Source: Nonomuraea rubra
Lineage (GTDB): Bacteria > Actinomycetota > Actinomycetes > Streptosporangiales > Streptosporangiaceae
Assembly: GCF_014207985.1 (NCBI RefSeq)
Contig: NZ_JACHMI010000001.1
Span: forward strand, 7,113,001-7,177,000
Direction: 5' to 3'
DNA length: 64,000 bases
The translations under genes and the position numbers were made by a program. Shown here piece by piece: positions 1 through 64,000 of the stretch (the stretch's first letter is position 1; every line of letters begins with the position of its first letter). The notes below the pieces were generated by a model, which did not search any database, was not told the origin of the DNA, and saw only the letters and a list, made by a program, of their open reading frames with translations.

Positions 1-969
1 GCGCGGGCCGTCCCAGATCTTGCGGATCACGGTGGCGTCGGCGGCGGTGATGGTCTCCTGCTTGCCGTCGCATTCGAGGGTGGTGCCGATGAGCTTGCGC
101 GGGTCGTAGGTGCACCGGGCGGGCTCGGCGATGACGCCGTCGCGGACGCCGTCGAGCGGGTCGCAGGCCTTGATGGCGGCCTGGTTGAAGGCGGCGAGTT
201 CGCAGGGGGCGGGGTAGGTGTGCTCCTGGTTCATCACGACCTGGGGCCACAGGGTGGCGACTTCGAACTCGTCCCAGTTGATGGCCGGGGCGGTGGCCAG
301 GATGCCGTCGTAGTCGCCGGGGTGGCGCTGGGCCTCCATGTAGCCCTGGCGGCCGCCGGTGGAGCAGCCGTTCCAGTAGGAGTAGGAGGCGGGCTTGCCG
401 TAGACCGTGGCGATGACCTGCTTGGCGACCAGGGTCATCTCGTGCTGGGAGCGGTCGGCGAAGTTCTTCAGCAGGTCCTTGTTCACCTGGCCGTCGCTGG
501 TCAGGGCCCAGGTGGTGTCGATGTAGGTGCTGAGGCCGGCGTCGGTGGTGGCGGCGGCGTAGCCGGTCTTGATCGCGCCGGCCAGCGCGGCGCCGTAGTC
601 GCCGGCGGCGAAGGCGCTGCCGCCGGCCGCCTGGAACCGGCCGGTCCAGCCCGTCTCGGGCAGCCAGACCTGCACCTTGGCGTGGTCACCGACGCCGGGG
701 TGGGTGAGGGTGACGGTGACCGCGCAGTGCGCCGGCACGCCCGGGACGTCCACGCCCGGCAGCGGCGGCACCGGCGGCACGTGCACCGTGCCCGCCTCGC
801 GGTGCTGCGCCGTCACCGATTCCACCGTGGTGCCCGCCGGCGCCTTGACGGAGATGGACGGCGAGCAGCTGAACGGCGCGGCGACCGCGGCGACCGCGGC
901 GCTGGTCGGCAGGCAGATCGCCGCCGCCAGCGGCACACCGGCCGCCAGGACGGCCAGAAGTCTTTTCAT
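1..969 (-). CDS. Secreted tannase/feruloyl-esterase family hydrolase (C-terminus outside window)
   Basis: The frame opens at ATG 969 and stays open to the first base of the window, so 323 N-terminal residues are visible and the C-terminus is missing. The start MKRLLAVLAAG followed by an Ala-rich hydrophobic stretch is a Sec signal peptide, with cleavage near residue 30. The nucleophile elbow YWNGCSTGGRQG places the catalytic Ser at about residue 203, in the arrangement typical of the tannase/feruloyl esterase family. That family hydrolyses esters of gallic, ferulic or related aromatic acids outside the cell. The substrate cannot be read from the sequence. It is divergent from the secreted hydrolase at 1302. 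The ribosome site (GGGAAA) is weak. Confidence 0.87.
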   Translation of the reverse strand, partial: MKRLLAVLAAGVPLAAAICLPTSAAVAAVAAPFSCSPSISVKAPAGTTVESVTAQHREAGTVHVPPVPPLPGVDVPGVPAHCAVTVTLTHPGVGDHAKVQVWLPETGWTGRFQAAGGSAFAAGDYGAALAGAIKTGYAAATTDAGLSTYIDTTWALTSDGQVNKDLLKNFADRSQHEMTLVAKQVIATVYGKPASYSYWNGCSTGGRQGYMEAQRHPGDYDGILATAPAINWDEFEVATLWPQVVMNQEHTYPAPCELAAFNQAAIKACDPLDGVRDGVIAEPARCTYDPRKLIGTTLECDGKQETITAADATVIRKIWDGPR

Positions 970-1033
970 GAGTTTCCCATGGCTGTAGTGGATCTCGCAG
1001 TGCCCCTCATCGTTCGCCCACGCCCCGCACCGG

Positions 1034-1234
1034 CACATCAGTCAGTTGACGGTCAGCAACCGCGAGCACGTCAGCGGCGCCTTTTGAGGTGGCCGCGCAG
1101 TCCGCCCGTGCCCTCGTCACCGGCTGGGCAGTCGAGTGACTCAACGCCCCCGGGCGCGGACGCCCATGTCCGTCCGCCACGTGCCGGCACCGGCCCGCCG
1201 GCGCCTCACAACTGACCGTCAAACGACTGATGTG
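1034..1234. repeat. 201-bp MITE-like element with 23-bp inverted ends
   Basis: The 332-bp gap between the divergent hydrolase genes holds two inverted copies of a 23-bp sequence, 1034-1056 (CACATCAGTCAGTTGACGGT plus CAG) and 1212-1234, matching at 21 of 23 positions. They enclose 155 bp with no convincing gene. The layout resembles a non-autonomous miniature transposable element. A target-site duplication is not clear: ACCG occurs near both outer edges but is offset by one base. Alternatively the two copies are paired regulator sites serving the divergent promoters, since each contains an inward-reading TTGACGG. Confidence 0.5.
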
Positions 1235-1301
1235 ACCGCGGCCCTCCCCGCACGACAGTGATGGCACCAGCTCACTGAAGCCACATGAAAGGGAAATCGT
1301 C

Positions 1302-2123
1302 ATGGTCAGCATCAAGGGTGTGCGCAGCCGGCGGCTCACATCAGGCGCGCTTTCGGTACTCGCCATCGGTCTGCTCGCCACTGCCACGCCCGCCTTCGGG
1401 GCGGACAAACCCGCCAAGCCGACCATCGTGCTGGAGCACGGCGCCTTCGCCGACGCCTCCAGCTGGAACGGGGTGATCGAGGAGCTGCGCGCGGACGGCT
1501 ATCCCGTCGTCGCGGCGGCCAACCCGCTGCGCGGACCGGCGAACGACGCGGCGGCGCTGCGCAGCGTCCTCGACCACGTCAAGGGCCCCAAGATCCTCGT
1601 GGGCCACTCGTACGGCGGGTCGGTCATCACCGTCGCCGGCGCGAACGACCCGCAGGTCAAGGCCCTCGTGTACGTCGCCGCGTTCCTGCCCGCCCCCGGC
1701 GAGACCGCCCTGGAGCTGACGAACAAGTTCCCCGGCTCCACCCTCCCGGACGCCCTCGACCCCGCGACGTTCACCCTGCCCGGCGGCACCACCGGGACCG
1801 ACCTGTACATCAAGCCCGGCAAGTTCCACCACCAGTTCGCCGCCGACGTCCCGGCCCGCGCGGCGGCCCTCATGGCCGCCACCCAGCGGCCCATCGCCCA
1901 GGCGGCGCTGGAGGAGAAGACCGAGGTCGCCGCCTGGCAGGACAAGCCCAGCTGGGCGGTCATCACGACGCAGGACCTCAACATCCCCGTCGCGGTCCAG
2001 CGCTACATGGCCAAGCGCGCCCACGCCCACTCCGTCGAGGTACGCGCCTCCCACTCCGTCGCCGTCTCCCAGCCGAAGACCGTGGCCGGCGTCATCGAGC
2101 GGGCCGCCCGCGCCACCCGATGA
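1302..2123 (+). CDS. Secreted alpha/beta-hydrolase
   Basis: 273 residues. An Arg-rich start and hydrophobic core ending in ATATPAFGA form a signal peptide cleaved near residue 33. The mature part is a compact alpha/beta-hydrolase of the type annotated as esterase or salicylate-esterase-like: LEHGAF after the first strand (oxyanion region), nucleophile elbow GHSYGGS with Ser103, and a C-terminal SHSVAVSQP that probably supplies the catalytic His. ATG 1302 follows AAAGGGAA at 1288-1295. The stop at 2121-2123 is 26 bp before the VOC gene start, suggesting co-transcription. The substrate is unknown. Confidence 0.85.
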   Translation: MVSIKGVRSRRLTSGALSVLAIGLLATATPAFGADKPAKPTIVLEHGAFADASSWNGVIEELRADGYPVVAAANPLRGPANDAAALRSVLDHVKGPKILVGHSYGGSVITVAGANDPQVKALVYVAAFLPAPGETALELTNKFPGSTLPDALDPATFTLPGGTTGTDLYIKPGKFHHQFAADVPARAAALMAATQRPIAQAALEEKTEVAAWQDKPSWAVITTQDLNIPVAVQRYMAKRAHAHSVEVRASHSVAVSQPKTVAGVIERAARATR

Positions 2124-2149
2124 CACCCGAACAGAAAGAGATCACCACC

Positions 2150-2596
2150 ATGGACATGAAGCTCGAAGTCGTCGTGCTGCCCGTATCCGACGCCGACCGC
2201 GCCAAGGACTTCTACACCCGGCAGCTCGGTTTCCGCCTCGACGCGGACTTCGCCATCCACGACGGCTACCGGATCATCCAGGTCACTCCCCCGGGCTCGG
2301 CCTGCTCGATCATCTTCGGCGACGGTCTCACCGACGCCGAGCCCGGCACGGTGCAGGGGCTGCACCTGATCGTGTCCGACATCGAGCAGGCCGGCAAGGA
2401 GCTGGCGGGCCGCGGTGTCGAGGTGACCGGCCCGTTCCACGACGCCACGGGGGCGTTCCACCAGGCCGGCGAGACCGGCCGGGTCATGGGCGCGCACCCG
2501 GAGCGGGCCAGCTACGGCTCGTTCGCCGCGTTCGCCGACCCCGACGGCAACCGCTGGTTCCTCCAGGAGATCACCGTACGGCTGCCCGGCCGCTGA
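2150..2596 (+). CDS. VOC-family (glyoxalase/bleomycin-resistance fold) protein
   Basis: 148 residues from ATG 2150, with AAAGAG at 2135-2140 nine bases ahead. An in-frame ATG at 2120 overlaps the previous stop but has no good ribosome site, so I prefer 2150. Features are LEVVVLPVSDADRAKDFY at the start, a central PGSACSIIFGDG, LIVSDIEQAGKEL opening the second half, and FADPDGNRWFLQE at the end. These are the paired beta-alpha-beta-beta-beta modules of the vicinal oxygen chelate superfamily. Members include metal-dependent lyases, dioxygenases and ligand-sequestering proteins. It probably shares a transcript with the upstream hydrolase. Confidence 0.85.
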   Translation: MDMKLEVVVLPVSDADRAKDFYTRQLGFRLDADFAIHDGYRIIQVTPPGSACSIIFGDGLTDAEPGTVQGLHLIVSDIEQAGKELAGRGVEVTGPFHDATGAFHQAGETGRVMGAHPERASYGSFAAFADPDGNRWFLQEITVRLPGR

Positions 2597-2638
2597 CCCG
2601 GCGGCGTTCCCGAGACACGACCACACCGTGGAGGACCA

Positions 2639-3638
2639 GTGACCGCCGAAGACATCCGTACCCATGACGTGGTCGTGATCGGGGCCGGCCCGGTCGGCGA
2701 GAACGTCGCCGACCGGGCCACCGCCGCCGGCCTGAGCACCGTCATCGTGGAGAGCGAGCTGGTCGGCGGCGAATGTTCCTCCTGGGCGTGCGAGCCGAGC
2801 AAGGCCCTGCTGCGGCCCGCGCGTGGCCACGGCCGCCTCGACGGGCCACGACGGGTGGCCGTGACCACTCCCGGCGGCGGCACCGTGCACCTGCGGGCCA
2901 GGCAGGCGGTGGCCGTGTGCACCGGCAGCGCGGCCGCCCTTCCCGGCCTGCCCGGGCTCGCCGGGCTGCGCCCCTGGACCAGCCGCGAGGCCACCAGCGC
3001 CGCGCGGCCGCCCGGGCGGCTCGTCGTCGTCGGGGCGGGCGTGGTGGCCGCCGAGATGGCCACCGCCTGGCAGGCTCTCGGCAGCGAGGTCGTCCTCCTC
3101 GCCCGCGGCAGCCGCCTGCTGCCGCGGCTGGAGCCGTTCGCCGGCGAGCTCGTCGCCGAACGCCTGCGCGAGGCGGGCGCGGACCTGCGGTTCGGCGTCA
3201 CCGTGAGCTCTGCCGCCCGGACGGGCGGCGAGGTCCGCCTCGCCCTGTCCGACGGCGAGCGGCTCAGCGCGGCAGGTGACGTCAACCGGCGGGCCCTGCC
3301 CACCCACCAGGGCAAGTACCAGGCCCGCATCGCGGGAGCGGTCATCGCCGCCCGCGCCTGCGGAGCCCCGCTCGACTCGGCCACGTCGCCGGCGCTCTCC
3401 AGCACGATCCGGGCTACCGGGGCAGGGCCCGCGCGCTCATCGACCCCGGCCGCCGCACCGTCGCCGGCGTCACCTTCGCCGGCCCGGGCGTGGCCGAGCT
3501 CCTGCACTCCGCCACCGTCGCGATCACCGGCGAGATCCCCGTCGAGCGGCTCTGGCACGCCGTGCCGCCCTTCCCACCATCAGCGAGGTGTGGCTGCGGC
3601 TGCTGGAGACATACCGGGATCAGCATGCCCGCCTGTAG
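2639..3638 (+). pseudogene. Decayed FAD-dependent pyridine nucleotide-disulfide oxidoreductase (mercuric-reductase-like)
   Basis: GTG 2639 opens a class I flavoprotein disulfide reductase with VVVIGAGPVGEN (FAD site), redox-active CSSWAC before EPSKALL, and a second dinucleotide fold LVVVGAGVVAAEM. Compared with the 450-480-residue family it has lost about 60 residues directly after KALLRP and about 45 between DGERLSA and GDVNRRA, both in frame. After about 3400 the meaningful sequence moves to another frame (GYRGRARALIDPGRRTVAG, then LLHSATVAITGEIPVERLWH). Near 3574 it moves to a third (PTISEVWLRLLETYRDQ), ending at TAG 3636-3638. Two deletions and two frameshifts mean no functional enzyme. 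It lies in the VOC gene's direction. Confidence 0.85.
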
Positions 3639-3717
3639 CTGACCCCGCCCCGCTAACGAGCATTTTATCTTCATAAGTGCTACATTGATGAGACAGTTAA
3701 AGATCAAGGAGGTCCTC

Positions 3718-4560
3718 ATGGCCAGGACATGGCTCATCACCGGAGCGTCACGCGGCTTCGGACGCCGGCTCACCGAAGCCGTCCTCGAAGCGGGCGACCA
3801 GGTCGCCGCCACCGCCCGCGACCCCAAGCAACTCGGCGATCTGGTGGCCCGGTACGGCGACCGGATCAGGGCGGTCGCGCTCGACGTCACCGACGCCGCC
3901 GCGGCCTCCCGGGCGGTCCAGGCGGCCACCGCCGCCTTCGGCCGCCTCGACGTGGTCGTCAACAACGCCGGCTACGGCAACAGCGCGCCCATCGAGGAGA
4001 TGGCCGAGGACGACTTCCGCGCCCAGATCGAGACCAACTTCTTCGGCGTCGTGAACGTCACCCGGGCCGCCCTGCCCGTCCTGCGCGCCCAGCGATCGGG
4101 GATGTTCGTGCAGTTCTCCTCCATCGGGGGCCGGGTCGGCGGCACCCCGGGCATGGGCGCCTACCAGAGCGCGAAGTTCGCCGTGGAAGGCTTCTCCGAG
4201 GTGCTCGCCGCCGAGGTGGCGCCGTTCGGCGTCAAGGTCGTCATCGTCGAGCCCGGCGCGTTCCGTACCGACTGGCAGGGCGCCTCCATGGAGATCCACC
4301 CGGTCGGCCCCGACTACGAGCAGACCGTGGGCGCCATCCACCGCTACCGGCGCGAGACCGACGGCACCCAGCCCGGCGACCCGGCGCGCGCCGCCAGGAT
4401 CATCATCGACGTCGCCGGCCACGACGACCCGCCCCGGCGGCTCCTGCTCGGCAGCGACGCCGTCGCCGCCGCCCAGCAGGCGGCCGTGACCCGCGCCGCG
4501 GAGACCGAGAAGTGGGCCGCGGTGAGCCGCTCGGCCGACTACCCCGCCGACGAGCGCTGA
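3718..4560 (+). CDS. SDR-family oxidoreductase
   Basis: 280 residues. ATG 3718 is preceded by a perfect AAGGAGG at 3706-3712. The frame also extends up to 3685, but that start lacks a ribosome site. Classical short-chain dehydrogenase: WLITGASRGFG cofactor loop, D-V-T after strand 3, NNAGYG, catalytic Ser in FSSIGG and YxxxK in YQSAK. The C-terminal extension is typical of the actinobacterial oxidoreductase subgroup using NAD(P)(H). The next SDR starts 18 bp downstream and is a close paralogue, so the two form an operon. An AT-rich stretch at 3661-3690 just upstream is the likely promoter region. Confidence 0.9.
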   Translation: MARTWLITGASRGFGRRLTEAVLEAGDQVAATARDPKQLGDLVARYGDRIRAVALDVTDAAAASRAVQAATAAFGRLDVVVNNAGYGNSAPIEEMAEDDFRAQIETNFFGVVNVTRAALPVLRAQRSGMFVQFSSIGGRVGGTPGMGAYQSAKFAVEGFSEVLAAEVAPFGVKVVIVEPGAFRTDWQGASMEIHPVGPDYEQTVGAIHRYRRETDGTQPGDPARAARIIIDVAGHDDPPRRLLLGSDAVAAAQQAAVTRAAETEKWAAVSRSADYPADER

Positions 4561-4578
4561 CCACGACAAGGAGGCCCC

Positions 4579-5436
4579 ATGAACCCCAGAACCTGGCTCA
4601 TCACCGGCGCGTCGAGCGGCCTCGGGCGCGCCCTCGCCGAATACGTCCTCTCCCAGGGAGACCAGGCGGTTCTCACCGCCTCCAGCACCAGGGCCACCAC
4701 CGAACTGGCCTCCCGCCACCCGCACACCGCCCTGGCGCTCCCCCTCGACGTGACCGACCCCCGGCAACGCGAGGACGGCGTCAGGAAGGCCGAAGAACAC
4801 TTCGGCGGCATCGACGTCCTGGTCAACAACGCCGGCATCGACTTCATCGGCGCGCTGGAGGAGCAGGACGAGGACGACTACCGCAGGCTGTTCGAGGTCA
4901 ACTTCTTCGGCGCCGTGGCCCTCACCCGGCTGGTCCTGCCGGGCATGCGTGCCCGGGGACGCGGCATCGTCGTCAACGTCTCCTCGATGGACGGCCTGGC
5001 CAGCCTGCCCGCCAACGGCTACTACTCGGCCAGCAAGTTCGCGCTCGAGGGCTTCACCGAAGCCCTCTGGCAGGAGATCGAACCCCTCGGCCTGAACGCG
5101 ATGATCATCCAGCCGGGCTCCTTCCGCACCGGCATCGAGCACCGCACCAAGGCCTCCGGCTCCCCCATCGACGCCTACCACGCGACCGCGGGAGCGTTCC
5201 GGAGCATGATGGGCGGCCTCACCCCGGAGATGTTCCCCGGCGACCCCGTCCGGGCGGCGGAGGCGATGTACGAGGCGGCCACGTCCGGGCAGCCCCGCCA
5301 CTGGGTGGTGCTCGGCAGCGACGCCCACCGCAGGATCGATGCCAAGCTCACCCTGCTCCGGGCGGAGTTCGACGCCGGCCGGGAGGTCGCGCTCAGCACC
5401 GATTTCCCGGGAAGCGCCGAGCACGCGGTCCTGTGA
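4579..5436 (+). CDS. SDR-family oxidoreductase (paralogue of the preceding gene)
   Basis: 285 residues. ATG 4579 follows AAGGAGG at 4568-4574. Motifs are WLITGASSGLG for NAD(P) binding, DVTDP, NNAGID, SSMDG with the catalytic Ser, and YYSASK (Tyr and Lys). It has the same architecture and a similar C-terminal region (PGDPVRAAEA, VLGSDAHRR) to the upstream SDR, pointing to tandem duplication followed by divergence. No substrate can be assigned. The gene ends 176 bp before the LacI-type regulator, and the stretch between shows no further gene. Confidence 0.9.
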   Translation: MNPRTWLITGASSGLGRALAEYVLSQGDQAVLTASSTRATTELASRHPHTALALPLDVTDPRQREDGVRKAEEHFGGIDVLVNNAGIDFIGALEEQDEDDYRRLFEVNFFGAVALTRLVLPGMRARGRGIVVNVSSMDGLASLPANGYYSASKFALEGFTEALWQEIEPLGLNAMIIQPGSFRTGIEHRTKASGSPIDAYHATAGAFRSMMGGLTPEMFPGDPVRAAEAMYEAATSGQPRHWVVLGSDAHRRIDAKLTLLRAEFDAGREVALSTDFPGSAEHAVL

Positions 5437-5612
5437 CCATGGTGACACGGGTTGCCGCGGTCGCCGGGAGCCGGAGAGCGGCACGTCCGCTCCGTGGCCC
5501 CCGGGGCCCGGCCGGTTCCGGGCCTTCGCACCGGAACCGGCGGCCCACCCGCCTGTCTTCCGCTGGCCGTATAGTGACATCACGCGCGGTCCGGATAGAT
5601 CAAAAGGGAGCC

Positions 5613-6605
5613 ATGGCCAAGGTCGGAATCAGTGACGTCGCCGCCCGTGCCGGGGTCAGCGAAGCGACCGTCAGCCGCGTGCTCAACCGGAGGGGAGTCG
5701 TCGCCGCCACGACGCGGCGGGCCGTGGAGGACGCGATCCGCGAGCTGGGTTATGACCGCGGATCGCAGAGCCAGCTCGTCATCGTCCTGACCCCCGGTCT
5801 GGCCCAGCCCTTCTTCGGGCGGCTGTGCGAGCTGATCGAGTCGGCGCTGGCTCCCCAGGGGTTCAAGGCCGTCGTCTGCTCCACGACGGTCGGCGGCCTC
5901 CAGGAGATCGACTTCGTCACGTCGATGATGGACCTGGGGATCGCGGGAGCGGTCTTCGCCTCGGCCAGCAACACCCTCGTCGGTGCCGACCCGGGGCCGT
6001 ACCGGCTGCTGCAGGAGCGCCAGATCCCGTTCGTCCTGATGAACGGTGCGATCGAGGGCATCTCCGCGCCCAGCTTCTCCACCAACGACAAGGTCGCGGC
6101 CGCCCTGGCCGTCGAGCACCTGTGGAATCTCGGCCACAGGGAGATCGGCATGATCGTCGGCCCGGTGGGCAACCGGCCCAGCGAGCGGCGCCTGGCGGGC
6201 TTCGTCGAGGCCATGAGCGCGCTGGGGGCCGAGGATCCGGGCAGGCTGGTCGCGCACCAGGTGTACAGCGTGGAGGGCGGCATGTCCGCCGCGGAGTCCC
6301 TCCTCGATCAGGGCGCGACGGCGATCGTCGCCGCGAGCGACTACATGGCGCTGGGGGCGATCCGCACGGCGGGACGCCGCGGCCTGTCCGTTCCCGACGA
6401 CGTCTCCGTCGTCGGCTACGACGACCACCAGATCATGGGGTTCGTCGATCCGCCGCTGACGACGGTCCGCCAGCCGATCGAGCGGATCTCGCAGGCCATC
6501 TCCGCCACGATGGTGCATCTGGTGAACCGGCGGCAGGTGCCCGCCGGGGAGCTGATGTTCGATCCCGAGCTGATCATCCGGCAGTCGACGGCAGCTCCTC
6601 GCTGA
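5613..6605 (+). CDS. LacI-family transcriptional regulator of the alpha-galactoside locus
   Basis: 330 residues from ATG 5613 (AAAGGGAG just upstream). The N-terminus ISDVAARAGVSEATVSRVLN is a canonical LacI helix-turn-helix with hinge helix. Residues from about 55 form the periplasmic-binding-protein-like sensor, including the DDVSVVGYDDHQIM segment near the effector pocket. A TATAGT at 5569-5574 could be the -10 element. It precedes the glycosidase/ABC operon on the same strand, with palindromic sites in the gap after it, so I infer that it represses that operon and responds to an alpha-galactoside or breakdown product. Confidence 0.9.
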   Translation: MAKVGISDVAARAGVSEATVSRVLNRRGVVAATTRRAVEDAIRELGYDRGSQSQLVIVLTPGLAQPFFGRLCELIESALAPQGFKAVVCSTTVGGLQEIDFVTSMMDLGIAGAVFASASNTLVGADPGPYRLLQERQIPFVLMNGAIEGISAPSFSTNDKVAAALAVEHLWNLGHREIGMIVGPVGNRPSERRLAGFVEAMSALGAEDPGRLVAHQVYSVEGGMSAAESLLDQGATAIVAASDYMALGAIRTAGRRGLSVPDDVSVVGYDDHQIMGFVDPPLTTVRQPIERISQAISATMVHLVNRRQVPAGELMFDPELIIRQSTAAPR

Positions 6606-6626
6606 GCATGCACCGTGCCGTGTTTT

Positions 6627-6652
6627 TGACGTAATCCTGCAAGAAGACGTCA
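6627..6652. promoter_or_regulatory. Inverted repeat TGACGT-N14-ACGTCA downstream of the LacI gene
   Basis: TGACGT at 6627-6632 and ACGTCA at 6647-6652 are perfect inverted arms 14 bp apart, just after the LacI stop codon. It could be an operator for the following operon or part of a terminator. There is no U-tract on either side. Confidence 0.35.
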
Positions 6653-6672
6653 CACTTTCCCCAAGCATGCCA

Positions 6673-6682
6673 TGGCGCGCCA
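6673..6682. promoter_or_regulatory. CG-centred 10-bp palindrome, candidate LacI operator
   Basis: TGGCGCGCCA is a perfect palindrome centred on CG, the usual layout of LacI-family operators. It lies about 160 bp upstream of the first glycosidase gene of the locus. A restriction-site-like palindrome can also occur by chance at this base composition. Confidence 0.35.
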
Positions 6683-6784
6683 AAACTCCCTGCTGCCTGC
6701 GGAGATGCAGGTAGCTCTCCCACTGTGGAGCGCCCTGGCGCTGAACCGCGCGCACATGCCGCTTAGCCCTTCAGTGCAAGCCAA

Positions 6785-6824
6785 TTGACGGAGCATTGAC
6801 GGGTTTATGGCGCCTATGTAACAC
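6785..6824 (+). promoter_or_regulatory. Candidate promoter of the alpha-galactoside operon
   Basis: ATTGACGG occurs twice, starting at 6784 and 6795. The second TTGACG (6796-6801) is 17 bp from TAACAC (6819-6824), a plausible -35/-10 pair. Transcription would then start near 6831, next to ATG 6834, so the message may be nearly leaderless. That agrees with the lack of a ribosome site before this gene. Confidence 0.5.
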
Positions 6825-6833
6825 TCGCTCCCC

Positions 6834-8207
6834 ATGACGACCAAGTCATCATCTGCGGCCCAGGCCGGCAGATCGGGAAAGAACAGCCCATGTGTACCTG
6901 TTCGGGTTGATTCGAGCATGTCGGATCTTGTCGATTCTTTCAGCTGGGCGTCAACGCGCTCGCAGGAGTGGGTGCAGACCGGGCGGAGCTCCGCCTTCCT
7001 GCCCAGCTACTGGGCGGCGATGACGGACCGGCCGATGTTCTACTCGCGAGACCTGGCCCACCAGATCCTCGGCGCCCACCTGCTGGGACTCGACGCCGAG
7101 AACCTCTCGATGCTCCGGCACTTCGCCGGCTCGGCCACCGAGGCTCGCGGCTGGTATCCGCTGTGGGCGTTCGAGTTCGACGGCACTCCCGCCGCGATCG
7201 ACTACCGCTCGGACGACGACTTCGTCCGGGAGATCCCCGCGCCGTTCGAGCTCGTGGAGAAGGCGGTCGAGCAGTACCGCTGGACGGGGGACGCGCGGTT
7301 CCTGCTCGACCCGGTGATCGCCCGGTTCCTGCGTACCACGATGACCTCGTTCGTCGACCTCCACGACCCGCTCGGGACCGGCGTCGCCGGCGAACGGGGC
7401 ACCGGGGACTTCTTCGCCGGCACGGCCACCTACAACGAGGTGGAACGGCCGCCGTACCTGCAAGTGGCCGCCGACGGGATCGCGAGCCAGTGGGCGGCGC
7501 ACCGGGCGCTCGGCTCGGTCGGCGACCCGGTCGTCGAGGAGGAGTTCGCCGCGTGGAACCGCGCGCGGGCCGCGCAGCTGGGCGAGCACTTCTCCGACGC
7601 GTGGTGGTCGCCCGACGAGCGCCACTACACGGCGGGATTCACCGCCGAGGGCCCGGTGTCCGGTTTCCGGCTGGAGAGCACGTGGTTCCCCGCGGTGAAG
7701 GGCATCCTGCGCGCCGGCGAGCGCGCGGACGCGCACCTCGACTTCCTGCGGTCCGGGGTCGAGGCGGCGCCGCCGGCCAACATCGAAGCCTTCACGTACC
7801 TCCCCGAGGCGTTCCTCCGCTACGGCAGGGACGAGGAGGCGCTGCGGTGGATCCGCTTCCTCGCCGCTTCCCGCGCGGACTACCCGGAGGTGCCCTTCAC
7901 GCACGTCGCCCACGTGGCGGCCGGCCTCACCGGGCTGGAACCCGGTGCGGCGCGGGGCGTCGTCCGCACGCGGTCCCACCTTCCCGCAGGCGAGTGGCTC
8001 GAGGTCGGGAACGTTCCCGTCGGCGGGTCCCTCGTCGGCGTCAGGCACGACGGCCGCGAGGCCACGGAGTTCCAGGTGACCGGGGGCCCGGGCGTGATCT
8101 GGACCCCCACCTGGGACGACGGGCAGATCTCCACGATCGAGGTGCCGAGCGGCACCCGTGTACGGGCGTCCGCCGGCGGCGGCGTCGTCCGGCTCCCCAT
8201 CCGCTGA
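6834..8207 (+). CDS. Six-hairpin-type glycoside hydrolase candidate, first gene of the alpha-galactoside operon
   Basis: 457 residues, no signal peptide. Repeated helical segments rich in aromatic and acidic residues (FYSRDLAHQILGAHLLGLD, WYPLWAFEFDG, YRSDDDFVREIPAPFE, TYNEVERPPYLQVAADGI, ESTWFPAVKGIL) resemble the (alpha/alpha)6 toroid of six-hairpin glycosidases. A small beta-rich C-terminal domain from about 380 fits that layout. I cannot place it in a numbered GH family, and the catalytic acids are unknown. There is no ribosome site before ATG 6834. ATG 6918 (MSDLVDSF) is an alternative start if the message is not leaderless. It sits in an operon with an importer, GH36 and GH110 enzymes. 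Confidence 0.65.
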   Translation: MTTKSSSAAQAGRSGKNSPCVPVRVDSSMSDLVDSFSWASTRSQEWVQTGRSSAFLPSYWAAMTDRPMFYSRDLAHQILGAHLLGLDAENLSMLRHFAGSATEARGWYPLWAFEFDGTPAAIDYRSDDDFVREIPAPFELVEKAVEQYRWTGDARFLLDPVIARFLRTTMTSFVDLHDPLGTGVAGERGTGDFFAGTATYNEVERPPYLQVAADGIASQWAAHRALGSVGDPVVEEEFAAWNRARAAQLGEHFSDAWWSPDERHYTAGFTAEGPVSGFRLESTWFPAVKGILRAGERADAHLDFLRSGVEAAPPANIEAFTYLPEAFLRYGRDEEALRWIRFLAASRADYPEVPFTHVAHVAAGLTGLEPGAARGVVRTRSHLPAGEWLEVGNVPVGGSLVGVRHDGREATEFQVTGGPGVIWTPTWDDGQISTIEVPSGTRVRASAGGGVVRLPIR

Positions 8208-8215
8208 CAGAGCCG

Positions 8216-8263
8216 GTCAACAGAGTCCGTCAACAGAGCCCGTCAACAGAGCCCGTCAACAGA
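8216..8263 (+). repeat. Four 13-bp tandem repeats before the binding-protein gene
   Basis: Units start at 8216, 8229, 8242 and 8255 with sequence GTCAACAGAGCCC. The first has one change and the fourth is cut after nine bases. The array fills the gap between the glycosidase stop and the GAAGGAG ribosome site of the lipoprotein gene. It could tune expression in the operon or be a slippage product. Confidence 0.85.
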
Positions 8264-8285
8264 TCACTAGCGAAGGAGACCCCCC

Positions 8286-9542
8286 ATGCAGGCAAAGGCG
8301 CTCGCCGCCGTCACCGCTGTCTCGTTCCTCGCACTCGCGGCATGCGCCGGCACGCCGGACGGAGGTCCGGCCGACGGTGGCTCCGGCACCGTCACGATCA
8401 CGTACGCCTTCTGGGGCAACAACGACGAGGCCGCCACCATCAAGTCGATGATCGCGGCGTTCGAGAAGGCGAACCCCGCCATCAAGGTCGAGCCCAACTG
8501 GATCCAGAGCGACTACGAGCAGAAGCTCCAGACCTCGATCGCCGGCGGGGACGCCCCGACCGTGGCCCAGATCTCCAACACCGCCCTGCCGAGTTTCGCG
8601 AACGCGTTCGCCCCGGTGCAGGTCGACCACGGCGTCTACTACTCGCCGGCCGTCGCGAAGGCCGGCAACGTCGGCGGCACCGACTACGCGGTCCCCTTCG
8701 TCGCCAAGAGCAAGGTCATGGCGATCAACAAGGCCGCCTTCGAAGCGGCCGGCGTCGCCGTCCCGTCCGGGACGGCCCCGATGTCGACCGCGGAGTTCGT
8801 GGCCGCGGCCAAGAAGCTGACCTCGGGATCGGGCGCGAAGAAGGTCTACGGCTCCGCGCCCCTGTGGTACGACGGCTGGCTGGTCGCGGAGGGCGGCTCG
8901 TACTACGGCGCGGACGGCCGGACCTGCACCATGGGCAACGCCGACGGCATCCGGGCCGCGCAGACCGTGGTCGACTCCACGAAGCCCGACGGGTTCGCGC
9001 CGAGCTCGATCGACGCCCAGGGCCAGGACATGTTCCAGTGGTTCTCCGACGGCAAGGTGGCGATGTTGCCCGACTTCGGGCCGTGGAACATCGCCAAGAT
9101 CGCCGCGCTGGACACCTCGAAGTTCCTCATCGTGCCGATGCCGGGCAAGGGCGAGCCGATGGAGGTCGACAGCCTCGGCATCGCCAAGTCGGCGACGGAG
9201 GCGGAGGTGGCCGCGGCGAAGACGTTCGCGACGTTCATGAGCACGAGCCCCGCCGCCCAGAACCTGCTGGCCTCGACGACGTCGGCACTCGGCGTGCCGG
9301 TCGTCCAGGGCTCGCTCGAGGCCTTCAAGGCGATCGCCCCGAAGGTCAACCTGCAGGCTTTCACCGACGCCGTCACCAATGCCGTCACCACGGCCTACGT
9401 GAAGGACAAGGTCAAGATCGAGAGCACCTTCTCCACCGATCTGAACTCGCGCACCGCGATCGGCACCGGCACCGAGGACCCGGCGACCGTACTGCCGGAG
9501 CTTCAGGCCCAGTGCCAGAAGATGCTCGACGCGACCAAGTAG
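8286..9542 (+). CDS. ABC transporter sugar-binding lipoprotein
   Basis: 418 residues. The signal peptide ends in lipobox LAAC with Cys20, followed by a flexible Gly/Asp-rich linker, so it is anchored outside the membrane. The body follows the extracellular solute-binding protein family 1 pattern: TITYAFWGNNDEA first strand, FEKANPAIKVE, IAGGDAPTVAQIS, and conserved Trp/Phe-rich segments such as APLWYDGWLVAEGG near the binding cleft. ATG 8286 has GAAGGAG at 8271-8277. Two permease genes follow. No ATPase gene is present, as is usual where one shared MsiK-type ATPase serves many importers. The ligand is inferred to be an alpha-galactosidic oligosaccharide. Confidence 0.9.
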   Translation: MQAKALAAVTAVSFLALAACAGTPDGGPADGGSGTVTITYAFWGNNDEAATIKSMIAAFEKANPAIKVEPNWIQSDYEQKLQTSIAGGDAPTVAQISNTALPSFANAFAPVQVDHGVYYSPAVAKAGNVGGTDYAVPFVAKSKVMAINKAAFEAAGVAVPSGTAPMSTAEFVAAAKKLTSGSGAKKVYGSAPLWYDGWLVAEGGSYYGADGRTCTMGNADGIRAAQTVVDSTKPDGFAPSSIDAQGQDMFQWFSDGKVAMLPDFGPWNIAKIAALDTSKFLIVPMPGKGEPMEVDSLGIAKSATEAEVAAAKTFATFMSTSPAAQNLLASTTSALGVPVVQGSLEAFKAIAPKVNLQAFTDAVTNAVTTAYVKDKVKIESTFSTDLNSRTAIGTGTEDPATVLPELQAQCQKMLDATK

Positions 9543-9586
9543 GCGGCTGGAGCCGTCCGCGGGCGGCGTGGGGAGAGAACATCGAC

Positions 9587-10648
9587 ATGTCGGATATCGT
9601 GCAGGGCCTCGAGGGCTTTCTCGAACGGCTGCACATCTACGCGGGGCTCAGACCCATCCTGTCCTTGGTGATCATGCTGGCCGCCGTGTTCGCCGTCGCC
9701 TTCGCCGCCCTGCGGGGGGCCGTCCGCGCGCGCTGGATCGGGCGGAACACCGCCGCCTTCTGGCTCTTCGTCTCGCCGTGGATCGTCGGGTTCCTCCTGT
9801 TCACGGGAGGGCCGATGGTCTACTCCCTGATCCTGTCGTTCACGGACTGGAACCTCATCGACCCGGCGGAGTTCGTCGGGTTCGCCAACTACGCCGAGGC
9901 GTTCTCGGATCCCGATCTCGGACAGTCGCTCAAGGTCACGCTCGTCTACGCCGCCGTCAGCGTCCCGTTGCAGACGGTGCTGTCGCTGGCGGTGGCCCTG
10001 CTGATGAACGTCAAGGTGCGCGGGATCCACGTGTTCCGCACGATCTGGTACCTGCCGTCGCTGGTCACCGGGGTGGCGCAGGCGGTGCTGTTCATCTGGG
10101 TGTTCAACCCGAGCTACGGGCTGGTCAACGGGCTGCTCCGGCTGGTCGGTGTCGAGGGCCCCCGATGGCTCTTCGACGCCGACTGGGCCCTGGCGACGGT
10201 GGTCATCATGAGCCTCTGGACGGTCGGCGGAAACATGATCATTTATCTCGCCGGTCTGCAGGACATCGCCAAGGAGCTCTACGAGGCGGCGCAGATCGAC
10301 GGCGCCGGCCGCTGGCGCTCCCTGTGGAACATCACCCTCCCGCAGATCAGCCCCGTGATCTTCTTCAACGTGGTCACCGGGCTCATCTACGCCATGCAGA
10401 CCTTCACCCAGGGATACGTGGTCACCCACAACGGGGGCGGCCCGTCCGACTCCCTGCTGTTCTACGTCCTCTACCTCTACAACAACGCGTTCTCCTTCTT
10501 CCGGATGGGATATGCCTCAGCCCTGGCCTGGATCTTCTTCGTCATGATCATGGTGCTCACGGCGCTCGTGTTCCGCGGCAGCGCCTTCTGGGTCTATTAC
10601 GAATCGCAACGGCCGAAGGCGCGGAAGCGGGGTGCCCATGCCGGCTGA
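9587..10648 (+). CDS. Sugar ABC transporter permease (MalF type)
   Basis: 353 residues from ATG 9587, with GGGGAGAG about ten bases ahead. After a short N-terminal segment there are about six to seven transmembrane helices, including AAFWLFVSPWIVGFLLFTGG. The EAA loop KELYEAAQIDGAG contacts the ATPase. MalF-like proteins form the transport channel with a MalG-like partner, encoded immediately downstream with an 11-bp overlap. It lies between the binding-protein gene and the GH36 gene, so it should import the sugar cleaved by the operon's enzymes. Confidence 0.92.
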   Translation: MSDIVQGLEGFLERLHIYAGLRPILSLVIMLAAVFAVAFAALRGAVRARWIGRNTAAFWLFVSPWIVGFLLFTGGPMVYSLILSFTDWNLIDPAEFVGFANYAEAFSDPDLGQSLKVTLVYAAVSVPLQTVLSLAVALLMNVKVRGIHVFRTIWYLPSLVTGVAQAVLFIWVFNPSYGLVNGLLRLVGVEGPRWLFDADWALATVVIMSLWTVGGNMIIYLAGLQDIAKELYEAAQIDGAGRWRSLWNITLPQISPVIFFNVVTGLIYAMQTFTQGYVVTHNGGGPSDSLLFYVLYLYNNAFSFFRMGYASALAWIFFVMIMVLTALVFRGSAFWVYYESQRPKARKRGAHAG

Positions 10649-11510
10649 CGCGAAAGCAAGAGCCGTGGCCGGGGACGGCGCAGCGCGGCGCGGGCCCCTC
10701 GGCACCCGGATCCTCGCGCTCACCCTGCTCGTGATCGGCTCCGCCGGTTTCATCTACCCGTTCCTCTGGATGATCGCGACCGCGCTGCGGACGCCGGAGG
10801 GGGTGGCGCACGGCGGAGCGTCGCTCTGGCCCGTTCAGTGGCAGTGGTCCAACTTCGCCGACGGGCTCGACTCCTTCCCCTTCTGGCCGTATCTCCGCAA
10901 CTCGCTGCTGAGCACGCTCGTGCCGGTCGTCGCGGTGGTCTTCTCCTCCTCGCTGGTCGGATTCGCGTTCGCGCGGATCCGGGCCCGGGGCTCCGGCCCG
11001 CTGTTCGCGGTCGTCCTGTCGACGCTCCTGCTCCCGCAGGAAGTCACGATCGTGCCGCAGTTCATCCTGTTCAAGAACCTCGACATGATCGACACGCTGT
11101 GGCCGATCATCGTGCCGACCTTCTTCGGCTCCGCGTTCTTCATCTTCCTCTTCCGGCAGTTCTACCTGCGGCTGCCGGAGGCGCTGACGGACGCCGCCCT
11201 GATCGACGGCGCGAGCTGGTTCCGCATCTGGTTCTCGATCTACCTGCCGCTGTCCCGCCCGATCATCATCGCCACCGCGGTGCTGCAGTTCATGTCCTAC
11301 TGGAACAACTTCTTCCAGGCCGCCATCTATCTGACGACGGACCGGTGGAAGACCCTGCCGCTGGCGCTGGCGGGCTTCCAGTCCGTCAACGGGACGGACA
11401 CGCCCCTCCTGATGGCCACCGCCCTGGTGATCACCTTGCCCTGCGTCCTGCTGTTCTTCATCGCCCAGCGCCACATCATCGGCGGAATATCCTTCACGGG
11501 GAGCAAATGA
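10638..11510 (+). CDS. Sugar ABC transporter permease (MalG type)
   Basis: 290 residues from ATG 10638; a GTG six bases earlier is an alternative. Six transmembrane helices start with ILALTLLVIGSAGFIYPFLW. The conserved EAA motif reads EALTDAALIDGASWF, near the helix preceding LPLSRP. The start overlaps the upstream permease by 11 bp, and the stop overlaps the GH36 start as ATGA, so translation is coupled along the operon. Confidence 0.92.
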   Translation: MPADAKARAVAGDGAARRGPLGTRILALTLLVIGSAGFIYPFLWMIATALRTPEGVAHGGASLWPVQWQWSNFADGLDSFPFWPYLRNSLLSTLVPVVAVVFSSSLVGFAFARIRARGSGPLFAVVLSTLLLPQEVTIVPQFILFKNLDMIDTLWPIIVPTFFGSAFFIFLFRQFYLRLPEALTDAALIDGASWFRIWFSIYLPLSRPIIIATAVLQFMSYWNNFFQAAIYLTTDRWKTLPLALAGFQSVNGTDTPLLMATALVITLPCVLLFFIAQRHIIGGISFTGSK

Positions 11511-13282
11511 CCGACGTCGCATCGCCGTCGACCGTTACCTTCTGGCTGCCGGGCCGGTCGCAGGCACCGCCCGAGACCCCGGTCGTCCTGGACGGCGGCC
11601 CTCCCGGCACCCGGCTCCGGCTGCAGGCGTCCCGCTCGGCCGGGACGCGCGTGCGGGAGCTGGGCGAGGGCGTCGTCGAGGTGGTGTTCGGCACCCTCGG
11701 CGAGCCGTTCAGCCTGACCGTGGCGATCCCCGCCACCGACACCGTCGCCTGGTGGCGGCCGGGCAGCGCGGTGCGGGACGCCACCATCCCGCCGTCCTGG
11801 GCGGAGCCTGAGGACGCGACCGCCCTGCGCGGGCTTCCGCTCGGCGCTCTGCTCGCGCCCCGCGACGCCACCCGCCTGGTGTACGCGCTCGACGCCGGCA
11901 CGAGCGTGACCACGGTGCGTGCCGGTCTCGTGGAGGAGACCGCCGACTTCGCGATCATGGTCACCGTCGGCGGCTCCGGCCTGCCGGGTGAGGTGCGGCT
12001 GCTGCTGGACACGTCCGGCCGGCCGTTCCCCGAGGCGGTGGCCGGCGCGGGGCACTGGCTGCAGGGGGACGCGGGCCACCGCGACGTCCCCGGAGCCGAG
12101 GACCCGGTCCTGTGCACGTGGTACTTCGCCCACCAGCACGTCACCGCCGGCGCGGTGCTGGCGCAGGCCGACCACGCCGCCGCGATGGGATTCGGCACGC
12201 TGATCGTGGACGACGGCTGGCAGACGACCTCGCACGGCCGCGGATACGGGTCGTGCGGCGACTGGGAGATCGCGCGGGAGAAGTTCCCCGACGCCGCCGG
12301 GCTGGTCGCGGAACTGCGCGATCGGGGGCTGCGGACCGTGTGGTGGATCGGCATGCCCTTCCTCGGCCACCGGGCCGAGGCCCGCGGCCTGGGGTTCTCG
12401 ACGCTCCGGGACAGGCCCGAACTGCAGGCGCGGGTGCTGGATCCGCGAGACCCGGCCGCGCGGGCCCATCTGATCGGGAGGGTCGAGGAGATCATGGTGC
12501 GGACGGCGGCGGACGGCCTGAAACTCGACTTCCTGGAGGAGTTCGAGGACCAGGACGCCCCGGGGGCCGTGGCGGCGGCCGTCGGCCTGATGGACGAGCT
12601 CGTCGGCCGGCTGCGCGCTCGCGGGATCGACCCGCTGATCGAGTTCCGCGAGCCGTACGTTCATCCGGTCGCCGCCCGGTTCGCCTCCATGATCCGCGTC
12701 GGCGACTGCCCGCTGAACGCGCTGCAGAACCGTATCGGCATCCTCGACCTCCGCCTGGCGCGGCCGGGCACGCCGATCCACAGCGACCCGATCATGTGGG
12801 CGGAGGATGACGGCGCGGAGCGGGTCGCCCACCACCTGATCAACTCGCTGATGGGCGTGCCGCAGGTCTCCGTGGACCTGACGCGGCTCACCGACGAGCA
12901 GTCCGGCGCGCTGCGGTTCTGGCTGGGCGTCTGGCGCGAGCACCGCGACCTGCTGCTGCACGGCCGGCTGACGCCCGAGCGGCCCGACCTGCTGTATCCC
13001 GTGGTCCGGGCCGGCTTCGGCGGCCGGCACTTCGTGGCGAGGTACGCGCCGCACGCGATCGGCATCCCTCCCGGCGACTGGACGGAACTCCTGATCGCGA
13101 ACGCCGACGACAGCGCGCCGATCCTGCTGAACGACGGCGGCGACGTGCGTGCCCACCTGGAGACGCGCGACGCCAGGGGGCGGCTGGTGACCGACGGGGA
13201 GATCGCCCTGGCCGCGGGCCCGCACGTGCTGGCCGTACCGTCCGGTGGGCTCGCCCGGCTCCGGCGATCCGGTGAAAGGTGA
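11507..13282 (+). CDS. GH36-type alpha-galactosidase
   Basis: 591 residues, no signal peptide, so cytoplasmic. It has an N-terminal beta-rich domain to about 190, a TIM barrel with LIVDDGWQT (about 234-240), nucleophile Asp341 in LKLDFLEEF, likely acid/base Asp400 in RVGDCPLNALQNR, and a C-terminal beta domain. These fit clan GH-D, family 36: retaining alpha-galactosidases acting on melibiose, raffinose-type or other alpha-galactosides. The WADD/WAEDD pattern further on is also typical. The start overlaps the permease stop (ATGA). Together with the GH110 gene it indicates complete removal of alpha-linked galactose after import. Confidence 0.87.
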   Translation: MTDVASPSTVTFWLPGRSQAPPETPVVLDGGPPGTRLRLQASRSAGTRVRELGEGVVEVVFGTLGEPFSLTVAIPATDTVAWWRPGSAVRDATIPPSWAEPEDATALRGLPLGALLAPRDATRLVYALDAGTSVTTVRAGLVEETADFAIMVTVGGSGLPGEVRLLLDTSGRPFPEAVAGAGHWLQGDAGHRDVPGAEDPVLCTWYFAHQHVTAGAVLAQADHAAAMGFGTLIVDDGWQTTSHGRGYGSCGDWEIAREKFPDAAGLVAELRDRGLRTVWWIGMPFLGHRAEARGLGFSTLRDRPELQARVLDPRDPAARAHLIGRVEEIMVRTAADGLKLDFLEEFEDQDAPGAVAAAVGLMDELVGRLRARGIDPLIEFREPYVHPVAARFASMIRVGDCPLNALQNRIGILDLRLARPGTPIHSDPIMWAEDDGAERVAHHLINSLMGVPQVSVDLTRLTDEQSGALRFWLGVWREHRDLLLHGRLTPERPDLLYPVVRAGFGGRHFVARYAPHAIGIPPGDWTELLIANADDSAPILLNDGGDVRAHLETRDARGRLVTDGEIALAAGPHVLAVPSGGLARLRRSGER

Positions 13283-13349
13283 GCCGTACCCGTCATCCGG
13301 GACACCGTGGCGGGCGCGTCCGACAGCGCTCCGATGAAGGGGCCGGCCG

Positions 13350-15101
13350 GTGACGACCTCGCTTGACGTGACCGACTTCGGCGCGGTTCCCGGTGGGCGA
13401 GGCGACGCCGCGCCCGCCATCGTGGCGGCCCTCCAGGCGGCCACCGCCCGGGCGGGCCGGGTGACGGTCCGGTTCCCGCCGGGCGAGTACCACCTCTGGC
13501 CGGACGGCGCACCACGCCGTGAGCTGTACGTCTCCAACACCGTGGGCGACGACCCGGCCTGGCGCGACAAGACGATCGCCGTGCTCGTCGAAGCGGCCGA
13601 CGACCTCGTGATCTCCGGCGCGGGCGCCCGCCTGGTCCTGCACGGTCTCCAGACGACCTTCGCCGTGATCGACTCCCGCCGGGTACGGATCGAGGGGCTC
13701 GAGTTCGACTTCGCCGTGCCGACCGTGGTCGACGCCACGGTCGTGGACGCCGGCGTCACGGCGGGCCGGGCGTTCCGGGTGATCAGCGTGCCCGAGGCCA
13801 CCCTGTTCTCCGTCGAAGGCCGGTCCGTGCGCTGGCACGGGGAGCCCATCGGCGCGGGGGCCTACGCCTGGGAGGGGTACGACGCGCTGGAGTACTCGCA
13901 GGTGCACGATCCCGCCGGCGGGCGGACCCGCCGTGCCCCCAACCCGCTCTTCGACAGGGTGCGGAAGGCGACGCGGGTGGGACGGCGCACCATCCGGCTC
14001 GACTACGACCACGGCGAGGCACCGGCCGACGCCGGCCTCGTCTACCAGATGCGGCGGACGACGCGGGACCATCCCGGAGGGCTGGTGCTCGACAGCGCCG
14101 CGGTGACGTTGTCCGGCGTGGTCTTCCGGTTCCTGCACGGCTTCGGCATCGTGGCGCAGGCGAGCCGTGACGTCGGCATCGAGAGCTGCGAGTTCAGGAC
14201 GCCGCCCGGCACGGGCCGGCACAGCGCCGGGTTCGCCGACTTCGTGCAGTTCTCCGGCTGCTCGGGCCGTGCGGTCGTGCGCGACTGCCTCTTCGACGGG
14301 CCGCACGACGATCCGGTCAACGTGCACGGTACCTACCTGCGCGTGGCCGGCCAGCCCGGTCCCCGCACCCTGGAGCTGGAGTACGCGCACCCGGAGACGG
14401 CGGGCATCCCCCAGTTCGCGCCCGGGGACCGGGTCGAGATCGTCGACCGCGAGACGCTGCTGCCGATCGCCGTGGCGGCGGTGGAGCGGGTTCGCCAGCC
14501 CAGCGGCCGTGACCACGACGTCCCCCTCCGGACGATCGTCGTAACGGTCGGCTCCGCGCTTCCCGGCGGGCTGTCGGGGCGCGCCGCGGTCGAGAACGTC
14601 ACCAGGACCCCGTCCGTGCACCTCGCCCGCAACGTCTTCCGCAACGTGCCCACGCGCGGCGTGCTGGTGACCACCCGCCGCAAGGTGCTCATCGAGGACA
14701 ACCGGTTCGAGCGCACGGGCATGTCCGCGGTGTACGTCTCCGGTGACGCCACCGAATGGTGGGAGTCGGGGCCGGTCCGCGACCTGACCGTGCGGGGCAA
14801 CGAGATCGTCGAACCTGGTGGGCCCGCCGTGTTCGTCGATCCCCGCAACCCCGGCTCCGATCCCGCCCACCCCGTCCATCACGGCGTCGTCGTCGAGGGG
14901 AACCGCTTCGTGCTGGACGGCGTGCCCGCCCTCGACGCCAAGGACACCGGCGGCCTTCGCTTCCGGGACAACGCCATCGCCCACGTTGGGGTGCCGGCCT
15001 GGGACCTCGTCCTGCGGTCATGCCCCGGCGCGGACGTCGGGCCCGGCGAGGGCGGGGCACCGCTCCGGATCATGGAGGAATCGCGAGACCGGCCCCTGTA
15101 G
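13350..15101 (+). CDS. GH110-type alpha-1,3-galactosidase (right-handed beta-helix)
   Basis: 583 residues from GTG 13350 (GAAGGGG 14 bases before). The protein opens with LDVTDFGAVPGGRGDAA, the usual first turn of pectate-lyase-like beta-helices. It carries FADFVQFSGCSG, then CLFDGPHDDPVNVHGTYL, with adjacent Asp320 and Asp321; this pairing is the hallmark I recognise from GH110. GH110 enzymes invert alpha-1,3-galactosidic bonds, as in blood-group B or linear B-type glycans. There is no signal peptide, so it would act on imported oligosaccharides. Last gene of the locus, 67 bp after the GH36 gene. A different beta-helix glycosidase is possible but less likely. Confidence 0.77.
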   Translation: MTTSLDVTDFGAVPGGRGDAAPAIVAALQAATARAGRVTVRFPPGEYHLWPDGAPRRELYVSNTVGDDPAWRDKTIAVLVEAADDLVISGAGARLVLHGLQTTFAVIDSRRVRIEGLEFDFAVPTVVDATVVDAGVTAGRAFRVISVPEATLFSVEGRSVRWHGEPIGAGAYAWEGYDALEYSQVHDPAGGRTRRAPNPLFDRVRKATRVGRRTIRLDYDHGEAPADAGLVYQMRRTTRDHPGGLVLDSAAVTLSGVVFRFLHGFGIVAQASRDVGIESCEFRTPPGTGRHSAGFADFVQFSGCSGRAVVRDCLFDGPHDDPVNVHGTYLRVAGQPGPRTLELEYAHPETAGIPQFAPGDRVEIVDRETLLPIAVAAVERVRQPSGRDHDVPLRTIVVTVGSALPGGLSGRAAVENVTRTPSVHLARNVFRNVPTRGVLVTTRRKVLIEDNRFERTGMSAVYVSGDATEWWESGPVRDLTVRGNEIVEPGGPAVFVDPRNPGSDPAHPVHHGVVVEGNRFVLDGVPALDAKDTGGLRFRDNAIAHVGVPAWDLVLRSCPGADVGPGEGGAPLRIMEESRDRPL

Positions 15102-15150
15102 TACCGGCGCTTTTTTGAACGTACGATCCAGATAGGTTACGGTAGGGGCC

Positions 15151-15729
15151 ATGGCAAGGACCCGGGAGTTCGACACCGAGGCGGCGGTGAGCCGCGCGAT
15201 GGAGCTGTTCTGGACGCGCGGCTACGAGGCGACCACCGTGCGCGACCTGACCCAGCTCCTGGGGATCGGGCAGGGATCCCTGTATGCGGCGTTCGGCGAC
15301 AAGGACGGCCTCTACAGGGCCGCTCTGGAGCACTACCGCACCACGCTCGCGGCAGCCGCCCTGCGCAGCCTGCAGGAGGGGGCGGATGCCCGGTCGGCCA
15401 TCCGTACGATGCTGGCCGAGCGGGTCCGCATCGCCGTCGAGCACGAGGGCCGAGGCTGCCTGGCGATCAACGCCGCCTGCGAGCGCCTGCCGGAGGACCC
15501 CTCGACCCGGCGCATCGTGCGCGACATGCAGGACGCTGGCCGGGACGCGATCGCCGAGGTGCTGCGGGTCGCGGCGGAACGAGGCGAGATCGCGGCGCGG
15601 CACGACCCGCACACGCTCGCCGCCTTCCTCGTCACCTTCCTCAACGGCCTGCTCGTGTCCGCGAAGGTCACGCCGGACGCTCGCGCCCTCGATCCGCTCG
15701 TGGAGGTGGCGCTTGCCACCCTCGACTGA
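15151..15729 (+). CDS. TetR/AcrR-family transcriptional regulator
   Basis: 192 residues. The N-terminal DNA-binding domain reads ELFWTRGYEATTVRDLTQLL, then GIGQGSLYAAFGDKDGLYRAAL, the standard TetR helix-turn-helix. The rest is the helical ligand-binding and dimer domain, with GCLAINAACE as in regulators of the AcrR C-terminal subgroup. GTTACGGTAGGGG lies just before ATG 15151. It is followed 50 bp later on the same strand by an epoxide-hydrolase-like gene, so it probably regulates itself and that gene. The short AT-rich gaps on both sides (15111-15140 and 15740-15768) are where operators would lie. Confidence 0.9.
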   Translation: MARTREFDTEAAVSRAMELFWTRGYEATTVRDLTQLLGIGQGSLYAAFGDKDGLYRAALEHYRTTLAAAALRSLQEGADARSAIRTMLAERVRIAVEHEGRGCLAINAACERLPEDPSTRRIVRDMQDAGRDAIAEVLRVAAERGEIAARHDPHTLAAFLVTFLNGLLVSAKVTPDARALDPLVEVALATLD

Positions 15730-15779
15730 CTTCTCATGCCCGCAATCTGTATCAAGCGATCCACAATAAGGAGCACCTG

Positions 15780-16676
15780 ATGTTCGACCATGACGGAACA
15801 CCCGTCCGCACGGGCCGCGCCGCCGTCAACGGGACAAGCCTGCACTATCGGACGGCCGGCTCCGGGCCGGCGGTGGTGCTGCTGCACGGCGTGCCGAAGA
15901 CCGGTTACCACTGGCGCCACCTCCTCCCGAAGCTGACGCCCCAGTACACCGTCGTCGTCCCCGACCTGCGTGGCCTCGGCGACTCCGCCCGGCCCGCGGG
16001 CGGATACGACTCCGCGACCATGAGTGACGACATCGCCGCGCTGATGAGCGGTCTCGGCCACGAGAGCTACGCCGTGATCGGCGAGGACTGGGGAGCCGTG
16101 ATCGGCTACCAGCTCGCCGCCCGGCACCGCGACCGCGTCACCGCCCTGGTGTTCGCCGAGGCGCTGTTCCCCGGGTTCGGCTTCGAGGACCACACCGCGC
16201 TCACCGCCGAGAACGTCTCCAGCGGCATGCATCTGTGGCATCTGGGCTTCTACTTCCAGCCGGACGTGCCCGAGATGCTGATCGCCGGGCACGAGCGCGA
16301 GCTGATCACGTACATGATCAAGACCGAGCGCAGCCGCCCGGACAGCGCCTCCCCCGACGCGATCGACGAGTACGTGCGCTGCTACTCCATGCCCGGCGGC
16401 ATCCGCGCGATGCTCTCGATCTACCGGGCGATGCTCGTCGACGCCGAGCAGAACCGGCAGGCCGCGCGGCGGAAGCTGGACATCCCGGTGCTGGCGCTCG
16501 GCGGTTCGGCGTTCATCGGCGAGCGCAACGAGGCGCAGATGCGGCTCATGGCCGACGACGTCACTGGGCACGTCTTCGACGCCGGCCATGACCTCGCCGA
16601 GGAGGTACCGGAGGAGATGGCCGGCGTGGTCCTGCCGTTCCTGGCCCGGACACCCGTGACCACGCGGGCCGCCTGA
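15780..16676 (+). CDS. Epoxide-hydrolase-like alpha/beta-hydrolase
   Basis: 298 residues from ATG 15780 with AAGGAG at 15768-15773. The first module is VVLLHGVPKTGYHWRHLLP (HGxP oxyanion motif). The nucleophile is Asp103 in GEDWGAVIG rather than Ser. The catalytic His is about residue 270 in DAGHDLAEE. Asp nucleophile, HGxP motif and a helical cap with WHLGFYFQPDVPE match epoxide hydrolases and haloalkane/fluoroacetate dehalogenase relatives. The cap residues that distinguish them are not resolvable by eye. It lies downstream of the TetR gene. A short GACGCC/GGCGTC hairpin (16675-16691) right after the stop may end the transcript. Confidence 0.85.
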   Translation: MFDHDGTPVRTGRAAVNGTSLHYRTAGSGPAVVLLHGVPKTGYHWRHLLPKLTPQYTVVVPDLRGLGDSARPAGGYDSATMSDDIAALMSGLGHESYAVIGEDWGAVIGYQLAARHRDRVTALVFAEALFPGFGFEDHTALTAENVSSGMHLWHLGFYFQPDVPEMLIAGHERELITYMIKTERSRPDSASPDAIDEYVRCYSMPGGIRAMLSIYRAMLVDAEQNRQAARRKLDIPVLALGGSAFIGERNEAQMRLMADDVTGHVFDAGHDLAEEVPEEMAGVVLPFLARTPVTTRAA

Positions 16677-16758
16677 CGCCGCCTTGGCGTCTCACGGGCG
16701 CTCCTGATTCGCGATCCGGCTTGCCATCACGCCCGCAGGTCGGCGCGGGGCACGGCGG

Positions 16759-17430
16759 TCAACGATCAAGCTGGAGGGCGAGTGACCTGGCGGGGGGCCG
16801 GTCGGTGGCCGGTGTGCGGTCCTGGGTTGTTCCCGGGCCTGTCGCGCGAGCTCTGAGCAGGTCCGCGACGTCGGCGAGCCCGACCTCGATGCGCCCGTAG
16901 ACGCGGGGGTTGAGCAGTGTCGTGCCGTCGAAGTCCCCGGCGGAGGCGAAGAAGGCGACCGGGATCGTCAGCGCCTGGAAGAAGCCGAACAGCGGCCGCA
17001 TGGCGTGCTCCAGGACGAGCGCGTGGTGGTCGCCGCCGCCTGTCGCGGCGAGGAGGACGGGCTTGTTCGCGAGCGCGTACTGGTCGACGAGGTCGAAGAA
17101 GTGCTTGAACATGCCCGGGTAGGTGCCGCGGAAGACGGGCGCGGCGGCGATGAGCAGGTCGGCGCCCTCGGCGAGCCGGAGCGTGCTCTCGACCTCCGGC
17201 GTGACGTCGTCGCGCTCGATCGCTCCGGTGAACCCCGCGCCCAGCCGGTACACCTCGATCCGGGACACCTCGATGGGGAGCATGTTCTGCAGGGTGTCGA
17301 GGACGACGCCGACGAGTCCCATGGTCTTGGACGGCCGGCTGGGGCTGCCGTTGACGACGACGACGCGCAGGACCGGGCCGGGCACGGGCGTGACCGGATC
17401 CGCGTCGCCTGGTTGCTGGACGATGGTCAT
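16759..17430 (-). CDS. NAD(P)H-dependent FMN reductase partnered with the LLM monooxygenase
   Basis: 223 residues. It has the flavodoxin-like fold of the SsuE/MsuE group: VVVVNGSPSRPSKT phosphate-binding loop, LLIAAAPVFRGTYPGMFKHF, and LLAATGGGDHHALVLEH. The family reduces free FMN with NAD(P)H to feed a partner monooxygenase. The start codon overlaps the stop of the upstream luciferase-like gene as ATGA (17430-17427), so the two are translationally coupled. It resembles the CE1759-type LLM-partnered reductases. The C-terminal 25 residues are disordered-looking and rich in Arg, Pro and Thr. Confidence 0.87.
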   Translation of the reverse strand: MTIVQQPGDADPVTPVPGPVLRVVVVNGSPSRPSKTMGLVGVVLDTLQNMLPIEVSRIEVYRLGAGFTGAIERDDVTPEVESTLRLAEGADLLIAAAPVFRGTYPGMFKHFFDLVDQYALANKPVLLAATGGGDHHALVLEHAMRPLFGFFQALTIPVAFFASAGDFDGTTLLNPRVYGRIEVGLADVADLLRARATGPGTTQDRTPATDRPPARSLALQLDR

Positions 17431-18488
17431 GTCATGCTCCTCTCGCTCTGTGCGACCTCGCGGCGCACGACGGGTGCCACCTCGGCGGCGAGCAGTTCGA
17501 TCGCTTCGAGGTGCTGCTTCTGCGGCATGCCGCCGAAGCCCATCTGGATGATGGCGCGGGTGATGCCGTACAGCTCGTGGTAGGTGAGCAGCTTGTCGAT
17601 GAGCTCCTGCGGGCTGCCGGCCAGCAGCCCGGCGCCGGGCGAGGACTGCGCGTCGAAGGCGGCCCGGGGCAGGCGGAGGCCGACGCCGCGCTGGTGGTTG
17701 TTGTCCATCATGCCCCTGGCGAAGTAGGGGTACATGGTGTCGCGGGCACCCTGGCTGGTACGCCCGACGAAGCCGTGCGCGTTGATGCTGATCGGCAGCG
17801 CGTACGTGTCGTGCCCGGCCTTGGCCGCGGCCGCCCGGTAGAGCTGGACGGTCTGCTCGTGGAAGGTGAGCGGGCCGAGCAGCAGGGCCAGGGCCATGGG
17901 CAGGCCGAGCTGTCCGGTGCTGATGGCCGAGGCGGCCGAGCCGCCGACGCCGACCCAGATCGGGATGGTGCCGCCGTCCGCGCGGGGCGCGATGTCGGCC
18001 TCGACCAGCGGCGCGCGGAAGCTCCCCGACCAGGTGAGCGGGTTCCGGTCACGGATCTGGAGCAGCAGGTCCAGCTTCTCGCGGAACAGGTCCGCGTAGT
18101 CCTTCAGGTCGTAGCCGAACAGCGGGAAGGACTCGGTGTAGGAGCCGCGGCCGGCGATGATCTCGGCACGGCCGGCGGACAGCAGGTCGATCGTGGCGAA
18201 CTGCTCCCACACCCGTACCGGGTCTTCCGAGCTGAGCACCGTGACGGAGCTGGTCAGCTTGATGCGCTCGGTCTTCTCCGCGGCGGCGGCCAGCAGGATC
18301 GCCGGGGCCGATCCGACGAAGTCGGTGCGGTGGTGCTCCCCCACGCCGAAGACGTCCAGGCCCGCCTGGTCGGCCACCTGCGCCTGCTCGATCGTCTCCC
18401 GGACACGCTGCCGCGGTGACGGCAGCGATCCGGTGACCGGATCCTCCGTCAGCTCGCCGAACGTCATGACGCCGATCTCGAATGGCAT
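17427..18488 (-). CDS. LLM-class flavin-dependent monooxygenase
   Basis: 353 residues from ATG 18488, with GAGAGGAAACG just ahead. The frame continues upstream to 18704 without a ribosome site. It has a luciferase-like TIM barrel: IGVMTFGELTEDP, AGLDVFGVGEHHRTDF (flavin-site His pair), IKLTSSVTVLSSEDPVRVWE, RAEIIAGRGSY. The family uses reduced FMN or F420. The coupled FMN reductase gene argues for FMN and for a two-component monooxygenase. The substrate is unknown. It is divergent from an epimerase-like gene, and the shared upstream region contains a 51-bp palindrome. Confidence 0.88.
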   Translation of the reverse strand: MPFEIGVMTFGELTEDPVTGSLPSPRQRVRETIEQAQVADQAGLDVFGVGEHHRTDFVGSAPAILLAAAAEKTERIKLTSSVTVLSSEDPVRVWEQFATIDLLSAGRAEIIAGRGSYTESFPLFGYDLKDYADLFREKLDLLLQIRDRNPLTWSGSFRAPLVEADIAPRADGGTIPIWVGVGGSAASAISTGQLGLPMALALLLGPLTFHEQTVQLYRAAAAKAGHDTYALPISINAHGFVGRTSQGARDTMYPYFARGMMDNNHQRGVGLRLPRAAFDAQSSPGAGLLAGSPQELIDKLLTYHELYGITRAIIQMGFGGMPQKQHLEAIELLAAEVAPVVRREVAQSERSMT

Positions 18489-18538
18489 GTCGTTTCCTCT
18501 CTGGCCGGCGGCACCGGGAGCCGGCCGATCGTGTGAAA

Positions 18539-18589
18539 CCTTCCTGCGCAAGCAATTATTCCGATCAGGTAATTGTCTGCGTAGCAAGG
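18539..18589. promoter_or_regulatory. 51-bp imperfect palindrome, candidate operator for the LLM and epimerase genes
   Basis: The inner arms CAATTA (18553-18558) and TAATTG (18570-18575) are perfect and 11 bp apart, the T-N11-A spacing of LysR-type sites. Symmetry extends outward: 18539-18557 and 18571-18589 match at 15 of 19 positions as inverted copies. It lies 51 bp upstream of the LLM start, in an otherwise empty 298-bp divergent gap. No regulator gene is adjacent. Confidence 0.6.
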
Positions 18590-18786
18590 TTTTTGGCTCC
18601 CCTGCCGGGCGCTGCCGCCAGGCACCGGCCCCGGTCACGCGTTCCCACCGTGAGACGCCTCGCTCGGGCAAGCACGGGTCGGCGGCTCTTTGCCGTTCCG
18701 GCAACGGAAGTTGAGCCTCCGCCCGGCGCCGATGACGATGACTCCGGCCGGCAGGTCACCTTGAACGCACCAGAAAGCAGGCACTG

Positions 18787-19716
18787 ATGCACGTCTTCGT
18801 CACCGGAGCGAGCGGCTACATCGGCGGAGCCGTCGCCACCCGCCTCCTTGAGGCAGGTCACATCGTCACCGGCCTCACCCGGGACGCGACCGCCGCGGGC
18901 ACCCTCGCCCGGCTGGGCGTCCAGCCGGTGGTGGGCGGCCTGGACGACGCGGACCTGCTCGCCGAGCACGCCCGCCGCGCCGACGCGGTCGTCAACGCGG
19001 CCGACAGCGACCACCGCGGAGCGGCGGAAACCCTCATCACCGCGCTGGCCGGGTCCGGCAAGCCGCTCGTCCACACCAGCGGCTCCAGCATCGTGGGCGT
19101 CGGCACCAGCGGCGAAGCCGACGAGACGATCTTCCAGGAGGACCTGCTCGACCCGGGCTCCACCTGGCAGCCCGGTCACCCCGTACGCCGGGCCCGCGTC
19201 GCCCTCGACCGCCTGGTCCTGGCCGCCGCGGAACAGGAAGTGCGCGCCACGGTCCTGTGCCACAGCCTGATCTACGGAGACGCACGCGGGCTCCCCCGCG
19301 ACAGCGTCCTGATCGCCGCGCTGGTGCGGCAGGCGCGGGCGAGCGGGGTGGTCCAGCACGTCGGCGCGGGACGCAACATCTGGTCCACCGTGCACCTCGA
19401 CGACGTCGCCGACCTGTACCTCCTCGCCCTGGAGAAGGCGGCTCCCGGTACGTTCTGCTTCGTCGAGAACGGCGAGGAGTCCTTCGCCGCGATCACCGAG
19501 GCCATCGCTCACCGCCTCGGTCTTCCAGGCCCGCGCCCCTGGGACCCCGACTCCGCCGGCAACGTCTGGCACCCGCAGTTCGCCATGCACGCCCTCGGCT
19601 CCAACAGCCGCGTCCGTGCCGTCCGCGCCCGCGACCAGCTCGGCTGGCGCCCCCGGCACCACTCGATCACCGGCTGGATCGCCGGCGCCGACCTCGACGG
19701 GGCGACCCGCCGATGA
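18787..19716 (+). CDS. NAD-dependent epimerase/dehydratase-type (extended SDR) protein
   Basis: 309 residues from ATG 18787. An N-terminal Rossmann fold with VFVTGASGYIGGAV is the extended-SDR cofactor loop. HTSGSSIVG and HPVRRARVALD occupy the positions of the catalytic Ser and the YxxxK helix; Arg-Arg replaces the usual Tyr context, so catalysis may be altered. The second half has VHLDDVADLYLLALE, typical of atypical NmrA/epimerase-like members that reduce or isomerise small molecules. It is divergent from the LLM/FMN-reductase pair and probably shares their operator. Confidence 0.8.
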   Translation: MHVFVTGASGYIGGAVATRLLEAGHIVTGLTRDATAAGTLARLGVQPVVGGLDDADLLAEHARRADAVVNAADSDHRGAAETLITALAGSGKPLVHTSGSSIVGVGTSGEADETIFQEDLLDPGSTWQPGHPVRRARVALDRLVLAAAEQEVRATVLCHSLIYGDARGLPRDSVLIAALVRQARASGVVQHVGAGRNIWSTVHLDDVADLYLLALEKAAPGTFCFVENGEESFAAITEAIAHRLGLPGPRPWDPDSAGNVWHPQFAMHALGSNSRVRAVRARDQLGWRPRHHSITGWIAGADLDGATRR

Positions 19717-19782
19717 GGCAGGAAGGTCGCGAGCGGGCCGTCTTGCGAGTGTCCGGTTGGTACGGTTCCCGCTGACGGAACG

Positions 19783-20100
19783 TCAGCTCGTGGCCTGCCG
19801 GAAGAACTCCTGGCGCTGGTCGGCTTGACGCCGGGGTAGCGGTGGTTGTCGAGCGGGTCGAGCTTGCCCTTCCCGGTAGCTGAAGGTGCCGGACTCCCAG
19901 TCGATCCAGATGTACCAGGGCTCGTTCAGCACCTCCAGGAAGGCGCCGATGAGGACCGGGGTGGAGGCCACCGGGCTCTGGCGGGTACGGTCGCCGGCCT
20001 TCCTGCGCAGGTCGACGAGGTCGTTGTCGCCGTAGTCGAGCCGGTCCCTGGCGAGGGAGAAGTCGGAGGGGATCCAGCACGGGACCCCATCGCCTGCTCG
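19783..20100 (-). pseudogene. Degenerate reading frame of unknown family in a 573-bp gap
   Basis: Protein-like text on the minus strand runs VPCWIPSDFSLARDRLDYG, then LVDLRRKAGDRT and VLIGAFLEVLNEPWYIWIDW, with few rare residues. It appears to slip frame near 19880 (GKGKLDPLDNHRYPGVKP in the next frame) and back before RQEFFRQATS and the stop. No in-frame start with a ribosome site is visible. I do not recognise the family. The rest of the 19717-20289 gap shows no gene; it holds a pair of CTAGGTGA repeats near 20130-20150. Confidence 0.4.
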
Positions 20101-20129
20101 GCGCCGGCAGGTCGCGGGGCCGAGTACGC

Positions 20130-20150
20130 CTAGGTGAGGTTTCTAGGTGA
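20130..20150. repeat. Direct repeat of CTAGGTGA
   Basis: CTAGGTGA occurs at 20130-20137 and 20143-20150, 13 bp apart, about 140 bp upstream of the dehydrogenase start. A third copy lies just after that gene, near 21329. The spacing suggests a bound regulator or remnants of an inserted sequence. Confidence 0.35.
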
Positions 20151-20289
20151 TGTTCACCGATGCGTCCGCGATGCGCGGGTGGCGAGCATGGATGCGTGTC
20201 CCGGGAGGGCCGCAGCACTCGAAGAAGCCCAGCGGGATGGGCCACGGCCGTCCGGCCCGCCGCTGAACCGATGGGGAGGGGTTTCGCCG

Positions 20290-21306
20290 ATGACGAAGCT
20301 GATGAAGGCGGTTGTCGTGCCTGCTGTGAAGGCCGCTTGGGAGGTGCGGCAGCGGCCGGTGCCGGAGCCGGGGCCGGGTGAGGTGCTGGTGCGCGTGCAC
20401 GCGTGCGGCATCTGCGGCACCGACCTGTGGATGGCGCACGGGGTCCTGTCGTTCCGGGAGTTTCCGCTGCTGATGGGGCACGAGGGCGTCGGTGAGGTGG
20501 TGGCGCTCGGCGCGGGCGTCACCGAGCGGAAGATCGGCGACCGCGTCGGGCTGCCGATGATGCAGAAGCGCTGCGGCGCCTGCGGCTTCTGCCGCGAGGA
20601 GCACCCGGACAGCTTCGTCACCGCCGGCAACTGCGCCGGCCCGACGCTGACCGGCGTCAACGTCGACGGCGCCCTGGCCGAGTACGCGGTCGCCGGCGTC
20701 GGGGGGACGGTCCTGCTCCCGAACGGGATCTCCTACGAGGATGCCGCGCCCACGGTGTGCGCCGGCTACACGACGTGGGCCGGCATCCGCCGGGCCGACG
20801 CCAGGCCGGGGGCCCGGGTCGCCGTCGTCGGTCTCGGCGGGATCGGCCACTTCGCGATCCAGTTCGCCAGGGCCGCCGGCTACCACGTCATCGCGGTGAC
20901 CCGCCCCGGCAAGCACGAGCTCGCCCGCGAGCTCGGCGCCGCCGACGTCGTCACCGACGGTGCGGTGCTCAAGGAGATCGGTGGTGCCGACGTCGTGCTG
21001 CACACCAGCAGCTCGCACGCCGCCGCCATCGACGCGATGACCGGCCTGCGGCCCTGGGGCAAGCTCGTGCTGATGGGCCTGTCCGAGGACGAGATGATCC
21101 TGCCCGCGCTGTCGCTGACGACACACAGCCACCAGATCATCGGCTCGGCGCACAACGGCCTGGAGTACCTCGCCGAAGCCCTCGACATCGTGGCGCGCGG
21201 CCAGGTCAGGCCGATGATCGAGCTGTTCCCGCTGGAACGCGCCGACGAGGCGTACCGGAAGGTCGCCGACGGCGAGGTGCGCTTCAAGGCCGTCATCACG
21301 CTCTGA
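20290..21306 (+). CDS. Zinc-dependent alcohol dehydrogenase (MDR family)
   Basis: 338 residues. ATG 20290 follows GGGAGGGG at 20273-20280. The frame continues upstream to 20134 but that part is not homologous-looking. Catalytic zinc ligands are probably Cys42 (CGICGTD) and His64 (GHEG). A structural zinc lobe, CGACGFC and a later Cys in TAGNC, follows. The nucleotide fold VAVVGLGGIGHFAIQFA is NAD(P)-type, and THSHQIIGSAHNG is the usual late signature. It oxidises alcohols or reduces aldehydes; substrate unknown. It stands between pseudogene fragments on both sides. Confidence 0.9.
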   Translation: MTKLMKAVVVPAVKAAWEVRQRPVPEPGPGEVLVRVHACGICGTDLWMAHGVLSFREFPLLMGHEGVGEVVALGAGVTERKIGDRVGLPMMQKRCGACGFCREEHPDSFVTAGNCAGPTLTGVNVDGALAEYAVAGVGGTVLLPNGISYEDAAPTVCAGYTTWAGIRRADARPGARVAVVGLGGIGHFAIQFARAAGYHVIAVTRPGKHELARELGAADVVTDGAVLKEIGGADVVLHTSSSHAAAIDAMTGLRPWGKLVLMGLSEDEMILPALSLTTHSHQIIGSAHNGLEYLAEALDIVARGQVRPMIELFPLERADEAYRKVADGEVRFKAVITL

Positions 21307-21436
21307 CCAGCCTGGGTGCGCTGCTCCTAGGTGAACCGTGCCCTGCCGGAGATCCACGAGGTGCGCCACTGTTGACGGCATCGCGAATTTCACCGGGAGC
21401 AGCCATGAACACGAAGAACGACCTCGAAACCCGGCT

Positions 21437-21831
21437 ATGGAGCACAGCAACCTGGCGTTGCCCGAGCTCATCGAGGCGGCCGTCCGCGCCGGCGAACCGG
21501 AGCGCGCGGCCGCCGCCGGGACGCCCGCGAGCAGCTCGGCACCGCTCACGAGCTGCTGTCCGGCATGGGCCTGGAGGCGTTCGCTGAGCGGGCCGCCCGC
21601 GAGCTGCGCGCCATCGGCGAGCAGCCGCGCAAGCGGGCGGCGCAGCCCGCCGATGCCCTGACGGCCCAGGAGTTGCGCATCGCGCGGCTCGTGGCCACCG
21701 GGGCGACCTCCAGAGAGGTCGCGGCGCAGCTCTTCCTGAGCCCGCGCACCATCGACGCACATCTGCGCAGCATCTTCGGCAAGCTGGGCATCACGTCCCG
21801 CCGGCAGCTCAGGAACCTGCACCTCCCCTGA
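21437..21831 (+). pseudogene. Remnant of a LuxR/AAA-type transcriptional regulator
   Basis: From ATG 21437 the text LALPELIEAAVRAGEPERAA matches the late TPR region of the large LuxR regulators elsewhere in this window. A deletion and frameshift follow. Another frame then carries DAREQLGTAHELLSGMGLEA and a complete LuxR helix-turn-helix (LTAQELRIARLVATGATSRE to ITSRRQLRNL), stopping at 21831. The whole ATPase half is missing. ATG 21565 could still make an 88-residue DNA-binding stub. Compare the intact genes at 41408 and 52018. Confidence 0.8.
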
Positions 21832-21861
21832 GCGCACACCATGACTGAGAGGCCGCACTCA

Positions 21862-22406
21862 TCACCGCAGGACGAGCAGTGGCTGGTCGTGGGTGGTGTG
21901 CAGCCGCCACAGTTCCTGGGCCACCTTGTCCGGTTCGTGGCGGGCGCCGGGTCCGATGGGGCCGACGATCGTGACCTGTGCGACGTGTACGCCGCCGCCG
22001 GCGAGTGTGTCGTGGAGCATGCACGCGCAGGCCGATTCGGCGGCGTAGGCGATTCCCGACACCGCGCGGTCGCGGTGCGGTTCGACGGCGGCGCCGCCGG
22101 TGGTGAACAGCAGGGTGCCGTGCCTCTGGTGGCGCATGTCCGGCACGACCGGGCGGACGACCGCCGCCGCGGCCACGACGTTCAGTGCCAGTGCGCTCGC
22201 GACGTCCGACGGCGTGGTGTCGAGGACGGGCCTGATCGCCGCGAGGTTAGGGCGCGGGCTGAAGTGCACGACCTCGATCGGACCAGGCTTTCGGCGCCGC
22301 GCGCGATCAGCCCGACCGGATGCCCCTCGCGGCCGGACCGGCGGGCCGCCGCGCCCCCCAGGCCGGGAGCGGCGCCGGCCACGACGAACGCGCCCACACC
22401 GCTCAC
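21862..22406 (-). pseudogene. Broken SDR-family oxidoreductase
   Basis: The N-terminal part (VGAFVVAGAAPGLGGAAA, a Rossmann loop, then GLIARGAESL) is in one frame from 22406. The remainder (from FSPRPNLAAIRPVLD to the stop at 21862) is in another, and the sequence between strands 2 and 4 is missing. The NNAG segment and much of the cofactor domain are gone, so it is inactive. Its first codon overlaps the stop of the intact SDR at 22403, suggesting a former two-gene operon. Confidence 0.75.
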
Positions 22407-23257
22407 CTCTCCCCCAGGTCCACGCTCGTGGTCAGCGCCTCGTTCGCGTCGATCTCGCCTCGCATCCGTTCCAGGCGGGCGCGCGCTCCGGCGAGCGCGT
22501 CAGAACCGAGCAGCAGCCGCAGCGGCGGCATCCCGGTGTCCACGGCCGCGGCGATGGCCGCGGCCGCCCGGGCCGGGTCGCCGGGCTGGCGGCCGGACAC
22601 GGCGAGCGTGGCTTCACGGCGCTTGCCGGCGGTCTGCTCGTAGTCGTCCAGGCGGATCGGGGACTGCCGCATCGACGCCCCGGCCCACCGGGTACGCAGG
22701 CCGCCGGGCTCCGCGATCGTCACCGCGATGCCGAGCGGCGCGAGCTCCGCGGCCAGTGACTCCGACAGTCCTTCCAGCGCGAACTTCGTGGCGTGGTAGT
22801 AGCCGGTGGCGGCGAAGGCGGCCAGGCCACCGAAGGAGGAGACGTTGACGATGCGCCCCGAGCGGCGGGCCCGCATGCCGGGCAGCACGGCCTTGAGTAC
22901 CGTCACCACACCGTGCACGTTGGTGTCGAACAGGGCACGTACCGCGGCCTCCTCGCCCTCTTCGACGGCGGCCAGGTACCCGTATCCGGCGTTGTTGACC
23001 AGCACGTCGATGCGACCGAACGCCTGCTCGCACGCCTGGACCGCCGCGGCGACCGACGCGGGGTCGGTGACGTCGAGCTGCAGAGCCAGCGCACGGTCAC
23101 CGTACCTGCCTGCGAGGCCGGTCACGGCCGCGCGGTCGCGGGCGGTGACGGCTACTCGGTCGCCCCGCTCCAGCGCGTGCTGGGCCAGGGCGCGGCCCAG
23201 GCCGCTGGAGCATCCGGTGATCAGCCATACGGGCGATTCATTGGTTTCGTTCGGCAT
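22403..23257 (-). CDS. SDR-family oxidoreductase
   Basis: 284 residues from ATG 23257. The frame extends to 23293, but that region reads as non-coding. Classical SDR: WLITGCSSGLGRAL, LDVTDPASV, NNAGYGYL, SSFGG (catalytic Ser), YYHATK (Tyr/Lys), and EPGGLRTRW after the active site. It is close in architecture to the pair at 3718-5436. It is divergent from an XRE/MmyB-type regulator 123 bp away; such regulators often control the adjacent SDR gene. Confidence 0.9.
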   Translation of the reverse strand: MPNETNESPVWLITGCSSGLGRALAQHALERGDRVAVTARDRAAVTGLAGRYGDRALALQLDVTDPASVAAAVQACEQAFGRIDVLVNNAGYGYLAAVEEGEEAAVRALFDTNVHGVVTVLKAVLPGMRARRSGRIVNVSSFGGLAAFAATGYYHATKFALEGLSESLAAELAPLGIAVTIAEPGGLRTRWAGASMRQSPIRLDDYEQTAGKRREATLAVSGRQPGDPARAAAAIAAAVDTGMPPLRLLLGSDALAGARARLERMRGEIDANEALTTSVDLGER

Positions 23258-23380
23258 GCGTCCATGACAACAGCGCGCCGGCGCACGTGCCACGCCCCCT
23301 TGAGGGTGGCCCTCACAGGGTCAGTTCGGCGGGTGACACGAATGCGGCCGGGCCTGTGAGCAGCGGTAGGCTCGATCAGC

Positions 23381-24187
23381 ATGGCAGGTGACGACAACCG
23401 GCTCGGTTCCTTCCTGCGCAGTCGGCGGGAGAAGATCGACGCCGCCTCCGCCGGTGTCATCGACAACACGCGACGGCGGGTCAAGGGGCTGCGCCGCGAG
23501 GAGCTGGCGCTGCTCGCCGGGCTCAGCCCCTCCTACTACATCCGGCTGGAGCAGGGTCGCGACCGCAATCCCTCCCGGGAGATCCTCGAAGCCCTGGCCC
23601 GCGTGCTGCGCCTGGACGACACCGAGCGGGCCTACCTGTGGTCCGTGGCGATGCCGCCCCTGGCACCGGCCGGCGACGACAGCGATCCTGCCCACGCTGT
23701 GCGGCCAGGGGTGCTGCACCTGCTGGAGCGATGGCGTGACCTGCCCGCGTTCGTCGTCAGCCCCAGCCGCGACGTGCTGGCCGGCACCACGCTCGCGGCC
23801 CGGGTCAACCCGGCCTGGAGCCCGGGGCACAACCTGATCGAGTTCGCCTTCCTCGACCCGCGCGCACGAACGGTCTATCCCGATCGGGAGGAGATCCTCC
23901 TGCAAGCCGTCGCAGGTCTGCGCGCCACCGCGGCCACGCGCCGCTCAGAGCTCGACGGTTTCGTGGCGAGCATGCGCGAGCGCAGCGAAACGTTCCGTGC
24001 GCTGTGGGACTCCCACGACGTGTACGAGCGCGTGGTGGGTGAGAAACGGCTCGCCGTTGACGGCCTCGGCATCCTCCGCCTCAGTTTCGAGACGTTCGCG
24101 CTCGCCGGGTCCGAGGGTCACGTCCTGTACGTGTACTTCCCCCGGCCCGGCAGCACGGACGACGAAGCGCTGCGCGACCTCACCTGA
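23381..24187 (+). CDS. XRE-family regulator with MmyB-like ligand-binding domain
   Basis: 268 residues. The N-terminal helix-turn-helix (FLRSRREKIDAASAG, then VKGLRREELALLAGLSPSYY and IRLEQGR) is the XRE fold of the MmyB group. From about residue 105 a PAS-like ligand-binding domain follows (AFVVSPSRDVLAGTTLAARV and the FRALWDSHDVYER segment). Such proteins are one-component regulators, often divergent from a dehydrogenase gene, as here with the SDR at 22403. It ends 30 bp before a convergent SDR. Confidence 0.9.
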   Translation: MAGDDNRLGSFLRSRREKIDAASAGVIDNTRRRVKGLRREELALLAGLSPSYYIRLEQGRDRNPSREILEALARVLRLDDTERAYLWSVAMPPLAPAGDDSDPAHAVRPGVLHLLERWRDLPAFVVSPSRDVLAGTTLAARVNPAWSPGHNLIEFAFLDPRARTVYPDREEILLQAVAGLRATAATRRSELDGFVASMRERSETFRALWDSHDVYERVVGEKRLAVDGLGILRLSFETFALAGSEGHVLYVYFPRPGSTDDEALRDLT

Positions 24188-24217
24188 GAAGGCCGCCGCA
24201 GGCGAGGAGCGGCGTGG

Positions 24218-24910
24218 TCAGGCGGGCTGGCCGATGGGCCGGACGGTCAGGGTGTTGAGGTCGACGCCTGCCGGCTGGTCGAGGGCGAAGCAGATGGCCT
24301 CGGCGATGGGCTGGGGAGGCAGGGCGAAGGGGGGAACGCCGGCGCCTTGCCAGAAGGGTGTGTCGATCATGCCGGGGTTGACAAGAGTGACGCCGATGCC
24401 GCGGGTCGTGGCGTGCAGGCGCAGGTTCTCGGCCAGTCCGGTCGTGGCCCACTTGGTGGCCGAGTAGAGATTGCCGGGAGAGTTCTTCAGCCCGGCGACG
24501 CTGCCGATGAGCACCAGCCGTCCGCCAGTGGCCTCAAGATGGGGCAGGGCGGCATGGGCCAGCAGGGCGGGGCCGAGGACGTTGGTGAGGACCATGGGCG
24601 GCCACAGTGCGGGGTCGCCGGCCCCGATGGAGTCACCGGACATGAATCCGGCGTTGGCCACCGCCGCGTCCAGGGCACCGAAACGCTCCACGGTGCGGGT
24701 CACGACCGACTCGGTGGCCTGCCAGTCCGCCGCGTCCGCGACCAGGCCCAGCAGCCGGTCGGGGTGGCCGGCCTCGTCGAGGAAGGTCTTCAGCTTGCTC
24801 TCGTCGCGGCCGGTGACCGCCACACGGTGGCCGCGGTCGAGGAGCAACCGCGCGGTGTACGCGCCGATACCACTGGTCGCGCCGGTGATCAGTACGGTCT
24901 TGCTGGCCAT
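24218..24910 (-). CDS. SDR-family oxidoreductase
   Basis: 230 residues. I chose ATG 24910 because CAGGAG lies seven bases before it; the upstream ATG 24916 sits directly against that site. Motifs are VLITGATSGIGAYTA, DAADW, NAGFM, LIGSVAG (catalytic Ser region), YSATKWA (Tyr/Lys) and VNPGMIDTPF. It converges on the XRE gene with a 30-bp gap. The 147 bp between its start and the SnoaL-like gene show nothing further. Substrate unknown. Confidence 0.9.
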   Translation of the reverse strand: MASKTVLITGATSGIGAYTARLLLDRGHRVAVTGRDESKLKTFLDEAGHPDRLLGLVADAADWQATESVVTRTVERFGALDAAVANAGFMSGDSIGAGDPALWPPMVLTNVLGPALLAHAALPHLEATGGRLVLIGSVAGLKNSPGNLYSATKWATTGLAENLRLHATTRGIGVTLVNPGMIDTPFWQGAGVPPFALPPQPIAEAICFALDQPAGVDLNTLTVRPIGQPA

Positions 24911-25057
24911 GGTCATGCTCCTGACATGTGGATGAGGGACGGCGGCCCGCGAGTGCCGCTCAGGTCCGCCGATCCCATGAAACCGGCGCCGTCAGAGGCG
25001 AGCCAGGTCGCGTTTCTCGGGGGTACAAGCACAACCTCCCTCTCGCCGGCCCATCAG

Positions 25058-25492
25058 CTAGGCGCCTGTCAGCTGTGCGCAGAGGGCGTCGAGTGTGTTC
25101 GTGGCGCGAGCGAGCGCGAGCTGGTCGATGTAGTCCCGCGACTCGATGATCAACCCGTCGCGGATCCGGAAGACGATGATGCCCGGCACGGCCCAGCCCC
25201 CGTCGCCGCGGTAGGTGAACTCGCCGATGACCACCTCCGGGTCGGCAGTGTGATGGACGCGTACATCCTCAACGCGAAAGCCTGCCAGGCCGGCCGTCCC
25301 GGCCGCGGCGAAGTGCTGCCGGAGTGCTTCGCGGCTGAGCATCGGGGTGTCGCCGAGCGGGGCCATCGGGTGCCGCACGTCGGTTTCTTCGGCGTAGAAC
25401 GCGGCCAGCTTGTCGACCTGGTCGCGATCACCGTTCTGCAGCCGGCAGGCGGCGTCGAGCAGGGCACGGAATGTGGCTTCGGGGGTTCGCAT
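25058..25492 (-). CDS. SnoaL-like/NTF2-fold protein
   Basis: 144 residues. ATG 25492 is chosen because AGAAGG lies nine bases upstream; the in-frame ATG at 25501 touches that site. The fold is a single NTF2-like cone: ALLDAACRLQNGDRDQVDKL, VRHPMAPLGDTPMLS, VHHTADPEVVIGEFTYRGD and IIVFRIRDGLIIESRDY. Members are small polyketide-type cyclases, isomerases or ligand binders. It is divergent from a TetR gene across a strong palindrome, so it is probably that regulator's target. Confidence 0.85.
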   Translation of the reverse strand: MRTPEATFRALLDAACRLQNGDRDQVDKLAAFYAEETDVRHPMAPLGDTPMLSREALRQHFAAAGTAGLAGFRVEDVRVHHTADPEVVIGEFTYRGDGGWAVPGIIVFRIRDGLIIESRDYIDQLALARATNTLDALCAQLTGA

Positions 25493-25510
25493 CGCGACCA
25501 TCCTTCTAAG

Positions 25511-25548
25511 CGGAGTCTTAACTCCGAATATACGGAGCAAAGACTCCG
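25511..25548. promoter_or_regulatory. 38-bp double palindrome, probable TetR operator
   Basis: The halves 25511-25529 and 25530-25548 are inverted copies matching at 16 of 19 positions. Each contains CGGAG and ACTCCG-type modules, with AATATA in the centre. It lies in the 118-bp gap between the divergent SnoaL-like and TetR genes, next to the SnoaL-like start, and would cover its promoter. Confidence 0.8.
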
Positions 25549-25610
25549 GATAGCAAGAGTTGATCACCGGAGCCTGCGGGAGCAGGGCTGCCAGGTGGGA
25601 AGATGGTGGG

Positions 25611-26162
25611 ATGCGGAGCGACGCGCGGGCGAATCGGGACCGGGTCCTGGCCGCGGCCGAAGAGGTCTTCGGCGAGTCCGGCAACGCCGGCTCGACCGAG
25701 GAGGTCGCGCGCCGGGCCGGCGTCGGAATCGGCACCGTCTTCCGGCACTTCCCGACCAAGCAGGCGCTGGTCCAGGCCACGATCGTCCGGCACTTCACCC
25801 TGCTCGCCGAAACAGCGCGGGCGCGGGGCGAGGGCGGCGAGGCCGGGGCGGCGTTCCGGGAGACGTTCCGGGAGATGGTCTCAGGCGCTCCGGCCAAGCT
25901 CGCGCTCGTCGCGTTGCTGGAGGAGCCCGCCGACTCGACCGGCTCGGCTGACGAGGTGGAGGCCGCGGCCACCATGGTGCGCGAAGCCGTCGAGGAGTTG
26001 CTCTCCCGCGGCCGGCAAGCCGGTGAGGTGCGCGCGGACGCGACGGTGGATGAGGTCTACATGCTGATCAGAGCGCTGGCCAACGCCCGGGGCGACCGGG
26101 CCGTCGTGGACAGAGCGGTCGACATCGTGCTGGACGGCCTGTCCCCGCGGCGTTCCGAGTAG
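25611..26162 (+). CDS. TetR-family transcriptional regulator
   Basis: 183 residues from ATG 25611, after GGTGGGA. The helix-turn-helix reads AEEVFGESGNAGSTEEVARR, then AGVGIGTVFRHFPTKQALVQA. The C-terminal helices resemble regulators with a SbtR-like effector domain. It is divergent from the SnoaL-like gene over the 38-bp palindrome and is inferred to repress both. The 213 bp after its stop hold no gene I can support. Confidence 0.9.
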   Translation: MRSDARANRDRVLAAAEEVFGESGNAGSTEEVARRAGVGIGTVFRHFPTKQALVQATIVRHFTLLAETARARGEGGEAGAAFRETFREMVSGAPAKLALVALLEEPADSTGSADEVEAAATMVREAVEELLSRGRQAGEVRADATVDEVYMLIRALANARGDRAVVDRAVDIVLDGLSPRRSE

Positions 26163-26375
26163 CCGGCCCGCGCAGTCTGCCCACCTTCTGGTCCTGAACC
26201 GCGGCGCCGGTGGGTCGCGTTGCCGGCGTACGGGTGGGCCAAGGATCCCGGTCTTGGAAAGGGTTTGTGCTCCTGCTCACCGCCGTACGGCTGGGCACCG
26301 GCTCGCTGTGGCCGGCCATCGGACTGCACCGGCCGCAGGGACGCCTTCGAGCCCGTACAACTCGTCGTTCGCCCG

Positions 26376-26678
26376 TCAGCTCTCCGGCTGGGCCGGGTCG
26401 GCGATCCGACGCAGCTCGGCGAGGTGACCGGCCAGCGCGTCCCTACCGGCGGCGGTCGGGGAGAGCCAGGTGCTCCGATGTGCTTGCCCCGACGTCTTGG
26501 CAGGCTTCACGTAGCCGACCGTCTGCAGCACCTTGACCTGCTTGCTGAGCGCCGAATCGCTGATGCCGAGATCGTCACGGACGACGGAGAACCCGGCGGA
26601 CCCGACGGCGGCGAGCATCGCGCAGATCTGCAGGCGGTTGGGCGCGTGAACGACCTCGTCAAAGACCGGCACGGTCAC
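26376..26678 (-). CDS. Small winged-helix regulator (MarR/ArsR-like)
   Basis: 100 residues. VHAPNRLQICAMLAAVGSAG opens a single winged-helix domain; GISDSALSKQVKVLQTVGYV is the recognition helix; AHRSTWLSPTAAGRDAL is the wing. It has no separate ligand domain and belongs to the short winged-helix group that acts as dimers. Start ATG 26678. The 207 bp upstream contain the terminator hairpin of the neighbouring gene and no other feature. Confidence 0.85.
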   Translation of the reverse strand: MTVPVFDEVVHAPNRLQICAMLAAVGSAGFSVVRDDLGISDSALSKQVKVLQTVGYVKPAKTSGQAHRSTWLSPTAAGRDALAGHLAELRRIADPAQPES

Positions 26679-26845
26679 GGCCTTCCCCGCAGATCACGCC
26701 GTACGATCTCATCAATCCTACGAAGAGCCCGCCGGCGCCGAGAGTGAGCGTGGCCCGCGGCTCGATCCCGGTGGAGCGCTTGAGCGCCGCCGCGAGCCCG
26801 GGCGCGCCATCCGCCCGAGCGGCCCGCGCAGCGGCGGGATCGAGG

Positions 26846-26869
26846 GGGGACGGGGGCGACCCCGTCCCC
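26846..26869 (-). terminator. Hairpin after the lysozyme-like/FG-GAP gene
   Basis: A perfect 10-bp stem GGGGACGGGG/CCCCGTCCCC encloses the tetraloop GCGA, 17 bp past the stop codon of the minus-strand gene. There is no U-tract, as is common in high-GC actinobacteria. Confidence 0.75.
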
Positions 26870-26885
26870 TACTCGATGGGTGGGT

Positions 26886-27710
26886 TCAGGCGAGGATGCG
26901 GGTCGAGGCGGCCCAGCCGTGCCCGACCTCACGCGGAGTGCCGCCGGTGTAGGGCTGGCCGTTGTCGCGCACGAAGTTGTTGCTGTAGAGCATCATCTTG
27001 CCGGCGGAATCCACAGCCAGCAGGTCCGTGAAACCGTCACCGGTGACGTCAGCCGGGATGACACGAGTCGAAGCGGCCCAGCCATGCCCAACCTCGCGCG
27101 GGGTGCCACCGGTGAAGGGCTGGCCGTTGTCGCGCACGAAGTTGTTGCTGTAGAGCATCATCTTGCCGGCGGAATCCACAGCCAGCAGGTCCGTGAAACC
27201 GTCACCGGTGACGTCAGCCGGGATGACACGAGTCGAAGCGGCCCAGCCATGCCCAACCTCGCGCGGGGTGCCACCGGTGAAGGGCTGGCCGTTGTCGCGC
27301 ACGAAGTTGTTGCTGTAGAGCATCATCTTGCCGGCGGAATCCACAGCCAGCAGGTCCGTGAAGCCATCGCCCGTGACGTCAGCGGCGATGATGCGAGTCG
27401 AAGCGGCCCAGCCATGCCCAACCTCGCGCGGGGTGCCACCGGTGTAAGGCTGGCCGTTGTCACGGGCGAAGTTGTTGCTGTAGAGCATCATCTTGCCGGC
27501 GGAATCCACAGCCAGCAGGTCCGTGAAGCCATCGCCCGTGACGTCCGCCGGGATGACACGGGTCGAGGCGGCCCAGCCATGCCCAACCTCGCGCGGGGTA
27601 CTGCCGGTGTAAGGCTGACCGTTGTCGCGTGCGAAGTTGTTGCTGTAGAGCATCATCTTGCCGGCGGAGTCCACGGCCAGCAGGTCGGCGTACGAGTCAC
27701 CGGTCACGCT
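26886..27710 (-). repeat. Five 165-bp coding repeats (FG-GAP array A)
   Basis: The marker ACCTCxCGCGG recurs at 26926, 27091, 27256, 27421 and 27586, exactly 165 bp apart. Units are nearly identical, differing mainly at synonymous sites and at Ala/Val before RDNGQP. The 165-bp period keeps the reading frame, so unit number can change by recombination. Confidence 0.95.
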
Positions 27711-28304
27711 GTTGCCGGGCAGCTCAGCGGGTTCCGACATGGACCAGACCGCGTTCGCCACGGCTATGCCGTTCGCCGTCTCTTCGGGGTACCTCCAGGG
27801 AAGGGCTGAGACCTGCACGTCCTGGCAGATCTCCCCGATGGGATCATTCCGCCAGTCGAACTGGAGCATCTTGCTGAGGAACTTGTTCGTGGCGTAGACG
27901 GGGTCCAGGATCTGCGCGACCGTTCCCCAGCCCTGGGAGGGACGCTGCTGGAAGAGGCCGACGCTGTCGTCGGCGCCATAGGTCAGGTTGCGGATGGTGG
28001 ATTCGACGATGGTGGTGGTGATGGCGATCTGCGCGGCCCGGACCGGCAGGCCGCGGCTCTTGACGGTGGCGATGATGACGCGGGCGCAGGACACCCGGTA
28101 AGCCGTCATCGCGTCCTCCATGGTGCCGGTCAACTGGCGGTTCAGCTGCGTGGCCATGGCGGCATCAGCCGAGGTGGTCCCGTTCTTGTCGCAGGCCACG
28201 GTGTCCGCGGCGTGCGCGGGAGCCGAAGTCATCACGGCGGTGGGCACCGAGAGGCACAGGAACGCAAGTAATCCGGTCAGGGGTCGAATGAGGGCATGGC
28301 GCAT
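26886..28304 (-). CDS. Secreted lysozyme/SLT-like protein with five FG-GAP repeats
   Basis: 472 residues from ATG 28304, preceded by TTGGAG. The signal peptide ends at APAHAA, near residue 33. Residues about 40-185 form a lytic-transglycosylase/lysozyme-like domain: catalytic Glu101 in TTTIVESTI, followed by GADDSVGLFQQRPSQGWG, the Gly-Leu-Phe-Gln signature of SLT folds. Five 55-residue repeats follow (ADVTGDGFTDLLAVDSAG, KMMLYSNNF, EVGHGWAASTR), each with a DxTGDGxxD calcium-type loop as in FG-GAP/VCBS beta-propellers. It probably cuts or binds peptidoglycan outside the cell. The repeats are nearly identical to those of the adjacent CHAP protein. Confidence 0.83.
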   Translation of the reverse strand: MRHALIRPLTGLLAFLCLSVPTAVMTSAPAHAADTVACDKNGTTSADAAMATQLNRQLTGTMEDAMTAYRVSCARVIIATVKSRGLPVRAAQIAITTTIVESTIRNLTYGADDSVGLFQQRPSQGWGTVAQILDPVYATNKFLSKMLQFDWRNDPIGEICQDVQVSALPWRYPEETANGIAVANAVWSMSEPAELPGNSVTGDSYADLLAVDSAGKMMLYSNNFARDNGQPYTGSTPREVGHGWAASTRVIPADVTGDGFTDLLAVDSAGKMMLYSNNFARDNGQPYTGGTPREVGHGWAASTRIIAADVTGDGFTDLLAVDSAGKMMLYSNNFVRDNGQPFTGGTPREVGHGWAASTRVIPADVTGDGFTDLLAVDSAGKMMLYSNNFVRDNGQPFTGGTPREVGHGWAASTRVIPADVTGDGFTDLLAVDSAGKMMLYSNNFVRDNGQPYTGGTPREVGHGWAASTRILA

Positions 28305-28330
28305 GGCTACTCCAAGAAGACGAAGAAGGG

Positions 28331-28354
28331 GCCCGGTGCCGGTCGGCACCGGGC
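28331..28354 (-). terminator. Hairpin between the two repeat-protein genes
   Basis: GCCCGGTGCC (28331-28340) and GGCACCGGGC (28345-28354) form a perfect 10-bp stem with loop GGTC, 10 bp after the stop of the CHAP gene. It probably terminates that transcript, so the downstream lysozyme-like gene would need its own promoter or read-through. Confidence 0.75.
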
Positions 28355-28364
28355 AGAGGCGGGT

Positions 28365-29190
28365 TCAGACGAGGATGCGGGTCGAGGCGGCCCAGCCGTG
28401 CCCGACCTCGCGCGGGGTGCCGCCGGTGAAGGGCTGGCCATTGTCGCGCACGAAGTTGTTGCTGTAGAGCATCATCTTGCCGGCGGAATCCACAGCCAGC
28501 AGGTCCGTGAAACCATCGCCCGTGACGTCAGCCGGGATGATGCGAGTCGAGGCGGCCCAGCCATGCCCAACCTCGCGCGGAGTGCCACCGGTGAAGGGCT
28601 GACCGTTGTCACGGGCGAAGTTGTTGCTGTAGAGCATCATCTTGCCGCCGGAGTCCACAGCCAGCAGGTCCGTGAAGCCATCGCCCGTGACGTCAGCCGG
28701 GATGATGCGAGTCGAAGCGGCCCAGCCATGCCCAACCTCGCGCGGAGTGCCACCGGTGTAAGGCTGACCGTTGTCACGGGCGAAGTTGTTGCTGTAGAGC
28801 ATCATCTTGCCGGCGGAATCCACAGCCAGCAGGTCCGTGAAGCCATCGCCCGTGACGTCAGCCGGGATGATGCGAGTCGAAGCGGCCCAGCCATGCCCAA
28901 CCTCGCGCGGAGTGCCACCGGTGTAAGGCTGACCGTTGTCACGGGCGAAGTTGTTGCTGTAGAGCATCATCTTGCCGGCGGAATCCACAGCCAGCAGGTC
29001 CGTGAAGCCATCGCCCGTGACGTCAGCCGGGATGACACGGGTCGAGGCGGCCCAGCCATGCCCGACCTCGCGCGGGGTACTGCCGGTGTAAGGCTGACCG
29101 TTATCGCGGGCGAAGTTGTTGCTGTAGAGCATCATCTTGCCGCCGGAGTCCACAGCCAGCAGGTCGGCGTACGAGTCACCGGTCACGCTG
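28365..29190 (-). repeat. Five 165-bp coding repeats (FG-GAP array B)
   Basis: Same 165-bp period as array A (markers at 28405, 28570 and so on). Units share long identical stretches with array A, including the first unit's distinctive VTGDSYADLLAVDS and GSTPREV variant, which indicates duplication plus continuing gene conversion. Confidence 0.93.
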
Positions 29191-29837
29191 TTGCCGATCA
29201 TCGGCTCGCTGTCGTCGACGCCCACGGGTGACGAATAGCCGACGATGTCGCCGCTGGAGCGGGAGCGGGAGTGGGAGGCGATCCGGCCGTTGTCGGTGTT
29301 GCCCTCGATCGTATAGACCGTGCTGGAGTTCGCGGATCTGACGAGACCCACGTGGTCGATCCCGCCGTCGCCGCCCCAGTCGAAGACGATGGCGTCACCG
29401 GGCTGAGGCGTGTAACCGCTGCCGCGGCTGTGCCAGGTGCCGTGCTTGACGCCGTACTCCCTGAAGGATTCCGCCCAGCCGGTGATGGTGTTGCCGTCAC
29501 CCTTGGCGGCATCCGACACGCCGGCCTTCATCCAGACGTACTCGGCGAAGTCCGCGCACCAGTCGCTCTGGCGCCACTGGACGCCGTCGGAGGAGGGGCA
29601 TCCTGATGAGGGTTTCCAGTCGCGCATGTAACCGGTATAGAAGTTGCACTTGCTCGAGGCTTCGTGGTTCCGGCTCGAGTCGCCGAGCTCGTCCTGGGCG
29701 ATGGAGACGATCGTCGAGCGGGTGGCCGCGGCAGCGGGGGCCGACGAGGCGGCGACCATCCCGAGCGCGACGACCGGGACGGTGAGGAGCGAGCTCAGGA
29801 TGCGGGTGTATGGGGTGTTGCCCTGACGCGTTGTCAT
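28365..29837 (-). CDS. Secreted CHAP-domain endopeptidase/amidase with five FG-GAP repeats
   Basis: 490 residues. The signal peptide ends near APAAAATR. Residues about 40-205 are a CHAP domain: catalytic Cys94 in SDWCADFAEYVW and His162 in GGIDHVGLV, followed by YTIEGNTDNGR. CHAP enzymes cleave peptidoglycan cross-bridges or the amide bond to the glycan. Five FG-GAP-like repeats with a 55-residue period follow, almost the same as in the next gene. No ribosome site is seen before ATG 29837. It lies 47 bp after the SARP regulator on the same strand, so it may be co-transcribed with it. Confidence 0.87.
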   Translation of the reverse strand: MTTRQGNTPYTRILSSLLTVPVVALGMVAASSAPAAAATRSTIVSIAQDELGDSSRNHEASSKCNFYTGYMRDWKPSSGCPSSDGVQWRQSDWCADFAEYVWMKAGVSDAAKGDGNTITGWAESFREYGVKHGTWHSRGSGYTPQPGDAIVFDWGGDGGIDHVGLVRSANSSTVYTIEGNTDNGRIASHSRSRSSGDIVGYSSPVGVDDSEPMIGNSVTGDSYADLLAVDSGGKMMLYSNNFARDNGQPYTGSTPREVGHGWAASTRVIPADVTGDGFTDLLAVDSAGKMMLYSNNFARDNGQPYTGGTPREVGHGWAASTRIIPADVTGDGFTDLLAVDSAGKMMLYSNNFARDNGQPYTGGTPREVGHGWAASTRIIPADVTGDGFTDLLAVDSGGKMMLYSNNFARDNGQPFTGGTPREVGHGWAASTRIIPADVTGDGFTDLLAVDSAGKMMLYSNNFVRDNGQPFTGGTPREVGHGWAASTRILV

Positions 29838-29884
29838 GGTGAGGAGTTTGGGGAGGCACCCTGCAAAACCGCTCCGAGCCCGCT

Positions 29885-32800
29885 CTAATGCGTTGAGAGC
29901 TCCTTGGACTCACGGGCTCCGTGTCTGGTGAAGACCTCCAACGCCGCTTTGAGTACGGTCTCCGCCGCATCGGTGTCGCCGCGGGCGGCCAGCACAGCGG
30001 ACAGGTCGCGCGCGGCCCGGGCCGCCGGGAGCGGCGTGCGAATCTCCTCCGAGATGGCCATGGCCTGGTCCAGGTGGGCCTCAGCCAGGTCGAGCTGCCC
30101 TTCTGCGAGGTGCACTTCGCCGATGGTGCGCAGCATGAGTGCCTCGCCGTACCGGTCGGAGCGGCTCCTGCACACCTCCAGGGCCTCGACCAGCGAGGGG
30201 AGGGTGGCCGCCGGATGGCCACGGCGGATCTCCACCTTGGCCACCGCCTGGATCGCATAGGCGATCATCAAGGGTTCGCCGACCTCCCGCAGCATCTCCA
30301 GGGCGCGAGCGGCGAGCTCCGCGGCCGGAGCGTAGTCACCGAGGGCGCGATGGACGGTGCTGCGGGTGCGCAGGGTGAGCGCCTGCCCTCGCCGGCTACC
30401 GGAGCGGGAGTAGGCCGCCATGGCCCGGTCGAGCTGTTGCCAGGCGTCCTCGTAATCGCCGAGCTCCAGGTGTATGGCGGCGGCGGCGCGGGCCGCCGCG
30501 CCGAGGCCGAGATCGTCACCGAGCCGCTCGAACGCCTCCACCGACCTGGCCAGGTGGTCCAGGCCCTCGCGCAGGAGGCACGACTCCCTGCACGTGTAGC
30601 CGAGGCCGGTCAGGACGACGGCCTCACCCCGGAGGTCACCGGTCTGGCGGAACATGGCCAGGGCCGCCGTCTGATGCTCACGCGCCTGCTCGAAGCGGTC
30701 CATCGAGAAGTGAATCTGGCTCAGTCCGGCCAGCAGGCGGGCCTCGCCCTGCTGGTTGCCGGCGCGGCGGGCGGCGTCCAGTGCGGCGTCCAGTGCCGCG
30801 CGCCAGTCGCCCAGCCGGTTGGCGACGAAGAGGTGGGCGAAGGACAGCGCGGTGGCCAGCTCGCAGACGGCCACGTCCAGGTCCAGCCGGGCGGCGCGCG
30901 CCACGGCCACGATCAGTGCGGGCCCCTCCGCCTCCAGCCAGGCAGCCGGGTCGGCCAGGAGCAGCCTGGCGACGCGGGCGTCGACCGGGTAGGCGGAGTC
31001 GGTGAATTCGGCCAGCTCCAGCTCGCCGGAGGGGGCGCGGGAGCCCGTTTCGGCGATCAGCCAGAGCCAGCTGCCCAGCACGCGGGAGAGGGCCGACTCT
31101 CGCTCCGCCGCGGTGTCGTGAGCCTGCGCGCACTCCGCGGCGAACACCCGTAGCAGCTCGTGGAGGCGGTAACGCAGCTGGCCGGTGGCGTCGACCGCGG
31201 CGGAGTCGACGAGCTGGGCGTCCAGCAGCCGTTCCAGCACGTCCTCCGCGTCACGGAGCGGGACGTCGAGCAGCGGGGCGACGACCCACCCCGCGAAGTC
31301 GGGCGTGCCGAGCAGTCCGAGGCGCCGGAAGGCCTGCTGCGCCTGCGGGTCCAGCGATCGGTAGCTGAGCCCGACACTGGCCCGCACCGCCACGTCGCCC
31401 GCGGCCAGCTCGTCCAGCCTGACGCGCTCGTCGGCGAGGCGCTCGGCCATCGCCGCCAGGGTCCAGTGCCGTCGCGTGACCAGGCGCGCCCCCGCGGTCC
31501 GTACGGCCAGCGGAAGCAGCCCGCACAGCCGGACGATCTCCAGCGCGGCGGCAGGCTCGGCGGCGACCCGTTCCGCCCCGACGACCGAGCCGAGCAACTC
31601 GAGCGCGCTCTCGGTGCCGAGCACGTCGAGGCTGGTCAGCTGGGCGAACGCGAGCCCGGCCAGCCGCCTTCGCGAGGTGATCAGTACCGCGCAGCCCGCC
31701 CCGCCCGGCAGCAGCGGGCGGATCTGCTGCTCGTCGCGGGCGTCGTCGAGGACCACCAGGACCCGGCGCCGGGCCAGCAGGCTCCGGTACAGGTCGGCCT
31801 GGTCCTGCGGCGACTCGGGCTGGGCGTTGTACGGCACGTCGAGCGCCCGCAGGAAGCGGCTGAGCACCTCGGCGGTGGTCGCCGGTGTGCTGGTGGTGCC
31901 ACGCAGATCGGCGAACAGCTGGCCGTCCGGGTAGTTCTCGGTCACCCGGTGGCCGAGATGGACGGCCGCCGCGCTCTTGCCCACGCCGCCTTTCCCCGAG
32001 ATCACCAGAACGGGCGGCGCGCTGTGCTTCGCGGTGAGCAGCGGGGTGAGCCCGGCGACGAGGCCGGCCCTGCCCACGAAGGCGGGCACCTCCGCCGGGA
32101 GCTGGGCGGGCACCACCTGGATCTGGACCGGGGCCGGGGCCGGGGGCCGCGGGCCCGCCGGGGCGACGCCCAGGACGGTGGTGTCGTCCAGGAGGATCGC
32201 CTGGTGCAGCGCACGCAGGTGCGGACCGGGGTCGATGCCTAACCCCTCGGCGAGGGACTGCCGCCCTTCGTCGTAGCTGGCCAGTGCCTCGGGCGCCCGG
32301 CCCAGCCGGTACAGGGTCGTCATCAGCTGCCCGCGCAGCCGCTCGCGGGTGGGGTGCGCGGCCACGAGCGAGGTGAGCTCGGCCACCAGCTCGGCCTGCC
32401 GGCCCAGGATCAGTTCGGCGTCGATGCGTTCCTCCAGCACGCTCAGCCGCAGTTCGGCCAGGCGGGCCGCATCGACGTACAGCACCTCGCCGATCCCGCC
32501 CAGGGCCGGACCCCGCCACTGCGCCTCGGCGGCCCGCAGCGCGCCCGCCGCGTCCTGGTACCGCTCCGCTCTCGCCGCCTGGCGGCCCTCCGCGACATAC
32601 TGCTCGAAGAGCTGAGCGTCGAGCACGTTGTCGCCGAGCCGGAACAGGTATCCCGGAGGCCGGGTCTCGATCGACGCCGTCCGGTCGCCCAGCTTCTGGC
32701 GGAGTGCCGACACGTACGTCTGGATCTGCCCGCGAGCGGTGCCCGGAGCGCACTCTCCCCAGATCAGATCCACCAGCCGGTCGACCGACACCACCTGCCC

Positions 32801-32908
32801 GGCCTGGAGCAGCAGGGCCGCCAGCAGCGCCCGCGGCTTGGGCCCGCCCAGCTGCAGCCGCCGATCGCCGTCCCACACCTCCACCGGACCGAGCACGCGA
32901 AATTCCAC
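29885..32908 (-). CDS. SARP/AfsR-type regulator: BTAD, NB-ARC and TPR domains
   Basis: 1007 residues. Residues 1-90 are an OmpR-type winged helix (FRVLGPVEVWDGDRRLQLGG, then RALLAALLLQAGQVVSVDRL). About 95-245 is the bacterial transcriptional activation domain. An NB-ARC ATPase follows, with P-loop VISGKGGVGKSAA and Walker B RRVLVVLDDARD. The last 350 residues are TPR helices (EARLLAGLSQIHFSMDRFEQ and similar). AfsR-like proteins activate secondary metabolism and development genes after ATP-dependent oligomerisation. No biosynthetic cluster is nearby. The nearest candidates for control are the CHAP and lysozyme-like genes downstream and the divergent dipeptidase. Confidence 0.92.
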   Translation of the reverse strand: MEFRVLGPVEVWDGDRRLQLGGPKPRALLAALLLQAGQVVSVDRLVDLIWGECAPGTARGQIQTYVSALRQKLGDRTASIETRPPGYLFRLGDNVLDAQLFEQYVAEGRQAARAERYQDAAGALRAAEAQWRGPALGGIGEVLYVDAARLAELRLSVLEERIDAELILGRQAELVAELTSLVAAHPTRERLRGQLMTTLYRLGRAPEALASYDEGRQSLAEGLGIDPGPHLRALHQAILLDDTTVLGVAPAGPRPPAPAPVQIQVVPAQLPAEVPAFVGRAGLVAGLTPLLTAKHSAPPVLVISGKGGVGKSAAAVHLGHRVTENYPDGQLFADLRGTTSTPATTAEVLSRFLRALDVPYNAQPESPQDQADLYRSLLARRRVLVVLDDARDEQQIRPLLPGGAGCAVLITSRRRLAGLAFAQLTSLDVLGTESALELLGSVVGAERVAAEPAAALEIVRLCGLLPLAVRTAGARLVTRRHWTLAAMAERLADERVRLDELAAGDVAVRASVGLSYRSLDPQAQQAFRRLGLLGTPDFAGWVVAPLLDVPLRDAEDVLERLLDAQLVDSAAVDATGQLRYRLHELLRVFAAECAQAHDTAAERESALSRVLGSWLWLIAETGSRAPSGELELAEFTDSAYPVDARVARLLLADPAAWLEAEGPALIVAVARAARLDLDVAVCELATALSFAHLFVANRLGDWRAALDAALDAARRAGNQQGEARLLAGLSQIHFSMDRFEQAREHQTAALAMFRQTGDLRGEAVVLTGLGYTCRESCLLREGLDHLARSVEAFERLGDDLGLGAAARAAAAIHLELGDYEDAWQQLDRAMAAYSRSGSRRGQALTLRTRSTVHRALGDYAPAAELAARALEMLREVGEPLMIAYAIQAVAKVEIRRGHPAATLPSLVEALEVCRSRSDRYGEALMLRTIGEVHLAEGQLDLAEAHLDQAMAISEEIRTPLPAARAARDLSAVLAARGDTDAAETVLKAALEVFTRHGARESKELSTH

Positions 32909-32999
32909 TGCTACCTCTCAAGGGATTTGCAGAGAAAACTTGGAGTGGCCCCACCCATGATCGGTCAGGAACGCGCCAACCGGAAAGGTCCTCCAGGCG

Positions 33000-33656
33000 A
33001 TGACTGATCGACCCATCACGTTGTTGTCCGACCCCAGGGTCGCGGCAGTGCCCGTGATCGATTGCGGCGAGCCGCTCTTCGACTTGCGCAAGCTCCCGGC
33101 CCTGCTCCTGGACGACCGCCAGGCCGACGAGGCAGGCGACTATGCCCGGCTCCGGATCGGCCTGACCGACAGGCTGCTCGTGGCGCAGAGCAAGCTGCCC
33201 CCCGGCCTGAGGCTGCTGGTCGTGGAGGGCTACCGGCCACTCGCCCTGCAGGAGAAGTACTTCTCCCGCTACCGCGACGAGCTGCGCCGGGCCAATCCCG
33301 CCTGGAGCGAGGAGCACCTCCGCATCCAGGCCAGCCGCTCCCTCGCCCCGCCCGAGGTGGCCCCGCACGTGTGCGGGGCGGCGGTCGATCTCACGCTGGT
33401 GGCCGAGGACGGCGTCGAGGTGGAGATGGGCACGCCGGTCAACGCAGGACCGGAGGAGAGCGGCGGCAGGTGCTACACGCACCACCCGGAGATCTCCGCC
33501 GGGGCGCGGGCCAACCGCCGGCTGCTCTGCGACGCCATGAGCGGGGCCGGGTTCGTCAACTACCCGACCGAATGGTGGCACTGGTCCTACGGCGACAGGT
33601 ACTGGGCGCTGATCACCGGCGCCCCCACCGCCATCTACGGACCGGCCGGTGGCTGA
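33000..33656 (+). CDS. VanX-type D-Ala-D-Ala dipeptidase (peptidase M15D-like)
   Basis: 218 residues, no signal peptide. Zinc ligands and catalytic residues follow the M15 pattern: VEGYRP with Arg79, His123 and Asp130 in PHVCGAAVD, catalytic Glu191 and ligand His194 in EWWHWSYGD. The family hydrolyses D-Ala-D-Ala or related cell-wall dipeptides, either as a glycopeptide-resistance enzyme (VanX) or in wall turnover. There are no vanH or vanA genes beside it, so turnover is the simpler reading. ATG 33000. It is divergent from the SARP gene with a 91-bp gap. Confidence 0.85.
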   Translation: MTDRPITLLSDPRVAAVPVIDCGEPLFDLRKLPALLLDDRQADEAGDYARLRIGLTDRLLVAQSKLPPGLRLLVVEGYRPLALQEKYFSRYRDELRRANPAWSEEHLRIQASRSLAPPEVAPHVCGAAVDLTLVAEDGVEVEMGTPVNAGPEESGGRCYTHHPEISAGARANRRLLCDAMSGAGFVNYPTEWWHWSYGDRYWALITGAPTAIYGPAGG

Positions 33657-33750
33657 CGGAGGCAAGCGTCATGGCGGACATGGGTTGGGCCGGCCGGGGC
33701 TGCAAAAGATGTCGACCGGGTGCCGTCGGCGGCGGTAGCGTCCTGGGTTG

Positions 33751-34611
33751 ATGTGGAGCGAAGCACGACCGCCGACGACGGCTCAGGTCCGCGACGCCTT
33801 CGGCGTCGAAGTGGGCGAACTGCGGCCGCATCCGGGCGGGTTCGAAGCAGATGTGTTCACCGATGGGCGCTGGTTCGTGAAACTCTGGCGTCAGCGGCCC
33901 GACAGTGACGCCGCTCTGGCGCTGACCGCTGAGCTGGCGGCTCGGGGCATCCCTGTTCCCGCGGCGGAGCGAGCACGTGACGGCTCGTACACCTCCGAGC
34001 ACCATGGCCGGCGCTACGCGCTGTTCCCGTTCGTCGACGGCCGCCTGGGAACGTGGGACGACGCTGACGCGATCGCGCGGGCGATGCGCGCCGTGCACGA
34101 GATCACCGACCTCGAGCCGCCCCGCGCCGATCTGGACGAGTGGTGCATCGGGGTGCTGCGCGACCGGCATGACCACCCTTGGATCGTGGACCGCCGCGAC
34201 GAGGTCATGGCCGACGTCGACCGGCTCGAAGCGGTGATCGAACGGGCACGCGCGATCGACGTGCCCCACGTCGTGTGCCACCACGACCTGTTCCCCCACA
34301 ACGTCCTCGTCGACCGCGACGGCCGCATCGCGACGCTGCTCGACTGGGGTCACGCGAGGCTGGCGCCGCGCGAGCACGACGTGTTCGCCGGCTTGTGCGG
34401 ACCCGACCCCGTGCGCTTCCTGCGCGCCTACGGCGCGGAGGGACTCGACCTCACTCACCTCGAGTACGCCCGGCTTGCCCGCTCGCTGAACGACCTTGCC
34501 GTTCGCGTCTACAACGAGGTCGACCTGGAGGGCATCAACACGTGGGGTTTCGACGGGTTGCGCCGGGTGGACGCCGATCTCGAACTCTCCCGGCCCTTCT
34601 GCGATCGCTGA
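33751..34611 (+). CDS. Aminoglycoside-phosphotransferase-like kinase
   Basis: 286 residues from ATG 33751, with an in-frame TTG three bases before. Kinase-like fold of the APH family: GGFEADVFTDGRWFVKLW (nucleotide loop and Lys), catalytic loop HHDLFPHNVLVD with Asp179, and metal-binding LLDWGHA with Asp198. Members phosphorylate antibiotics, choline, homoserine or other small molecules. Resistance cannot be inferred from the fold. It stands alone between the dipeptidase gene and an alpha/beta-hydrolase. Confidence 0.85.
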   Translation: MWSEARPPTTAQVRDAFGVEVGELRPHPGGFEADVFTDGRWFVKLWRQRPDSDAALALTAELAARGIPVPAAERARDGSYTSEHHGRRYALFPFVDGRLGTWDDADAIARAMRAVHEITDLEPPRADLDEWCIGVLRDRHDHPWIVDRRDEVMADVDRLEAVIERARAIDVPHVVCHHDLFPHNVLVDRDGRIATLLDWGHARLAPREHDVFAGLCGPDPVRFLRAYGAEGLDLTHLEYARLARSLNDLAVRVYNEVDLEGINTWGFDGLRRVDADLELSRPFCDR

Positions 34612-34620
34612 GGTCACCCA

Positions 34621-34741
34621 GTGCGAGCTTTGCGGCCGAGCCTCTTTCCCGCCGACGCCGACCTTCCGAGGCTCGCACGCTGCATGCAGTATGGATCACG
34701 AGGCCGCCCCGCCCAGCGCCGGCGATCTCGCAGAGATCGCC
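34621..34741 (+). promoter_or_regulatory. Cluster of hairpins in the leader of the alpha/beta-hydrolase gene
   Basis: GTGCGAGC (34621-34628) pairs with GCTCGCAC (34671-34678). CGAGCCTC (34637-34644) pairs with GAGGCTCG (34668-34675). Both stems are perfect 8-mers and share the 3' arm, so they exclude each other. A further perfect 9-bp stem GGCGATCTC/GAGATCGCC with loop GCA lies at 34721-34741. They may act as an attenuator, a terminator for the kinase gene, or an operator. Confidence 0.4.
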
Positions 34742-34821
34742 ATCGCCGGCGCGGTCTTCGACGCCATCGTCCACCCGATCCCCACGAGCCTCGGCACAGG
34801 CGCCGCCCCCAGGGAGCATTC

Positions 34822-35658
34822 ATGTCCACGCTGGTGTTGGTTCACGGCTTCTGGCACGGCTCCTGGTGCTGGAGCGAGGTCGTCCCTCATGTGGTGGCCG
34901 CCGGGCGCCTGACCGTTGCGGTGGACCTGGCGGGGCACGGGCTGCATGCCCGCCGTCCTCGGTGGTTCCGCGCACAGCCGTACAACCGCGAGGCGGTCAG
35001 CACCGAGGTGTCGCCCGTGGCCGACGTGAGTCTCGACGATGCGGCCGAGTTGCTCACGTCGCAGATCAGGCGGATCGGCCGTGGCGAGCCGGTCACGGTG
35101 GTCGCCCACAGCGCGGCCGGCCCGGTGCTGACGCGAACGGCCGAGCAGACACCCGAGCTGGTCGCGCACGCGGTGTACCTTTCCGCCTACATGCCGGCAT
35201 CGGGTAAGTCCGCGGCGGCGTACACGCGGCTGCCGGAGGCCGCCGATGACCTGGTCGCGCCGTTGTTGCAGGGCGACCCGGCCCGGACAGGCGCGCTGCG
35301 GCTCGACTTCGCCACGGCCGACGCGGCCTACCGGCAGCGGCTTCACGAGGCGTTCTACGGTGACGTGGACCCGGTCCTCGCCGAGGCTGCCACCGGCCTG
35401 CTGACGCCCGACGGCCCGATCGGCATCATGCTGGGCACCACCGCCCTGACTCGCGAAGGCTGGGGATCGGTGCGGCGCACGTACATCGTCTGCACGCGGG
35501 ACATGGCCATCCGGCCAGGCGTGCAGGCGACGTTCATTTCCGAGGCCGACGCGGCGTTTCCGGACAACCCGACCTCCGTCGTCGCGCTCGACGCCTCCCA
35601 CTCGCCCTTCCTCTCCATGCCCGGCGAGCTGGCCGACATCATCATCCCGCTCGGCTGA
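34822..35658 (+). CDS. Alpha/beta-hydrolase (esterase-like)
   Basis: 278 residues from ATG 34822, with AGGGAG at 34811-34816. MSTLVLVHGFWHGSWCW is the oxyanion strand of the compact hydrolase group that includes plant methyl-salicylate-esterase relatives. The nucleophile elbow is VVAHSAAGPV with Ser97 (AHSAAG instead of GHSxG). The catalytic His is in DASHSPFLS near the C-terminus, as in that group. No signal peptide. The hairpin-rich leader is described separately. Substrate unknown. Confidence 0.87.
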   Translation: MSTLVLVHGFWHGSWCWSEVVPHVVAAGRLTVAVDLAGHGLHARRPRWFRAQPYNREAVSTEVSPVADVSLDDAAELLTSQIRRIGRGEPVTVVAHSAAGPVLTRTAEQTPELVAHAVYLSAYMPASGKSAAAYTRLPEAADDLVAPLLQGDPARTGALRLDFATADAAYRQRLHEAFYGDVDPVLAEAATGLLTPDGPIGIMLGTTALTREGWGSVRRTYIVCTRDMAIRPGVQATFISEADAAFPDNPTSVVALDASHSPFLSMPGELADIIIPLG

Positions 35659-35704
35659 CACTTCGAAGAACGTGCGGTTCGAGCCCCCAGAAAGCTCGGC
35701 GTAC

Positions 35705-35735
35705 CGTCACGGCACCTCGGGCGGCTGCCGTGACG
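35705..35735. terminator. Bidirectional terminator between convergent genes
   Basis: CGTCACGGCA (35705-35714) and TGCCGTGACG (35726-35735) form a perfect 10-bp stem with an 11-nt loop. It overlaps the stop codon of the response regulator and lies 46 bp past the hydrolase stop, so it can serve both directions. Confidence 0.65.
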
Positions 35736-36396
35736 CACCAGGGCCCGGCAGCCGCTCCCCCTGAAGGCCCAGCCCGGCGTCGCGGGCACGGATGATCGCC
35801 TCGGCCCGGTCGGCGACCTGGAGCTTGCCGAAGATGCTGGAGATGTGGTTGGCCACCGTCTTGGCCGAGATGCCCAGGCGGCGGCCGATCTCACCGTTGG
35901 GGCGGCCGCCGGCGATCAGGTCGAGCACGTCCCGTTCCCGGCCGGTCAGCTCGGGGAAGGGCACCTCGGGCGGCGGCGGGGCGGAGAAGAAGCCGAGCAC
36001 CCGCTGCGCCACGCCGGGCCCGAAGATCGCCTCGCCGGCGGCCACGGACCGGATGGCGCGGACGATCTCGTCCTGCTCGGCGCCCTTGAGCAGGTAACCA
36101 CGTGCTCCGGCGCGCATGGCGGCGAACACCGAGTCGTCGTCGTGGTACATCGTCAGCATGAGCACCGCGACTCCCGGCGCGTCGCGGGCGATCTGCCGCG
36201 TGGCGGCGATACCGTCCACGTCGGGCATCTGGATGTCCATGACCAGCACGTCGGGGCGGTGCGTGACGGCCTGGCGCACGGCCTCGCGGCCGTTGGCCGC
36301 CTCGCCGACCACGTTCAGCCCGTCGATCGAGCCGAGCAGCGCGCGCAGGCCGCCGCGCACCACGGGATGGTCGTCGGCCAGCAGAACGGTGATCAT
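35707..36396 (-). CDS. NarL/LuxR-type response regulator
   Basis: 229 residues. The receiver domain has Asp8/Asp9, phospho-acceptor Asp54 in VMDIQMP, Thr82 and Lys104. The output domain ELTGRERDVLDLIAGGRPNG to ISSIFGKLQVADRAEAI is a LuxR helix-turn-helix. The start overlaps the kinase stop as ATGA, so the two form a coupled two-component system. The tail after about 210 is a short Pro/Gly-rich extension. Confidence 0.94.
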   Translation of the reverse strand: MITVLLADDHPVVRGGLRALLGSIDGLNVVGEAANGREAVRQAVTHRPDVLVMDIQMPDVDGIAATRQIARDAPGVAVLMLTMYHDDDSVFAAMRAGARGYLLKGAEQDEIVRAIRSVAAGEAIFGPGVAQRVLGFFSAPPPPEVPFPELTGRERDVLDLIAGGRPNGEIGRRLGISAKTVANHISSIFGKLQVADRAEAIIRARDAGLGLQGERLPGPGASRQPPEVP

Positions 36397-38504
36397 GATG
36401 CTCCCAGCGGCAGGATGGCCACGACCTCGCCGCCACCGGCGCCGGGCCCCGCCGTGCAGGACCCGCCCAGCTCTGCGGCGCGCTCGCGCATGGATGACAA
36501 TCCCACACCCGGCCTCCAGTCGCGCGGCGAGACGCCGTCGTCGCTGACGCGCAGCCGCAACTCCGTGCCGGCGTCGAGCCGTACGTGGATGCTGCCCGCC
36601 CCGGCGTGACGCACGGCGTTGGTCATGGCCTCGGTGGCGATCCGGAAGGCCGCGGCCTCGACCGCGGCCGGAAGCGCCGGCAGCGCCGCGGGAGCGGCCA
36701 CGTGAATGGCGACGCCGTCGCGTTGCAGGTGGGCGGCGCGCTGGCGGATCGCGCCGACCAGGCCGAGATCGTCCAGGGCGGGCGGGCGCAGGTCGTAGAC
36801 CAGCCGGCGGATGTCGTTGATCGCCCCGGCGGTCTCGGCCCGCAGTTCGGCGACCAGGCTCCGCGCGGCCTCGGGGTCGGCGGCGATCAGGTTGCCGGCC
36901 GCGTCGGCCTTGAACGTCACCCCCGTGAGCACAGGGCCCAGCCCGTCGTGCAGGTCACGGCGCAGCCGCCGCCGCTCCTCCTCCCTGGCCATCACCAGCG
37001 CCTCGCGGGAGTGCTGCAGCTGCCGCGACAGGGCGAGGGCGCGCACCGCCACCGCCAGCGGCGTGGCCAGCAGCTCCAGGACGGCACGGTCGGCGGCGGC
37101 CAGCCGTCTCTCCCCCGGGCGCAGTCCGACCACCAGCTCGCCCACCCGCTCATCGCCGTAGACGAGCGGGACGGCGTGCAGCGACTGGAGCGACTGCGGC
37201 GCCGTGCCGGAAACCGCCGCCGTTCCGGAACCCGCCGCCGTGCCATGGCCCACTTGCGAGTCGTGGCCGGCGTGCGAGTCGTGGCCGGCTTGCGAGTCGT
37301 GGTCATCGGGCGCGGTGATGCGCAGCGCCGCGTACGGCATCCGCAGCGCCTCCCGCACCGCCTCCAGCACCCCGGGCAGCCCGGGCAGCCCGGCGCCCAG
37401 CCGCTCGCCGACCCGGGAGACCGCACGCACCGGATCGGCCCGGTCCCCGTACAGGATCCGGTCCACGCCGCGCTGCAGCCGTACCCGCAGCGGGTTGAAA
37501 CCGATCGCGATCAGCACGGTGGCGGCGATCGAGTTGCCCGGCCCGGCCCGCTGCCGCACGGCGGTGTCCAGCACCGCCACCAGGCTCACGTAGGCGAGCA
37601 CGACCGCACCGGTCAGCAGCGTGTACAGCACCGTACGCGAGAAGACCAGCCGGATGTCCAGCAGCTGATGACGCAAGATCGCCACCGCCACCGCCGCGGG
37701 AAGGAGCGGCACGGCCAGCAGCTGGTAGACCGGCCCCGCCTCGAACACCCCCCACACCACCAGCACCAGCACGACGAGCAGGGCGGCCTGCAGCGGCCAC
37801 AACAACTGGCGGCGCAGCACCTCGTCACCCCGCCGGTAGCGGATCACCAGCGCGACCAGGCCGATCAGCGCGACCGCGGCGACGCGCAGCTCCGTCACCA
37901 GCCACAGCGGCTCCAGGTCGTGGTATCCCGGCAGCGTCAGATACCCGTTCAGCCCCGTGATCAGCGCCTGCGGCCCGGCTCCCATCTCCAGCACGAACAG
38001 CGGCGCCGTCGCCACCGTCGCCCACGCCAGCCACCGCAGCACCGGCCCGGCGGGACGGCCGTCGGGGAAGAGCTGCAGGATCAGCGGCAGGAACAACCCG
38101 ATCGACCACGGCCACGCGTAGGCGCCGGCCGTGGCCAGACCGCGCACGAGCGGCATCGGCCAGCCGGCGTCATCGCCGTACAGGGCCAGCGAGGCGGTCC
38201 CCGCCGTGGTGGCGTGCCCGAGGCCGTCGGCCAGCAGCAGCCAGCCGATCGCGTTGCCCGGACGATGCCAGGCGACCAGCAGCCCGCACGCGGCGAACGC
38301 CAGCCCCATCGTGGCGTTCACCGGCACGAAGGAGTCCAGCACCTCCGCGTACGAGCGGCCGCCGAGCAGGGTGCCCGCCACGGCGGCGGCGACCGCGGCG
38401 GTCACCACGGCGAACGTCGCCACGGCCCATGGCCGGGACCGCCACGGCCCGCGCCGGGTGGCCTCGCCGGGCCCGGCGGCTCGTTCGGTGCTCATGCAGC
38501 ACAT
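36393..38504 (-). CDS. Sensor histidine kinase (NarL type) with N-terminal membrane domain
   Basis: 703 residues from ATG 38504 (GAGG seven bases before); ATG 38495 is the alternative. About eight to ten transmembrane helices occupy residues 20-300, a GAF-like region lies around 350-480, and the HisKA_3 domain has LRRDLHDGLGPVL with His519. The ATPase shows TEAMTNAVRHAG (N box) and GVGLSSMRERAAELGG (G box). The GAF region is interrupted by a His/Asp/Ser-rich low-complexity insert of about 35 residues (HDSQAGHDSHAGHDSQ), encoded by a DNA repeat near 37253-37312. It is coupled to the response regulator. The signal is unknown. Confidence 0.9.
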   Translation of the reverse strand: MCCMSTERAAGPGEATRRGPWRSRPWAVATFAVVTAAVAAAVAGTLLGGRSYAEVLDSFVPVNATMGLAFAACGLLVAWHRPGNAIGWLLLADGLGHATTAGTASLALYGDDAGWPMPLVRGLATAGAYAWPWSIGLFLPLILQLFPDGRPAGPVLRWLAWATVATAPLFVLEMGAGPQALITGLNGYLTLPGYHDLEPLWLVTELRVAAVALIGLVALVIRYRRGDEVLRRQLLWPLQAALLVVLVLVVWGVFEAGPVYQLLAVPLLPAAVAVAILRHQLLDIRLVFSRTVLYTLLTGAVVLAYVSLVAVLDTAVRQRAGPGNSIAATVLIAIGFNPLRVRLQRGVDRILYGDRADPVRAVSRVGERLGAGLPGLPGVLEAVREALRMPYAALRITAPDDHDSQAGHDSHAGHDSQVGHGTAAGSGTAAVSGTAPQSLQSLHAVPLVYGDERVGELVVGLRPGERRLAAADRAVLELLATPLAVAVRALALSRQLQHSREALVMAREEERRRLRRDLHDGLGPVLTGVTFKADAAGNLIAADPEAARSLVAELRAETAGAINDIRRLVYDLRPPALDDLGLVGAIRQRAAHLQRDGVAIHVAAPAALPALPAAVEAAAFRIATEAMTNAVRHAGAGSIHVRLDAGTELRLRVSDDGVSPRDWRPGVGLSSMRERAAELGGSCTAGPGAGGGEVVAILPLGAS

Positions 38505-38637
38505 GATGCGGCCTCGGACCCCGCCGCGTCCCGGGTGCGTGCCCCCAGGCCATGCGGGAAATCCTCCCGGCCGCGCGTCCGCCGGCTCCCTCGCCGCCGG
38601 TGATGCCCGCACCGCACGCTCGGTGCGTCCGATCCGC

Positions 38638-38715
38638 CGCATCCCAACGCCGCATCCGAACGCCGCATCCGAACGCCGCATCCCAACGCGGCATCCGAAC
38701 GCCGCATCCGAACGC
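38638..38715 (+). repeat. Six 13-bp tandem repeats before the membrane-protein gene
   Basis: Units CGCATCCGAACGC start at 38638, 38651, 38664, 38677, 38690 and 38703, with single changes in units 1, 4 and 5. The array ends one base before the AAGGAG of the next gene, filling its leader. The spacing equals that of the array at 8216, but the sequence is unrelated. Confidence 0.93.
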
Positions 38716-38727
38716 CAAGGAGACCTG

Positions 38728-39417
38728 ATGACCAGGACGAACGCGACCACGGGCGCACAGCCGCCGTCCACCTCGAACCCTCCGGCGGGGTGGCGGCCGG
38801 CGCTCACCCTGCTCGTGCTGCTGGGACCGCTCAGCATCGCCATCCTGCGCATGCTGCTGCCGTACGGCACCGGCGACTCCCCGGCCGCCGTCGCCGCCAA
38901 GGTGGCCGCCGATCCGGTCGCCGAGGCCGCGGTGCTGTGGCTGTCGCTGCTGGCCGGCTTCACCCTGGTCCCCGGCATGATCGCCGTCGGCCTGCTGGCC
39001 GCCCGCCGCAGCCGCGTCCTCGGCACGGCCGCGCTGGTCGTCTCGGTGGCCGGCTTCTCCGGGCTGCCCGCCATCGTGGCCGTCGACCTGGTGGCGCAGT
39101 CGGGAACGCGCGCGAACGTGCCCGCCGACGTCACCGCCCGCCTGCTGCGGCAGCTGCTCGACGAGCCCACCGTCGCCGTCCCCACCCTGGTCTTCGTGGC
39201 CGGCCACGTCGCGGGGGTGGTGCTGCTGGGCATCGCCCTGTGGCGCGGCGGCATCCTGCCCGGCTGGGCCGGCCTCGTCGTGTCGATCTCGCAGCCGCTG
39301 CACCTGGTGTTCGCGACGATCGCCCCCAGCCCGATCCTCGACGGATGCGCCTGGCTGCTGACCGCGGCCGGCCTCGCCTTCGCCACGGCGCGGCCGGCGC
39401 CCCTGACATCTGCGTGA
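38728..39417 (+). CDS. Predicted multi-pass membrane protein
   Basis: 229 residues from ATG 38728, with AAGGAG at 38717-38722. After a polar N-terminus of about 24 residues there are roughly six hydrophobic helices (ALTLLVLLGPLSIAILRMLL, AVLWLSLLAGFTLVPGM, GLLAARR, AALVVSVAGFSGLP, LVFVAGHVAGVVLLGIALW, LLTAAGLAFATA). It resembles small DUF4386-like integral membrane proteins. I see no catalytic motif. It is divergent from the sensor kinase gene over a shared repeat-rich gap, so it may be controlled by that two-component system. Confidence 0.75.
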   Translation: MTRTNATTGAQPPSTSNPPAGWRPALTLLVLLGPLSIAILRMLLPYGTGDSPAAVAAKVAADPVAEAAVLWLSLLAGFTLVPGMIAVGLLAARRSRVLGTAALVVSVAGFSGLPAIVAVDLVAQSGTRANVPADVTARLLRQLLDEPTVAVPTLVFVAGHVAGVVLLGIALWRGGILPGWAGLVVSISQPLHLVFATIAPSPILDGCAWLLTAAGLAFATARPAPLTSA

Positions 39418-39485
39418 CCGGATACGTGTGGCGCGAGGCGTTCCCCGGCGACCAGGCCTGCGTCGTCCCCGCCGCCCGCGCCCAG
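39409..39485 (+). pseudogene. Fragment of an actinobacterial secreted-protein motif in a 347-bp gap
   Basis: Just past the membrane-protein stop, another frame reads CVTGYVWREAFPGDQACVV, then PAARAQA. This is a motif I recognise from secreted actinobacterial proteins (GxVWREAxPxDxVCVxPxxRxQ). No start or flanking domain survives. The rest of the gap to 39764 shows no supported gene. Confidence 0.4.
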
Positions 39486-39764
39486 GCCAGGGTGCCGACA
39501 AGGCCGCAGCCGCCGGCCGGCGCGTCTCGGGCGCCATCGGCTCGCCGATCACCATCGACCGGGATGTCCGGTTCGGCGGCGGCATCCCCGTGGGCGGCCG
39601 GACGTCTCCGGCCCTCCGCGCTGACGGCACCTCCACGACTCCGGCGCCGAGCGGGGTTCGGTCTTGATCGTGCCCGCGCGGGAATGCCATGCTGACGAGC
39701 GCCCGAGGACCGCCGGCTGACCACACCGCCGGGGTGGGCGGCTGAATGGGGGCGGGGAAGGGCC

Positions 39765-40469
39765 ATGTTGGCGTTATCCGACGCGGGACCGCCGCTGCTG
39801 AACCGGCAGCGGGAGCGTACGGTGCTCGACGGGCTGCTGGAAGACGTGCGGGCCGGGCGCGGGCGGGCGCTCATGCTGCGGGGCGAGGCGGGGGTGGGCA
39901 AGTCGGCGCTGCTGCGGCACACCCTGGAGGCGGCGGCCGGCATGCGGGTGGTGCGGGCGGCGGGCGTGGAGTCGGAGATGGAGCTGGCCTACGCCGGGCT
40001 GCATCTGCTGGTCGCGCCGCTGCTGGACGGCCTGGAAGGCCTGCCGGGACCGCAGCGGGACGCGCTGGGGGTGGCGTTCGGGTTGCGGCAGGGGAACCCG
40101 CCGGACCGATTCATGGTCGGGCTGGCGGTGCTGACCCTGCTGGCGGAGGCGGCGGAGGAGCGTGCGCTGTTGTGCGTGGTCGATGACACGCAGTGGCTGG
40201 ACCGCTCCTCGGCGCAGGTGCTGGCGTTCGTGGCGCGGCGGTTGCTGGCCGAGCCGGTGGGGATCGTCTTCGCCGCGCGCGAGCCGGGCAGGGAGTTCCA
40301 GGGCCTGGCGGAGCTGGAGGTGCGCGGCCTGGCGGGGCCGGACGCCCACACGCTGCTGCGCTCGGTGATCCGCTTTCCGCTGGACGACCGGATCAAGGAG
40401 CGGATCCTGGCCGAGACGAACGGCAACCCCCTGGCCCTGCTGGAGTTGCCGCGCGGGCTGAGCGCGTGA
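39765..40469 (+). CDS. N-terminal ATPase half of a split LuxR-type regulator
   Basis: 234 residues from ATG 39765. NRQRERTVLDGLLEDVRAG leads into Walker A (MLRGEAGVGKSALLRH) and Walker B (LLCVVDDTQWLDRSS), ending after NPLALLELPRGLSA. It aligns with the first 230 residues of the intact 929-residue regulator at 41408, including ESEMELAYAGLHLL. The stop TGA overlaps the ATG of the C-terminal half (TGATG). About 440 residues of the middle region are missing, so it is either a pseudogene pair or a true split regulator. Confidence 0.75.
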   Translation: MLALSDAGPPLLNRQRERTVLDGLLEDVRAGRGRALMLRGEAGVGKSALLRHTLEAAAGMRVVRAAGVESEMELAYAGLHLLVAPLLDGLEGLPGPQRDALGVAFGLRQGNPPDRFMVGLAVLTLLAEAAEERALLCVVDDTQWLDRSSAQVLAFVARRLLAEPVGIVFAAREPGREFQGLAELEVRGLAGPDAHTLLRSVIRFPLDDRIKERILAETNGNPLALLELPRGLSA

Positions 40470-41227
40470 TGTCCACGGCCATAGCCGCCGGCCAGGGGGT
40501 GGGAGAATACTTCTCCCGGTGGGTGGCGGCCGTCCTCTACAACGGGCTCGGCCAGTACGACAAGGCCCTCGATTCGGCGCAAGGCGTCCGAGAGGTCTTC
40601 GCGATGCAGGTCTCCGCGTGGGCGCTGCCCGAGCTGATCGAGGCGGCGAGCAGGACCGGGCAGACCCGGCAGGCCGCGGAGGCGCTCGATCGGCTGGCCG
40701 CGGCGACCGACGTCGGCGACAGCGACTGGGGGCACGGAATCCACGCGCGGTGCCGGGCGCTGCTCAGCGAGGGCGAGGAGGCCGAGCGCTGCTATCGCGA
40801 GGCGGCCGAGCGGCTGGGCCGTACCCGCTTTCCCACCGAACTCGCCCGCGCGCACCTGCTCTACGGCGAGTGGCTGCGCCGGGAAGGCCGGCGGGCCGAC
40901 GCGCGCACCCACCTGCGCACCGCCTACGACTCCTTCACCGCGATCGGCATGCAGGCGTTCGCCGGGCGGGCCCACAACGAGCTGCTGGCCACCGGCGAGA
41001 CCGTGCGCAAGCGCGCCGCCGACACGCCAGACCAGCTCACCCCTCAGGAGAGCCAGATCGCCCGGATGGCACGTACGGGCCTGTCGAACTCGGAGATCGG
41101 CGCCCAGCTGTTCCTCAGCCCGCGCACCGTCGAGTACCACCTGGGCAAGGTGTTCGCCAAGCTCGCCATCACCTCTCGCCACCAGCTCACGCAGGCGCTG
41201 CCCGGCCAGGGCCACGACCGTCCGTGA
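40469..41227 (+). CDS. C-terminal TPR and LuxR DNA-binding half of the split regulator
   Basis: 252 residues from ATG 40469, in the TGATG overlap. It starts in the late TPR region (WVAAVLYNGLGQYDKALDSA, then LPELIEAASRTGQTRQAAEA and GEWLRREGRRADARTHLRTA). It ends with a complete LuxR helix-turn-helix (LTPQESQIARMARTGLSNSE to ITSRHQLTQAL). The frame differs from the ATPase half. Reinitiation at TGATG could still give two polypeptides. No separate ribosome site is visible. Confidence 0.7.
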   Translation: MSTAIAAGQGVGEYFSRWVAAVLYNGLGQYDKALDSAQGVREVFAMQVSAWALPELIEAASRTGQTRQAAEALDRLAAATDVGDSDWGHGIHARCRALLSEGEEAERCYREAAERLGRTRFPTELARAHLLYGEWLRREGRRADARTHLRTAYDSFTAIGMQAFAGRAHNELLATGETVRKRAADTPDQLTPQESQIARMARTGLSNSEIGAQLFLSPRTVEYHLGKVFAKLAITSRHQLTQALPGQGHDRP

Positions 41228-41407
41228 GCCCCGAGGCCGTCCACGGGCCGCGCTGAACCGTCACGCGGGACCGCCGAACACGTATCCCCGGGGCACCCTA
41301 GGGACCTCGGCCCGGGACTCCCTGAGGCGACCGCAGTCCCCGCACCGCAAGGCTACGGGTGTCGACGGCGGGCGTCTGACGGCAGGCCGAGGGGAGGTGC
41401 ACCCGAG

Positions 41408-44197
41408 GTGCGGCTGCATGGCCGGAAAATCGAGTGCGACAGGCTGGACGAGCTCGTGGCCACGGTGCAGACCGGGCGCGGCTCGAGCTCCGTCCTGGTC
41501 GTGCGGGGCGAGGCGGGCATCGGCAAGACGGCGCTGCTGGAGCACGCGCGGGGCAGCGCTGCCGGCTGCCGGGTCGCCCAGGCGACGGGTGTGGAGTCGG
41601 AGATGGAGCTGGCCTTCAGCGGGTTGCACCAGCTCTGTGCCCCGCTCCTGGACCGGCTGCACCGCCTGCCGCAGCCGCGGCGGCAGGCGCTGGAGGCGGC
41701 GTTCGGGCTGAGAGGGGGCACGCCGCCGGACCGTTTCGTGTTCGGGCTGGCGGTGCTCGGCCTGCTCGCTGACGTGGCCGAGCAGGAGCCGCTGATCTGC
41801 CTGATCGATGACGCCCAGCGGCTGGACCGGGTCTCCGCGCAGACCCTGGCGTTCGTCGCGCGCCGGCTGCGCACCGAGCGGATCGGGCTGGTGATCGCGG
41901 TACGCGAGCCCGCCCTGCGAGCGGAGCTGGCGGGGCTGCCGGAGCTGGAGGTGGGACCGCTGAGCAACGGCGACGCCCGCGCCCTGCTCGACTCGATGAC
42001 CCCGGGGCGGCTGGACGGGCGCGTCAGGGACCGGATCGTCGCCGAGGCCCAGGGCAACCCGCTCGCCCTGCTGGAGCTGCCCCGGAGCTTGACGCCGGCC
42101 GAGCTGGCCGCCGGGTACACCCTGCCCCACACACTGTCGGCCGGCCAGGCCGAGCGGAGCTTCCTGCGCCGCGTCGAGTCGCTGCCCGCCCCGACCCGGC
42201 AGTTGCTGCTGATCGCCGCGGCCGAGCCGGTGGGCGACGTGACCCTGCTGTCCAGGGCCGCGCGGACGTTGAGCATCGACGAGAGCGCCGCCGCGCCGGC
42301 CGAGTCGGCGGGGCTGATCACTCTCGGGACCCGGGTGCGCTTCGTGCATCCCCTGCTGCGTTCGGCCGCCTATCAGGCGGCGACCCCGGAGAACCGCCAG
42401 TGCGTGCATCGTGCGCTGGCGGAGGTGATCGATCCGCTGGCCGACCCGGAACACCGGGCGTGGCACCTGGCCAACGCCACAGCGGGACCCGACGAGACGG
42501 TGGCCGCCGAGCTGGCCCGCTCGGCCGAGCGGGTGCGGGCCCGCAGCGGGGTGACGGCGGCGGCGGCGTTCCTGGAACGGGCGGCCCAGCTCACCCCCGA
42601 TCCCGCCCGGCGCGGCGGCAGGGCACTGGCGGCGGCCCGGGCCAAGGGCCTGGCCGGCGGGTACGACGCCGCCCTCGGACTGCTCGACGCGGCGGCGCTC
42701 AGCCCCCTGGACGAGCACGAACGCGCCCGCGCCTGCCTGCTGCGCGGCCAGATCACGTTCGCCTCCATCAGCGCCGGCGCCGCCCTGCCGCTGCTGCTCG
42801 AAGCGGCCCGGCGGTCGGAAGCGCTGGACCCGGGGCTGGCCCGCGAGTCCTACCGTGACGCGCTGCAGGCGCTCATCACCTCCGGCGGCCTGCCGGACGG
42901 CCCGCACCTGGCGGACGTCGCCAGGGCGATCCTCGCCGCGCCTCCTGGACCCGCGCCGGAGCGTGACGACCTGCTCCTGAACGGCCTGGCCGTGATCGCC
43001 ACGGAGGGTTACGCGGCAGGCGCGCCGATGGTGCTGCGCGGCCTGACCGCCTTCCGCACCTGCGAGGTCGGCGAGGAGGAGGGGCTGGGCTGGCTCCCGC
43101 TCGCCTGCCGCCTGGCCCACAACGTCTGGGACTTCGACAGCTGGTCGGTGCTGTCCGCGCGCCTGGTGGACCTGGCGCGCGAGACGGGAGCGCTGGCGGT
43201 GCTGCCGTCGGCTCTCCTGCTGCGCGTGTCGAACCGGGCCCTGGCCGGCGAGCTCGCCGACGCCGCCACGCTGCTCGCCGAGGCCCAGGCGATCGGCAAG
43301 GTGACCGGCAGCCGCTTCCTGGCCCGGTACACGGCCCTGGTGCTCGAACCCTTGCGCGGCAGGGAGGCCGCCACGCGGCAGGCGATCGAGGCGGTCAGGC
43401 GGGAGAGCGCGCTGCGCGGTGAGGGCAAGGTGGAGACCGCCACCCACTGGGCGAGCGCGGTGCTCTGCAACGGCCTGGGCCGCTACGAGGAGGCGTACGC
43501 CGCGGCCGAGGGCGGTTGCGAACATCCGCAGGAACTGGGAGGACCGTTCATCAGGTCCCTGGCCGAGCTCGTCGAGGCCGCCGTCCGGAGCGGGCGGCCG
43601 GTCCGCGCCGCCCAGGCCGCCGCCCGGCTGGAAGAGCTGACCGGGGCCAGCGGCACCGACTGGGCCCTCGGCACGTCCGCGTGCGTGCGCGCCCAGGTGA
43701 GCGCGGAGCCGGCCGCGGAGGAGCTGTACCGGGAGGCGATCGAGCGGCTCGGCCGTACCGGGGTGCGCCTCGCCCACGCCCGCGCGCTGCTGCTCTACGG
43801 CGAGTGGCTGCGCAGGCAGAGCCGCCGTACCGACGCGCGCGAGCAGTTGGGCGCCGCCTACGAGCTGCTCGGCCGGATGGGGGCCGAGGCGTTCGCCGAG
43901 CGCGCCCGGCGCGAGCTGCAGGCGACCGGGGACAAGGTGGTGCGGCGCTCGGCCGGCCCGGCCGAGGCGAGCACCACGCTGACCGCTCAGGAGGCGCAGA
44001 TCGCCCGCCTGGCCGGTGACGGGCTGACGAACCTCGAGATCGCCGCCCAGCTGTTCATCAGCCCGCACACGGTGGAATGGCATCTGCGCAAGGTGTTCGT
44101 GAAGCTCGGGATCGTCTCACGCAAGCAGATCCGCGCGTCGCTGGCCGGCCCATGGATCTCGGGCACCCTCCCTGCCGCGATGGAGGCGGGCGACTGA
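41408..44197 (+). CDS. Large LuxR-family regulator with AAA-type ATPase domain
   Basis: 929 residues from GTG 41408, with GGAGG ten bases upstream. The N-terminal ATPase has VVRGEAGIGKTALLEHA (Walker A) and LICLIDDAQRLDRVS (Walker B; AQR where AHW is usual). A long helical TPR region follows. The C-terminal LuxR helix-turn-helix is LTAQEAQIARLAGDGLTNLE to IVSRKQIRAS. Such LAL-type proteins (relatives of MalT) are ATP-driven activators. It lies next to its degraded relative and converges with an alpha/beta-hydrolase gene 11 bp away. Confidence 0.92.
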   Translation: MRLHGRKIECDRLDELVATVQTGRGSSSVLVVRGEAGIGKTALLEHARGSAAGCRVAQATGVESEMELAFSGLHQLCAPLLDRLHRLPQPRRQALEAAFGLRGGTPPDRFVFGLAVLGLLADVAEQEPLICLIDDAQRLDRVSAQTLAFVARRLRTERIGLVIAVREPALRAELAGLPELEVGPLSNGDARALLDSMTPGRLDGRVRDRIVAEAQGNPLALLELPRSLTPAELAAGYTLPHTLSAGQAERSFLRRVESLPAPTRQLLLIAAAEPVGDVTLLSRAARTLSIDESAAAPAESAGLITLGTRVRFVHPLLRSAAYQAATPENRQCVHRALAEVIDPLADPEHRAWHLANATAGPDETVAAELARSAERVRARSGVTAAAAFLERAAQLTPDPARRGGRALAAARAKGLAGGYDAALGLLDAAALSPLDEHERARACLLRGQITFASISAGAALPLLLEAARRSEALDPGLARESYRDALQALITSGGLPDGPHLADVARAILAAPPGPAPERDDLLLNGLAVIATEGYAAGAPMVLRGLTAFRTCEVGEEEGLGWLPLACRLAHNVWDFDSWSVLSARLVDLARETGALAVLPSALLLRVSNRALAGELADAATLLAEAQAIGKVTGSRFLARYTALVLEPLRGREAATRQAIEAVRRESALRGEGKVETATHWASAVLCNGLGRYEEAYAAAEGGCEHPQELGGPFIRSLAELVEAAVRSGRPVRAAQAAARLEELTGASGTDWALGTSACVRAQVSAEPAAEELYREAIERLGRTGVRLAHARALLLYGEWLRRQSRRTDAREQLGAAYELLGRMGAEAFAERARRELQATGDKVVRRSAGPAEASTTLTAQEAQIARLAGDGLTNLEIAAQLFISPHTVEWHLRKVFVKLGIVSRKQIRASLAGPWISGTLPAAMEAGD

Positions 44198-44208
44198 CGG
44201 GCGGCCCT

Positions 44209-45060
44209 TCATGGGTGGGCGAAGCGCTGGATGAACGTCAGGGCGGTACCGCAGACTTCGCGCCAGCCGTTGTCGATGGTGAGCGAGTGGCCGCGGCCGG
44301 GCATCTCCACGATCTCGGTGACGTGGTGGGTGTTGCGTGCCTGCTTCTTGTAGGAGGCGTGGGTGATGGCCCAGGGCACCGTGTGGTCCTTCTCGCCGGA
44401 GATGAGCAGCAGCGGGCCGCGGTCCTCGGTGGTGCTGTCCACCTTGGTCTCGCTCCAGGGGTTGAAGTTGGCGACGGCGGCCTGGAACAGCGGCGCCCCG
44501 GGGGCGGGCACGCAGAACGTCTCGTACAACCCCTTGGCCTCCTCCTCGCTGACGGCGTTGGCGAAGGCATAGCGGAACTGCTCGTAGGTGAGCGGCACGG
44601 CGCGGTGGATGTTGGCCGGGTTGGTGAGCACGGGCGCCGCCGAGCGCAGCGAGGAGATCGGCAGTGGCAGCACCCCCTGGAACGGGGCGGGGTCGATGGC
44701 GACCGACGCGACCGACATGCCGCGCCCCGCCAGGATCTGGGTGAGCAGCCCGCCGAAGGAGTGGCCGACGACGGCGGGCTTGCGCTCCAGCTTGCCGATC
44801 AGGTCGCAGTAGTGGTCGGCGACCTGGCCGACGGTCTTGTGCGCGAACACCTCGGGGTGGGCGTTGGCCTCGGCCACGGTTTCCGGGTCGTCCGGCCAGC
44901 CGGGCGTGACGGGCGCGAAGCCGGCGTCGGCGAACAGCCGCGCCCACCGCTCCCAGCTGGAAGGCAGCAGCCACAGGCCGTGCACGAAGACGACCGGGAT
45001 CCGGCCGGTGGCGTTGGCCTGCTCGATCTGGGCGAGGTCACGGGCATACGTGGATGACAT
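44209..45060 (-). CDS. Alpha/beta-hydrolase
   Basis: 283 residues from ATG 45060, with GAAGGA upstream. VVFVHGLWLLPSSWERWARL is the oxyanion region; GHSFGGLL gives Ser101 as the nucleophile; GEKDHTVP carries the acid; MPGRGHSLTID the His. No signal peptide. It resembles cytosolic lipase/esterase-like hydrolases. Substrate unknown. It is downstream of the HSL-type esterase at 45159 on the same strand, but a hairpin lies between them. Confidence 0.87.
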   Translation of the reverse strand: MSSTYARDLAQIEQANATGRIPVVFVHGLWLLPSSWERWARLFADAGFAPVTPGWPDDPETVAEANAHPEVFAHKTVGQVADHYCDLIGKLERKPAVVGHSFGGLLTQILAGRGMSVASVAIDPAPFQGVLPLPISSLRSAAPVLTNPANIHRAVPLTYEQFRYAFANAVSEEEAKGLYETFCVPAPGAPLFQAAVANFNPWSETKVDSTTEDRGPLLLISGEKDHTVPWAITHASYKKQARNTHHVTEIVEMPGRGHSLTIDNGWREVCGTALTFIQRFAHP

Positions 45061-45133
45061 GAATCCGTCCTTCAGTGACTGGAAGTGGGGGCGGTGCCTG
45101 GCGGTCCCGCTGGGATCCCGGCACGCTCAGGTT

Positions 45134-45152
45134 GATCCGCGTCATGCGGGTC
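45134..45152 (-). terminator. Short hairpin after the HSL-type esterase gene
   Basis: GATCCGC and GCGGGTC (one G-T pair) enclose loop GTCAT, 6 bp past the stop of the minus-strand esterase at 45159. A short stem without a U-tract, so only a weak candidate. Confidence 0.35.
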
Positions 45153-45158
45153 ATCGGC

Positions 45159-46127
45159 TCAGCTCTTGTGCAGAGCCTGGCGCAGCGTGCCGATGGCCAG
45201 CTCGATCGCGGAGGCGGCCGCCCGCGTCCCCCGCAGCGCGTTGAGCATGACGAAGTCGTGGATGATGCCCAGGTAGCGCACGGCGGTCACCGGCACCCCG
45301 GCGGCGCGCAGCTTGTTCGCGTACGCCTCGCCCTCGTCCCGCAGCACGTCGGCCTCGGCGGTGATGATCAACGCCGGCGGGAGGCCGGTCAGGTCCTCGA
45401 CGGTGGCACGCAGCGGGGACGCGGTGATCTCGGCTCGCTCGGAGTCGGAGGTGGTGTACTGGTCCCAGAACCACTGCATGCCGTCGCGGCGCAGGAAGTA
45501 ACCCTCGGCGAACCGCTGGTAGGAGCCGGTGTCGAAGGCGGCGTCGGTCACCGGGTAGAACAGCACCTGCTGCACCAGCGGCAGCCCGCCCCGCTGCTTG
45601 GCCATCAGGGTCAGGGCGGCGCTCATGTTGCCGCCGACCGAGTCACCGGCCACCGCGATCCTGGACGGGTCCAGGCCCCTGGTCGCGCCCTCGGCGGCGA
45701 TCCACCGGGCGACCGTCCAGTTCTGCTCGATCGCCACCGGGTAGCGGTGCTCGGGCGACAGGTCGTACTCGGGGAAGACCACGGCCGCTTCCGCGCCGAC
45801 GGCCAGCTCGCGTACGAGGCGGTCGTGGGTGTGGGCGTTGCCGAACACCCAGCCCGCGCCGTGGATGTAGAGGATGACGGGCAGGTCGCCGGTGCTGCCC
45901 GCCGGGCGGACGATGCGGGCACGGACCTGGCCGGTGGGGCCGCCCGGGATCGTGATCCATTCCTCGTCCACGGCGGGCTTGCCGATCGGGCCGGACTGGA
46001 CGTCGTCGACGGCCTTGCGCCCCTCCTCCGGGAGGAGCTGGAAGAGGAACGGCGGCTGGGCGGTCGCCCTGGCGAAGTCGGCCGCTGCGGGTTCCAGGAC
46101 GGGACCGGCGGGAACGTGGTCGCTCAT
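45159..46127 (-). CDS. HSL-family (GDSAG-type) carboxylesterase, paralogue 1
   Basis: 322 residues from ATG 46127. Hormone-sensitive-lipase-type alpha/beta-hydrolase: YIHGAGWVFGN (oxyanion), GDSVGGNMSAA with nucleophile Ser163, DVLRDEGEAYA (catalytic Asp), and GIIHDFVMLNAL with the His. No signal peptide. It is close in sequence to the proteins at 46305 and 50890; all three share the FAEGYFLRRDGM-type segment and ITASPLRAT. The repeated acquisition or duplication of this esterase beside different regulators is notable. Substrate unknown. Confidence 0.9.
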   Translation of the reverse strand: MSDHVPAGPVLEPAAADFARATAQPPFLFQLLPEEGRKAVDDVQSGPIGKPAVDEEWITIPGGPTGQVRARIVRPAGSTGDLPVILYIHGAGWVFGNAHTHDRLVRELAVGAEAAVVFPEYDLSPEHRYPVAIEQNWTVARWIAAEGATRGLDPSRIAVAGDSVGGNMSAALTLMAKQRGGLPLVQQVLFYPVTDAAFDTGSYQRFAEGYFLRRDGMQWFWDQYTTSDSERAEITASPLRATVEDLTGLPPALIITAEADVLRDEGEAYANKLRAAGVPVTAVRYLGIIHDFVMLNALRGTRAAASAIELAIGTLRQALHKS

Positions 46128-46304
46128 GATCAAACCTGTTCGTGTGGGGTGACGGAGGTCGATGGGCCCGTTGCCTCGGCCGAGTGGGCACAGAAGGGAC
46201 GGTATTGCGGCGGCGGGCCGGTGACCCAGCGTCATGTGCACAGGCCCTTGACCGCGCGTGCACAACGACCGGCCCGTCACCAGCCCGCGCCCGTGAGCTC
46301 CGGG

Positions 46305-47288
46305 TCAGCCGCCGTGGCTGTGCAGTGCCACGTGCAGGGTGTCCATGACCTGGGTGCGAGCGGCCCGGGAGGCGTCACTGTCGCGCAGCGCGTCGAAGAG
46401 GACGAACCCGTGGATCGTGCCCTGGTAACAGACCGACACCACGGGCACGTCGGCCCCGCGCAGCTTGGCCGCGTACGCCTCGCCTTCGTCGCGGAGCACG
46501 TCGGCCTCGGCCGTGAGGATCAGCGTGGGCGGCAACCCTTCGAGGTCGCCGGTCGTGGCCCGCAGCGGGGACGCGGTGATCTGGGCCCGTTGAGCCCGGT
46601 CCGGCGCGTACTGCTGCCAGAAGGCGCGCATCGCCGCGCGCTCCAGGAAGTAGCCCTCGGCGAACCGGTGATAGGAGGAGGTGTCCAGGCCGGCGTCGGT
46701 GACGGGACAGACCAGGACCTGGTGCGCGAAGCGCGGCCCGCCGCGCCGGTTGGCGAGCAGCGCGACCGCGGCCGCGAGGTTCGCGCCGGCGGACGTGCCC
46801 GCCACCGCCATCCTGCTGCCGTCCAGCCGGCATTCGGCGCCGTTGCCGGCGATCCACCGGGCGACGGTGTAGCACTGCTCGACCGCCACCGGGTGACGGG
46901 CTTCCGGTGAGCGGTCGTACTCGGGGACGACGATCGCGGCATCCGCGCCGAGCGCGAGGTCGCAGAGCAGCTGCTGGTGGGCGGCGGCGTCGGTGAGCAT
47001 CCAGCCCAGCCCGTGCAGGTAGAGGATCACCGGAAGAGGATCTGCGCTACCGGCGGGACGCAGGATGCGCACCCGGATCCGGTCCTTGTCGCAGCCCGGT
47101 ATCGCGAGCCAGTCCTCCTCCACGTCGGGGTGGGGCCCGGTCTCCTCCCACAGCGCCCTGATCGCGGCCCTGGCCCCGGCCACGTCCGCGCCGGCCGGAG
47201 CCGCGGGGCAGCGGTGCTCCTGGAGGAACGCCCGCGTCCGGCGATCGAGGACGAGCGGCGGCTGCGGGGCCTGAAGGTCGTGTTCCAC
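46305..47288 (-). CDS. HSL-family carboxylesterase, paralogue 2 (divergent)
   Basis: 327 residues. GTG 47288 is chosen because CAGGAG lies just upstream (MEHDLQAPQPP). It has YLHGLGWMLTD (oxyanion HGLG), GTSAGANLAAA with nucleophile Ser166, DVLRDEGEAYAAKLRG and GTIHGFVLFDAL. It lies 71 bp after the AraC-family gene on the same strand, so that regulator probably controls it. It is more divergent than paralogues 1 and 3 around the active site (TSAG against DSVG). Confidence 0.87.
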   Translation of the reverse strand: MEHDLQAPQPPLVLDRRTRAFLQEHRCPAAPAGADVAGARAAIRALWEETGPHPDVEEDWLAIPGCDKDRIRVRILRPAGSADPLPVILYLHGLGWMLTDAAAHQQLLCDLALGADAAIVVPEYDRSPEARHPVAVEQCYTVARWIAGNGAECRLDGSRMAVAGTSAGANLAAAVALLANRRGGPRFAHQVLVCPVTDAGLDTSSYHRFAEGYFLERAAMRAFWQQYAPDRAQRAQITASPLRATTGDLEGLPPTLILTAEADVLRDEGEAYAAKLRGADVPVVSVCYQGTIHGFVLFDALRDSDASRAARTQVMDTLHVALHSHGG

Positions 47289-47359
47289 GGAGACTCCTGC
47301 GCGAGCGCGGCCGTGGGCCGCCTGACGAGCGCGGTGCATGAACTGTACGCCATGGACAC

Positions 47360-48376
47360 CTAGGTGACGGACAGCGCGTGGCCGGACGCAGCCGTAGAGG
47401 CCGGCTCCGCCTCGCCGTCGCCTTCGGCGGCGCGCAAGGTACGCCATTCCTGGGGTGAAAGGCCGTAGACGGCGCGGAAGGCGCGGCTGAAGTGCGCGGG
47501 GCTGACGAACCCCCAGCGCAGAGCCACCGCGGACACGGTCGGTGCCCGCCGGCCGCGACGGGCCAGTTCGCGTACGCACTCGTCCAGACGCCGCTGCTGG
47601 ATGAGCCGGGCAACGGTGATCCCCTCGCCCTGGAACAGCCGGTGCAGGTAGCGCACGGAGATCCGGTGCGCCTGCGCGATGGTCTCCGGCGACAGGGCGG
47701 GATCGCCCAGGTTCCGGTTGATGTGATCGCGCACGCGCCGCACGAAGTGCTCCCGGGTGCCGTCCCCGTTCCGGGGGAGCTGGCGGGTGCGCTCCGCCAC
47801 CAGGGTGGCGACGAGCTCGGTGACGTTGCCGGCCAGCCGGTCCGCGACGGTGGGCGAGAAGGTCGTCGCCGAGGCGGCCAGCGTGGTCAGGAAGGGCAGC
47901 AGGGCCGCGCCGACGCCGTCCCCGGTGCCGATGGCGGTCCCGGTGACCTGCCTGATGTCGTCGTACGGCAGGCCCAGCACGCGGCGGGGCAGCTGGAAGA
48001 CGTAGGCGCGGAACGGCTGCGGAAAGTCGAGGGAGTAGGGCCGTGTCGTGTCGTAGACCACCAGGTCGCCCTCTCCCACCTGCGCCCGCCGCCCGTCCTG
48101 GACGAGGGTCGCCGTGCCCGACACCTGAACGCCGACCGCCACGAAACCCTCCGCCCCATGCGCGAGCAGCGCCGGCGTACGGTCGATCCGTCCGGCGTCC
48201 GCCTCGATCGAGCAGACTTGCAGGTATCCGAGGGTGTCGGCGACGATCCGGCCGTTGAACGGCGTGTCGTCCCGGGGGGCGACGGCCACCGGCACCAGCG
48301 TTCTGCTCATCGCGTCGCGCCAGAAGGCGAGCCTGTCGCGATCGGGAACCGAAGCAGTCGTCAACACCACGCTCAA
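47360..48376 (-). CDS. AraC-family transcriptional regulator
   Basis: 338 residues. I place the start at TTG 48376, with GGGAG six bases before; GTG 48370 is the alternative. The N-terminal cupin-like effector domain (AraC-binding-like) includes VGVQVSGTATLVQDGR and YDTTRPYSLDFPQPF. Two helix-turn-helix motifs lie at the end, LSPETIAQAHRISVRYLHRL and the classic ALRWGFVSPAHFSRAFRAVY. The two esterases at 46305 and 45159 follow on the same strand, which makes them likely targets. Confidence 0.9.
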   Translation of the reverse strand: MSVVLTTASVPDRDRLAFWRDAMSRTLVPVAVAPRDDTPFNGRIVADTLGYLQVCSIEADAGRIDRTPALLAHGAEGFVAVGVQVSGTATLVQDGRRAQVGEGDLVVYDTTRPYSLDFPQPFRAYVFQLPRRVLGLPYDDIRQVTGTAIGTGDGVGAALLPFLTTLAASATTFSPTVADRLAGNVTELVATLVAERTRQLPRNGDGTREHFVRRVRDHINRNLGDPALSPETIAQAHRISVRYLHRLFQGEGITVARLIQQRRLDECVRELARRGRRAPTVSAVALRWGFVSPAHFSRAFRAVYGLSPQEWRTLRAAEGDGEAEPASTAASGHALSVT

Positions 48377-48519
48377 GGTGCTCTCCCTTCGGACGAGGTG
48401 AACCGGCGATCTCGCCGCTGGCCGGGCTCGACCAGCCAAGCAGGAGATCGCGCGGCTCTCCAGGCACATCGGAGGCAGAAAACTTCAGGCCGGCCGCGTC
48501 CGGCTCCAGCGCGGCCGCC

Positions 48520-50796
48520 TCAGCGACCCCGGTCGATCGCCGCGGTGGCGGAGAGCTTGGCGCGCAGGCGGTCGGAGCTGGAGTGATCGAGCGGAACGAG
48601 GAGGTCGAGAGCCTGCTGCCAGAAGCCGCCCGCGGCGTCCGCCTGGCCCAGGGCGTGGTGTGCGTCCCCGAGGTGCTCCAGGACTTCGGCTTCGAGCGCG
48701 GGACGACCGGTGTGCCGGTAGAGGTCGAGGGAGCGCAGGTAGCAGCCGATCGCCTGGCGGTGGTCGCCGAGATGGTGGTGGACGTAGCCCAAGGTGTCCC
48801 AGGCCGACGCTTCCGCGGCCGTCATGTTCTGCTCGGCCAGGCGTGCGATGGCCTGTTCGCAGGAGGTGATGGCGTCGTCGTAGTGGCCGAGCAGGGCGTG
48901 GTACCAGGCGACGGAGGCGAGCTCCCTGGCGTGGCCGGGCAGGTTGCCGACGGCGAGGTAGTGGCCGAGGGCGGCCAGGGAGTGCCGCAGAGCGTCGTCG
49001 TACTCACCGAGTACGCCGTGGATCCAGCCCAGGTCGTGGTGGACGCGAGCCTGGTCCAGGGACTGGGCGGGCGAATCCGGTGATCGCAGGAGCAGGCGGA
49101 GGCGTGCCTTGGCCTCCTGCGACCGCCCGATCCGGTGTTCTTGTACCGCCACCCAGCCCACGACGGCGCTGACGTACCGCGCTCCTCCGGGGTCGCGCTT
49201 CACGGCGTCGGCCGCGCGGGTGAGGAAGGCGAGCGATTCCCGGCCGAGGGTCCAGGCATGGCCGGAGAACGCGTCCACGGTGGTCCAGGCGAGCTGCCAC
49301 AGGTGGCGGTCGAACCCGCCCAGAGCCTCCGCCTGCCGCTGGGCCGCCCAGACGACCTGCAGCTCACGGGCGGCCCACGCGGCCGCCTGCTCGCGGTCGT
49401 GGAAGGCGTCGACGACCACGCCCGGTTGCGCGGGCCCCGGCTCGATCGGCGTGGAGACGACGGGATTGATGACCTGGTCGGCGGCGTGCGCGCTGTGCAG
49501 CAGATGATCGAGAAGGCGGTGGAAGGCCCGCCGGCGCTCGGCGGGACCGTCCTGTTCCTCAGCGGTCCCGGCGGCGTAGGCGCGCAGCAGGTCGTGCAGG
49601 CGCCAGCGGCCCGGCGCGTGCTCGGTGACCAGGTGGGCGGCGCCGCACTCCTCCAGCAGGACCCGGACCCGGCGGGCCGGCAGGGCGGCCAGTGAGGCGG
49701 CGGCCGGGAGTGTGATGTCGGGGCCCGGATGCAGGCCCAGGAGGCGGAACAGCCGGGCGGCGTCCGGGCTGAGCGCCTGGTAGGACCAGGAGAAGACGGC
49801 ACGCGGGTCGATCCCGTCAGGGGCGTGGAAGGCGTCGAGCGTGCCGTGAGCCTCGTTCAGCTCGGCGGCGATGTCCGCGAGCGCGAAGGACGGTCGGGCG
49901 GCGGCACGCGCGGCCACGACCGCCACCGCCAGCGGCAGATGCCCGCAGAGCGCCAGAATCCGCGTCACCGCCTCCGGCTCGGCCGCCACCCGGTCCGTGC
50001 CGAGCCTGCGGGCCAGGGCTTCCCTGGCCTCATCGGGCTTCCAGACATCCAGCGTGAGCGTCCGGGCGCCATGCGTGGCGGCCAGGCCGGTGAGCTGGTT
50101 GCGGCTGGTCACGATCGCCAGGCAACCCGCCGTGGCCGGCAGCAGCGGGCGCACCTGCTCGCTGTCACGGGCGTTGTCCAGGACGATCAGCACCCGGCGG
50201 CCGGCCAGCTTGCTGCGGAACAACGCGGCCCGGTCGTCGGTGCCGGCCGGGATGCGGCTGTCGGCGACACCCAGCGCGCGCAGGAACCCGCCCAGTGCCT
50301 GCCCCGCGTCCAGCACCTGCCCGCCCCGGTCGAAACCCCGCAGGTCCACCCACAACTGCCCGTCCGGGTACGAGACCGCGATCCGGTGCGCCCAGTGCAG
50401 GGCCAGCGCCGTCTTGCCCACTCCGGCCATCCCGCCGATCGCACCGATCACCACGGCGCGTGCCTCCTGGCTCCGCTCGTCCAGGAACGCGAGAGCCTGC
50501 CGGAGTTCGGCGCGACGCCCGGTGAACACCGGCAGATCGGCCGGAAGCTGCGCCAGGGCCCCCGCCCGCGGGCGCGTCTTCACCGTGGCCAGAAACCTCG
50601 TCCGGTCCTGGGCCGCCAGCTTCAGCCCGTCCGCCAGCGCCTCGGCGGTGCGCCGCTGCGGAGAGCTCACCTTGCCGCGCTCCATGTCGCCGATCGCCCG
50701 GACGCTCACTCCCGAGGCCTCCGACAGCTCCTCGATCGTCAGCCGCGCGGCCGCGCGCAGCTCTCTCAGCAGGGAGCCGAACTCCCGCTCAGCCAC
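48520..50796 (-). CDS. XRE-type regulator with NB-ARC and TPR domains
   Basis: 758 residues from GTG 50796, with GGAGG seven bases before. Residues 1-60 are an XRE helix-turn-helix (LLRELRAAARLTIEELSEAS, then GVSVRAIGDMERGKV). The NB-ARC ATPase has P-loop IGGMAGVGKTALALHW, RRVLIVLDNARD (Walker B) and LCGHLPLAVAVVAARAAA. The remaining 350 residues are TPR helices (YDDALRHSLAALGHYLAVGN and repeats of it). This is a STAND-type signalling protein found widely in actinobacteria. It lies between two HSL esterases, with esterase paralogue 3 upstream on the same strand. Signal unknown. Confidence 0.92.
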   Translation of the reverse strand: MAEREFGSLLRELRAAARLTIEELSEASGVSVRAIGDMERGKVSSPQRRTAEALADGLKLAAQDRTRFLATVKTRPRAGALAQLPADLPVFTGRRAELRQALAFLDERSQEARAVVIGAIGGMAGVGKTALALHWAHRIAVSYPDGQLWVDLRGFDRGGQVLDAGQALGGFLRALGVADSRIPAGTDDRAALFRSKLAGRRVLIVLDNARDSEQVRPLLPATAGCLAIVTSRNQLTGLAATHGARTLTLDVWKPDEAREALARRLGTDRVAAEPEAVTRILALCGHLPLAVAVVAARAAARPSFALADIAAELNEAHGTLDAFHAPDGIDPRAVFSWSYQALSPDAARLFRLLGLHPGPDITLPAAASLAALPARRVRVLLEECGAAHLVTEHAPGRWRLHDLLRAYAAGTAEEQDGPAERRRAFHRLLDHLLHSAHAADQVINPVVSTPIEPGPAQPGVVVDAFHDREQAAAWAARELQVVWAAQRQAEALGGFDRHLWQLAWTTVDAFSGHAWTLGRESLAFLTRAADAVKRDPGGARYVSAVVGWVAVQEHRIGRSQEAKARLRLLLRSPDSPAQSLDQARVHHDLGWIHGVLGEYDDALRHSLAALGHYLAVGNLPGHARELASVAWYHALLGHYDDAITSCEQAIARLAEQNMTAAEASAWDTLGYVHHHLGDHRQAIGCYLRSLDLYRHTGRPALEAEVLEHLGDAHHALGQADAAGGFWQQALDLLVPLDHSSSDRLRAKLSATAAIDRGR

Positions 50797-50889
50797 TCGC
50801 CCGCCTCCACCGCGCTGGGGCCGGGACCGCACGGATCACCGATCGGCTCCCGCTCGGACGAACCTGCCCGATCGGCCGGAGGTCGTGGC

Positions 50890-51798
50890 TCATGACAGCT
50901 TCTCCTTCAGGAAGGCGATGGCCTGGGCGATGGCGGCCCGCGCGGCGTGGGTGCCGCGCAGGGCGTTGAGCATGACGAAGTCGTGGATGATGCCCTGGTA
51001 GCGAACGGCGATCACGGGCACGTCCGCCTCGCGCAGCTTGCCGGCGTACGCCTCGCCCTCGTCCCGGAGCACGTCGGCCTCGGCGGTGATGACCAGCGCG
51101 GGCGGCAGGCCGCGCAGCTGGTCGACGGTGGCGCGCAGCGGCGAGGCGGTGATCTCGTTCCGCTCGAACTCGCTGGTGGTGTACTGGTCCCAGAACCACC
51201 GCATCCCGTCGCGGCGCAGGAAGTACCCCTCGGCGAACTGGTGGTAGGAGCCGGTGTCGAAGCCCGCGTCGGTCACCGGGTAGAACAACACCTGGGCCTT
51301 GAGCCGGTCCCGGGCGGTCAGGGCGAGCGCGGCCGCCATGTTGCCGCCCACCGAGTCGCCGGCCACCGCGATGCGGGAGACGTCCAGGCCCAGGCGCGAG
51401 CCGTGCTTCCCCACCCAGTCCAGGGCGGCGGCGTTCTCCTGGACGGCCACCGGGTAGCGGGCCTCGGGCGAGAGGCTGTAGTTGACGAAGACGACCGCCG
51501 CGCCGACGCCCAGGGCGAGCTCCCTGGCCAGCCGCCCGTGGGTGTGGTCGTTGCCGAACACCCAGCCCGCGCCGTGGATGTAAAGGAGCACCGGCAGCGG
51601 CCCCTCGGCGCCTTCGGGCCGGAAGATCGTCAGGTTCCCGACCGCCTCCCGGGTCGTGCCGGGCACCTCGATCTCCGGTGACTGCGCCGCGTCGACCGCC
51701 TTGCGGCCCTCGGCCGGCGGCAGCTGGAACAGGAAGGGCGGGTTCGCGGTCGCGTCCGCGAAGGCCTGTGCCGCCGGTTCAAGGACGGGTCTGTCCAT
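50890..51798 (-). CDS. HSL-family carboxylesterase, paralogue 3
   Basis: 302 residues from ATG 51798. YIHGAGWVFGNDHTHGRLAR (oxyanion), GDSVGGNMAAALALT with Ser149 as nucleophile, DVLRDEGEAYAGKL, and GIIHDFVMLNAL with the His. It is very close to paralogue 1 along its whole length but lacks a short segment near WITIPGG. The XRE/NB-ARC gene starts 93 bp beyond its stop on the same strand. Confidence 0.9.
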   Translation of the reverse strand: MDRPVLEPAAQAFADATANPPFLFQLPPAEGRKAVDAAQSPEIEVPGTTREAVGNLTIFRPEGAEGPLPVLLYIHGAGWVFGNDHTHGRLARELALGVGAAVVFVNYSLSPEARYPVAVQENAAALDWVGKHGSRLGLDVSRIAVAGDSVGGNMAAALALTARDRLKAQVLFYPVTDAGFDTGSYHQFAEGYFLRRDGMRWFWDQYTTSEFERNEITASPLRATVDQLRGLPPALVITAEADVLRDEGEAYAGKLREADVPVIAVRYQGIIHDFVMLNALRGTHAARAAIAQAIAFLKEKLS

Positions 51799-51859
51799 GC
51801 TCGTACTCCGTGGTGGTGAAGGTTGCTGCGATCAGCGTTCCTTCCGGGCACGGCGGGCG

Positions 51860-52023
51860 GTATCCGTCACATGACGGCGGTCTCCTGGCTCCACCGGTTC
51901 GTCTCCATCGCGCAGCCCACCAGCACCGCTGCTTGTTGAAGTCCGCCGCAAGCCCGAAGAGGGCGAAATCGTAGAATTCGACCACGCTGCCGATGACAGC
52001 GGCCCAGTATCCGTCACATGACG
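51860..52023. repeat. Perfect 17-bp direct repeat around a transporter relic
   Basis: GTATCCGTCACATGACG occurs at 51860-51876 and 52007-52023, 147 bp apart. The core CGTCA-CA-TGACG is nearly palindromic. The second copy runs into the start codon of the LuxR gene (ATG 52018), so a protein bound there would block its translation start or promoter. Confidence 0.75.
51942..52017 (-). pseudogene. Remnant of an MHS-type MFS transporter N-terminus
   Basis: On the minus strand the text GYWAAVIGSVVEFYDFALFG, then LAADF, matches the first transmembrane segment of metabolite:H+ symporters of the MFS (xxGxxxExYDFxxYG). It is followed by unrelated, disordered sequence (WWAARWRRTGG) and no further helix. 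Only about 25 residues survive, so this is a relic. It lies between the two copies of the 17-bp repeat. Confidence 0.5.
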
Positions 52024-54732
52024 CCATTGGCAGGGGGCAGTGTGGTCAGCTTGATCGGCCGCGAGCGTGAGGCTGCCGCGATCGACGCCATGCTGGAGCG
52101 CTCGCCGGAGCAGGGCGACGCGCTGATCGTCCGCGGCCCCGCCGGCATCGGCAAGACCGCCCTGCTGGAAGCCGCCACGAGCACCGCTCGTGAGCGGGGG
52201 ATGGCGGTCATGAGCACGGCCGGCGTGGAGGGCGAGGCCCACCTGCCCTTCGCCGGCCTGCATCTGCTCCTGCTGCCGCTGCAGGACGCGGTGGCCAAGC
52301 TGCCCGCCCGGCAGCGCGAGGCGCTCAACAGCGCCTTCGGCCTCGGCGAGGCGCGGGTGGAGCCGTTCCTCATCGCGATGGCCGTCCTCACCCTGCTCAC
52401 CGAGGCCGCCGCCGCCGGGCCGCTGCTGGTCGTCGTCGACGACGTGCACTGGCTCGACGCGCCCACCGTCGAGGCGCTCGCCTTCGTCGCCCGGCGCATC
52501 CGCGCCGACCCCATCGCCGTCCTCTTCGCCACCCGGGACGACCATCCCACCCACCTCGATCACTGCGGCCTGTCCGAGCTGCCACTCGGCGGCCTCGACC
52601 ACGCCGCCGCCGAGACGCTCCTGGACCAGCGCGCGTCCCGGCTGGGCGCCGGTGCGCGCCGGCGCGTGCTGGCCGAGGCGGACGGCAACCCCCTCGCTCT
52701 CGTGGAGCTGCCGCAGGTGGCCAACGGCGAACCGGAGCCGGCGGTCTCCGGTCTGCTGCCGCTGACGGCGCGCCTGGAGCGGGCCTTCGCCGTACGGCTG
52801 GCGGATCTGCCGCCACCCACTCGTGCCCTGCTGCTGGCGGCGGCCGCCGACGACGGCAGGCACCTGGCCACCGCCCTGGCCGCGGGAAGCCTCATGACCG
52901 GGGAGCAGCTCACCGTCGCGGCGCTCACCCCGGCCACCGAACGGCGCCTGGTCGAACTCACCGCGAGTGAGTTCCGTTTCCGCCACCCGCTGGTCCGCTC
53001 GGCCGTCTACCACCGCGCCACGCCGGCCGAGCGCCTCGCCGTGCACAACGCGCTCGCCGAGATCCACGACGCCGACCCGGACCGGCAGGCCTGGCACCGA
53101 GCGGCGGCCGTCAGCCACCCGGACGCCGCGGTCGCCACCGAGCTGGTCAACGTCGCCCGCCGCGCGCACCAGCGCGGCGCCGTCGTGGCCGCCGTCGCCG
53201 CGCTGCGGCGTTCGGCCCAGCTGACCGAAGGGCCGGCCCTGCGCGCCAACCGGCTGCTGCAGGCCGCGGAACTCGCCTTCGAGCTGGGCGGCCGCGACCT
53301 CCTGGCCGACCTGCTCACGCAGGTGGACCCCGGTGTCCTGACCGACCTCGGCCAGGCGAGGCTGACGTGGCTGCAGGAGGTGCTCGAAGAGGGGCGCACT
53401 CCCCTGCGCCGGCTCGTCGGCACGATCGAGTCGGTGTCGACGCTCGGCGACACCGCGTTGGCGATGAACTTCGTCCGGGCCGCCGCCATCCGCTGCTGGT
53501 GGACCGAGCCCGGCTCGGACGTGCGGCTACGGGTGGCCGAGCTGGCCGAGCGGCTGGCCCCGTCGGCGGACGATCCCGAGTTGCTGGCGTGCCTGAGCCT
53601 GGCCGCCGGGCTGGAGCGCGGCGACCAGGTGATCGAACGCCTGGTCCGGTTGCGCGGCACTCCCTTCGACGGCGTCCAGAACCGGCTGCTCGGGGTGGCG
53701 GCGACCGGCGTCGGCGCCTTCGACCTGGCCGGCGGCTTCCTGGAGGCCGCGGTCGCCGAGCTCCGGGCACAGGGCCGGCTCGGTCCCCTCACCCTGGCGT
53801 TGTCATCGCAGGTGTGGGAGCAGATCTTCTGCGGCGACTGGGCCGGCGCCAACCTCGTCGCCGGCGAGTGCGAGCGGCTGGCCCGCGAGACCGGCCAGTC
53901 ACGCTGGCTGGCCGCGGCACTGGCGGCCCGCGCCCTGCTGGCGGGCCTGCGCGGGCAGACCGACCTCGGCCGGGCCCTCGCCGCCGAGGCCGAGCGGGCG
54001 CTCGGGCCCCAGGGCGTCGCGTCGGTGCTGGCCCTCGTGCTGCACGCCAGAGGAGTGATCGCGCTGTGTGCCGGGCAGTACGCCGAGGCTTTCGGCCACC
54101 TGCGGCGGATCGCCGATCCCCAGGACGTCGCCTACCACCCTCGCTGGCGGCTCTGGTCGGTCAGCGAGCTGGCCGAGGCCGCCGTGGGCAGCGGACAGGA
54201 GGATGCCTTCCGCGGGATCCTCGCCGACATGGAGAAGGCCGTCGCCGACGCTCCCGCTCCGCTGGCGCACGTGGGCCTGCGGCACGCCCGCGCCCTGCTC
54301 GCCGACGCCGAGCCCCTCTACGCGACCGCCCTGGCCGCCGACCTGACCCGCTGGCCGACGGCCCGGGCGCGGCTGTGGCTGGCCCACGGTGTCTGGTTGC
54401 GCAGGCACAAGCGGGTGAAGGAGGCCCGCGAGTCCCTTCGGATCGCCCGTGACACCTGTGACGCGCTGGGCCTGGTCGCCTTGGGCGAGAGGGCTCGCCG
54501 GGAACTCCGCGCCGCCGGCGAGGCCGCCGCCGGGCGCACCCCTGCCGGCAGCGACAACCTGTCGGCACAGGAGTTGCAGATCGCCCGGCTGGCGGCGGCC
54601 GGCCTGACCAACCGGGAGATCGGGCAGCAGCTGTACCTGTCTCATCGGACCGTCAGCACCCACCTGTACCGGATATTTCCGAAGCTGGGGATCTCGGCGC
54701 GGGCGCAGCTTCGTGATGCGCTCGGGCTCTGA
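52018..54732 (+). CDS. Large LuxR-family regulator with AAA-type ATPase domain
   Basis: 904 residues from ATG 52018; GTG 52042, just behind a GGGGG, is an alternative. SLIGREREAAAIDAML leads into Walker A (IVRGPAGIGKTALLEAA) and Walker B (LLVVVDDVHWLDAPT), with the VEGEAHLPFAGLHLL sensor-type segment. TPR-like helices follow, then a LuxR helix-turn-helix (LSAQELQIARLAAAGLTNRE to ISARAQLRDAL). It is an intact sister of the gene at 41408 and of the remnants near 21437 and 40469. Its start is embedded in a 17-bp repeat that may serve autoregulation. Confidence 0.9.
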   Translation: MTPLAGGSVVSLIGREREAAAIDAMLERSPEQGDALIVRGPAGIGKTALLEAATSTARERGMAVMSTAGVEGEAHLPFAGLHLLLLPLQDAVAKLPARQREALNSAFGLGEARVEPFLIAMAVLTLLTEAAAAGPLLVVVDDVHWLDAPTVEALAFVARRIRADPIAVLFATRDDHPTHLDHCGLSELPLGGLDHAAAETLLDQRASRLGAGARRRVLAEADGNPLALVELPQVANGEPEPAVSGLLPLTARLERAFAVRLADLPPPTRALLLAAAADDGRHLATALAAGSLMTGEQLTVAALTPATERRLVELTASEFRFRHPLVRSAVYHRATPAERLAVHNALAEIHDADPDRQAWHRAAAVSHPDAAVATELVNVARRAHQRGAVVAAVAALRRSAQLTEGPALRANRLLQAAELAFELGGRDLLADLLTQVDPGVLTDLGQARLTWLQEVLEEGRTPLRRLVGTIESVSTLGDTALAMNFVRAAAIRCWWTEPGSDVRLRVAELAERLAPSADDPELLACLSLAAGLERGDQVIERLVRLRGTPFDGVQNRLLGVAATGVGAFDLAGGFLEAAVAELRAQGRLGPLTLALSSQVWEQIFCGDWAGANLVAGECERLARETGQSRWLAAALAARALLAGLRGQTDLGRALAAEAERALGPQGVASVLALVLHARGVIALCAGQYAEAFGHLRRIADPQDVAYHPRWRLWSVSELAEAAVGSGQEDAFRGILADMEKAVADAPAPLAHVGLRHARALLADAEPLYATALAADLTRWPTARARLWLAHGVWLRRHKRVKEARESLRIARDTCDALGLVALGERARRELRAAGEAAAGRTPAGSDNLSAQELQIARLAAAGLTNREIGQQLYLSHRTVSTHLYRIFPKLGISARAQLRDALGL

Positions 54733-54772
54733 GACCCGCCGCCTCCCTTCCCTCTCGGTACGCCGGGCGGCC

Positions 54773-55579
54773 TCAGCCCTTCTCCGCCCCCTGGTTCGGG
54801 TCGCGGATGAAGTACCGCTGGAACACCATGAAGATCACGGCCACCGGGATGGTGGCCAGCAGGGCCGCCGCGAGCTTGAGCGGGAACTGGGTCCCGCCGC
54901 CGAGCGATCCGCTGACCAGGTCGGCCAGCCCGCGCGGGAGGGTGAACAGGGCCGGGTCCTGTACGGCGACCAGGGTGTGCGGGAACTCGTTCCATGAGCT
55001 CTGGAACGACAGGATCGTCAGCGTGATCAGCGCCGGGCGCGACATGGGGAGCACCACGGACCAGAAGATCCGGAACGGGCCGGCCCCGTCGATGCGGGCC
55101 GCTTCCTCGACGCTGCGCGGGACCGACTCGAAGAACTGCTTCATGATGAACACGCCGGTGGCGTCGGCGACGAGCGGGAGGATCAGCGCGAGGTACGAGT
55201 CGTACATCCCCAGCTGGTTCAGGACCAGAAATTTCGGGATGAAGAGCACGACCCCCGGGACCGCCATCACCGCGATCACCGCGGCGAACAGCCCGGAACG
55301 CCCGCGAAAGCGCAGCCGGGCCAGCGCGTACCCGGCCATCGAGTCGAGCAGCACCCGCCCCAGCGTGACCACCACCGTCACCAGCAGCGAGTTCGCCAGC
55401 CAGACCGGCATGTCCGTGCCCGTGAACACCCGCTCGAACGCCGACAGCGTGGCCGGATGCGGGATGGGCGACAGCGGCCCGGCCGCGGCGTCGGGGTCGG
55501 TCTTGAAGGAGTTGGCGATCTGGATGACGAACGGATACATGAAGATCACCGAGAAGACGATCAGTACGATCCGCCTCAT
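54773..55579 (-). CDS. Sugar ABC transporter permease (MalG type)
   Basis: 268 residues from ATG 55579, overlapping the upstream permease stop as ATGA. Six transmembrane helices start with IVLIVFSVIFMYPFVIQIA. The EAA loop is RSVEEAARIDGAGPFRIFW, before VVLPMSRPALI. It forms the channel with the MalF-like protein encoded just upstream. Last gene of the operon, 40 bp from the convergent LuxR gene. Confidence 0.92.
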   Translation of the reverse strand: MRRIVLIVFSVIFMYPFVIQIANSFKTDPDAAAGPLSPIPHPATLSAFERVFTGTDMPVWLANSLLVTVVVTLGRVLLDSMAGYALARLRFRGRSGLFAAVIAVMAVPGVVLFIPKFLVLNQLGMYDSYLALILPLVADATGVFIMKQFFESVPRSVEEAARIDGAGPFRIFWSVVLPMSRPALITLTILSFQSSWNEFPHTLVAVQDPALFTLPRGLADLVSGSLGGGTQFPLKLAAALLATIPVAVIFMVFQRYFIRDPNQGAEKG

Positions 55580-56559
55580 GCCTTCCGCTCCCTCAAGATC
55601 CACCGCTGGAACAGGGTCAGCAGCACGATGATCAGGAAGAGCACGAACGAGATCGCCGTGCCCGCGCCGTAGTCGAAGTCGCGGAAGGCCGTCCGGTACG
55701 ACAGGAACGCCGGCGTCAGCGTGGTCTTGGCCGGATCGCCCTGGCTCATCACGTAGATCTGGTCGAAGACCTGCCAGGTGCCGATCAATCCGAGGGTCAG
55801 CACCAGGAACATGGTCGGCTTGAGCAGCGGCAACGTCACCCGGCGGAAGCGCTGCCACCGGGTGGCGCCGTCGATCATGGCCGCCTCGTCGAGCGTCTTC
55901 GGGATGTTCTGCAGCGCCGCGAGGAACATCAGCATGAACGTCCCCGACGTCGTCCACACCACGAGCACGATGATCGCGCACATCGCCACGCTCGGCCCCG
56001 AGAGCCAGTCCCACCAGGTCAGGCCCAGCATCCCGTGCTCGGTGAGCGCGGCGGGCGGCTCGCCGACCAGGAGCTGGATCACCCCGCGCGGGTCGGAGAA
56101 CCACTGCGGCCCCCGCACGCCGGCCAGGGCCAGGAGCTGGTTGACCGCACCGGAGTTGCTGAATATGAACAGGAACACCACGCTGATCGCCACGGAGCTG
56201 GTCACCGAGGGGAAGTAGAACGCGGTGCGGAAGAACGTCCTGCGCCTGTTCACCGCGAGCGCGAGAAAGAGCGCGAGCGCTGTCTGCAGCGGGACGACCG
56301 CGGCGACGTAGTAGACGTTGTTGCGGATACTGGTCATGAAGTCTTCGCGGGCCAGCCCTTCCTCGGCGAACAGCCGGGCGTAGTTCTCCCCGCCGACGAA
56401 CGGCACGCCGGCCCGGAACGGGCTGCCCTGCCCGTTCCATCCCGTCAGGCTCACCCAGAGCGCCATCAGGATGGGCAGCAGCAGGAACAGCCCGAGGATC
56501 GCCACCACCGGCGCCACGAAGAGCCACCCCGCGAGGTTCTCCCTGGTACGACTGCGCAT
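55576..56559 (-). CDS. Sugar ABC transporter permease (MalF type)
   Basis: 327 residues from ATG 56559. Six to seven transmembrane helices (ENLAGWLFVAPVVAILGLFL and others), with EAA loop PKTLDEAAMIDGATRWQRF before LPLLKP. It starts 4 bp after the binding-protein stop and overlaps the next permease, so the transporter genes are tightly coupled. No ATPase gene is nearby; a shared MsiK-type ATPase is assumed. Confidence 0.92.
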   Translation of the reverse strand: MRSRTRENLAGWLFVAPVVAILGLFLLLPILMALWVSLTGWNGQGSPFRAGVPFVGGENYARLFAEEGLAREDFMTSIRNNVYYVAAVVPLQTALALFLALAVNRRRTFFRTAFYFPSVTSSVAISVVFLFIFSNSGAVNQLLALAGVRGPQWFSDPRGVIQLLVGEPPAALTEHGMLGLTWWDWLSGPSVAMCAIIVLVVWTTSGTFMLMFLAALQNIPKTLDEAAMIDGATRWQRFRRVTLPLLKPTMFLVLTLGLIGTWQVFDQIYVMSQGDPAKTTLTPAFLSYRTAFRDFDYGAGTAISFVLFLIIVLLTLFQRWILRERKA

Positions 56560-56563
56560 GACG

Positions 56564-57787
56564 TCAGCCGAGCGCGCTCTGGGTGTTCTTCTGCAGCCTG
56601 GCCAGGATCTGCTTGGGGTCTCCGGTGGCCAGTTGCTGGAGCCCGGAGTCGAAGTCGGACAGGACGCTGTCCATCTTGGGGGCCTTGACCGGGCCCTGGG
56701 CGTACTCGGCGCCGGCCAGGAAGGCGGCGTCGGCGGGGAACTCCTGGAGGTAGGCGTCCTTGGCCGACTGGCGCGAGGGCATGACGCCGAACGCCCTGGC
56801 GAAGGCGAGCTGCTGATCGGCCCTGGTCATCGCCTCGACGAAGGCGATCGCCGCGGCCTTGTGCTGGGACTTGGCGGCGATGCCCCAGCAGTTGCTGAAC
56901 GACAGCGTGCCCTTGCCCTTGGGCCCCGCGGGCAGCTCGTGGACGGAGAACTTCACGCCGGGGTAGTCGGCCTTCAGCGCGCCCTTGATCCAGTTGCCCT
57001 CGATGGTCATCGCGGACTTGCCCTTGCCGAACGCCTCGCCGCCCCACTCGGCGTCGAGCGCCTTGGCGTACTGGGCCTGCTCGCCGGTGAGCAGGCTCTT
57101 GACGTACTGGAGCGCGGCGAGGTTCTCCGGGCTGTCGCCGGTGGCCTGCTTGCCGTCGGCGCTGGTGATCCAGCCGCCGGCCTGCACCATGAAGGCGCCG
57201 AGCCGGTCTCTGGTGTCGCCGAACGCCAGCGGCGTCACACCCTTGATCTTCTTGGTGGCGGCGGTCAGCTCGTCCCAGGTCGTGGGGAGGTCGTCGTCGG
57301 TGAGCCCGTTCCGCTTCCACAGCTCGTCGTTGACGATCAGGGCGAGCGTGGAGAAGTCCTTGGGCACGCAGACGAAGCGGCCGTCGTAGGTGAACGCCTC
57401 GCGCAGGCTCGGGTAGAAGTCCTGGCTGTCGGAGATCCGGTCGGCGTACGGCTCCAGCGCGCCGACGCTGGCGTAGTCGGCGAAGCGGGCGGCGTCGACG
57501 TAGAACACGTCCGGTGGGTTGCTGCCCGCCAGGGCCTGCCCGAGCTGCTGGTGGATGTCCTGGGCGGGGGTGACGGTGGCGGTGTTGCCGCTGGCCTTCG
57601 CCCAGGCCTCGGCCGCCTGCTTGACCGCGTTCGTCTCGGCGTCGCCGGAGGAGGCCATCAGGACCTGGATGGCGGCCGGGCCGGTGGTCTGCTGCGCCGG
57701 CGCCGCCTGCCGGTCGTCGAATCCGCTGCCGCAGGCCGTGACGGACAGCAGCGCGGCCAGCGCCGCCAGGATCGCGAGGCTTTTCAT
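56564..57787 (-). CDS. ABC transporter sugar-binding lipoprotein
   Basis: 407 residues from ATG 57787, with AAAGGAG eight bases ahead. Signal peptide with lipobox SVTAC and Cys19. The body is an extracellular solute-binding protein family 1 fold: IQVLMASSGDAETNAVKQ, LAGSNPPDVFYVDAARFADY, FSTLALIVNDELWKRNGLTD, and MTIEGNWIKGALKADYPG. It overlaps the LacI stop as ATGA, so regulator and importer are made from one message. The ligand is probably a glucose-type oligosaccharide, judging from the debranching-type enzyme across the operator. Confidence 0.9.
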   Translation of the reverse strand: MKSLAILAALAALLSVTACGSGFDDRQAAPAQQTTGPAAIQVLMASSGDAETNAVKQAAEAWAKASGNTATVTPAQDIHQQLGQALAGSNPPDVFYVDAARFADYASVGALEPYADRISDSQDFYPSLREAFTYDGRFVCVPKDFSTLALIVNDELWKRNGLTDDDLPTTWDELTAATKKIKGVTPLAFGDTRDRLGAFMVQAGGWITSADGKQATGDSPENLAALQYVKSLLTGEQAQYAKALDAEWGGEAFGKGKSAMTIEGNWIKGALKADYPGVKFSVHELPAGPKGKGTLSFSNCWGIAAKSQHKAAAIAFVEAMTRADQQLAFARAFGVMPSRQSAKDAYLQEFPADAAFLAGAEYAQGPVKAPKMDSVLSDFDSGLQQLATGDPKQILARLQKNTQSALG

Positions 57788-58749
57788 GAGCGAGGCTCCT
57801 TTCGGATGACCAGGGAGGGGGTGAGGAGCACGTGCGACACGGCGGGCCGGTCGGACAGCCGGCTGGTGAGCAGGTCCACGCAGCGTGCCGCGGCCTCGGT
57901 GAGCGGCTGGCTGAGGCTGGTGAGCCCGACGGCCGCGGCGACGGGCGTGTCGTCGAATCCGACGACGTCGGGGATCACCTGCAGGGCTCCGAGTGCCACC
58001 GAGTCGCTGACGCAGACCAGGGCCGTCGCCCCGCGCTCCACCAGCTCCCGTGCGGCCGCCTGCCCCTGGGCGGACGACCCGTCCGTCTCCAGGACGAGGC
58101 CGGCGTCGAGCCCTCGCCCGGCCAGTGCCCTGGACCAGCCGGCCCTGCGGTCGTCCCCGACGCCGGAGCCGGGCTCCCAGCCGACGAAGCCGATGCGGCG
58201 GTGTCCCGCGTCGAGCAGGTGGTGGGTGGCCGCCTCGGTGCCGGCGGCGCCGTCCACGTCCACCCAGGGATGGACGTCCTCCGGCGCGCCCCACGGCCGG
58301 CCGAAGCTGACGAACGGCAGGGCGCGCTCGGCCAGCCAGGCGGCCCGCGGGTCACCGTGATGGGTGCTGGTGAGCACGAACCCGTCGGGCTCGAACTCGC
58401 CCAGGAGCTGATCGATCGTGGCGATCTCGGCCCGGTCGTCGGCCGCGGTGTAGAGCAGCACGCGGTAGCCGGACCTGGCCGCCGACTCGGTGAGGCCGTG
58501 CAGGAAGCGGTCGAAGACGTTCATGCCGTCCTGCGTGGTCTCGATCCGTACGGCCAGCAGCCGCGACCGGCCGGTCCGCATCTGCCTGGCGGCGGCGCTC
58601 ACCCGGTAGCCGAGGGCCTCCACGGCGTCCAGCACGCGCTGCCGGGTCTCCTCCTTGACCACTTCGGGGGAGTTCAGCACGTTCGACACCGTCTGGCGGG
58701 ACACGTTTGCGTAGCGAGCCACGTCGGCGATCGTCACCTTTGACGCCAT
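57784..58749 (-). CDS. LacI-family transcriptional regulator
   Basis: 321 residues from ATG 58749. Helix-turn-helix with hinge (TIADVARYANVSRQTVSNVL, then LNSPEVVKEETRQRVLDAV). The sensor domain includes TSTHHGDPRAAWLAE, HHLLDAGHRRIGFVGW and CVSDSVALGALQVIPDVV. It is divergent from the debranching-type enzyme across two operator-like sites and heads the importer operon (ATGA overlap with the binding-protein gene). It probably represses both transcripts until the sugar is present. Confidence 0.93.
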   Translation of the reverse strand: MASKVTIADVARYANVSRQTVSNVLNSPEVVKEETRQRVLDAVEALGYRVSAAARQMRTGRSRLLAVRIETTQDGMNVFDRFLHGLTESAARSGYRVLLYTAADDRAEIATIDQLLGEFEPDGFVLTSTHHGDPRAAWLAERALPFVSFGRPWGAPEDVHPWVDVDGAAGTEAATHHLLDAGHRRIGFVGWEPGSGVGDDRRAGWSRALAGRGLDAGLVLETDGSSAQGQAAARELVERGATALVCVSDSVALGALQVIPDVVGFDDTPVAAAVGLTSLSQPLTEAAARCVDLLTSRLSDRPAVSHVLLTPSLVIRKEPRS

Positions 58750-58767
58750 CTGTGTCCTCTCTAATGG

Positions 58768-58811
58768 TTTGATCGATCCAAAAGGCGTATGAGAGGATTA
58801 GATCGTTCAAA
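58768..58811. promoter_or_regulatory. Pair of LacI-type operators between divergent sugar genes
   Basis: TTTGATCGATCCAAA (58768-58782) and, on the other strand, TTTGAACGATCTAAT (58797-58811) match at 12 of 15 positions. Their centres are 29 bp apart, about three helical turns, so two repressor dimers could bind the same face. They lie in the 89-bp gap between the LacI and debranching-type genes, where both promoters must be. Confidence 0.75.
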
Positions 58812-58838
58812 TAAACGGAGTGTCAAGGGGTCCTCACC

Positions 58839-61007
58839 GTGCACGACCACCGTCTGCAACCGCTGCTGCACGACCTCGTCTCCACCGTCCTGGCGCCGAC
58901 GACCGCGCTCAGCGGCACGGACGGCCAGATCAGGCCCGCCGGGGTGCAGGGGCTCTTCCACGCCGACGCCCGGGTGCTCTCCCAGGCCGGACTGCTGGTC
59001 GATGGCCGCGAGCCGGAGCCGATCGGCCACGCCGTGCCGGCGCCGGGCGTCTCCCGCTTCGTCGCGCTGGCCCGCTGGCTCGGTGACCGCTCCCCCGATC
59101 CCACGGTCAGGCTCGACCGCGTGCGCCGCGTCACGCCTGGCGTCATGGAGGAGGAGATCACCGTCGCCTCCACCGCGGCCGGGCCCGTCACCTGCACCGT
59201 CACGCTCACGCTGGGCTGCGATCTGGCCCCCGTCGAGGTGGTCAAGTCGGGCGGGGCCGCCGAGCCGCTGCCGCCCGAGGTCACGGGCGGCGAGCTGGTG
59301 TGGCGTTCCGGCGGCACCCGCGTCACCATCCACTCGGACACCGGGGCGAGCGCCGAGGTGAGCACCGAGGCGGGTGCTGAGATGGGCGCTGAGATGGGCG
59401 CCGAGGTGGGCGCCGAGGTGGGCGCCGAGGTGGGCGCCGAGGTGGGCGCCGAGGTGGGCGCCGGCGTGAACGCGGGCGGGGCCATGCTGAGGTGGCACGT
59501 GACGGTCGCGCCCGGGCGGCCGGTGACGCTGCGGTGGGGCGTCCGGGTCGAGGACCCGGACGCCGTCGTGGCCGCCCCGCCTGGCCGCCCGGAGTGGAGC
59601 AGGCCGCAGGTCCAGGCGGACGACGCCCGCCTGGAACGCCTGACCCGCCAGTCCCTCGACGACCTGGAGTCGCTCCGGCTCACCGAGACCGCGGCGCCGG
59701 GCGACACGTTTCTCGGCGCGGGCGTCCCCTGGTTCCTGACGCTGTTCGGCCGTGACAGCATCTGGGCCGCCCGGATGCTGCTCCCGCTGGGCACCGAGCT
59801 GGCCGCCGGCACGCTGCGCGTCCTGGCCCGCCGTCAGGGGACCAAGGTGGACGCCACCTCCGGCGAGGCCCCCGGCAAGATCATGCACGAGCTGCGCCGC
59901 CACGAGTTCGCCGTCGAGGGCAACGGGCTGTTCCTGCCCGCCGCCTACTACGGCACCATCGACGCCACCCCGCTGTGGATCTGCCTGCTGCACGACGCCT
60001 GGCGCTGGGGCATGCCGGAGGCCGAGGTGGCCGCGCTGCTGCCCGCCATGGAGGCGGCGCTCGGCTGGCTCGCCGACCACGGCGACGCCGACGGCGACGG
60101 CTTCCTCGAGTACCTCGACACCAGCGGACGCGGCCTGGCCAACCAGGGCTGGAAGGACTCCGGAGACGCGGTCCGCTTCCGCGACGGCTCGCGCGCCGAG
60201 CCACCCATCGCCCTGGTCGAGGTGCAGGGGTACGCCTACGAGGCGGCCATGGCGGGCGCGGCGCTGCTGGAGGCGTACGGCAGGCCGGGCGCCGAGCGGT
60301 GGCGCGACTACGCGGGCGCGCTGGCGGAGCGGTTCCGCGAGCGGTTCTGGTTGGCCGGCGGCTACCCGGCCCTGGCCCTCGACCACGGCAAGCGCCCGGT
60401 GGACTCGCTGACCAGCAACATCGGCCACCTTCTCGGCACCGGCCTGCTCACCCCCGCCGAGGAGCTGAGGATCGTCCGGACGCTGACGGACGCGAGCATG
60501 TCCGGCGGTTTCGGCCTGCGCACGATGTCAGCGGCCGACGCCGGTTTCAGCCCCCTCTCCTACCACTGCGGCTCCGTCTGGACCCACGACACCGCCATCG
60601 TGATCTCCGGGCTGGCCCGCTCCGGCCACGCCGATCTCGCCGCCGACCTCGTACGGGGGCTTCTCTCGGCGGCCGAGACCTTCGGCTACCGGTTGCCCGA
60701 GCTGCACGCGGGCGACGACCGCACGCTGATGGGGCGGCCGGTGCCGTACCCGGCGGCCTGCCGGCCCCAGGCCTGGTCGGCGGCGGCGGCCATCGCGATC
60801 CTGCACGCCGCCACCGGGCTGTACCCCGACGTCCCCTCGGGCCGCGCGACCCTCCGGCCCCTGCCCGGCGCTCCCCTGGGCGCGCTGTCGGTACGCGGGC
60901 TACGGGTGGCCGGTTCCCCGGTGGACGTGACGCTCGACCGATCCGGCACGGCCCACGTCACGGGCCTCCCTCCGGGCATCTCCCTCCTGCGGGACCCGCC
61001 GCGCTGA
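58839..61007 (+). CDS. Glycogen-debranching-type amylo-alpha-1,6-glucosidase-like enzyme
   Basis: 722 residues from GTG 58839. The N-terminal beta domain is of the GDE N-terminal type (GLFHADARVLSQAGLLVDG). The C-terminal (alpha/alpha)6 toroid includes LFGRDSIWAARMLLPLG, HELRRHEFAVEGNG, WICLLHDAWRWGM and NQGWKDSGDAV, as in amylo-1,6-glucosidase/MGH1-like enzymes. No signal peptide. The N-terminal domain contains a GAEM/GAEV repeat of 7-8 units in a row, an unusual insert. It is divergent from LacI over the paired operators and is inferred to process the imported oligosaccharide. Exact linkage unknown. Confidence 0.83.
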   Translation: MHDHRLQPLLHDLVSTVLAPTTALSGTDGQIRPAGVQGLFHADARVLSQAGLLVDGREPEPIGHAVPAPGVSRFVALARWLGDRSPDPTVRLDRVRRVTPGVMEEEITVASTAAGPVTCTVTLTLGCDLAPVEVVKSGGAAEPLPPEVTGGELVWRSGGTRVTIHSDTGASAEVSTEAGAEMGAEMGAEVGAEVGAEVGAEVGAEVGAGVNAGGAMLRWHVTVAPGRPVTLRWGVRVEDPDAVVAAPPGRPEWSRPQVQADDARLERLTRQSLDDLESLRLTETAAPGDTFLGAGVPWFLTLFGRDSIWAARMLLPLGTELAAGTLRVLARRQGTKVDATSGEAPGKIMHELRRHEFAVEGNGLFLPAAYYGTIDATPLWICLLHDAWRWGMPEAEVAALLPAMEAALGWLADHGDADGDGFLEYLDTSGRGLANQGWKDSGDAVRFRDGSRAEPPIALVEVQGYAYEAAMAGAALLEAYGRPGAERWRDYAGALAERFRERFWLAGGYPALALDHGKRPVDSLTSNIGHLLGTGLLTPAEELRIVRTLTDASMSGGFGLRTMSAADAGFSPLSYHCGSVWTHDTAIVISGLARSGHADLAADLVRGLLSAAETFGYRLPELHAGDDRTLMGRPVPYPAACRPQAWSAAAAIAILHAATGLYPDVPSGRATLRPLPGAPLGALSVRGLRVAGSPVDVTLDRSGTAHVTGLPPGISLLRDPPR
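59373..59456 (+). repeat. Seven 12-bp coding repeats (GAEM/GAEV tetrapeptides)
   Basis: Units of GGCGCCGAGGTG start at 59373, 59385, 59397, 59409, 59421, 59433 and 59445; the first two read GAEM and the rest GAEV. An eighth unit, GAGV, follows. The last five are identical at DNA level, which shows recent slippage. The insert is in frame, acidic and low in complexity. Confidence 0.95.
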
Positions 61008-61049
61008 GCCCCTCCCGGTTCAGCGGCCGGTACAACGTTCCGCCCAGCC

Positions 61050-61109
61050 GCACGACGCCACCCGCCGCACGACGCCACCCGCCGCACGACGCCACCCGCC
61101 GCATGACGA
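61050..61109. repeat. 17-bp tandem repeat in the 642-bp gap
   Basis: Units GCACGACGCCACCCGCC start at 61050, 61067 and 61084, then a partial, altered copy. The array lies 42 bp past the debranching-type gene. It does not code for a supported protein, and no other feature overlaps it. Confidence 0.85.
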
Positions 61110-61219
61110 CGGCGGTCGGATGACGACGCCGGCCCGCCGCCATGACGCACGCATGGCGTTCGTGGCCGCCGGTCGAGGAGCCGATCGCAGCCAGACCGCT
61201 GGCCCGGGCGAACGCGAGC

Positions 61220-61365
61220 GCACGGGTACGCATCGGCGTCCTCGGCCCCCTGGTGCTGGAGACCGAGGACGGCCTTTCCCCGTCGGACGTGCGCGGCTGC
61301 CGGCCTTGCCGGCCAGGCTGGCGCTGGACTGCGGCCGTGCCGTCCCGCCAGAGACCCTGAGCAGG
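61220..61365 (+). pseudogene. Relic of a SARP-type regulator N-terminus
   Basis: RIGVLGPLVLETEDGLSPSD followed by VRG in one frame, then LPARLALDCGRAVPPETLSR in another, together give the first two helices and strands of a BTAD/SARP DNA-binding domain (compare FRVLGPVEVWDGDRRLQLGG of the gene at 29885). A frameshift separates them and nothing downstream continues. The rest of 61366-61649 shows no gene. Confidence 0.6.
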
Positions 61366-61649
61366 TGATCCCGCCTGGCCCAGGCGGCCTGCTCGGCGAT
61401 CGCCATGGGCCGGCCGGGCCGTCGGCCCGCACGATCACGCCGGGCGCTCCGGCCTCGACCCGCTTCTGCGCGGCTGCCGGAGCCGGGCGCGCGGAGTGTC
61501 GCTCCAGGCCGTGGGCGTAAGCGTCGCGACCAGACTCAGGGCCGGCGCCGACGCGGTGACCGCGCGGTGCGGCGAAAGGGCACGTGAGGGCATGGAGCGT
61601 TCAGCGCCGGAGGCCGCGCTCCAGCGCGAGCTGGAGCGCGGCGGCGGGA

Positions 61650-63131
61650 TCAGTGCTGATCGCGCAGGTTCTCGCAGTCCGCGAGGATCATCGTCCACGC
61701 GGCGGCGGGCAACCGCGCCGTCAGCCGGTCCCCGTCAGCCTGTACGGCGAGCGGCTCCGGAAGGGCCTCCACCCGGTGCGGGTCGTCCCCGGCGGCGATC
61801 ACCGTGGCCGACACCGGCCTGACCGGTGCCGGAAGCCGGGCGGTCAGGTCGAGGTCCTGGTCGGGCGAGCGGTTGACGGCGAACAGCGCCACCCGGGACC
61901 CGTCCACGGTGGCCACCGCCGACAGCGCGGGCGCCTCGCCGTACCGCCCGGTCTCCAGGAGCGGCCCGGACGGCTCCACCCGCAGCACGGTGCCGCGCGC
62001 GTGCCGGGCCGTGAGCGCGAACGGGTGGAAGATCGTCTGACGCCAGGCCGGGCCGCCGGGCTCGGTCCTGATCGGCGCGATGATGTTGGCGAGCTGCGCC
62101 TGGCAGGCGATGCTCACCCGGTCGGCGTGCCGCAGCAGCGTGATCAGGAAGTCCCCCACCACCACGGCGTCGGCGGCGGTGAAGGTGTCCTCGATCAGCT
62201 CCGGCGCCTCCTGGAACGGCGAGCGCTCGCGCCCGGTGAACCGGCTCTGGTTCCAGACGTTCCACTCGTCGAAGGACAGGTTGATCTTCTTCTTGCGCCG
62301 GAGCTTGGCCCCGATGTGGTCGGCCGTGGCCACGATGGCCGTGATGTAGCGGTCCATGTCCACGGCGCTGCAGAGGAAGCCGGGCAGGTCGCCGTTCTCC
62401 TCGTAGTAGTTGTGCAGCGACAGGTAGTCGACCGCGTCGTAGGCGTGTTCGAGTACGGTCGCCTCCCACGCGCCGAACGTCGGCATCCCGCTGTTGGAGC
62501 TGCCGCACAGCACCAGCTCGATGCCGGGGTCGACGAGCCGCATGGCCTTGGCGGTCTCGTTCGCGAGCCGGCCGTACTCGTGCGCGGTCTTGTGGCCGAT
62601 CTGCCAGGGTCCGTCCATCTCGTTGCCGAGACACCAGAGCCTGATCCCGTACGGGTCGGTCACGCCGTGTTTGACCCGCAGGTCCGACCAGTGCGTACCC
62701 GAGGGGTGGTTGGCGTATTCGAGCAGGTCGCAGGCCTCCTGGATGCCCCGGGTGCCGAGGTTGACGGCCATCATCGGCTCCACCCCGGCGGCCCGGGTCC
62801 AGGTCATGAACTCGTTGAGCCCGAACGCGTTCGTCTCGATCTGCCGCCAGGCCAGGTCCAGCCGGGTGGGCCGGTCGGGGCCGACGCCGTCCTCCCAGCG
62901 GTAGCCGGAGACGAAGTTGCCCCCGGGGTAGCGGACCACGCTCACGCCCAGCTCGCGGGTCAGCTCCAGCACGTCGGTGCGGAAGCCGTGGTCGTCCGCC
63001 GCCGGGTGGCCGGGTTCGTAGATGCCGGTGTAGACGCATCGGCCCATGTGCTCGACGAACGAGCCGAACAGGCGCCTGTTGACGGGGGCGATGCGGAAGG
63101 AGGGGTCAAGGGTCAGGTGTGCTTGAGGCAC
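61650..63131 (-). CDS. GH51 alpha-L-arabinofuranosidase
   Basis: 493 residues from GTG 63131, with GAGGAG nine bases before. TIM barrel with acid/base Glu171 in WCLGNEMDGPW and nucleophile Glu289 in NLSFDEWNVW, plus YPGGNFVSGYRWEDG and the C-terminal beta-sandwich. These are the hallmarks of family 51, retaining enzymes that release terminal L-arabinofuranose from arabinan, arabinoxylan or their oligomers. No signal peptide, so it is intracellular and uses imported oligosaccharides. The upstream gene (63136 to edge) starts beyond the window, and the two are only 4 bp apart, hence one operon. Confidence 0.93.
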   Translation of the reverse strand: MPQAHLTLDPSFRIAPVNRRLFGSFVEHMGRCVYTGIYEPGHPAADDHGFRTDVLELTRELGVSVVRYPGGNFVSGYRWEDGVGPDRPTRLDLAWRQIETNAFGLNEFMTWTRAAGVEPMMAVNLGTRGIQEACDLLEYANHPSGTHWSDLRVKHGVTDPYGIRLWCLGNEMDGPWQIGHKTAHEYGRLANETAKAMRLVDPGIELVLCGSSNSGMPTFGAWEATVLEHAYDAVDYLSLHNYYEENGDLPGFLCSAVDMDRYITAIVATADHIGAKLRRKKKINLSFDEWNVWNQSRFTGRERSPFQEAPELIEDTFTAADAVVVGDFLITLLRHADRVSIACQAQLANIIAPIRTEPGGPAWRQTIFHPFALTARHARGTVLRVEPSGPLLETGRYGEAPALSAVATVDGSRVALFAVNRSPDQDLDLTARLPAPVRPVSATVIAAGDDPHRVEALPEPLAVQADGDRLTARLPAAAWTMILADCENLRDQH

Positions 63132-63135
63132 AGGG

Positions 63136-64000
63136 TCAGGCTCCTCGGTAGACGCGGACGTAGTCGAAGTCGGCGTTGACGGCAGGCTGGGCCCCTCCGT
63201 GGGCGATCAGGCCGATGCGCACGGCCGTGTCCTTGGGGAAGGTCCACACGCCGCCCCAGGTCCAGGTCTTGCCGTCGCGGCTGGATCCGGCGCGGAACTC
63301 GTGCTCCCCGTTGGCCGGGTCCACGTGGTGCGCCAGCCGCAGCCAGGTGGTCTTCGCGGGCGGGCCGACGATGTTGCCGCCGTAGGACAGGCGGTCGGCG
63401 AAGGTCAGCTCGCGGCCGTACTCGACCTGGCGGGTGTTCCAGATGGCGACCTGGGCCAGGCGGGCGAAGTCGTCGTCGGAGGCGTAGGCGATCAGCCCGG
63501 CCTGCTGGTAGTTGCGTACGGTGTCCTCGCCCAGATCGAGCGTGACCTTGGTCTCCACGACGTAGTCGCCCTCGGGCGCCTCGCGCAGCAGCACCGACGC
63601 CTGGTTGCCGGCCCCGACCAGGTCGGCGCCCTGGACGGGCCAGCGCAGCACGCCGTCCTCGGTCCTGGCCGCGGCGTCCTGCCGCACCCAGGTCCAGCCG
63701 GGGCCGAGCGGCCCGGTGAACTCGTCGGCGTCCAGCAGCCTGCCCGTGCGCGGCGTAGGCGCCGCCTTGGTGACGGCCTTGAACAGCCGGGCGGCGGAGA
63801 CGTTGTCGAAGGCGGCTCCCCCGTCGGAGACCAGCCCGACGGGGCCGTGCGCGCGGCCGGTGACGGTGACGCTCGCCTGCGGGTCGCGGAGCCGGGCCTC
63901 GGTCACCTCGGCGGTGATCGTCCGTCCCTTGACGGTGACGGCCAGGTTGTGCCAGGTCGCGGCCCCTCCGGGCAGCGGCACCGTCCGGGACGTGCCGTCC
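63136..64000 (-). CDS. C-terminal part of a GH43-type or related multidomain glycosidase (start outside window)
   Basis: The frame is open through 64000, so only the last 288 residues are seen. Two concanavalin-like segments are visible. The first is ATWHNLAVTVKGRTITAEV to FDNVSAARL. The second starts at DEFTGPLGPGWTWVRQD and contains DYVVETKVTLDLGEDTVRN, AGLIAYASDDDFARL and TWTWGGVWTFP, ending in FDYVRVYRGA. The second resembles the beta-xylosidase C-terminal Con-A-like domain found after GH43 catalytic domains. The catalytic domain lies off-window. It precedes the arabinofuranosidase by 4 bp, suggesting arabinan or arabinoxylan breakdown. Confidence 0.7.
   Translation of the reverse strand, partial: DGTSRTVPLPGGAATWHNLAVTVKGRTITAEVTEARLRDPQASVTVTGRAHGPVGLVSDGGAAFDNVSAARLFKAVTKAAPTPRTGRLLDADEFTGPLGPGWTWVRQDAAARTEDGVLRWPVQGADLVGAGNQASVLLREAPEGDYVVETKVTLDLGEDTVRNYQQAGLIAYASDDDFARLAQVAIWNTRQVEYGRELTFADRLSYGGNIVGPPAKTTWLRLAHHVDPANGEHEFRAGSSRDGKTWTWGGVWTFPKDTAVRIGLIAHGGAQPAVNADFDYVRVYRGA

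What the first reader, a model, noticed from the sequence alone, without database searches (positions are those of the whole stretch)
26886..29837. Twin secreted wall hydrolases with homogenised five-unit FG-GAP arrays
Two unrelated catalytic domains (lysozyme/SLT-like and CHAP) are each joined to five 55-residue repeats of exactly 165 bp that are almost identical between the genes. They could act together: one cuts glycan, the other peptide, and both are held by the same propeller-like binding module. Ongoing gene conversion would keep their target identical. Together with the SARP regulator upstream and the VanX-type dipeptidase this may be an undescribed wall-lysis, predation or development system.
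Basis: partly seen in the sequence, partly recalled or inferred. Interest (0 to 1): 0.72.

Follow-up and report, generated by a model that had tools for sequence, protein, structure and literature searches.

The report
Wall-cutting enzymes sharing matched sugar-binding propellers
Two neighbouring secreted enzymes predicted to cut bacterial cell walls in different ways carry the same wheel-shaped, probably sugar-binding domain, and in related soil bacteria that domain is of other types while neighbouring enzymes still match, which points to a wall-lysis system whose address can be changed.

Summary
Two adjacent genes code for a GH184-like muramidase and a CHAP hydrolase, each followed by five 55-residue repeats (165 bp). 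The arrays are 95% identical in DNA; the catalytic domains are unrelated. AlphaFold models give a five-bladed propeller like tachylectin-2 and the umbrella-toxin lectin UmbA4. The genes sit in a recurring locus with an AfsR-like SARP and an M15 dipeptidase, also found in other genera of the family. The lectin type differs between genomes, even where catalytic domains remain 81-88% identical, yet muramidase and CHAP enzyme of one locus matched in 14 of 14 readable pairs and 7 of 7 database pairs on one contig. In three genomes with the window's type, arrays group by genome: concerted evolution. Best reading: a lectin-addressed wall-lysis system, more likely against competing actinomycetes than against the own wall. 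Ligand, activity and target are untested. It is not an umbrella toxin: A and B lack the trypsin-like domain. Novelty: a new variant of a known kind, matched lectins swapped across unrelated hydrolases.

The parts
26886..28304 (-). Gene A: secreted GH184-like muramidase with C-terminal propeller (472 aa from the ATG; 487 aa from the GTG at 28349)
27741..28154 (-). Catalytic domain of A, aligned with the GH184 structure 8b2e (residues 66-203 counted from the GTG); invariant E116
26889..27713 (-). Five-blade propeller array of A (residues 213-487 counted from the GTG)
28365..29837 (-). Gene B: secreted CHAP hydrolase with C-terminal propeller (490 aa)
29298..29570 (-). CHAP domain of B (residues 90-180); invariant C94, H162, N180
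28368..29192 (-). Five-blade propeller array of B (residues 216-490)
29885..32908 (-). AfsR-like SARP regulator (BTAD, NB-ARC, TPR), 47 bp upstream of B on the same strand
33000..33656 (+). M15 D-Ala-D-Ala dipeptidase-like protein, divergent from the SARP, 91 bp between them; no signal peptide seen by eye

Best explanation
The two genes are the local form of a lectin-addressed wall-lysis locus. Shown by calculation: a SARP regulator and an M15 dipeptidase are linked to secreted peptidoglycan hydrolases of different chemistry (muramidase, CHAP; at some loci also M23 or GH25). Muramidase and CHAP enzyme of one locus carry the same propeller domain; its type differs between genomes, and the two copies are kept alike by recombination confined to about the domain. 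Inferred: the propeller is a multivalent lectin for a repeating wall glycopolymer; it holds a glycan cutter and a peptide cutter on the same wall; the address changes on both because they work as a set. Inferred with less certainty: the wall belongs to competing actinomycetes, and the M15 enzyme handles released or own D-Ala-D-Ala.
Confidence: 0.55

Rival explanations
1. Self-directed wall remodelling or programmed autolysis: the propellers bind the producer's own strain-specific wall glycopolymer, and lectins change when that polymer changes; SARP control ties this to development.
For: SARP and a probably cytoplasmic M15 enzyme are linked to the hydrolases; the window's genome shows one strong muramidase and one strong CHAP match only; no immunity gene was recognised.
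Against: Seven genomes carry hydrolases with two different lectin types, and the same types recur in other genera; the lectins are related to those of umbrella toxins.
Confidence: 0.25
2. Predation or scavenging: the enzymes dissolve walls of dead or neighbouring cells for food, with M15 using released D-Ala-D-Ala.
For: Several cut types are combined and an M15 dipeptidase is linked.
Against: Food use does not require one exchangeable address per locus; no transporter was seen among the ten flanking proteins scanned.
Confidence: 0.1
3. Ordinary gene family: the propellers are generic spacers or weak binders; matching reflects gene conversion between neighbouring repeats without functional need.
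For: Repetitive DNA recombines easily; newly amplified propellers are common in bacteria, Actinobacteria among them (PMC9218822, passages).
Against: Easy recombination of like repeats does not explain how unrelated lectin types come to be shared by both enzymes again and again, including tachylectin-like domains outside the FG-GAP type.
Confidence: 0.07
4. A and B are accessory parts of an umbrella-toxin particle.
For: The arrays are related to UmbA lectins; the same genome has three ALF-repeat loci, with FG-GAP proteins carrying a trypsin-like region about 2 kb from two of them.
Against: A and B lack the trypsin-like domain; none of the 20 ALF matches listed falls in the window, the nearest ending about 59 kb before its start.
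Confidence: 0.03

Closest known systems
Streptomyces umbrella toxins, UmbA lectins (PMC11062931: passages; PMC13274773: abstract, passages, sections 12 and 13)
   Same: Secreted actinomycete proteins with exchangeable propeller lectins of many families; related propellers by sequence and model. Per the paper, the lectins bind hypervariable wall glycopolymers and swapping them retargets the particle.
   Different: There one lectin per UmbA on a trypsin-like adaptor that assembles with UmbB and UmbC; here lectins sit directly on peptidoglycan hydrolases and are matched across enzymes. UmbA4 pockets diverge between blades per the paper, while the window's blades are nearly identical.
Podospora HNWD/het-d, het-e genes (PMC1805685, passages)
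   Same: Propeller repeats of several genes evolve in concert within a genome and serve as a recognition part, per the paper.
   Different: Fungal NACHT-WD40 proteins of one family; here unrelated bacterial enzymes share the array, and whole lectin types are exchanged.
GH184 muramidases (PMC10394673, passages)
   Same: Fold and essential Glu.
   Different: The described ones are fungal, some with an SH3-like wall-binding domain; here bacterial, with a propeller.
Tachylectin-2 and AAL2/PVL lectins (PMC4483166, passages)
   Same: Propeller fold; a Trp in the connecting segment of each blade aligned with AAL2 Trp112; five blades as in tachylectin-2.
   Different: The AAL2 Asn and His positions are not kept, so GlcNAc binding cannot be assumed.
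Modular phage endolysins with CHAP domains (recalled; fold matches Ly7917 and PlyPy)
   Same: Catalytic domain plus wall-binding domain.
   Different: Chromosomal, SARP-linked, several enzymes per locus sharing one binding domain.

Membership tests
Umbrella toxin (UmbA) | N-terminal trypsin-like domain followed by lectin | tested here: not met
   No trypsin family among the Pfam matches of A or B
Umbrella toxin (locus) | UmbC-type ALF repeats at the locus | tested here: inconclusive
   None of 20 listed ALF matches lies in the window, but only 150 of 391 first-look candidates were scored; no ALF among the 14 window proteins scanned
Umbrella toxin (locus) | UmbB adaptor gene at the locus | not tested
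   No UmbB search was made
GH184 muramidase (protein A) | Fold of the catalytic domain | tested here: met
GH184 muramidase (protein A) | Essential Glu41 of KsGH184 | tested here: met
   E116 aligns with it (position counted by hand) and is invariant in 52 sequences
GH184 muramidase (protein A) | Muramidase activity on peptidoglycan | not testable with these tools
   needs an enzyme assay
CHAP hydrolase (protein B) | Pfam CHAP above its cut-off | tested here: met
   46.5 bits, cut-off 26
CHAP hydrolase (protein B) | Catalytic Cys and His (motif recalled) | tested here: met
   C94 and H162 invariant in 46 sequences
VCBS/FG-GAP/tachylectin-type propeller | Pfam FG-GAP_3 and Tachylectin above cut-off | tested here: met
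   FG-GAP_3 76 and 72.8 bits (cut-off 26.9) in A and B; Tachylectin 35.9 bits (cut-off 29.8) in A only
VCBS/FG-GAP/tachylectin-type propeller | Closed five-bladed fold | tested here: met
AAL2/PVL GlcNAc lectin | Asn/Asp104 and His117 of the GlcNAc pocket | tested here: not met
   Equivalents, mapped by hand, are T, E, A or Q and R; only Trp112 and the Gly before it are kept
AfsR-type SARP | BTAD, NB-ARC and TPR domains | tested here: met
   all above Pfam cut-offs
AfsR-type SARP | NCBIfam AfsR equivalog cut-off | tested here: not met
   657 of 1430 bits
VanX (M15 protein) | NCBIfam dipept_VanX equivalog cut-off | tested here: not met
   38.6 of 320 bits; it does pass Pfam Peptidase_M15, 65.7 bits against 27

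The most novel reading that the evidence does not exclude
A new class of bacterial antagonism: an arsenal of two or more secreted peptidoglycan hydrolases of different chemistry, all addressed by one exchangeable multivalent lectin, in which recombination re-addresses the whole set together so that the producer can follow changing wall glycopolymers of competitors.
Probability: 0.4. Interest if true: 0.88.

Novelty: new variant of a known kind. Interest (0 to 1): 0.74.

Why it matters
If true, actinomycetes hold, beside antibiotics and umbrella toxins, a protein system that aims several wall-cutting enzymes at one sugar address and changes that address on all of them together. The matched lectins would be ready-made paired binders for little-explored wall glycopolymers, and the locus is a natural case of concerted evolution between otherwise unrelated bacterial enzymes that can be tested directly.

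Tried and rejected
SLT/lysozyme label for A: replaced by GH184-like on fold and catalytic Glu. GlcNAc specificity by analogy with AAL2 and tachylectin-2: not claimed, since pocket residues differ. Recent duplication of one whole gene: rejected, the catalytic domains are unrelated. Enrichment of genome-specific blade changes at AAL2 pocket positions: 3 of 8 pocket-equivalent positions are among the 11 varying positions of the 41 compared (the 3 of 8 counted by hand); too few to claim. The first genome-contig scan found nothing confirmed; the second was not used. The promoter and terminator scan gave no promoter-like site and two weak terminator-like sites, no more than chance. Plasmid, phage, viral-contig, Rfam and defence-library searches were not made.

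Papers: term searches were made; of these 58, 74, 75, 88, 89, 94 and 95 bear on this kind of locus, and I saw no description of it in their listings (one search returned none). Listings are capped, and most subscription papers are not held.

Rows dropped and limits: one search used muramidase hits with E up to 3e-35 (33 rows), CHAP hits up to 3e-27 (20) and M15 hits up to 1e-16 (94) in the genus, and 15, 15 and 72 (M15 up to 1e-45) in other genera; weaker rows were left out and some tables were cut by the tool. Its chance figure of 0.0036 per hit is a rough estimate of mine. Of the five CHAP hits in the genus without M15 within 10 kb, four lie within 3.5 kb of a contig end. The permutation figure of 1.5e-7 treats 12 loci as independent and uses types grouped by eye. 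The 12 pairs leave out G075 at 6.5 Mb, whose CHAP frame is short and lies about 10 kb from the muramidase; 10 of the 12 come from the strong hits, two (G008, second set of G073) from weaker CHAP matches. Two rows's list of unlike lectins involve L054, whose lectin is cut off and was not typed; I do not count them. Some database proteins may come from the fetched genomes. M23, GH25 and other partners were found with the lectin as query, so their match is by construction.

Full report
What is there. On the minus strand lie, in order of transcription, a SARP regulator (29885-32908), gene B (28365-29837, CHAP) and gene A (26886-28304, muramidase-like). Divergent from the SARP, with 91 bp between them, lies an M15 dipeptidase gene (33000-33656). 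A and B each end in five repeats of 55 residues, 165 bp each. Ten flanking proteins were scanned: two short-chain dehydrogenases, HTH/MLTR, TetR and winged-helix regulators, an alpha/beta hydrolase, a response regulator, a histidine kinase and two without a match; none points to walls. The organism is taken to be a Nonomuraea, since the closest proteins found are from [Actinomadura] parvosata and Nonomuraea.

Concerted evolution. In the window the A and B arrays share 95.1% of DNA and in G029 91.5%, but only 77.0-78.6% across the two genomes. Fourfold sites differ at 14.5% and 25.0% within, and at 53-63% between genomes. The catalytic domains differ between the same genomes at 20.5% (A) and 40.0% (B) of fourfold sites (all), so the arrays turn over faster than the enzymes they are joined to. 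With G075 and G073 added, the A and B arrays of each of the three genomes with both group together (supports 0.975-1.0). Eleven of 41 blade positions are fixed in at least 80% of blades of a genome and differ between genomes; they lie mostly at positions 15-20 and just around the Trp of the connecting segment. Homology between A and B starts within 61 nt of the end of the catalytic match in 12 of 12 pairs. It ends within 103 nt of the gene end in nine; the other three are cut by a contig end or an N stretch.

A recurring locus. Among 54 genomes of the genus, 15 of 20 strong CHAP hits and 15 of 33 strong muramidase hits have an M15 gene within 10 kb; 10 of 20 CHAP hits have a muramidase within 10 kb, and 9 of 20 have both. 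Seen from M15, 19 of 94 hits are near either enzyme, since M15 has other copies. In other genera of a 120-genome family sample the figures are 8 of 15, 4 of 15, 2 of 15 and 2 of 15, and 11 of 72 from M15. Of 39 loci compared, 26 hold an M15 match and 24 of these have the SARP beside it (about 70-200 nt); the two exceptions hold M15 fragments. Six loci with SARP and M15 show no muramidase or CHAP match (L073-L078), though L073 has another lectin-bearing protein. In seven loci fetched from other genera SARP and M15 are both present in 7 of 7, and adjacent (within about 400 nt) in 6 of 7. Order and direction vary: in G029 it is B, A, SARP, M15 on one strand.

Matched but exchangeable lectins. At least nine lectin types occur across the loci, grouped by eye. 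Muramidase and CHAP genes were found by catalytic domain alone, yet in 12 of 12 pairs, covering seven types, the lectins agree at 80-99% identity, and the own partner is the best match for 23 of 24 lectins (for the CHAP enzyme of G008 a muramidase of G073 scores 400 against 390 bits). Between genomes, 43 of 66 (A) and 44 of 66 (B) lectin comparisons give no BLASTP match. Two pairs from other genera, fetched afterwards as a test, agree (99.6% and 85.8%), as do 7 of 7 database pairs on one contig, one of them from Phytohabitans. Catalytic domains up to 85% (A) and 88% (B) identical carry different lectin types, so lectins are swapped rather than slowly diverged. Other hydrolases at SARP-M15 loci carry the lectin of the locus: M23 in L059 and L068, GH25 in L065 and L066.

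Who is the target? Seven genomes (G020, G026, G034, G065, G073, G075, G076) hold hydrolases with two different lectin types, not all of them beside a SARP and M15. The same types, judged by eye, recur in other genera. This fits bet-hedging against other bacteria, as argued for Umb toxins, better than a match to the own wall, but does not settle it. No immunity gene was recognised.

How it most likely works. Shown by calculation: linked regulator, dipeptidase and hydrolases; propeller fold; matched and exchanged lectins; concerted evolution. Inferred: the SARP switches the set on; the enzymes are secreted; five near-identical blades give many equal weak sites for a repeating polymer; muramidase and CHAP then cut glycan and peptide of the same wall. 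Inferred with less certainty: the wall is a competitor's.

Verdict. Structure and evolutionary pattern are well supported by calculation, lectin function is likely, antagonism is the best but unproven role.

Noticed in passing
G000:C1:7051844-7054042, 653938-654486 and 8948079-8950304 (outside the window): Three ALF-repeat (UmbC-like) loci in the window's own genome; near two of them FG-GAP proteins with a trypsin-like region, i.e. likely umbrella-toxin genes in a Nonomuraea.
   Followed up: partly
L046:5323-6240 (-): M23 peptidase with only two blades of the window's array type (305 aa); a real short array or an assembly collapse of repeats.
   Followed up: no
L045:7910-8074 and L049:5812-6015: Only C-terminal M15 fragments beside arrays of the window's type, with no SARP match in these loci: the dipeptidase seems to have decayed at these loci.
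   Followed up: no
L050:4734-10740: Four adjacent lectin-bearing proteins (one NlpC/P60-like by a weak match, two M23, one muramidase) with lectins of one type, 71-81% identical.
   Followed up: partly
L069:11108-12478 and L073:3050-4465: Lectin-bearing proteins beside SARP and M15 whose N-terminal domain has no Pfam match up to E 1; by eye NlpC/P60-like.
   Followed up: partly
L011/L040 (G029), window: Between-genome divergence at fourfold sites is far higher in the arrays (53-63%) than in the muramidase domain (20.5%) of the same genes.
   Followed up: partly
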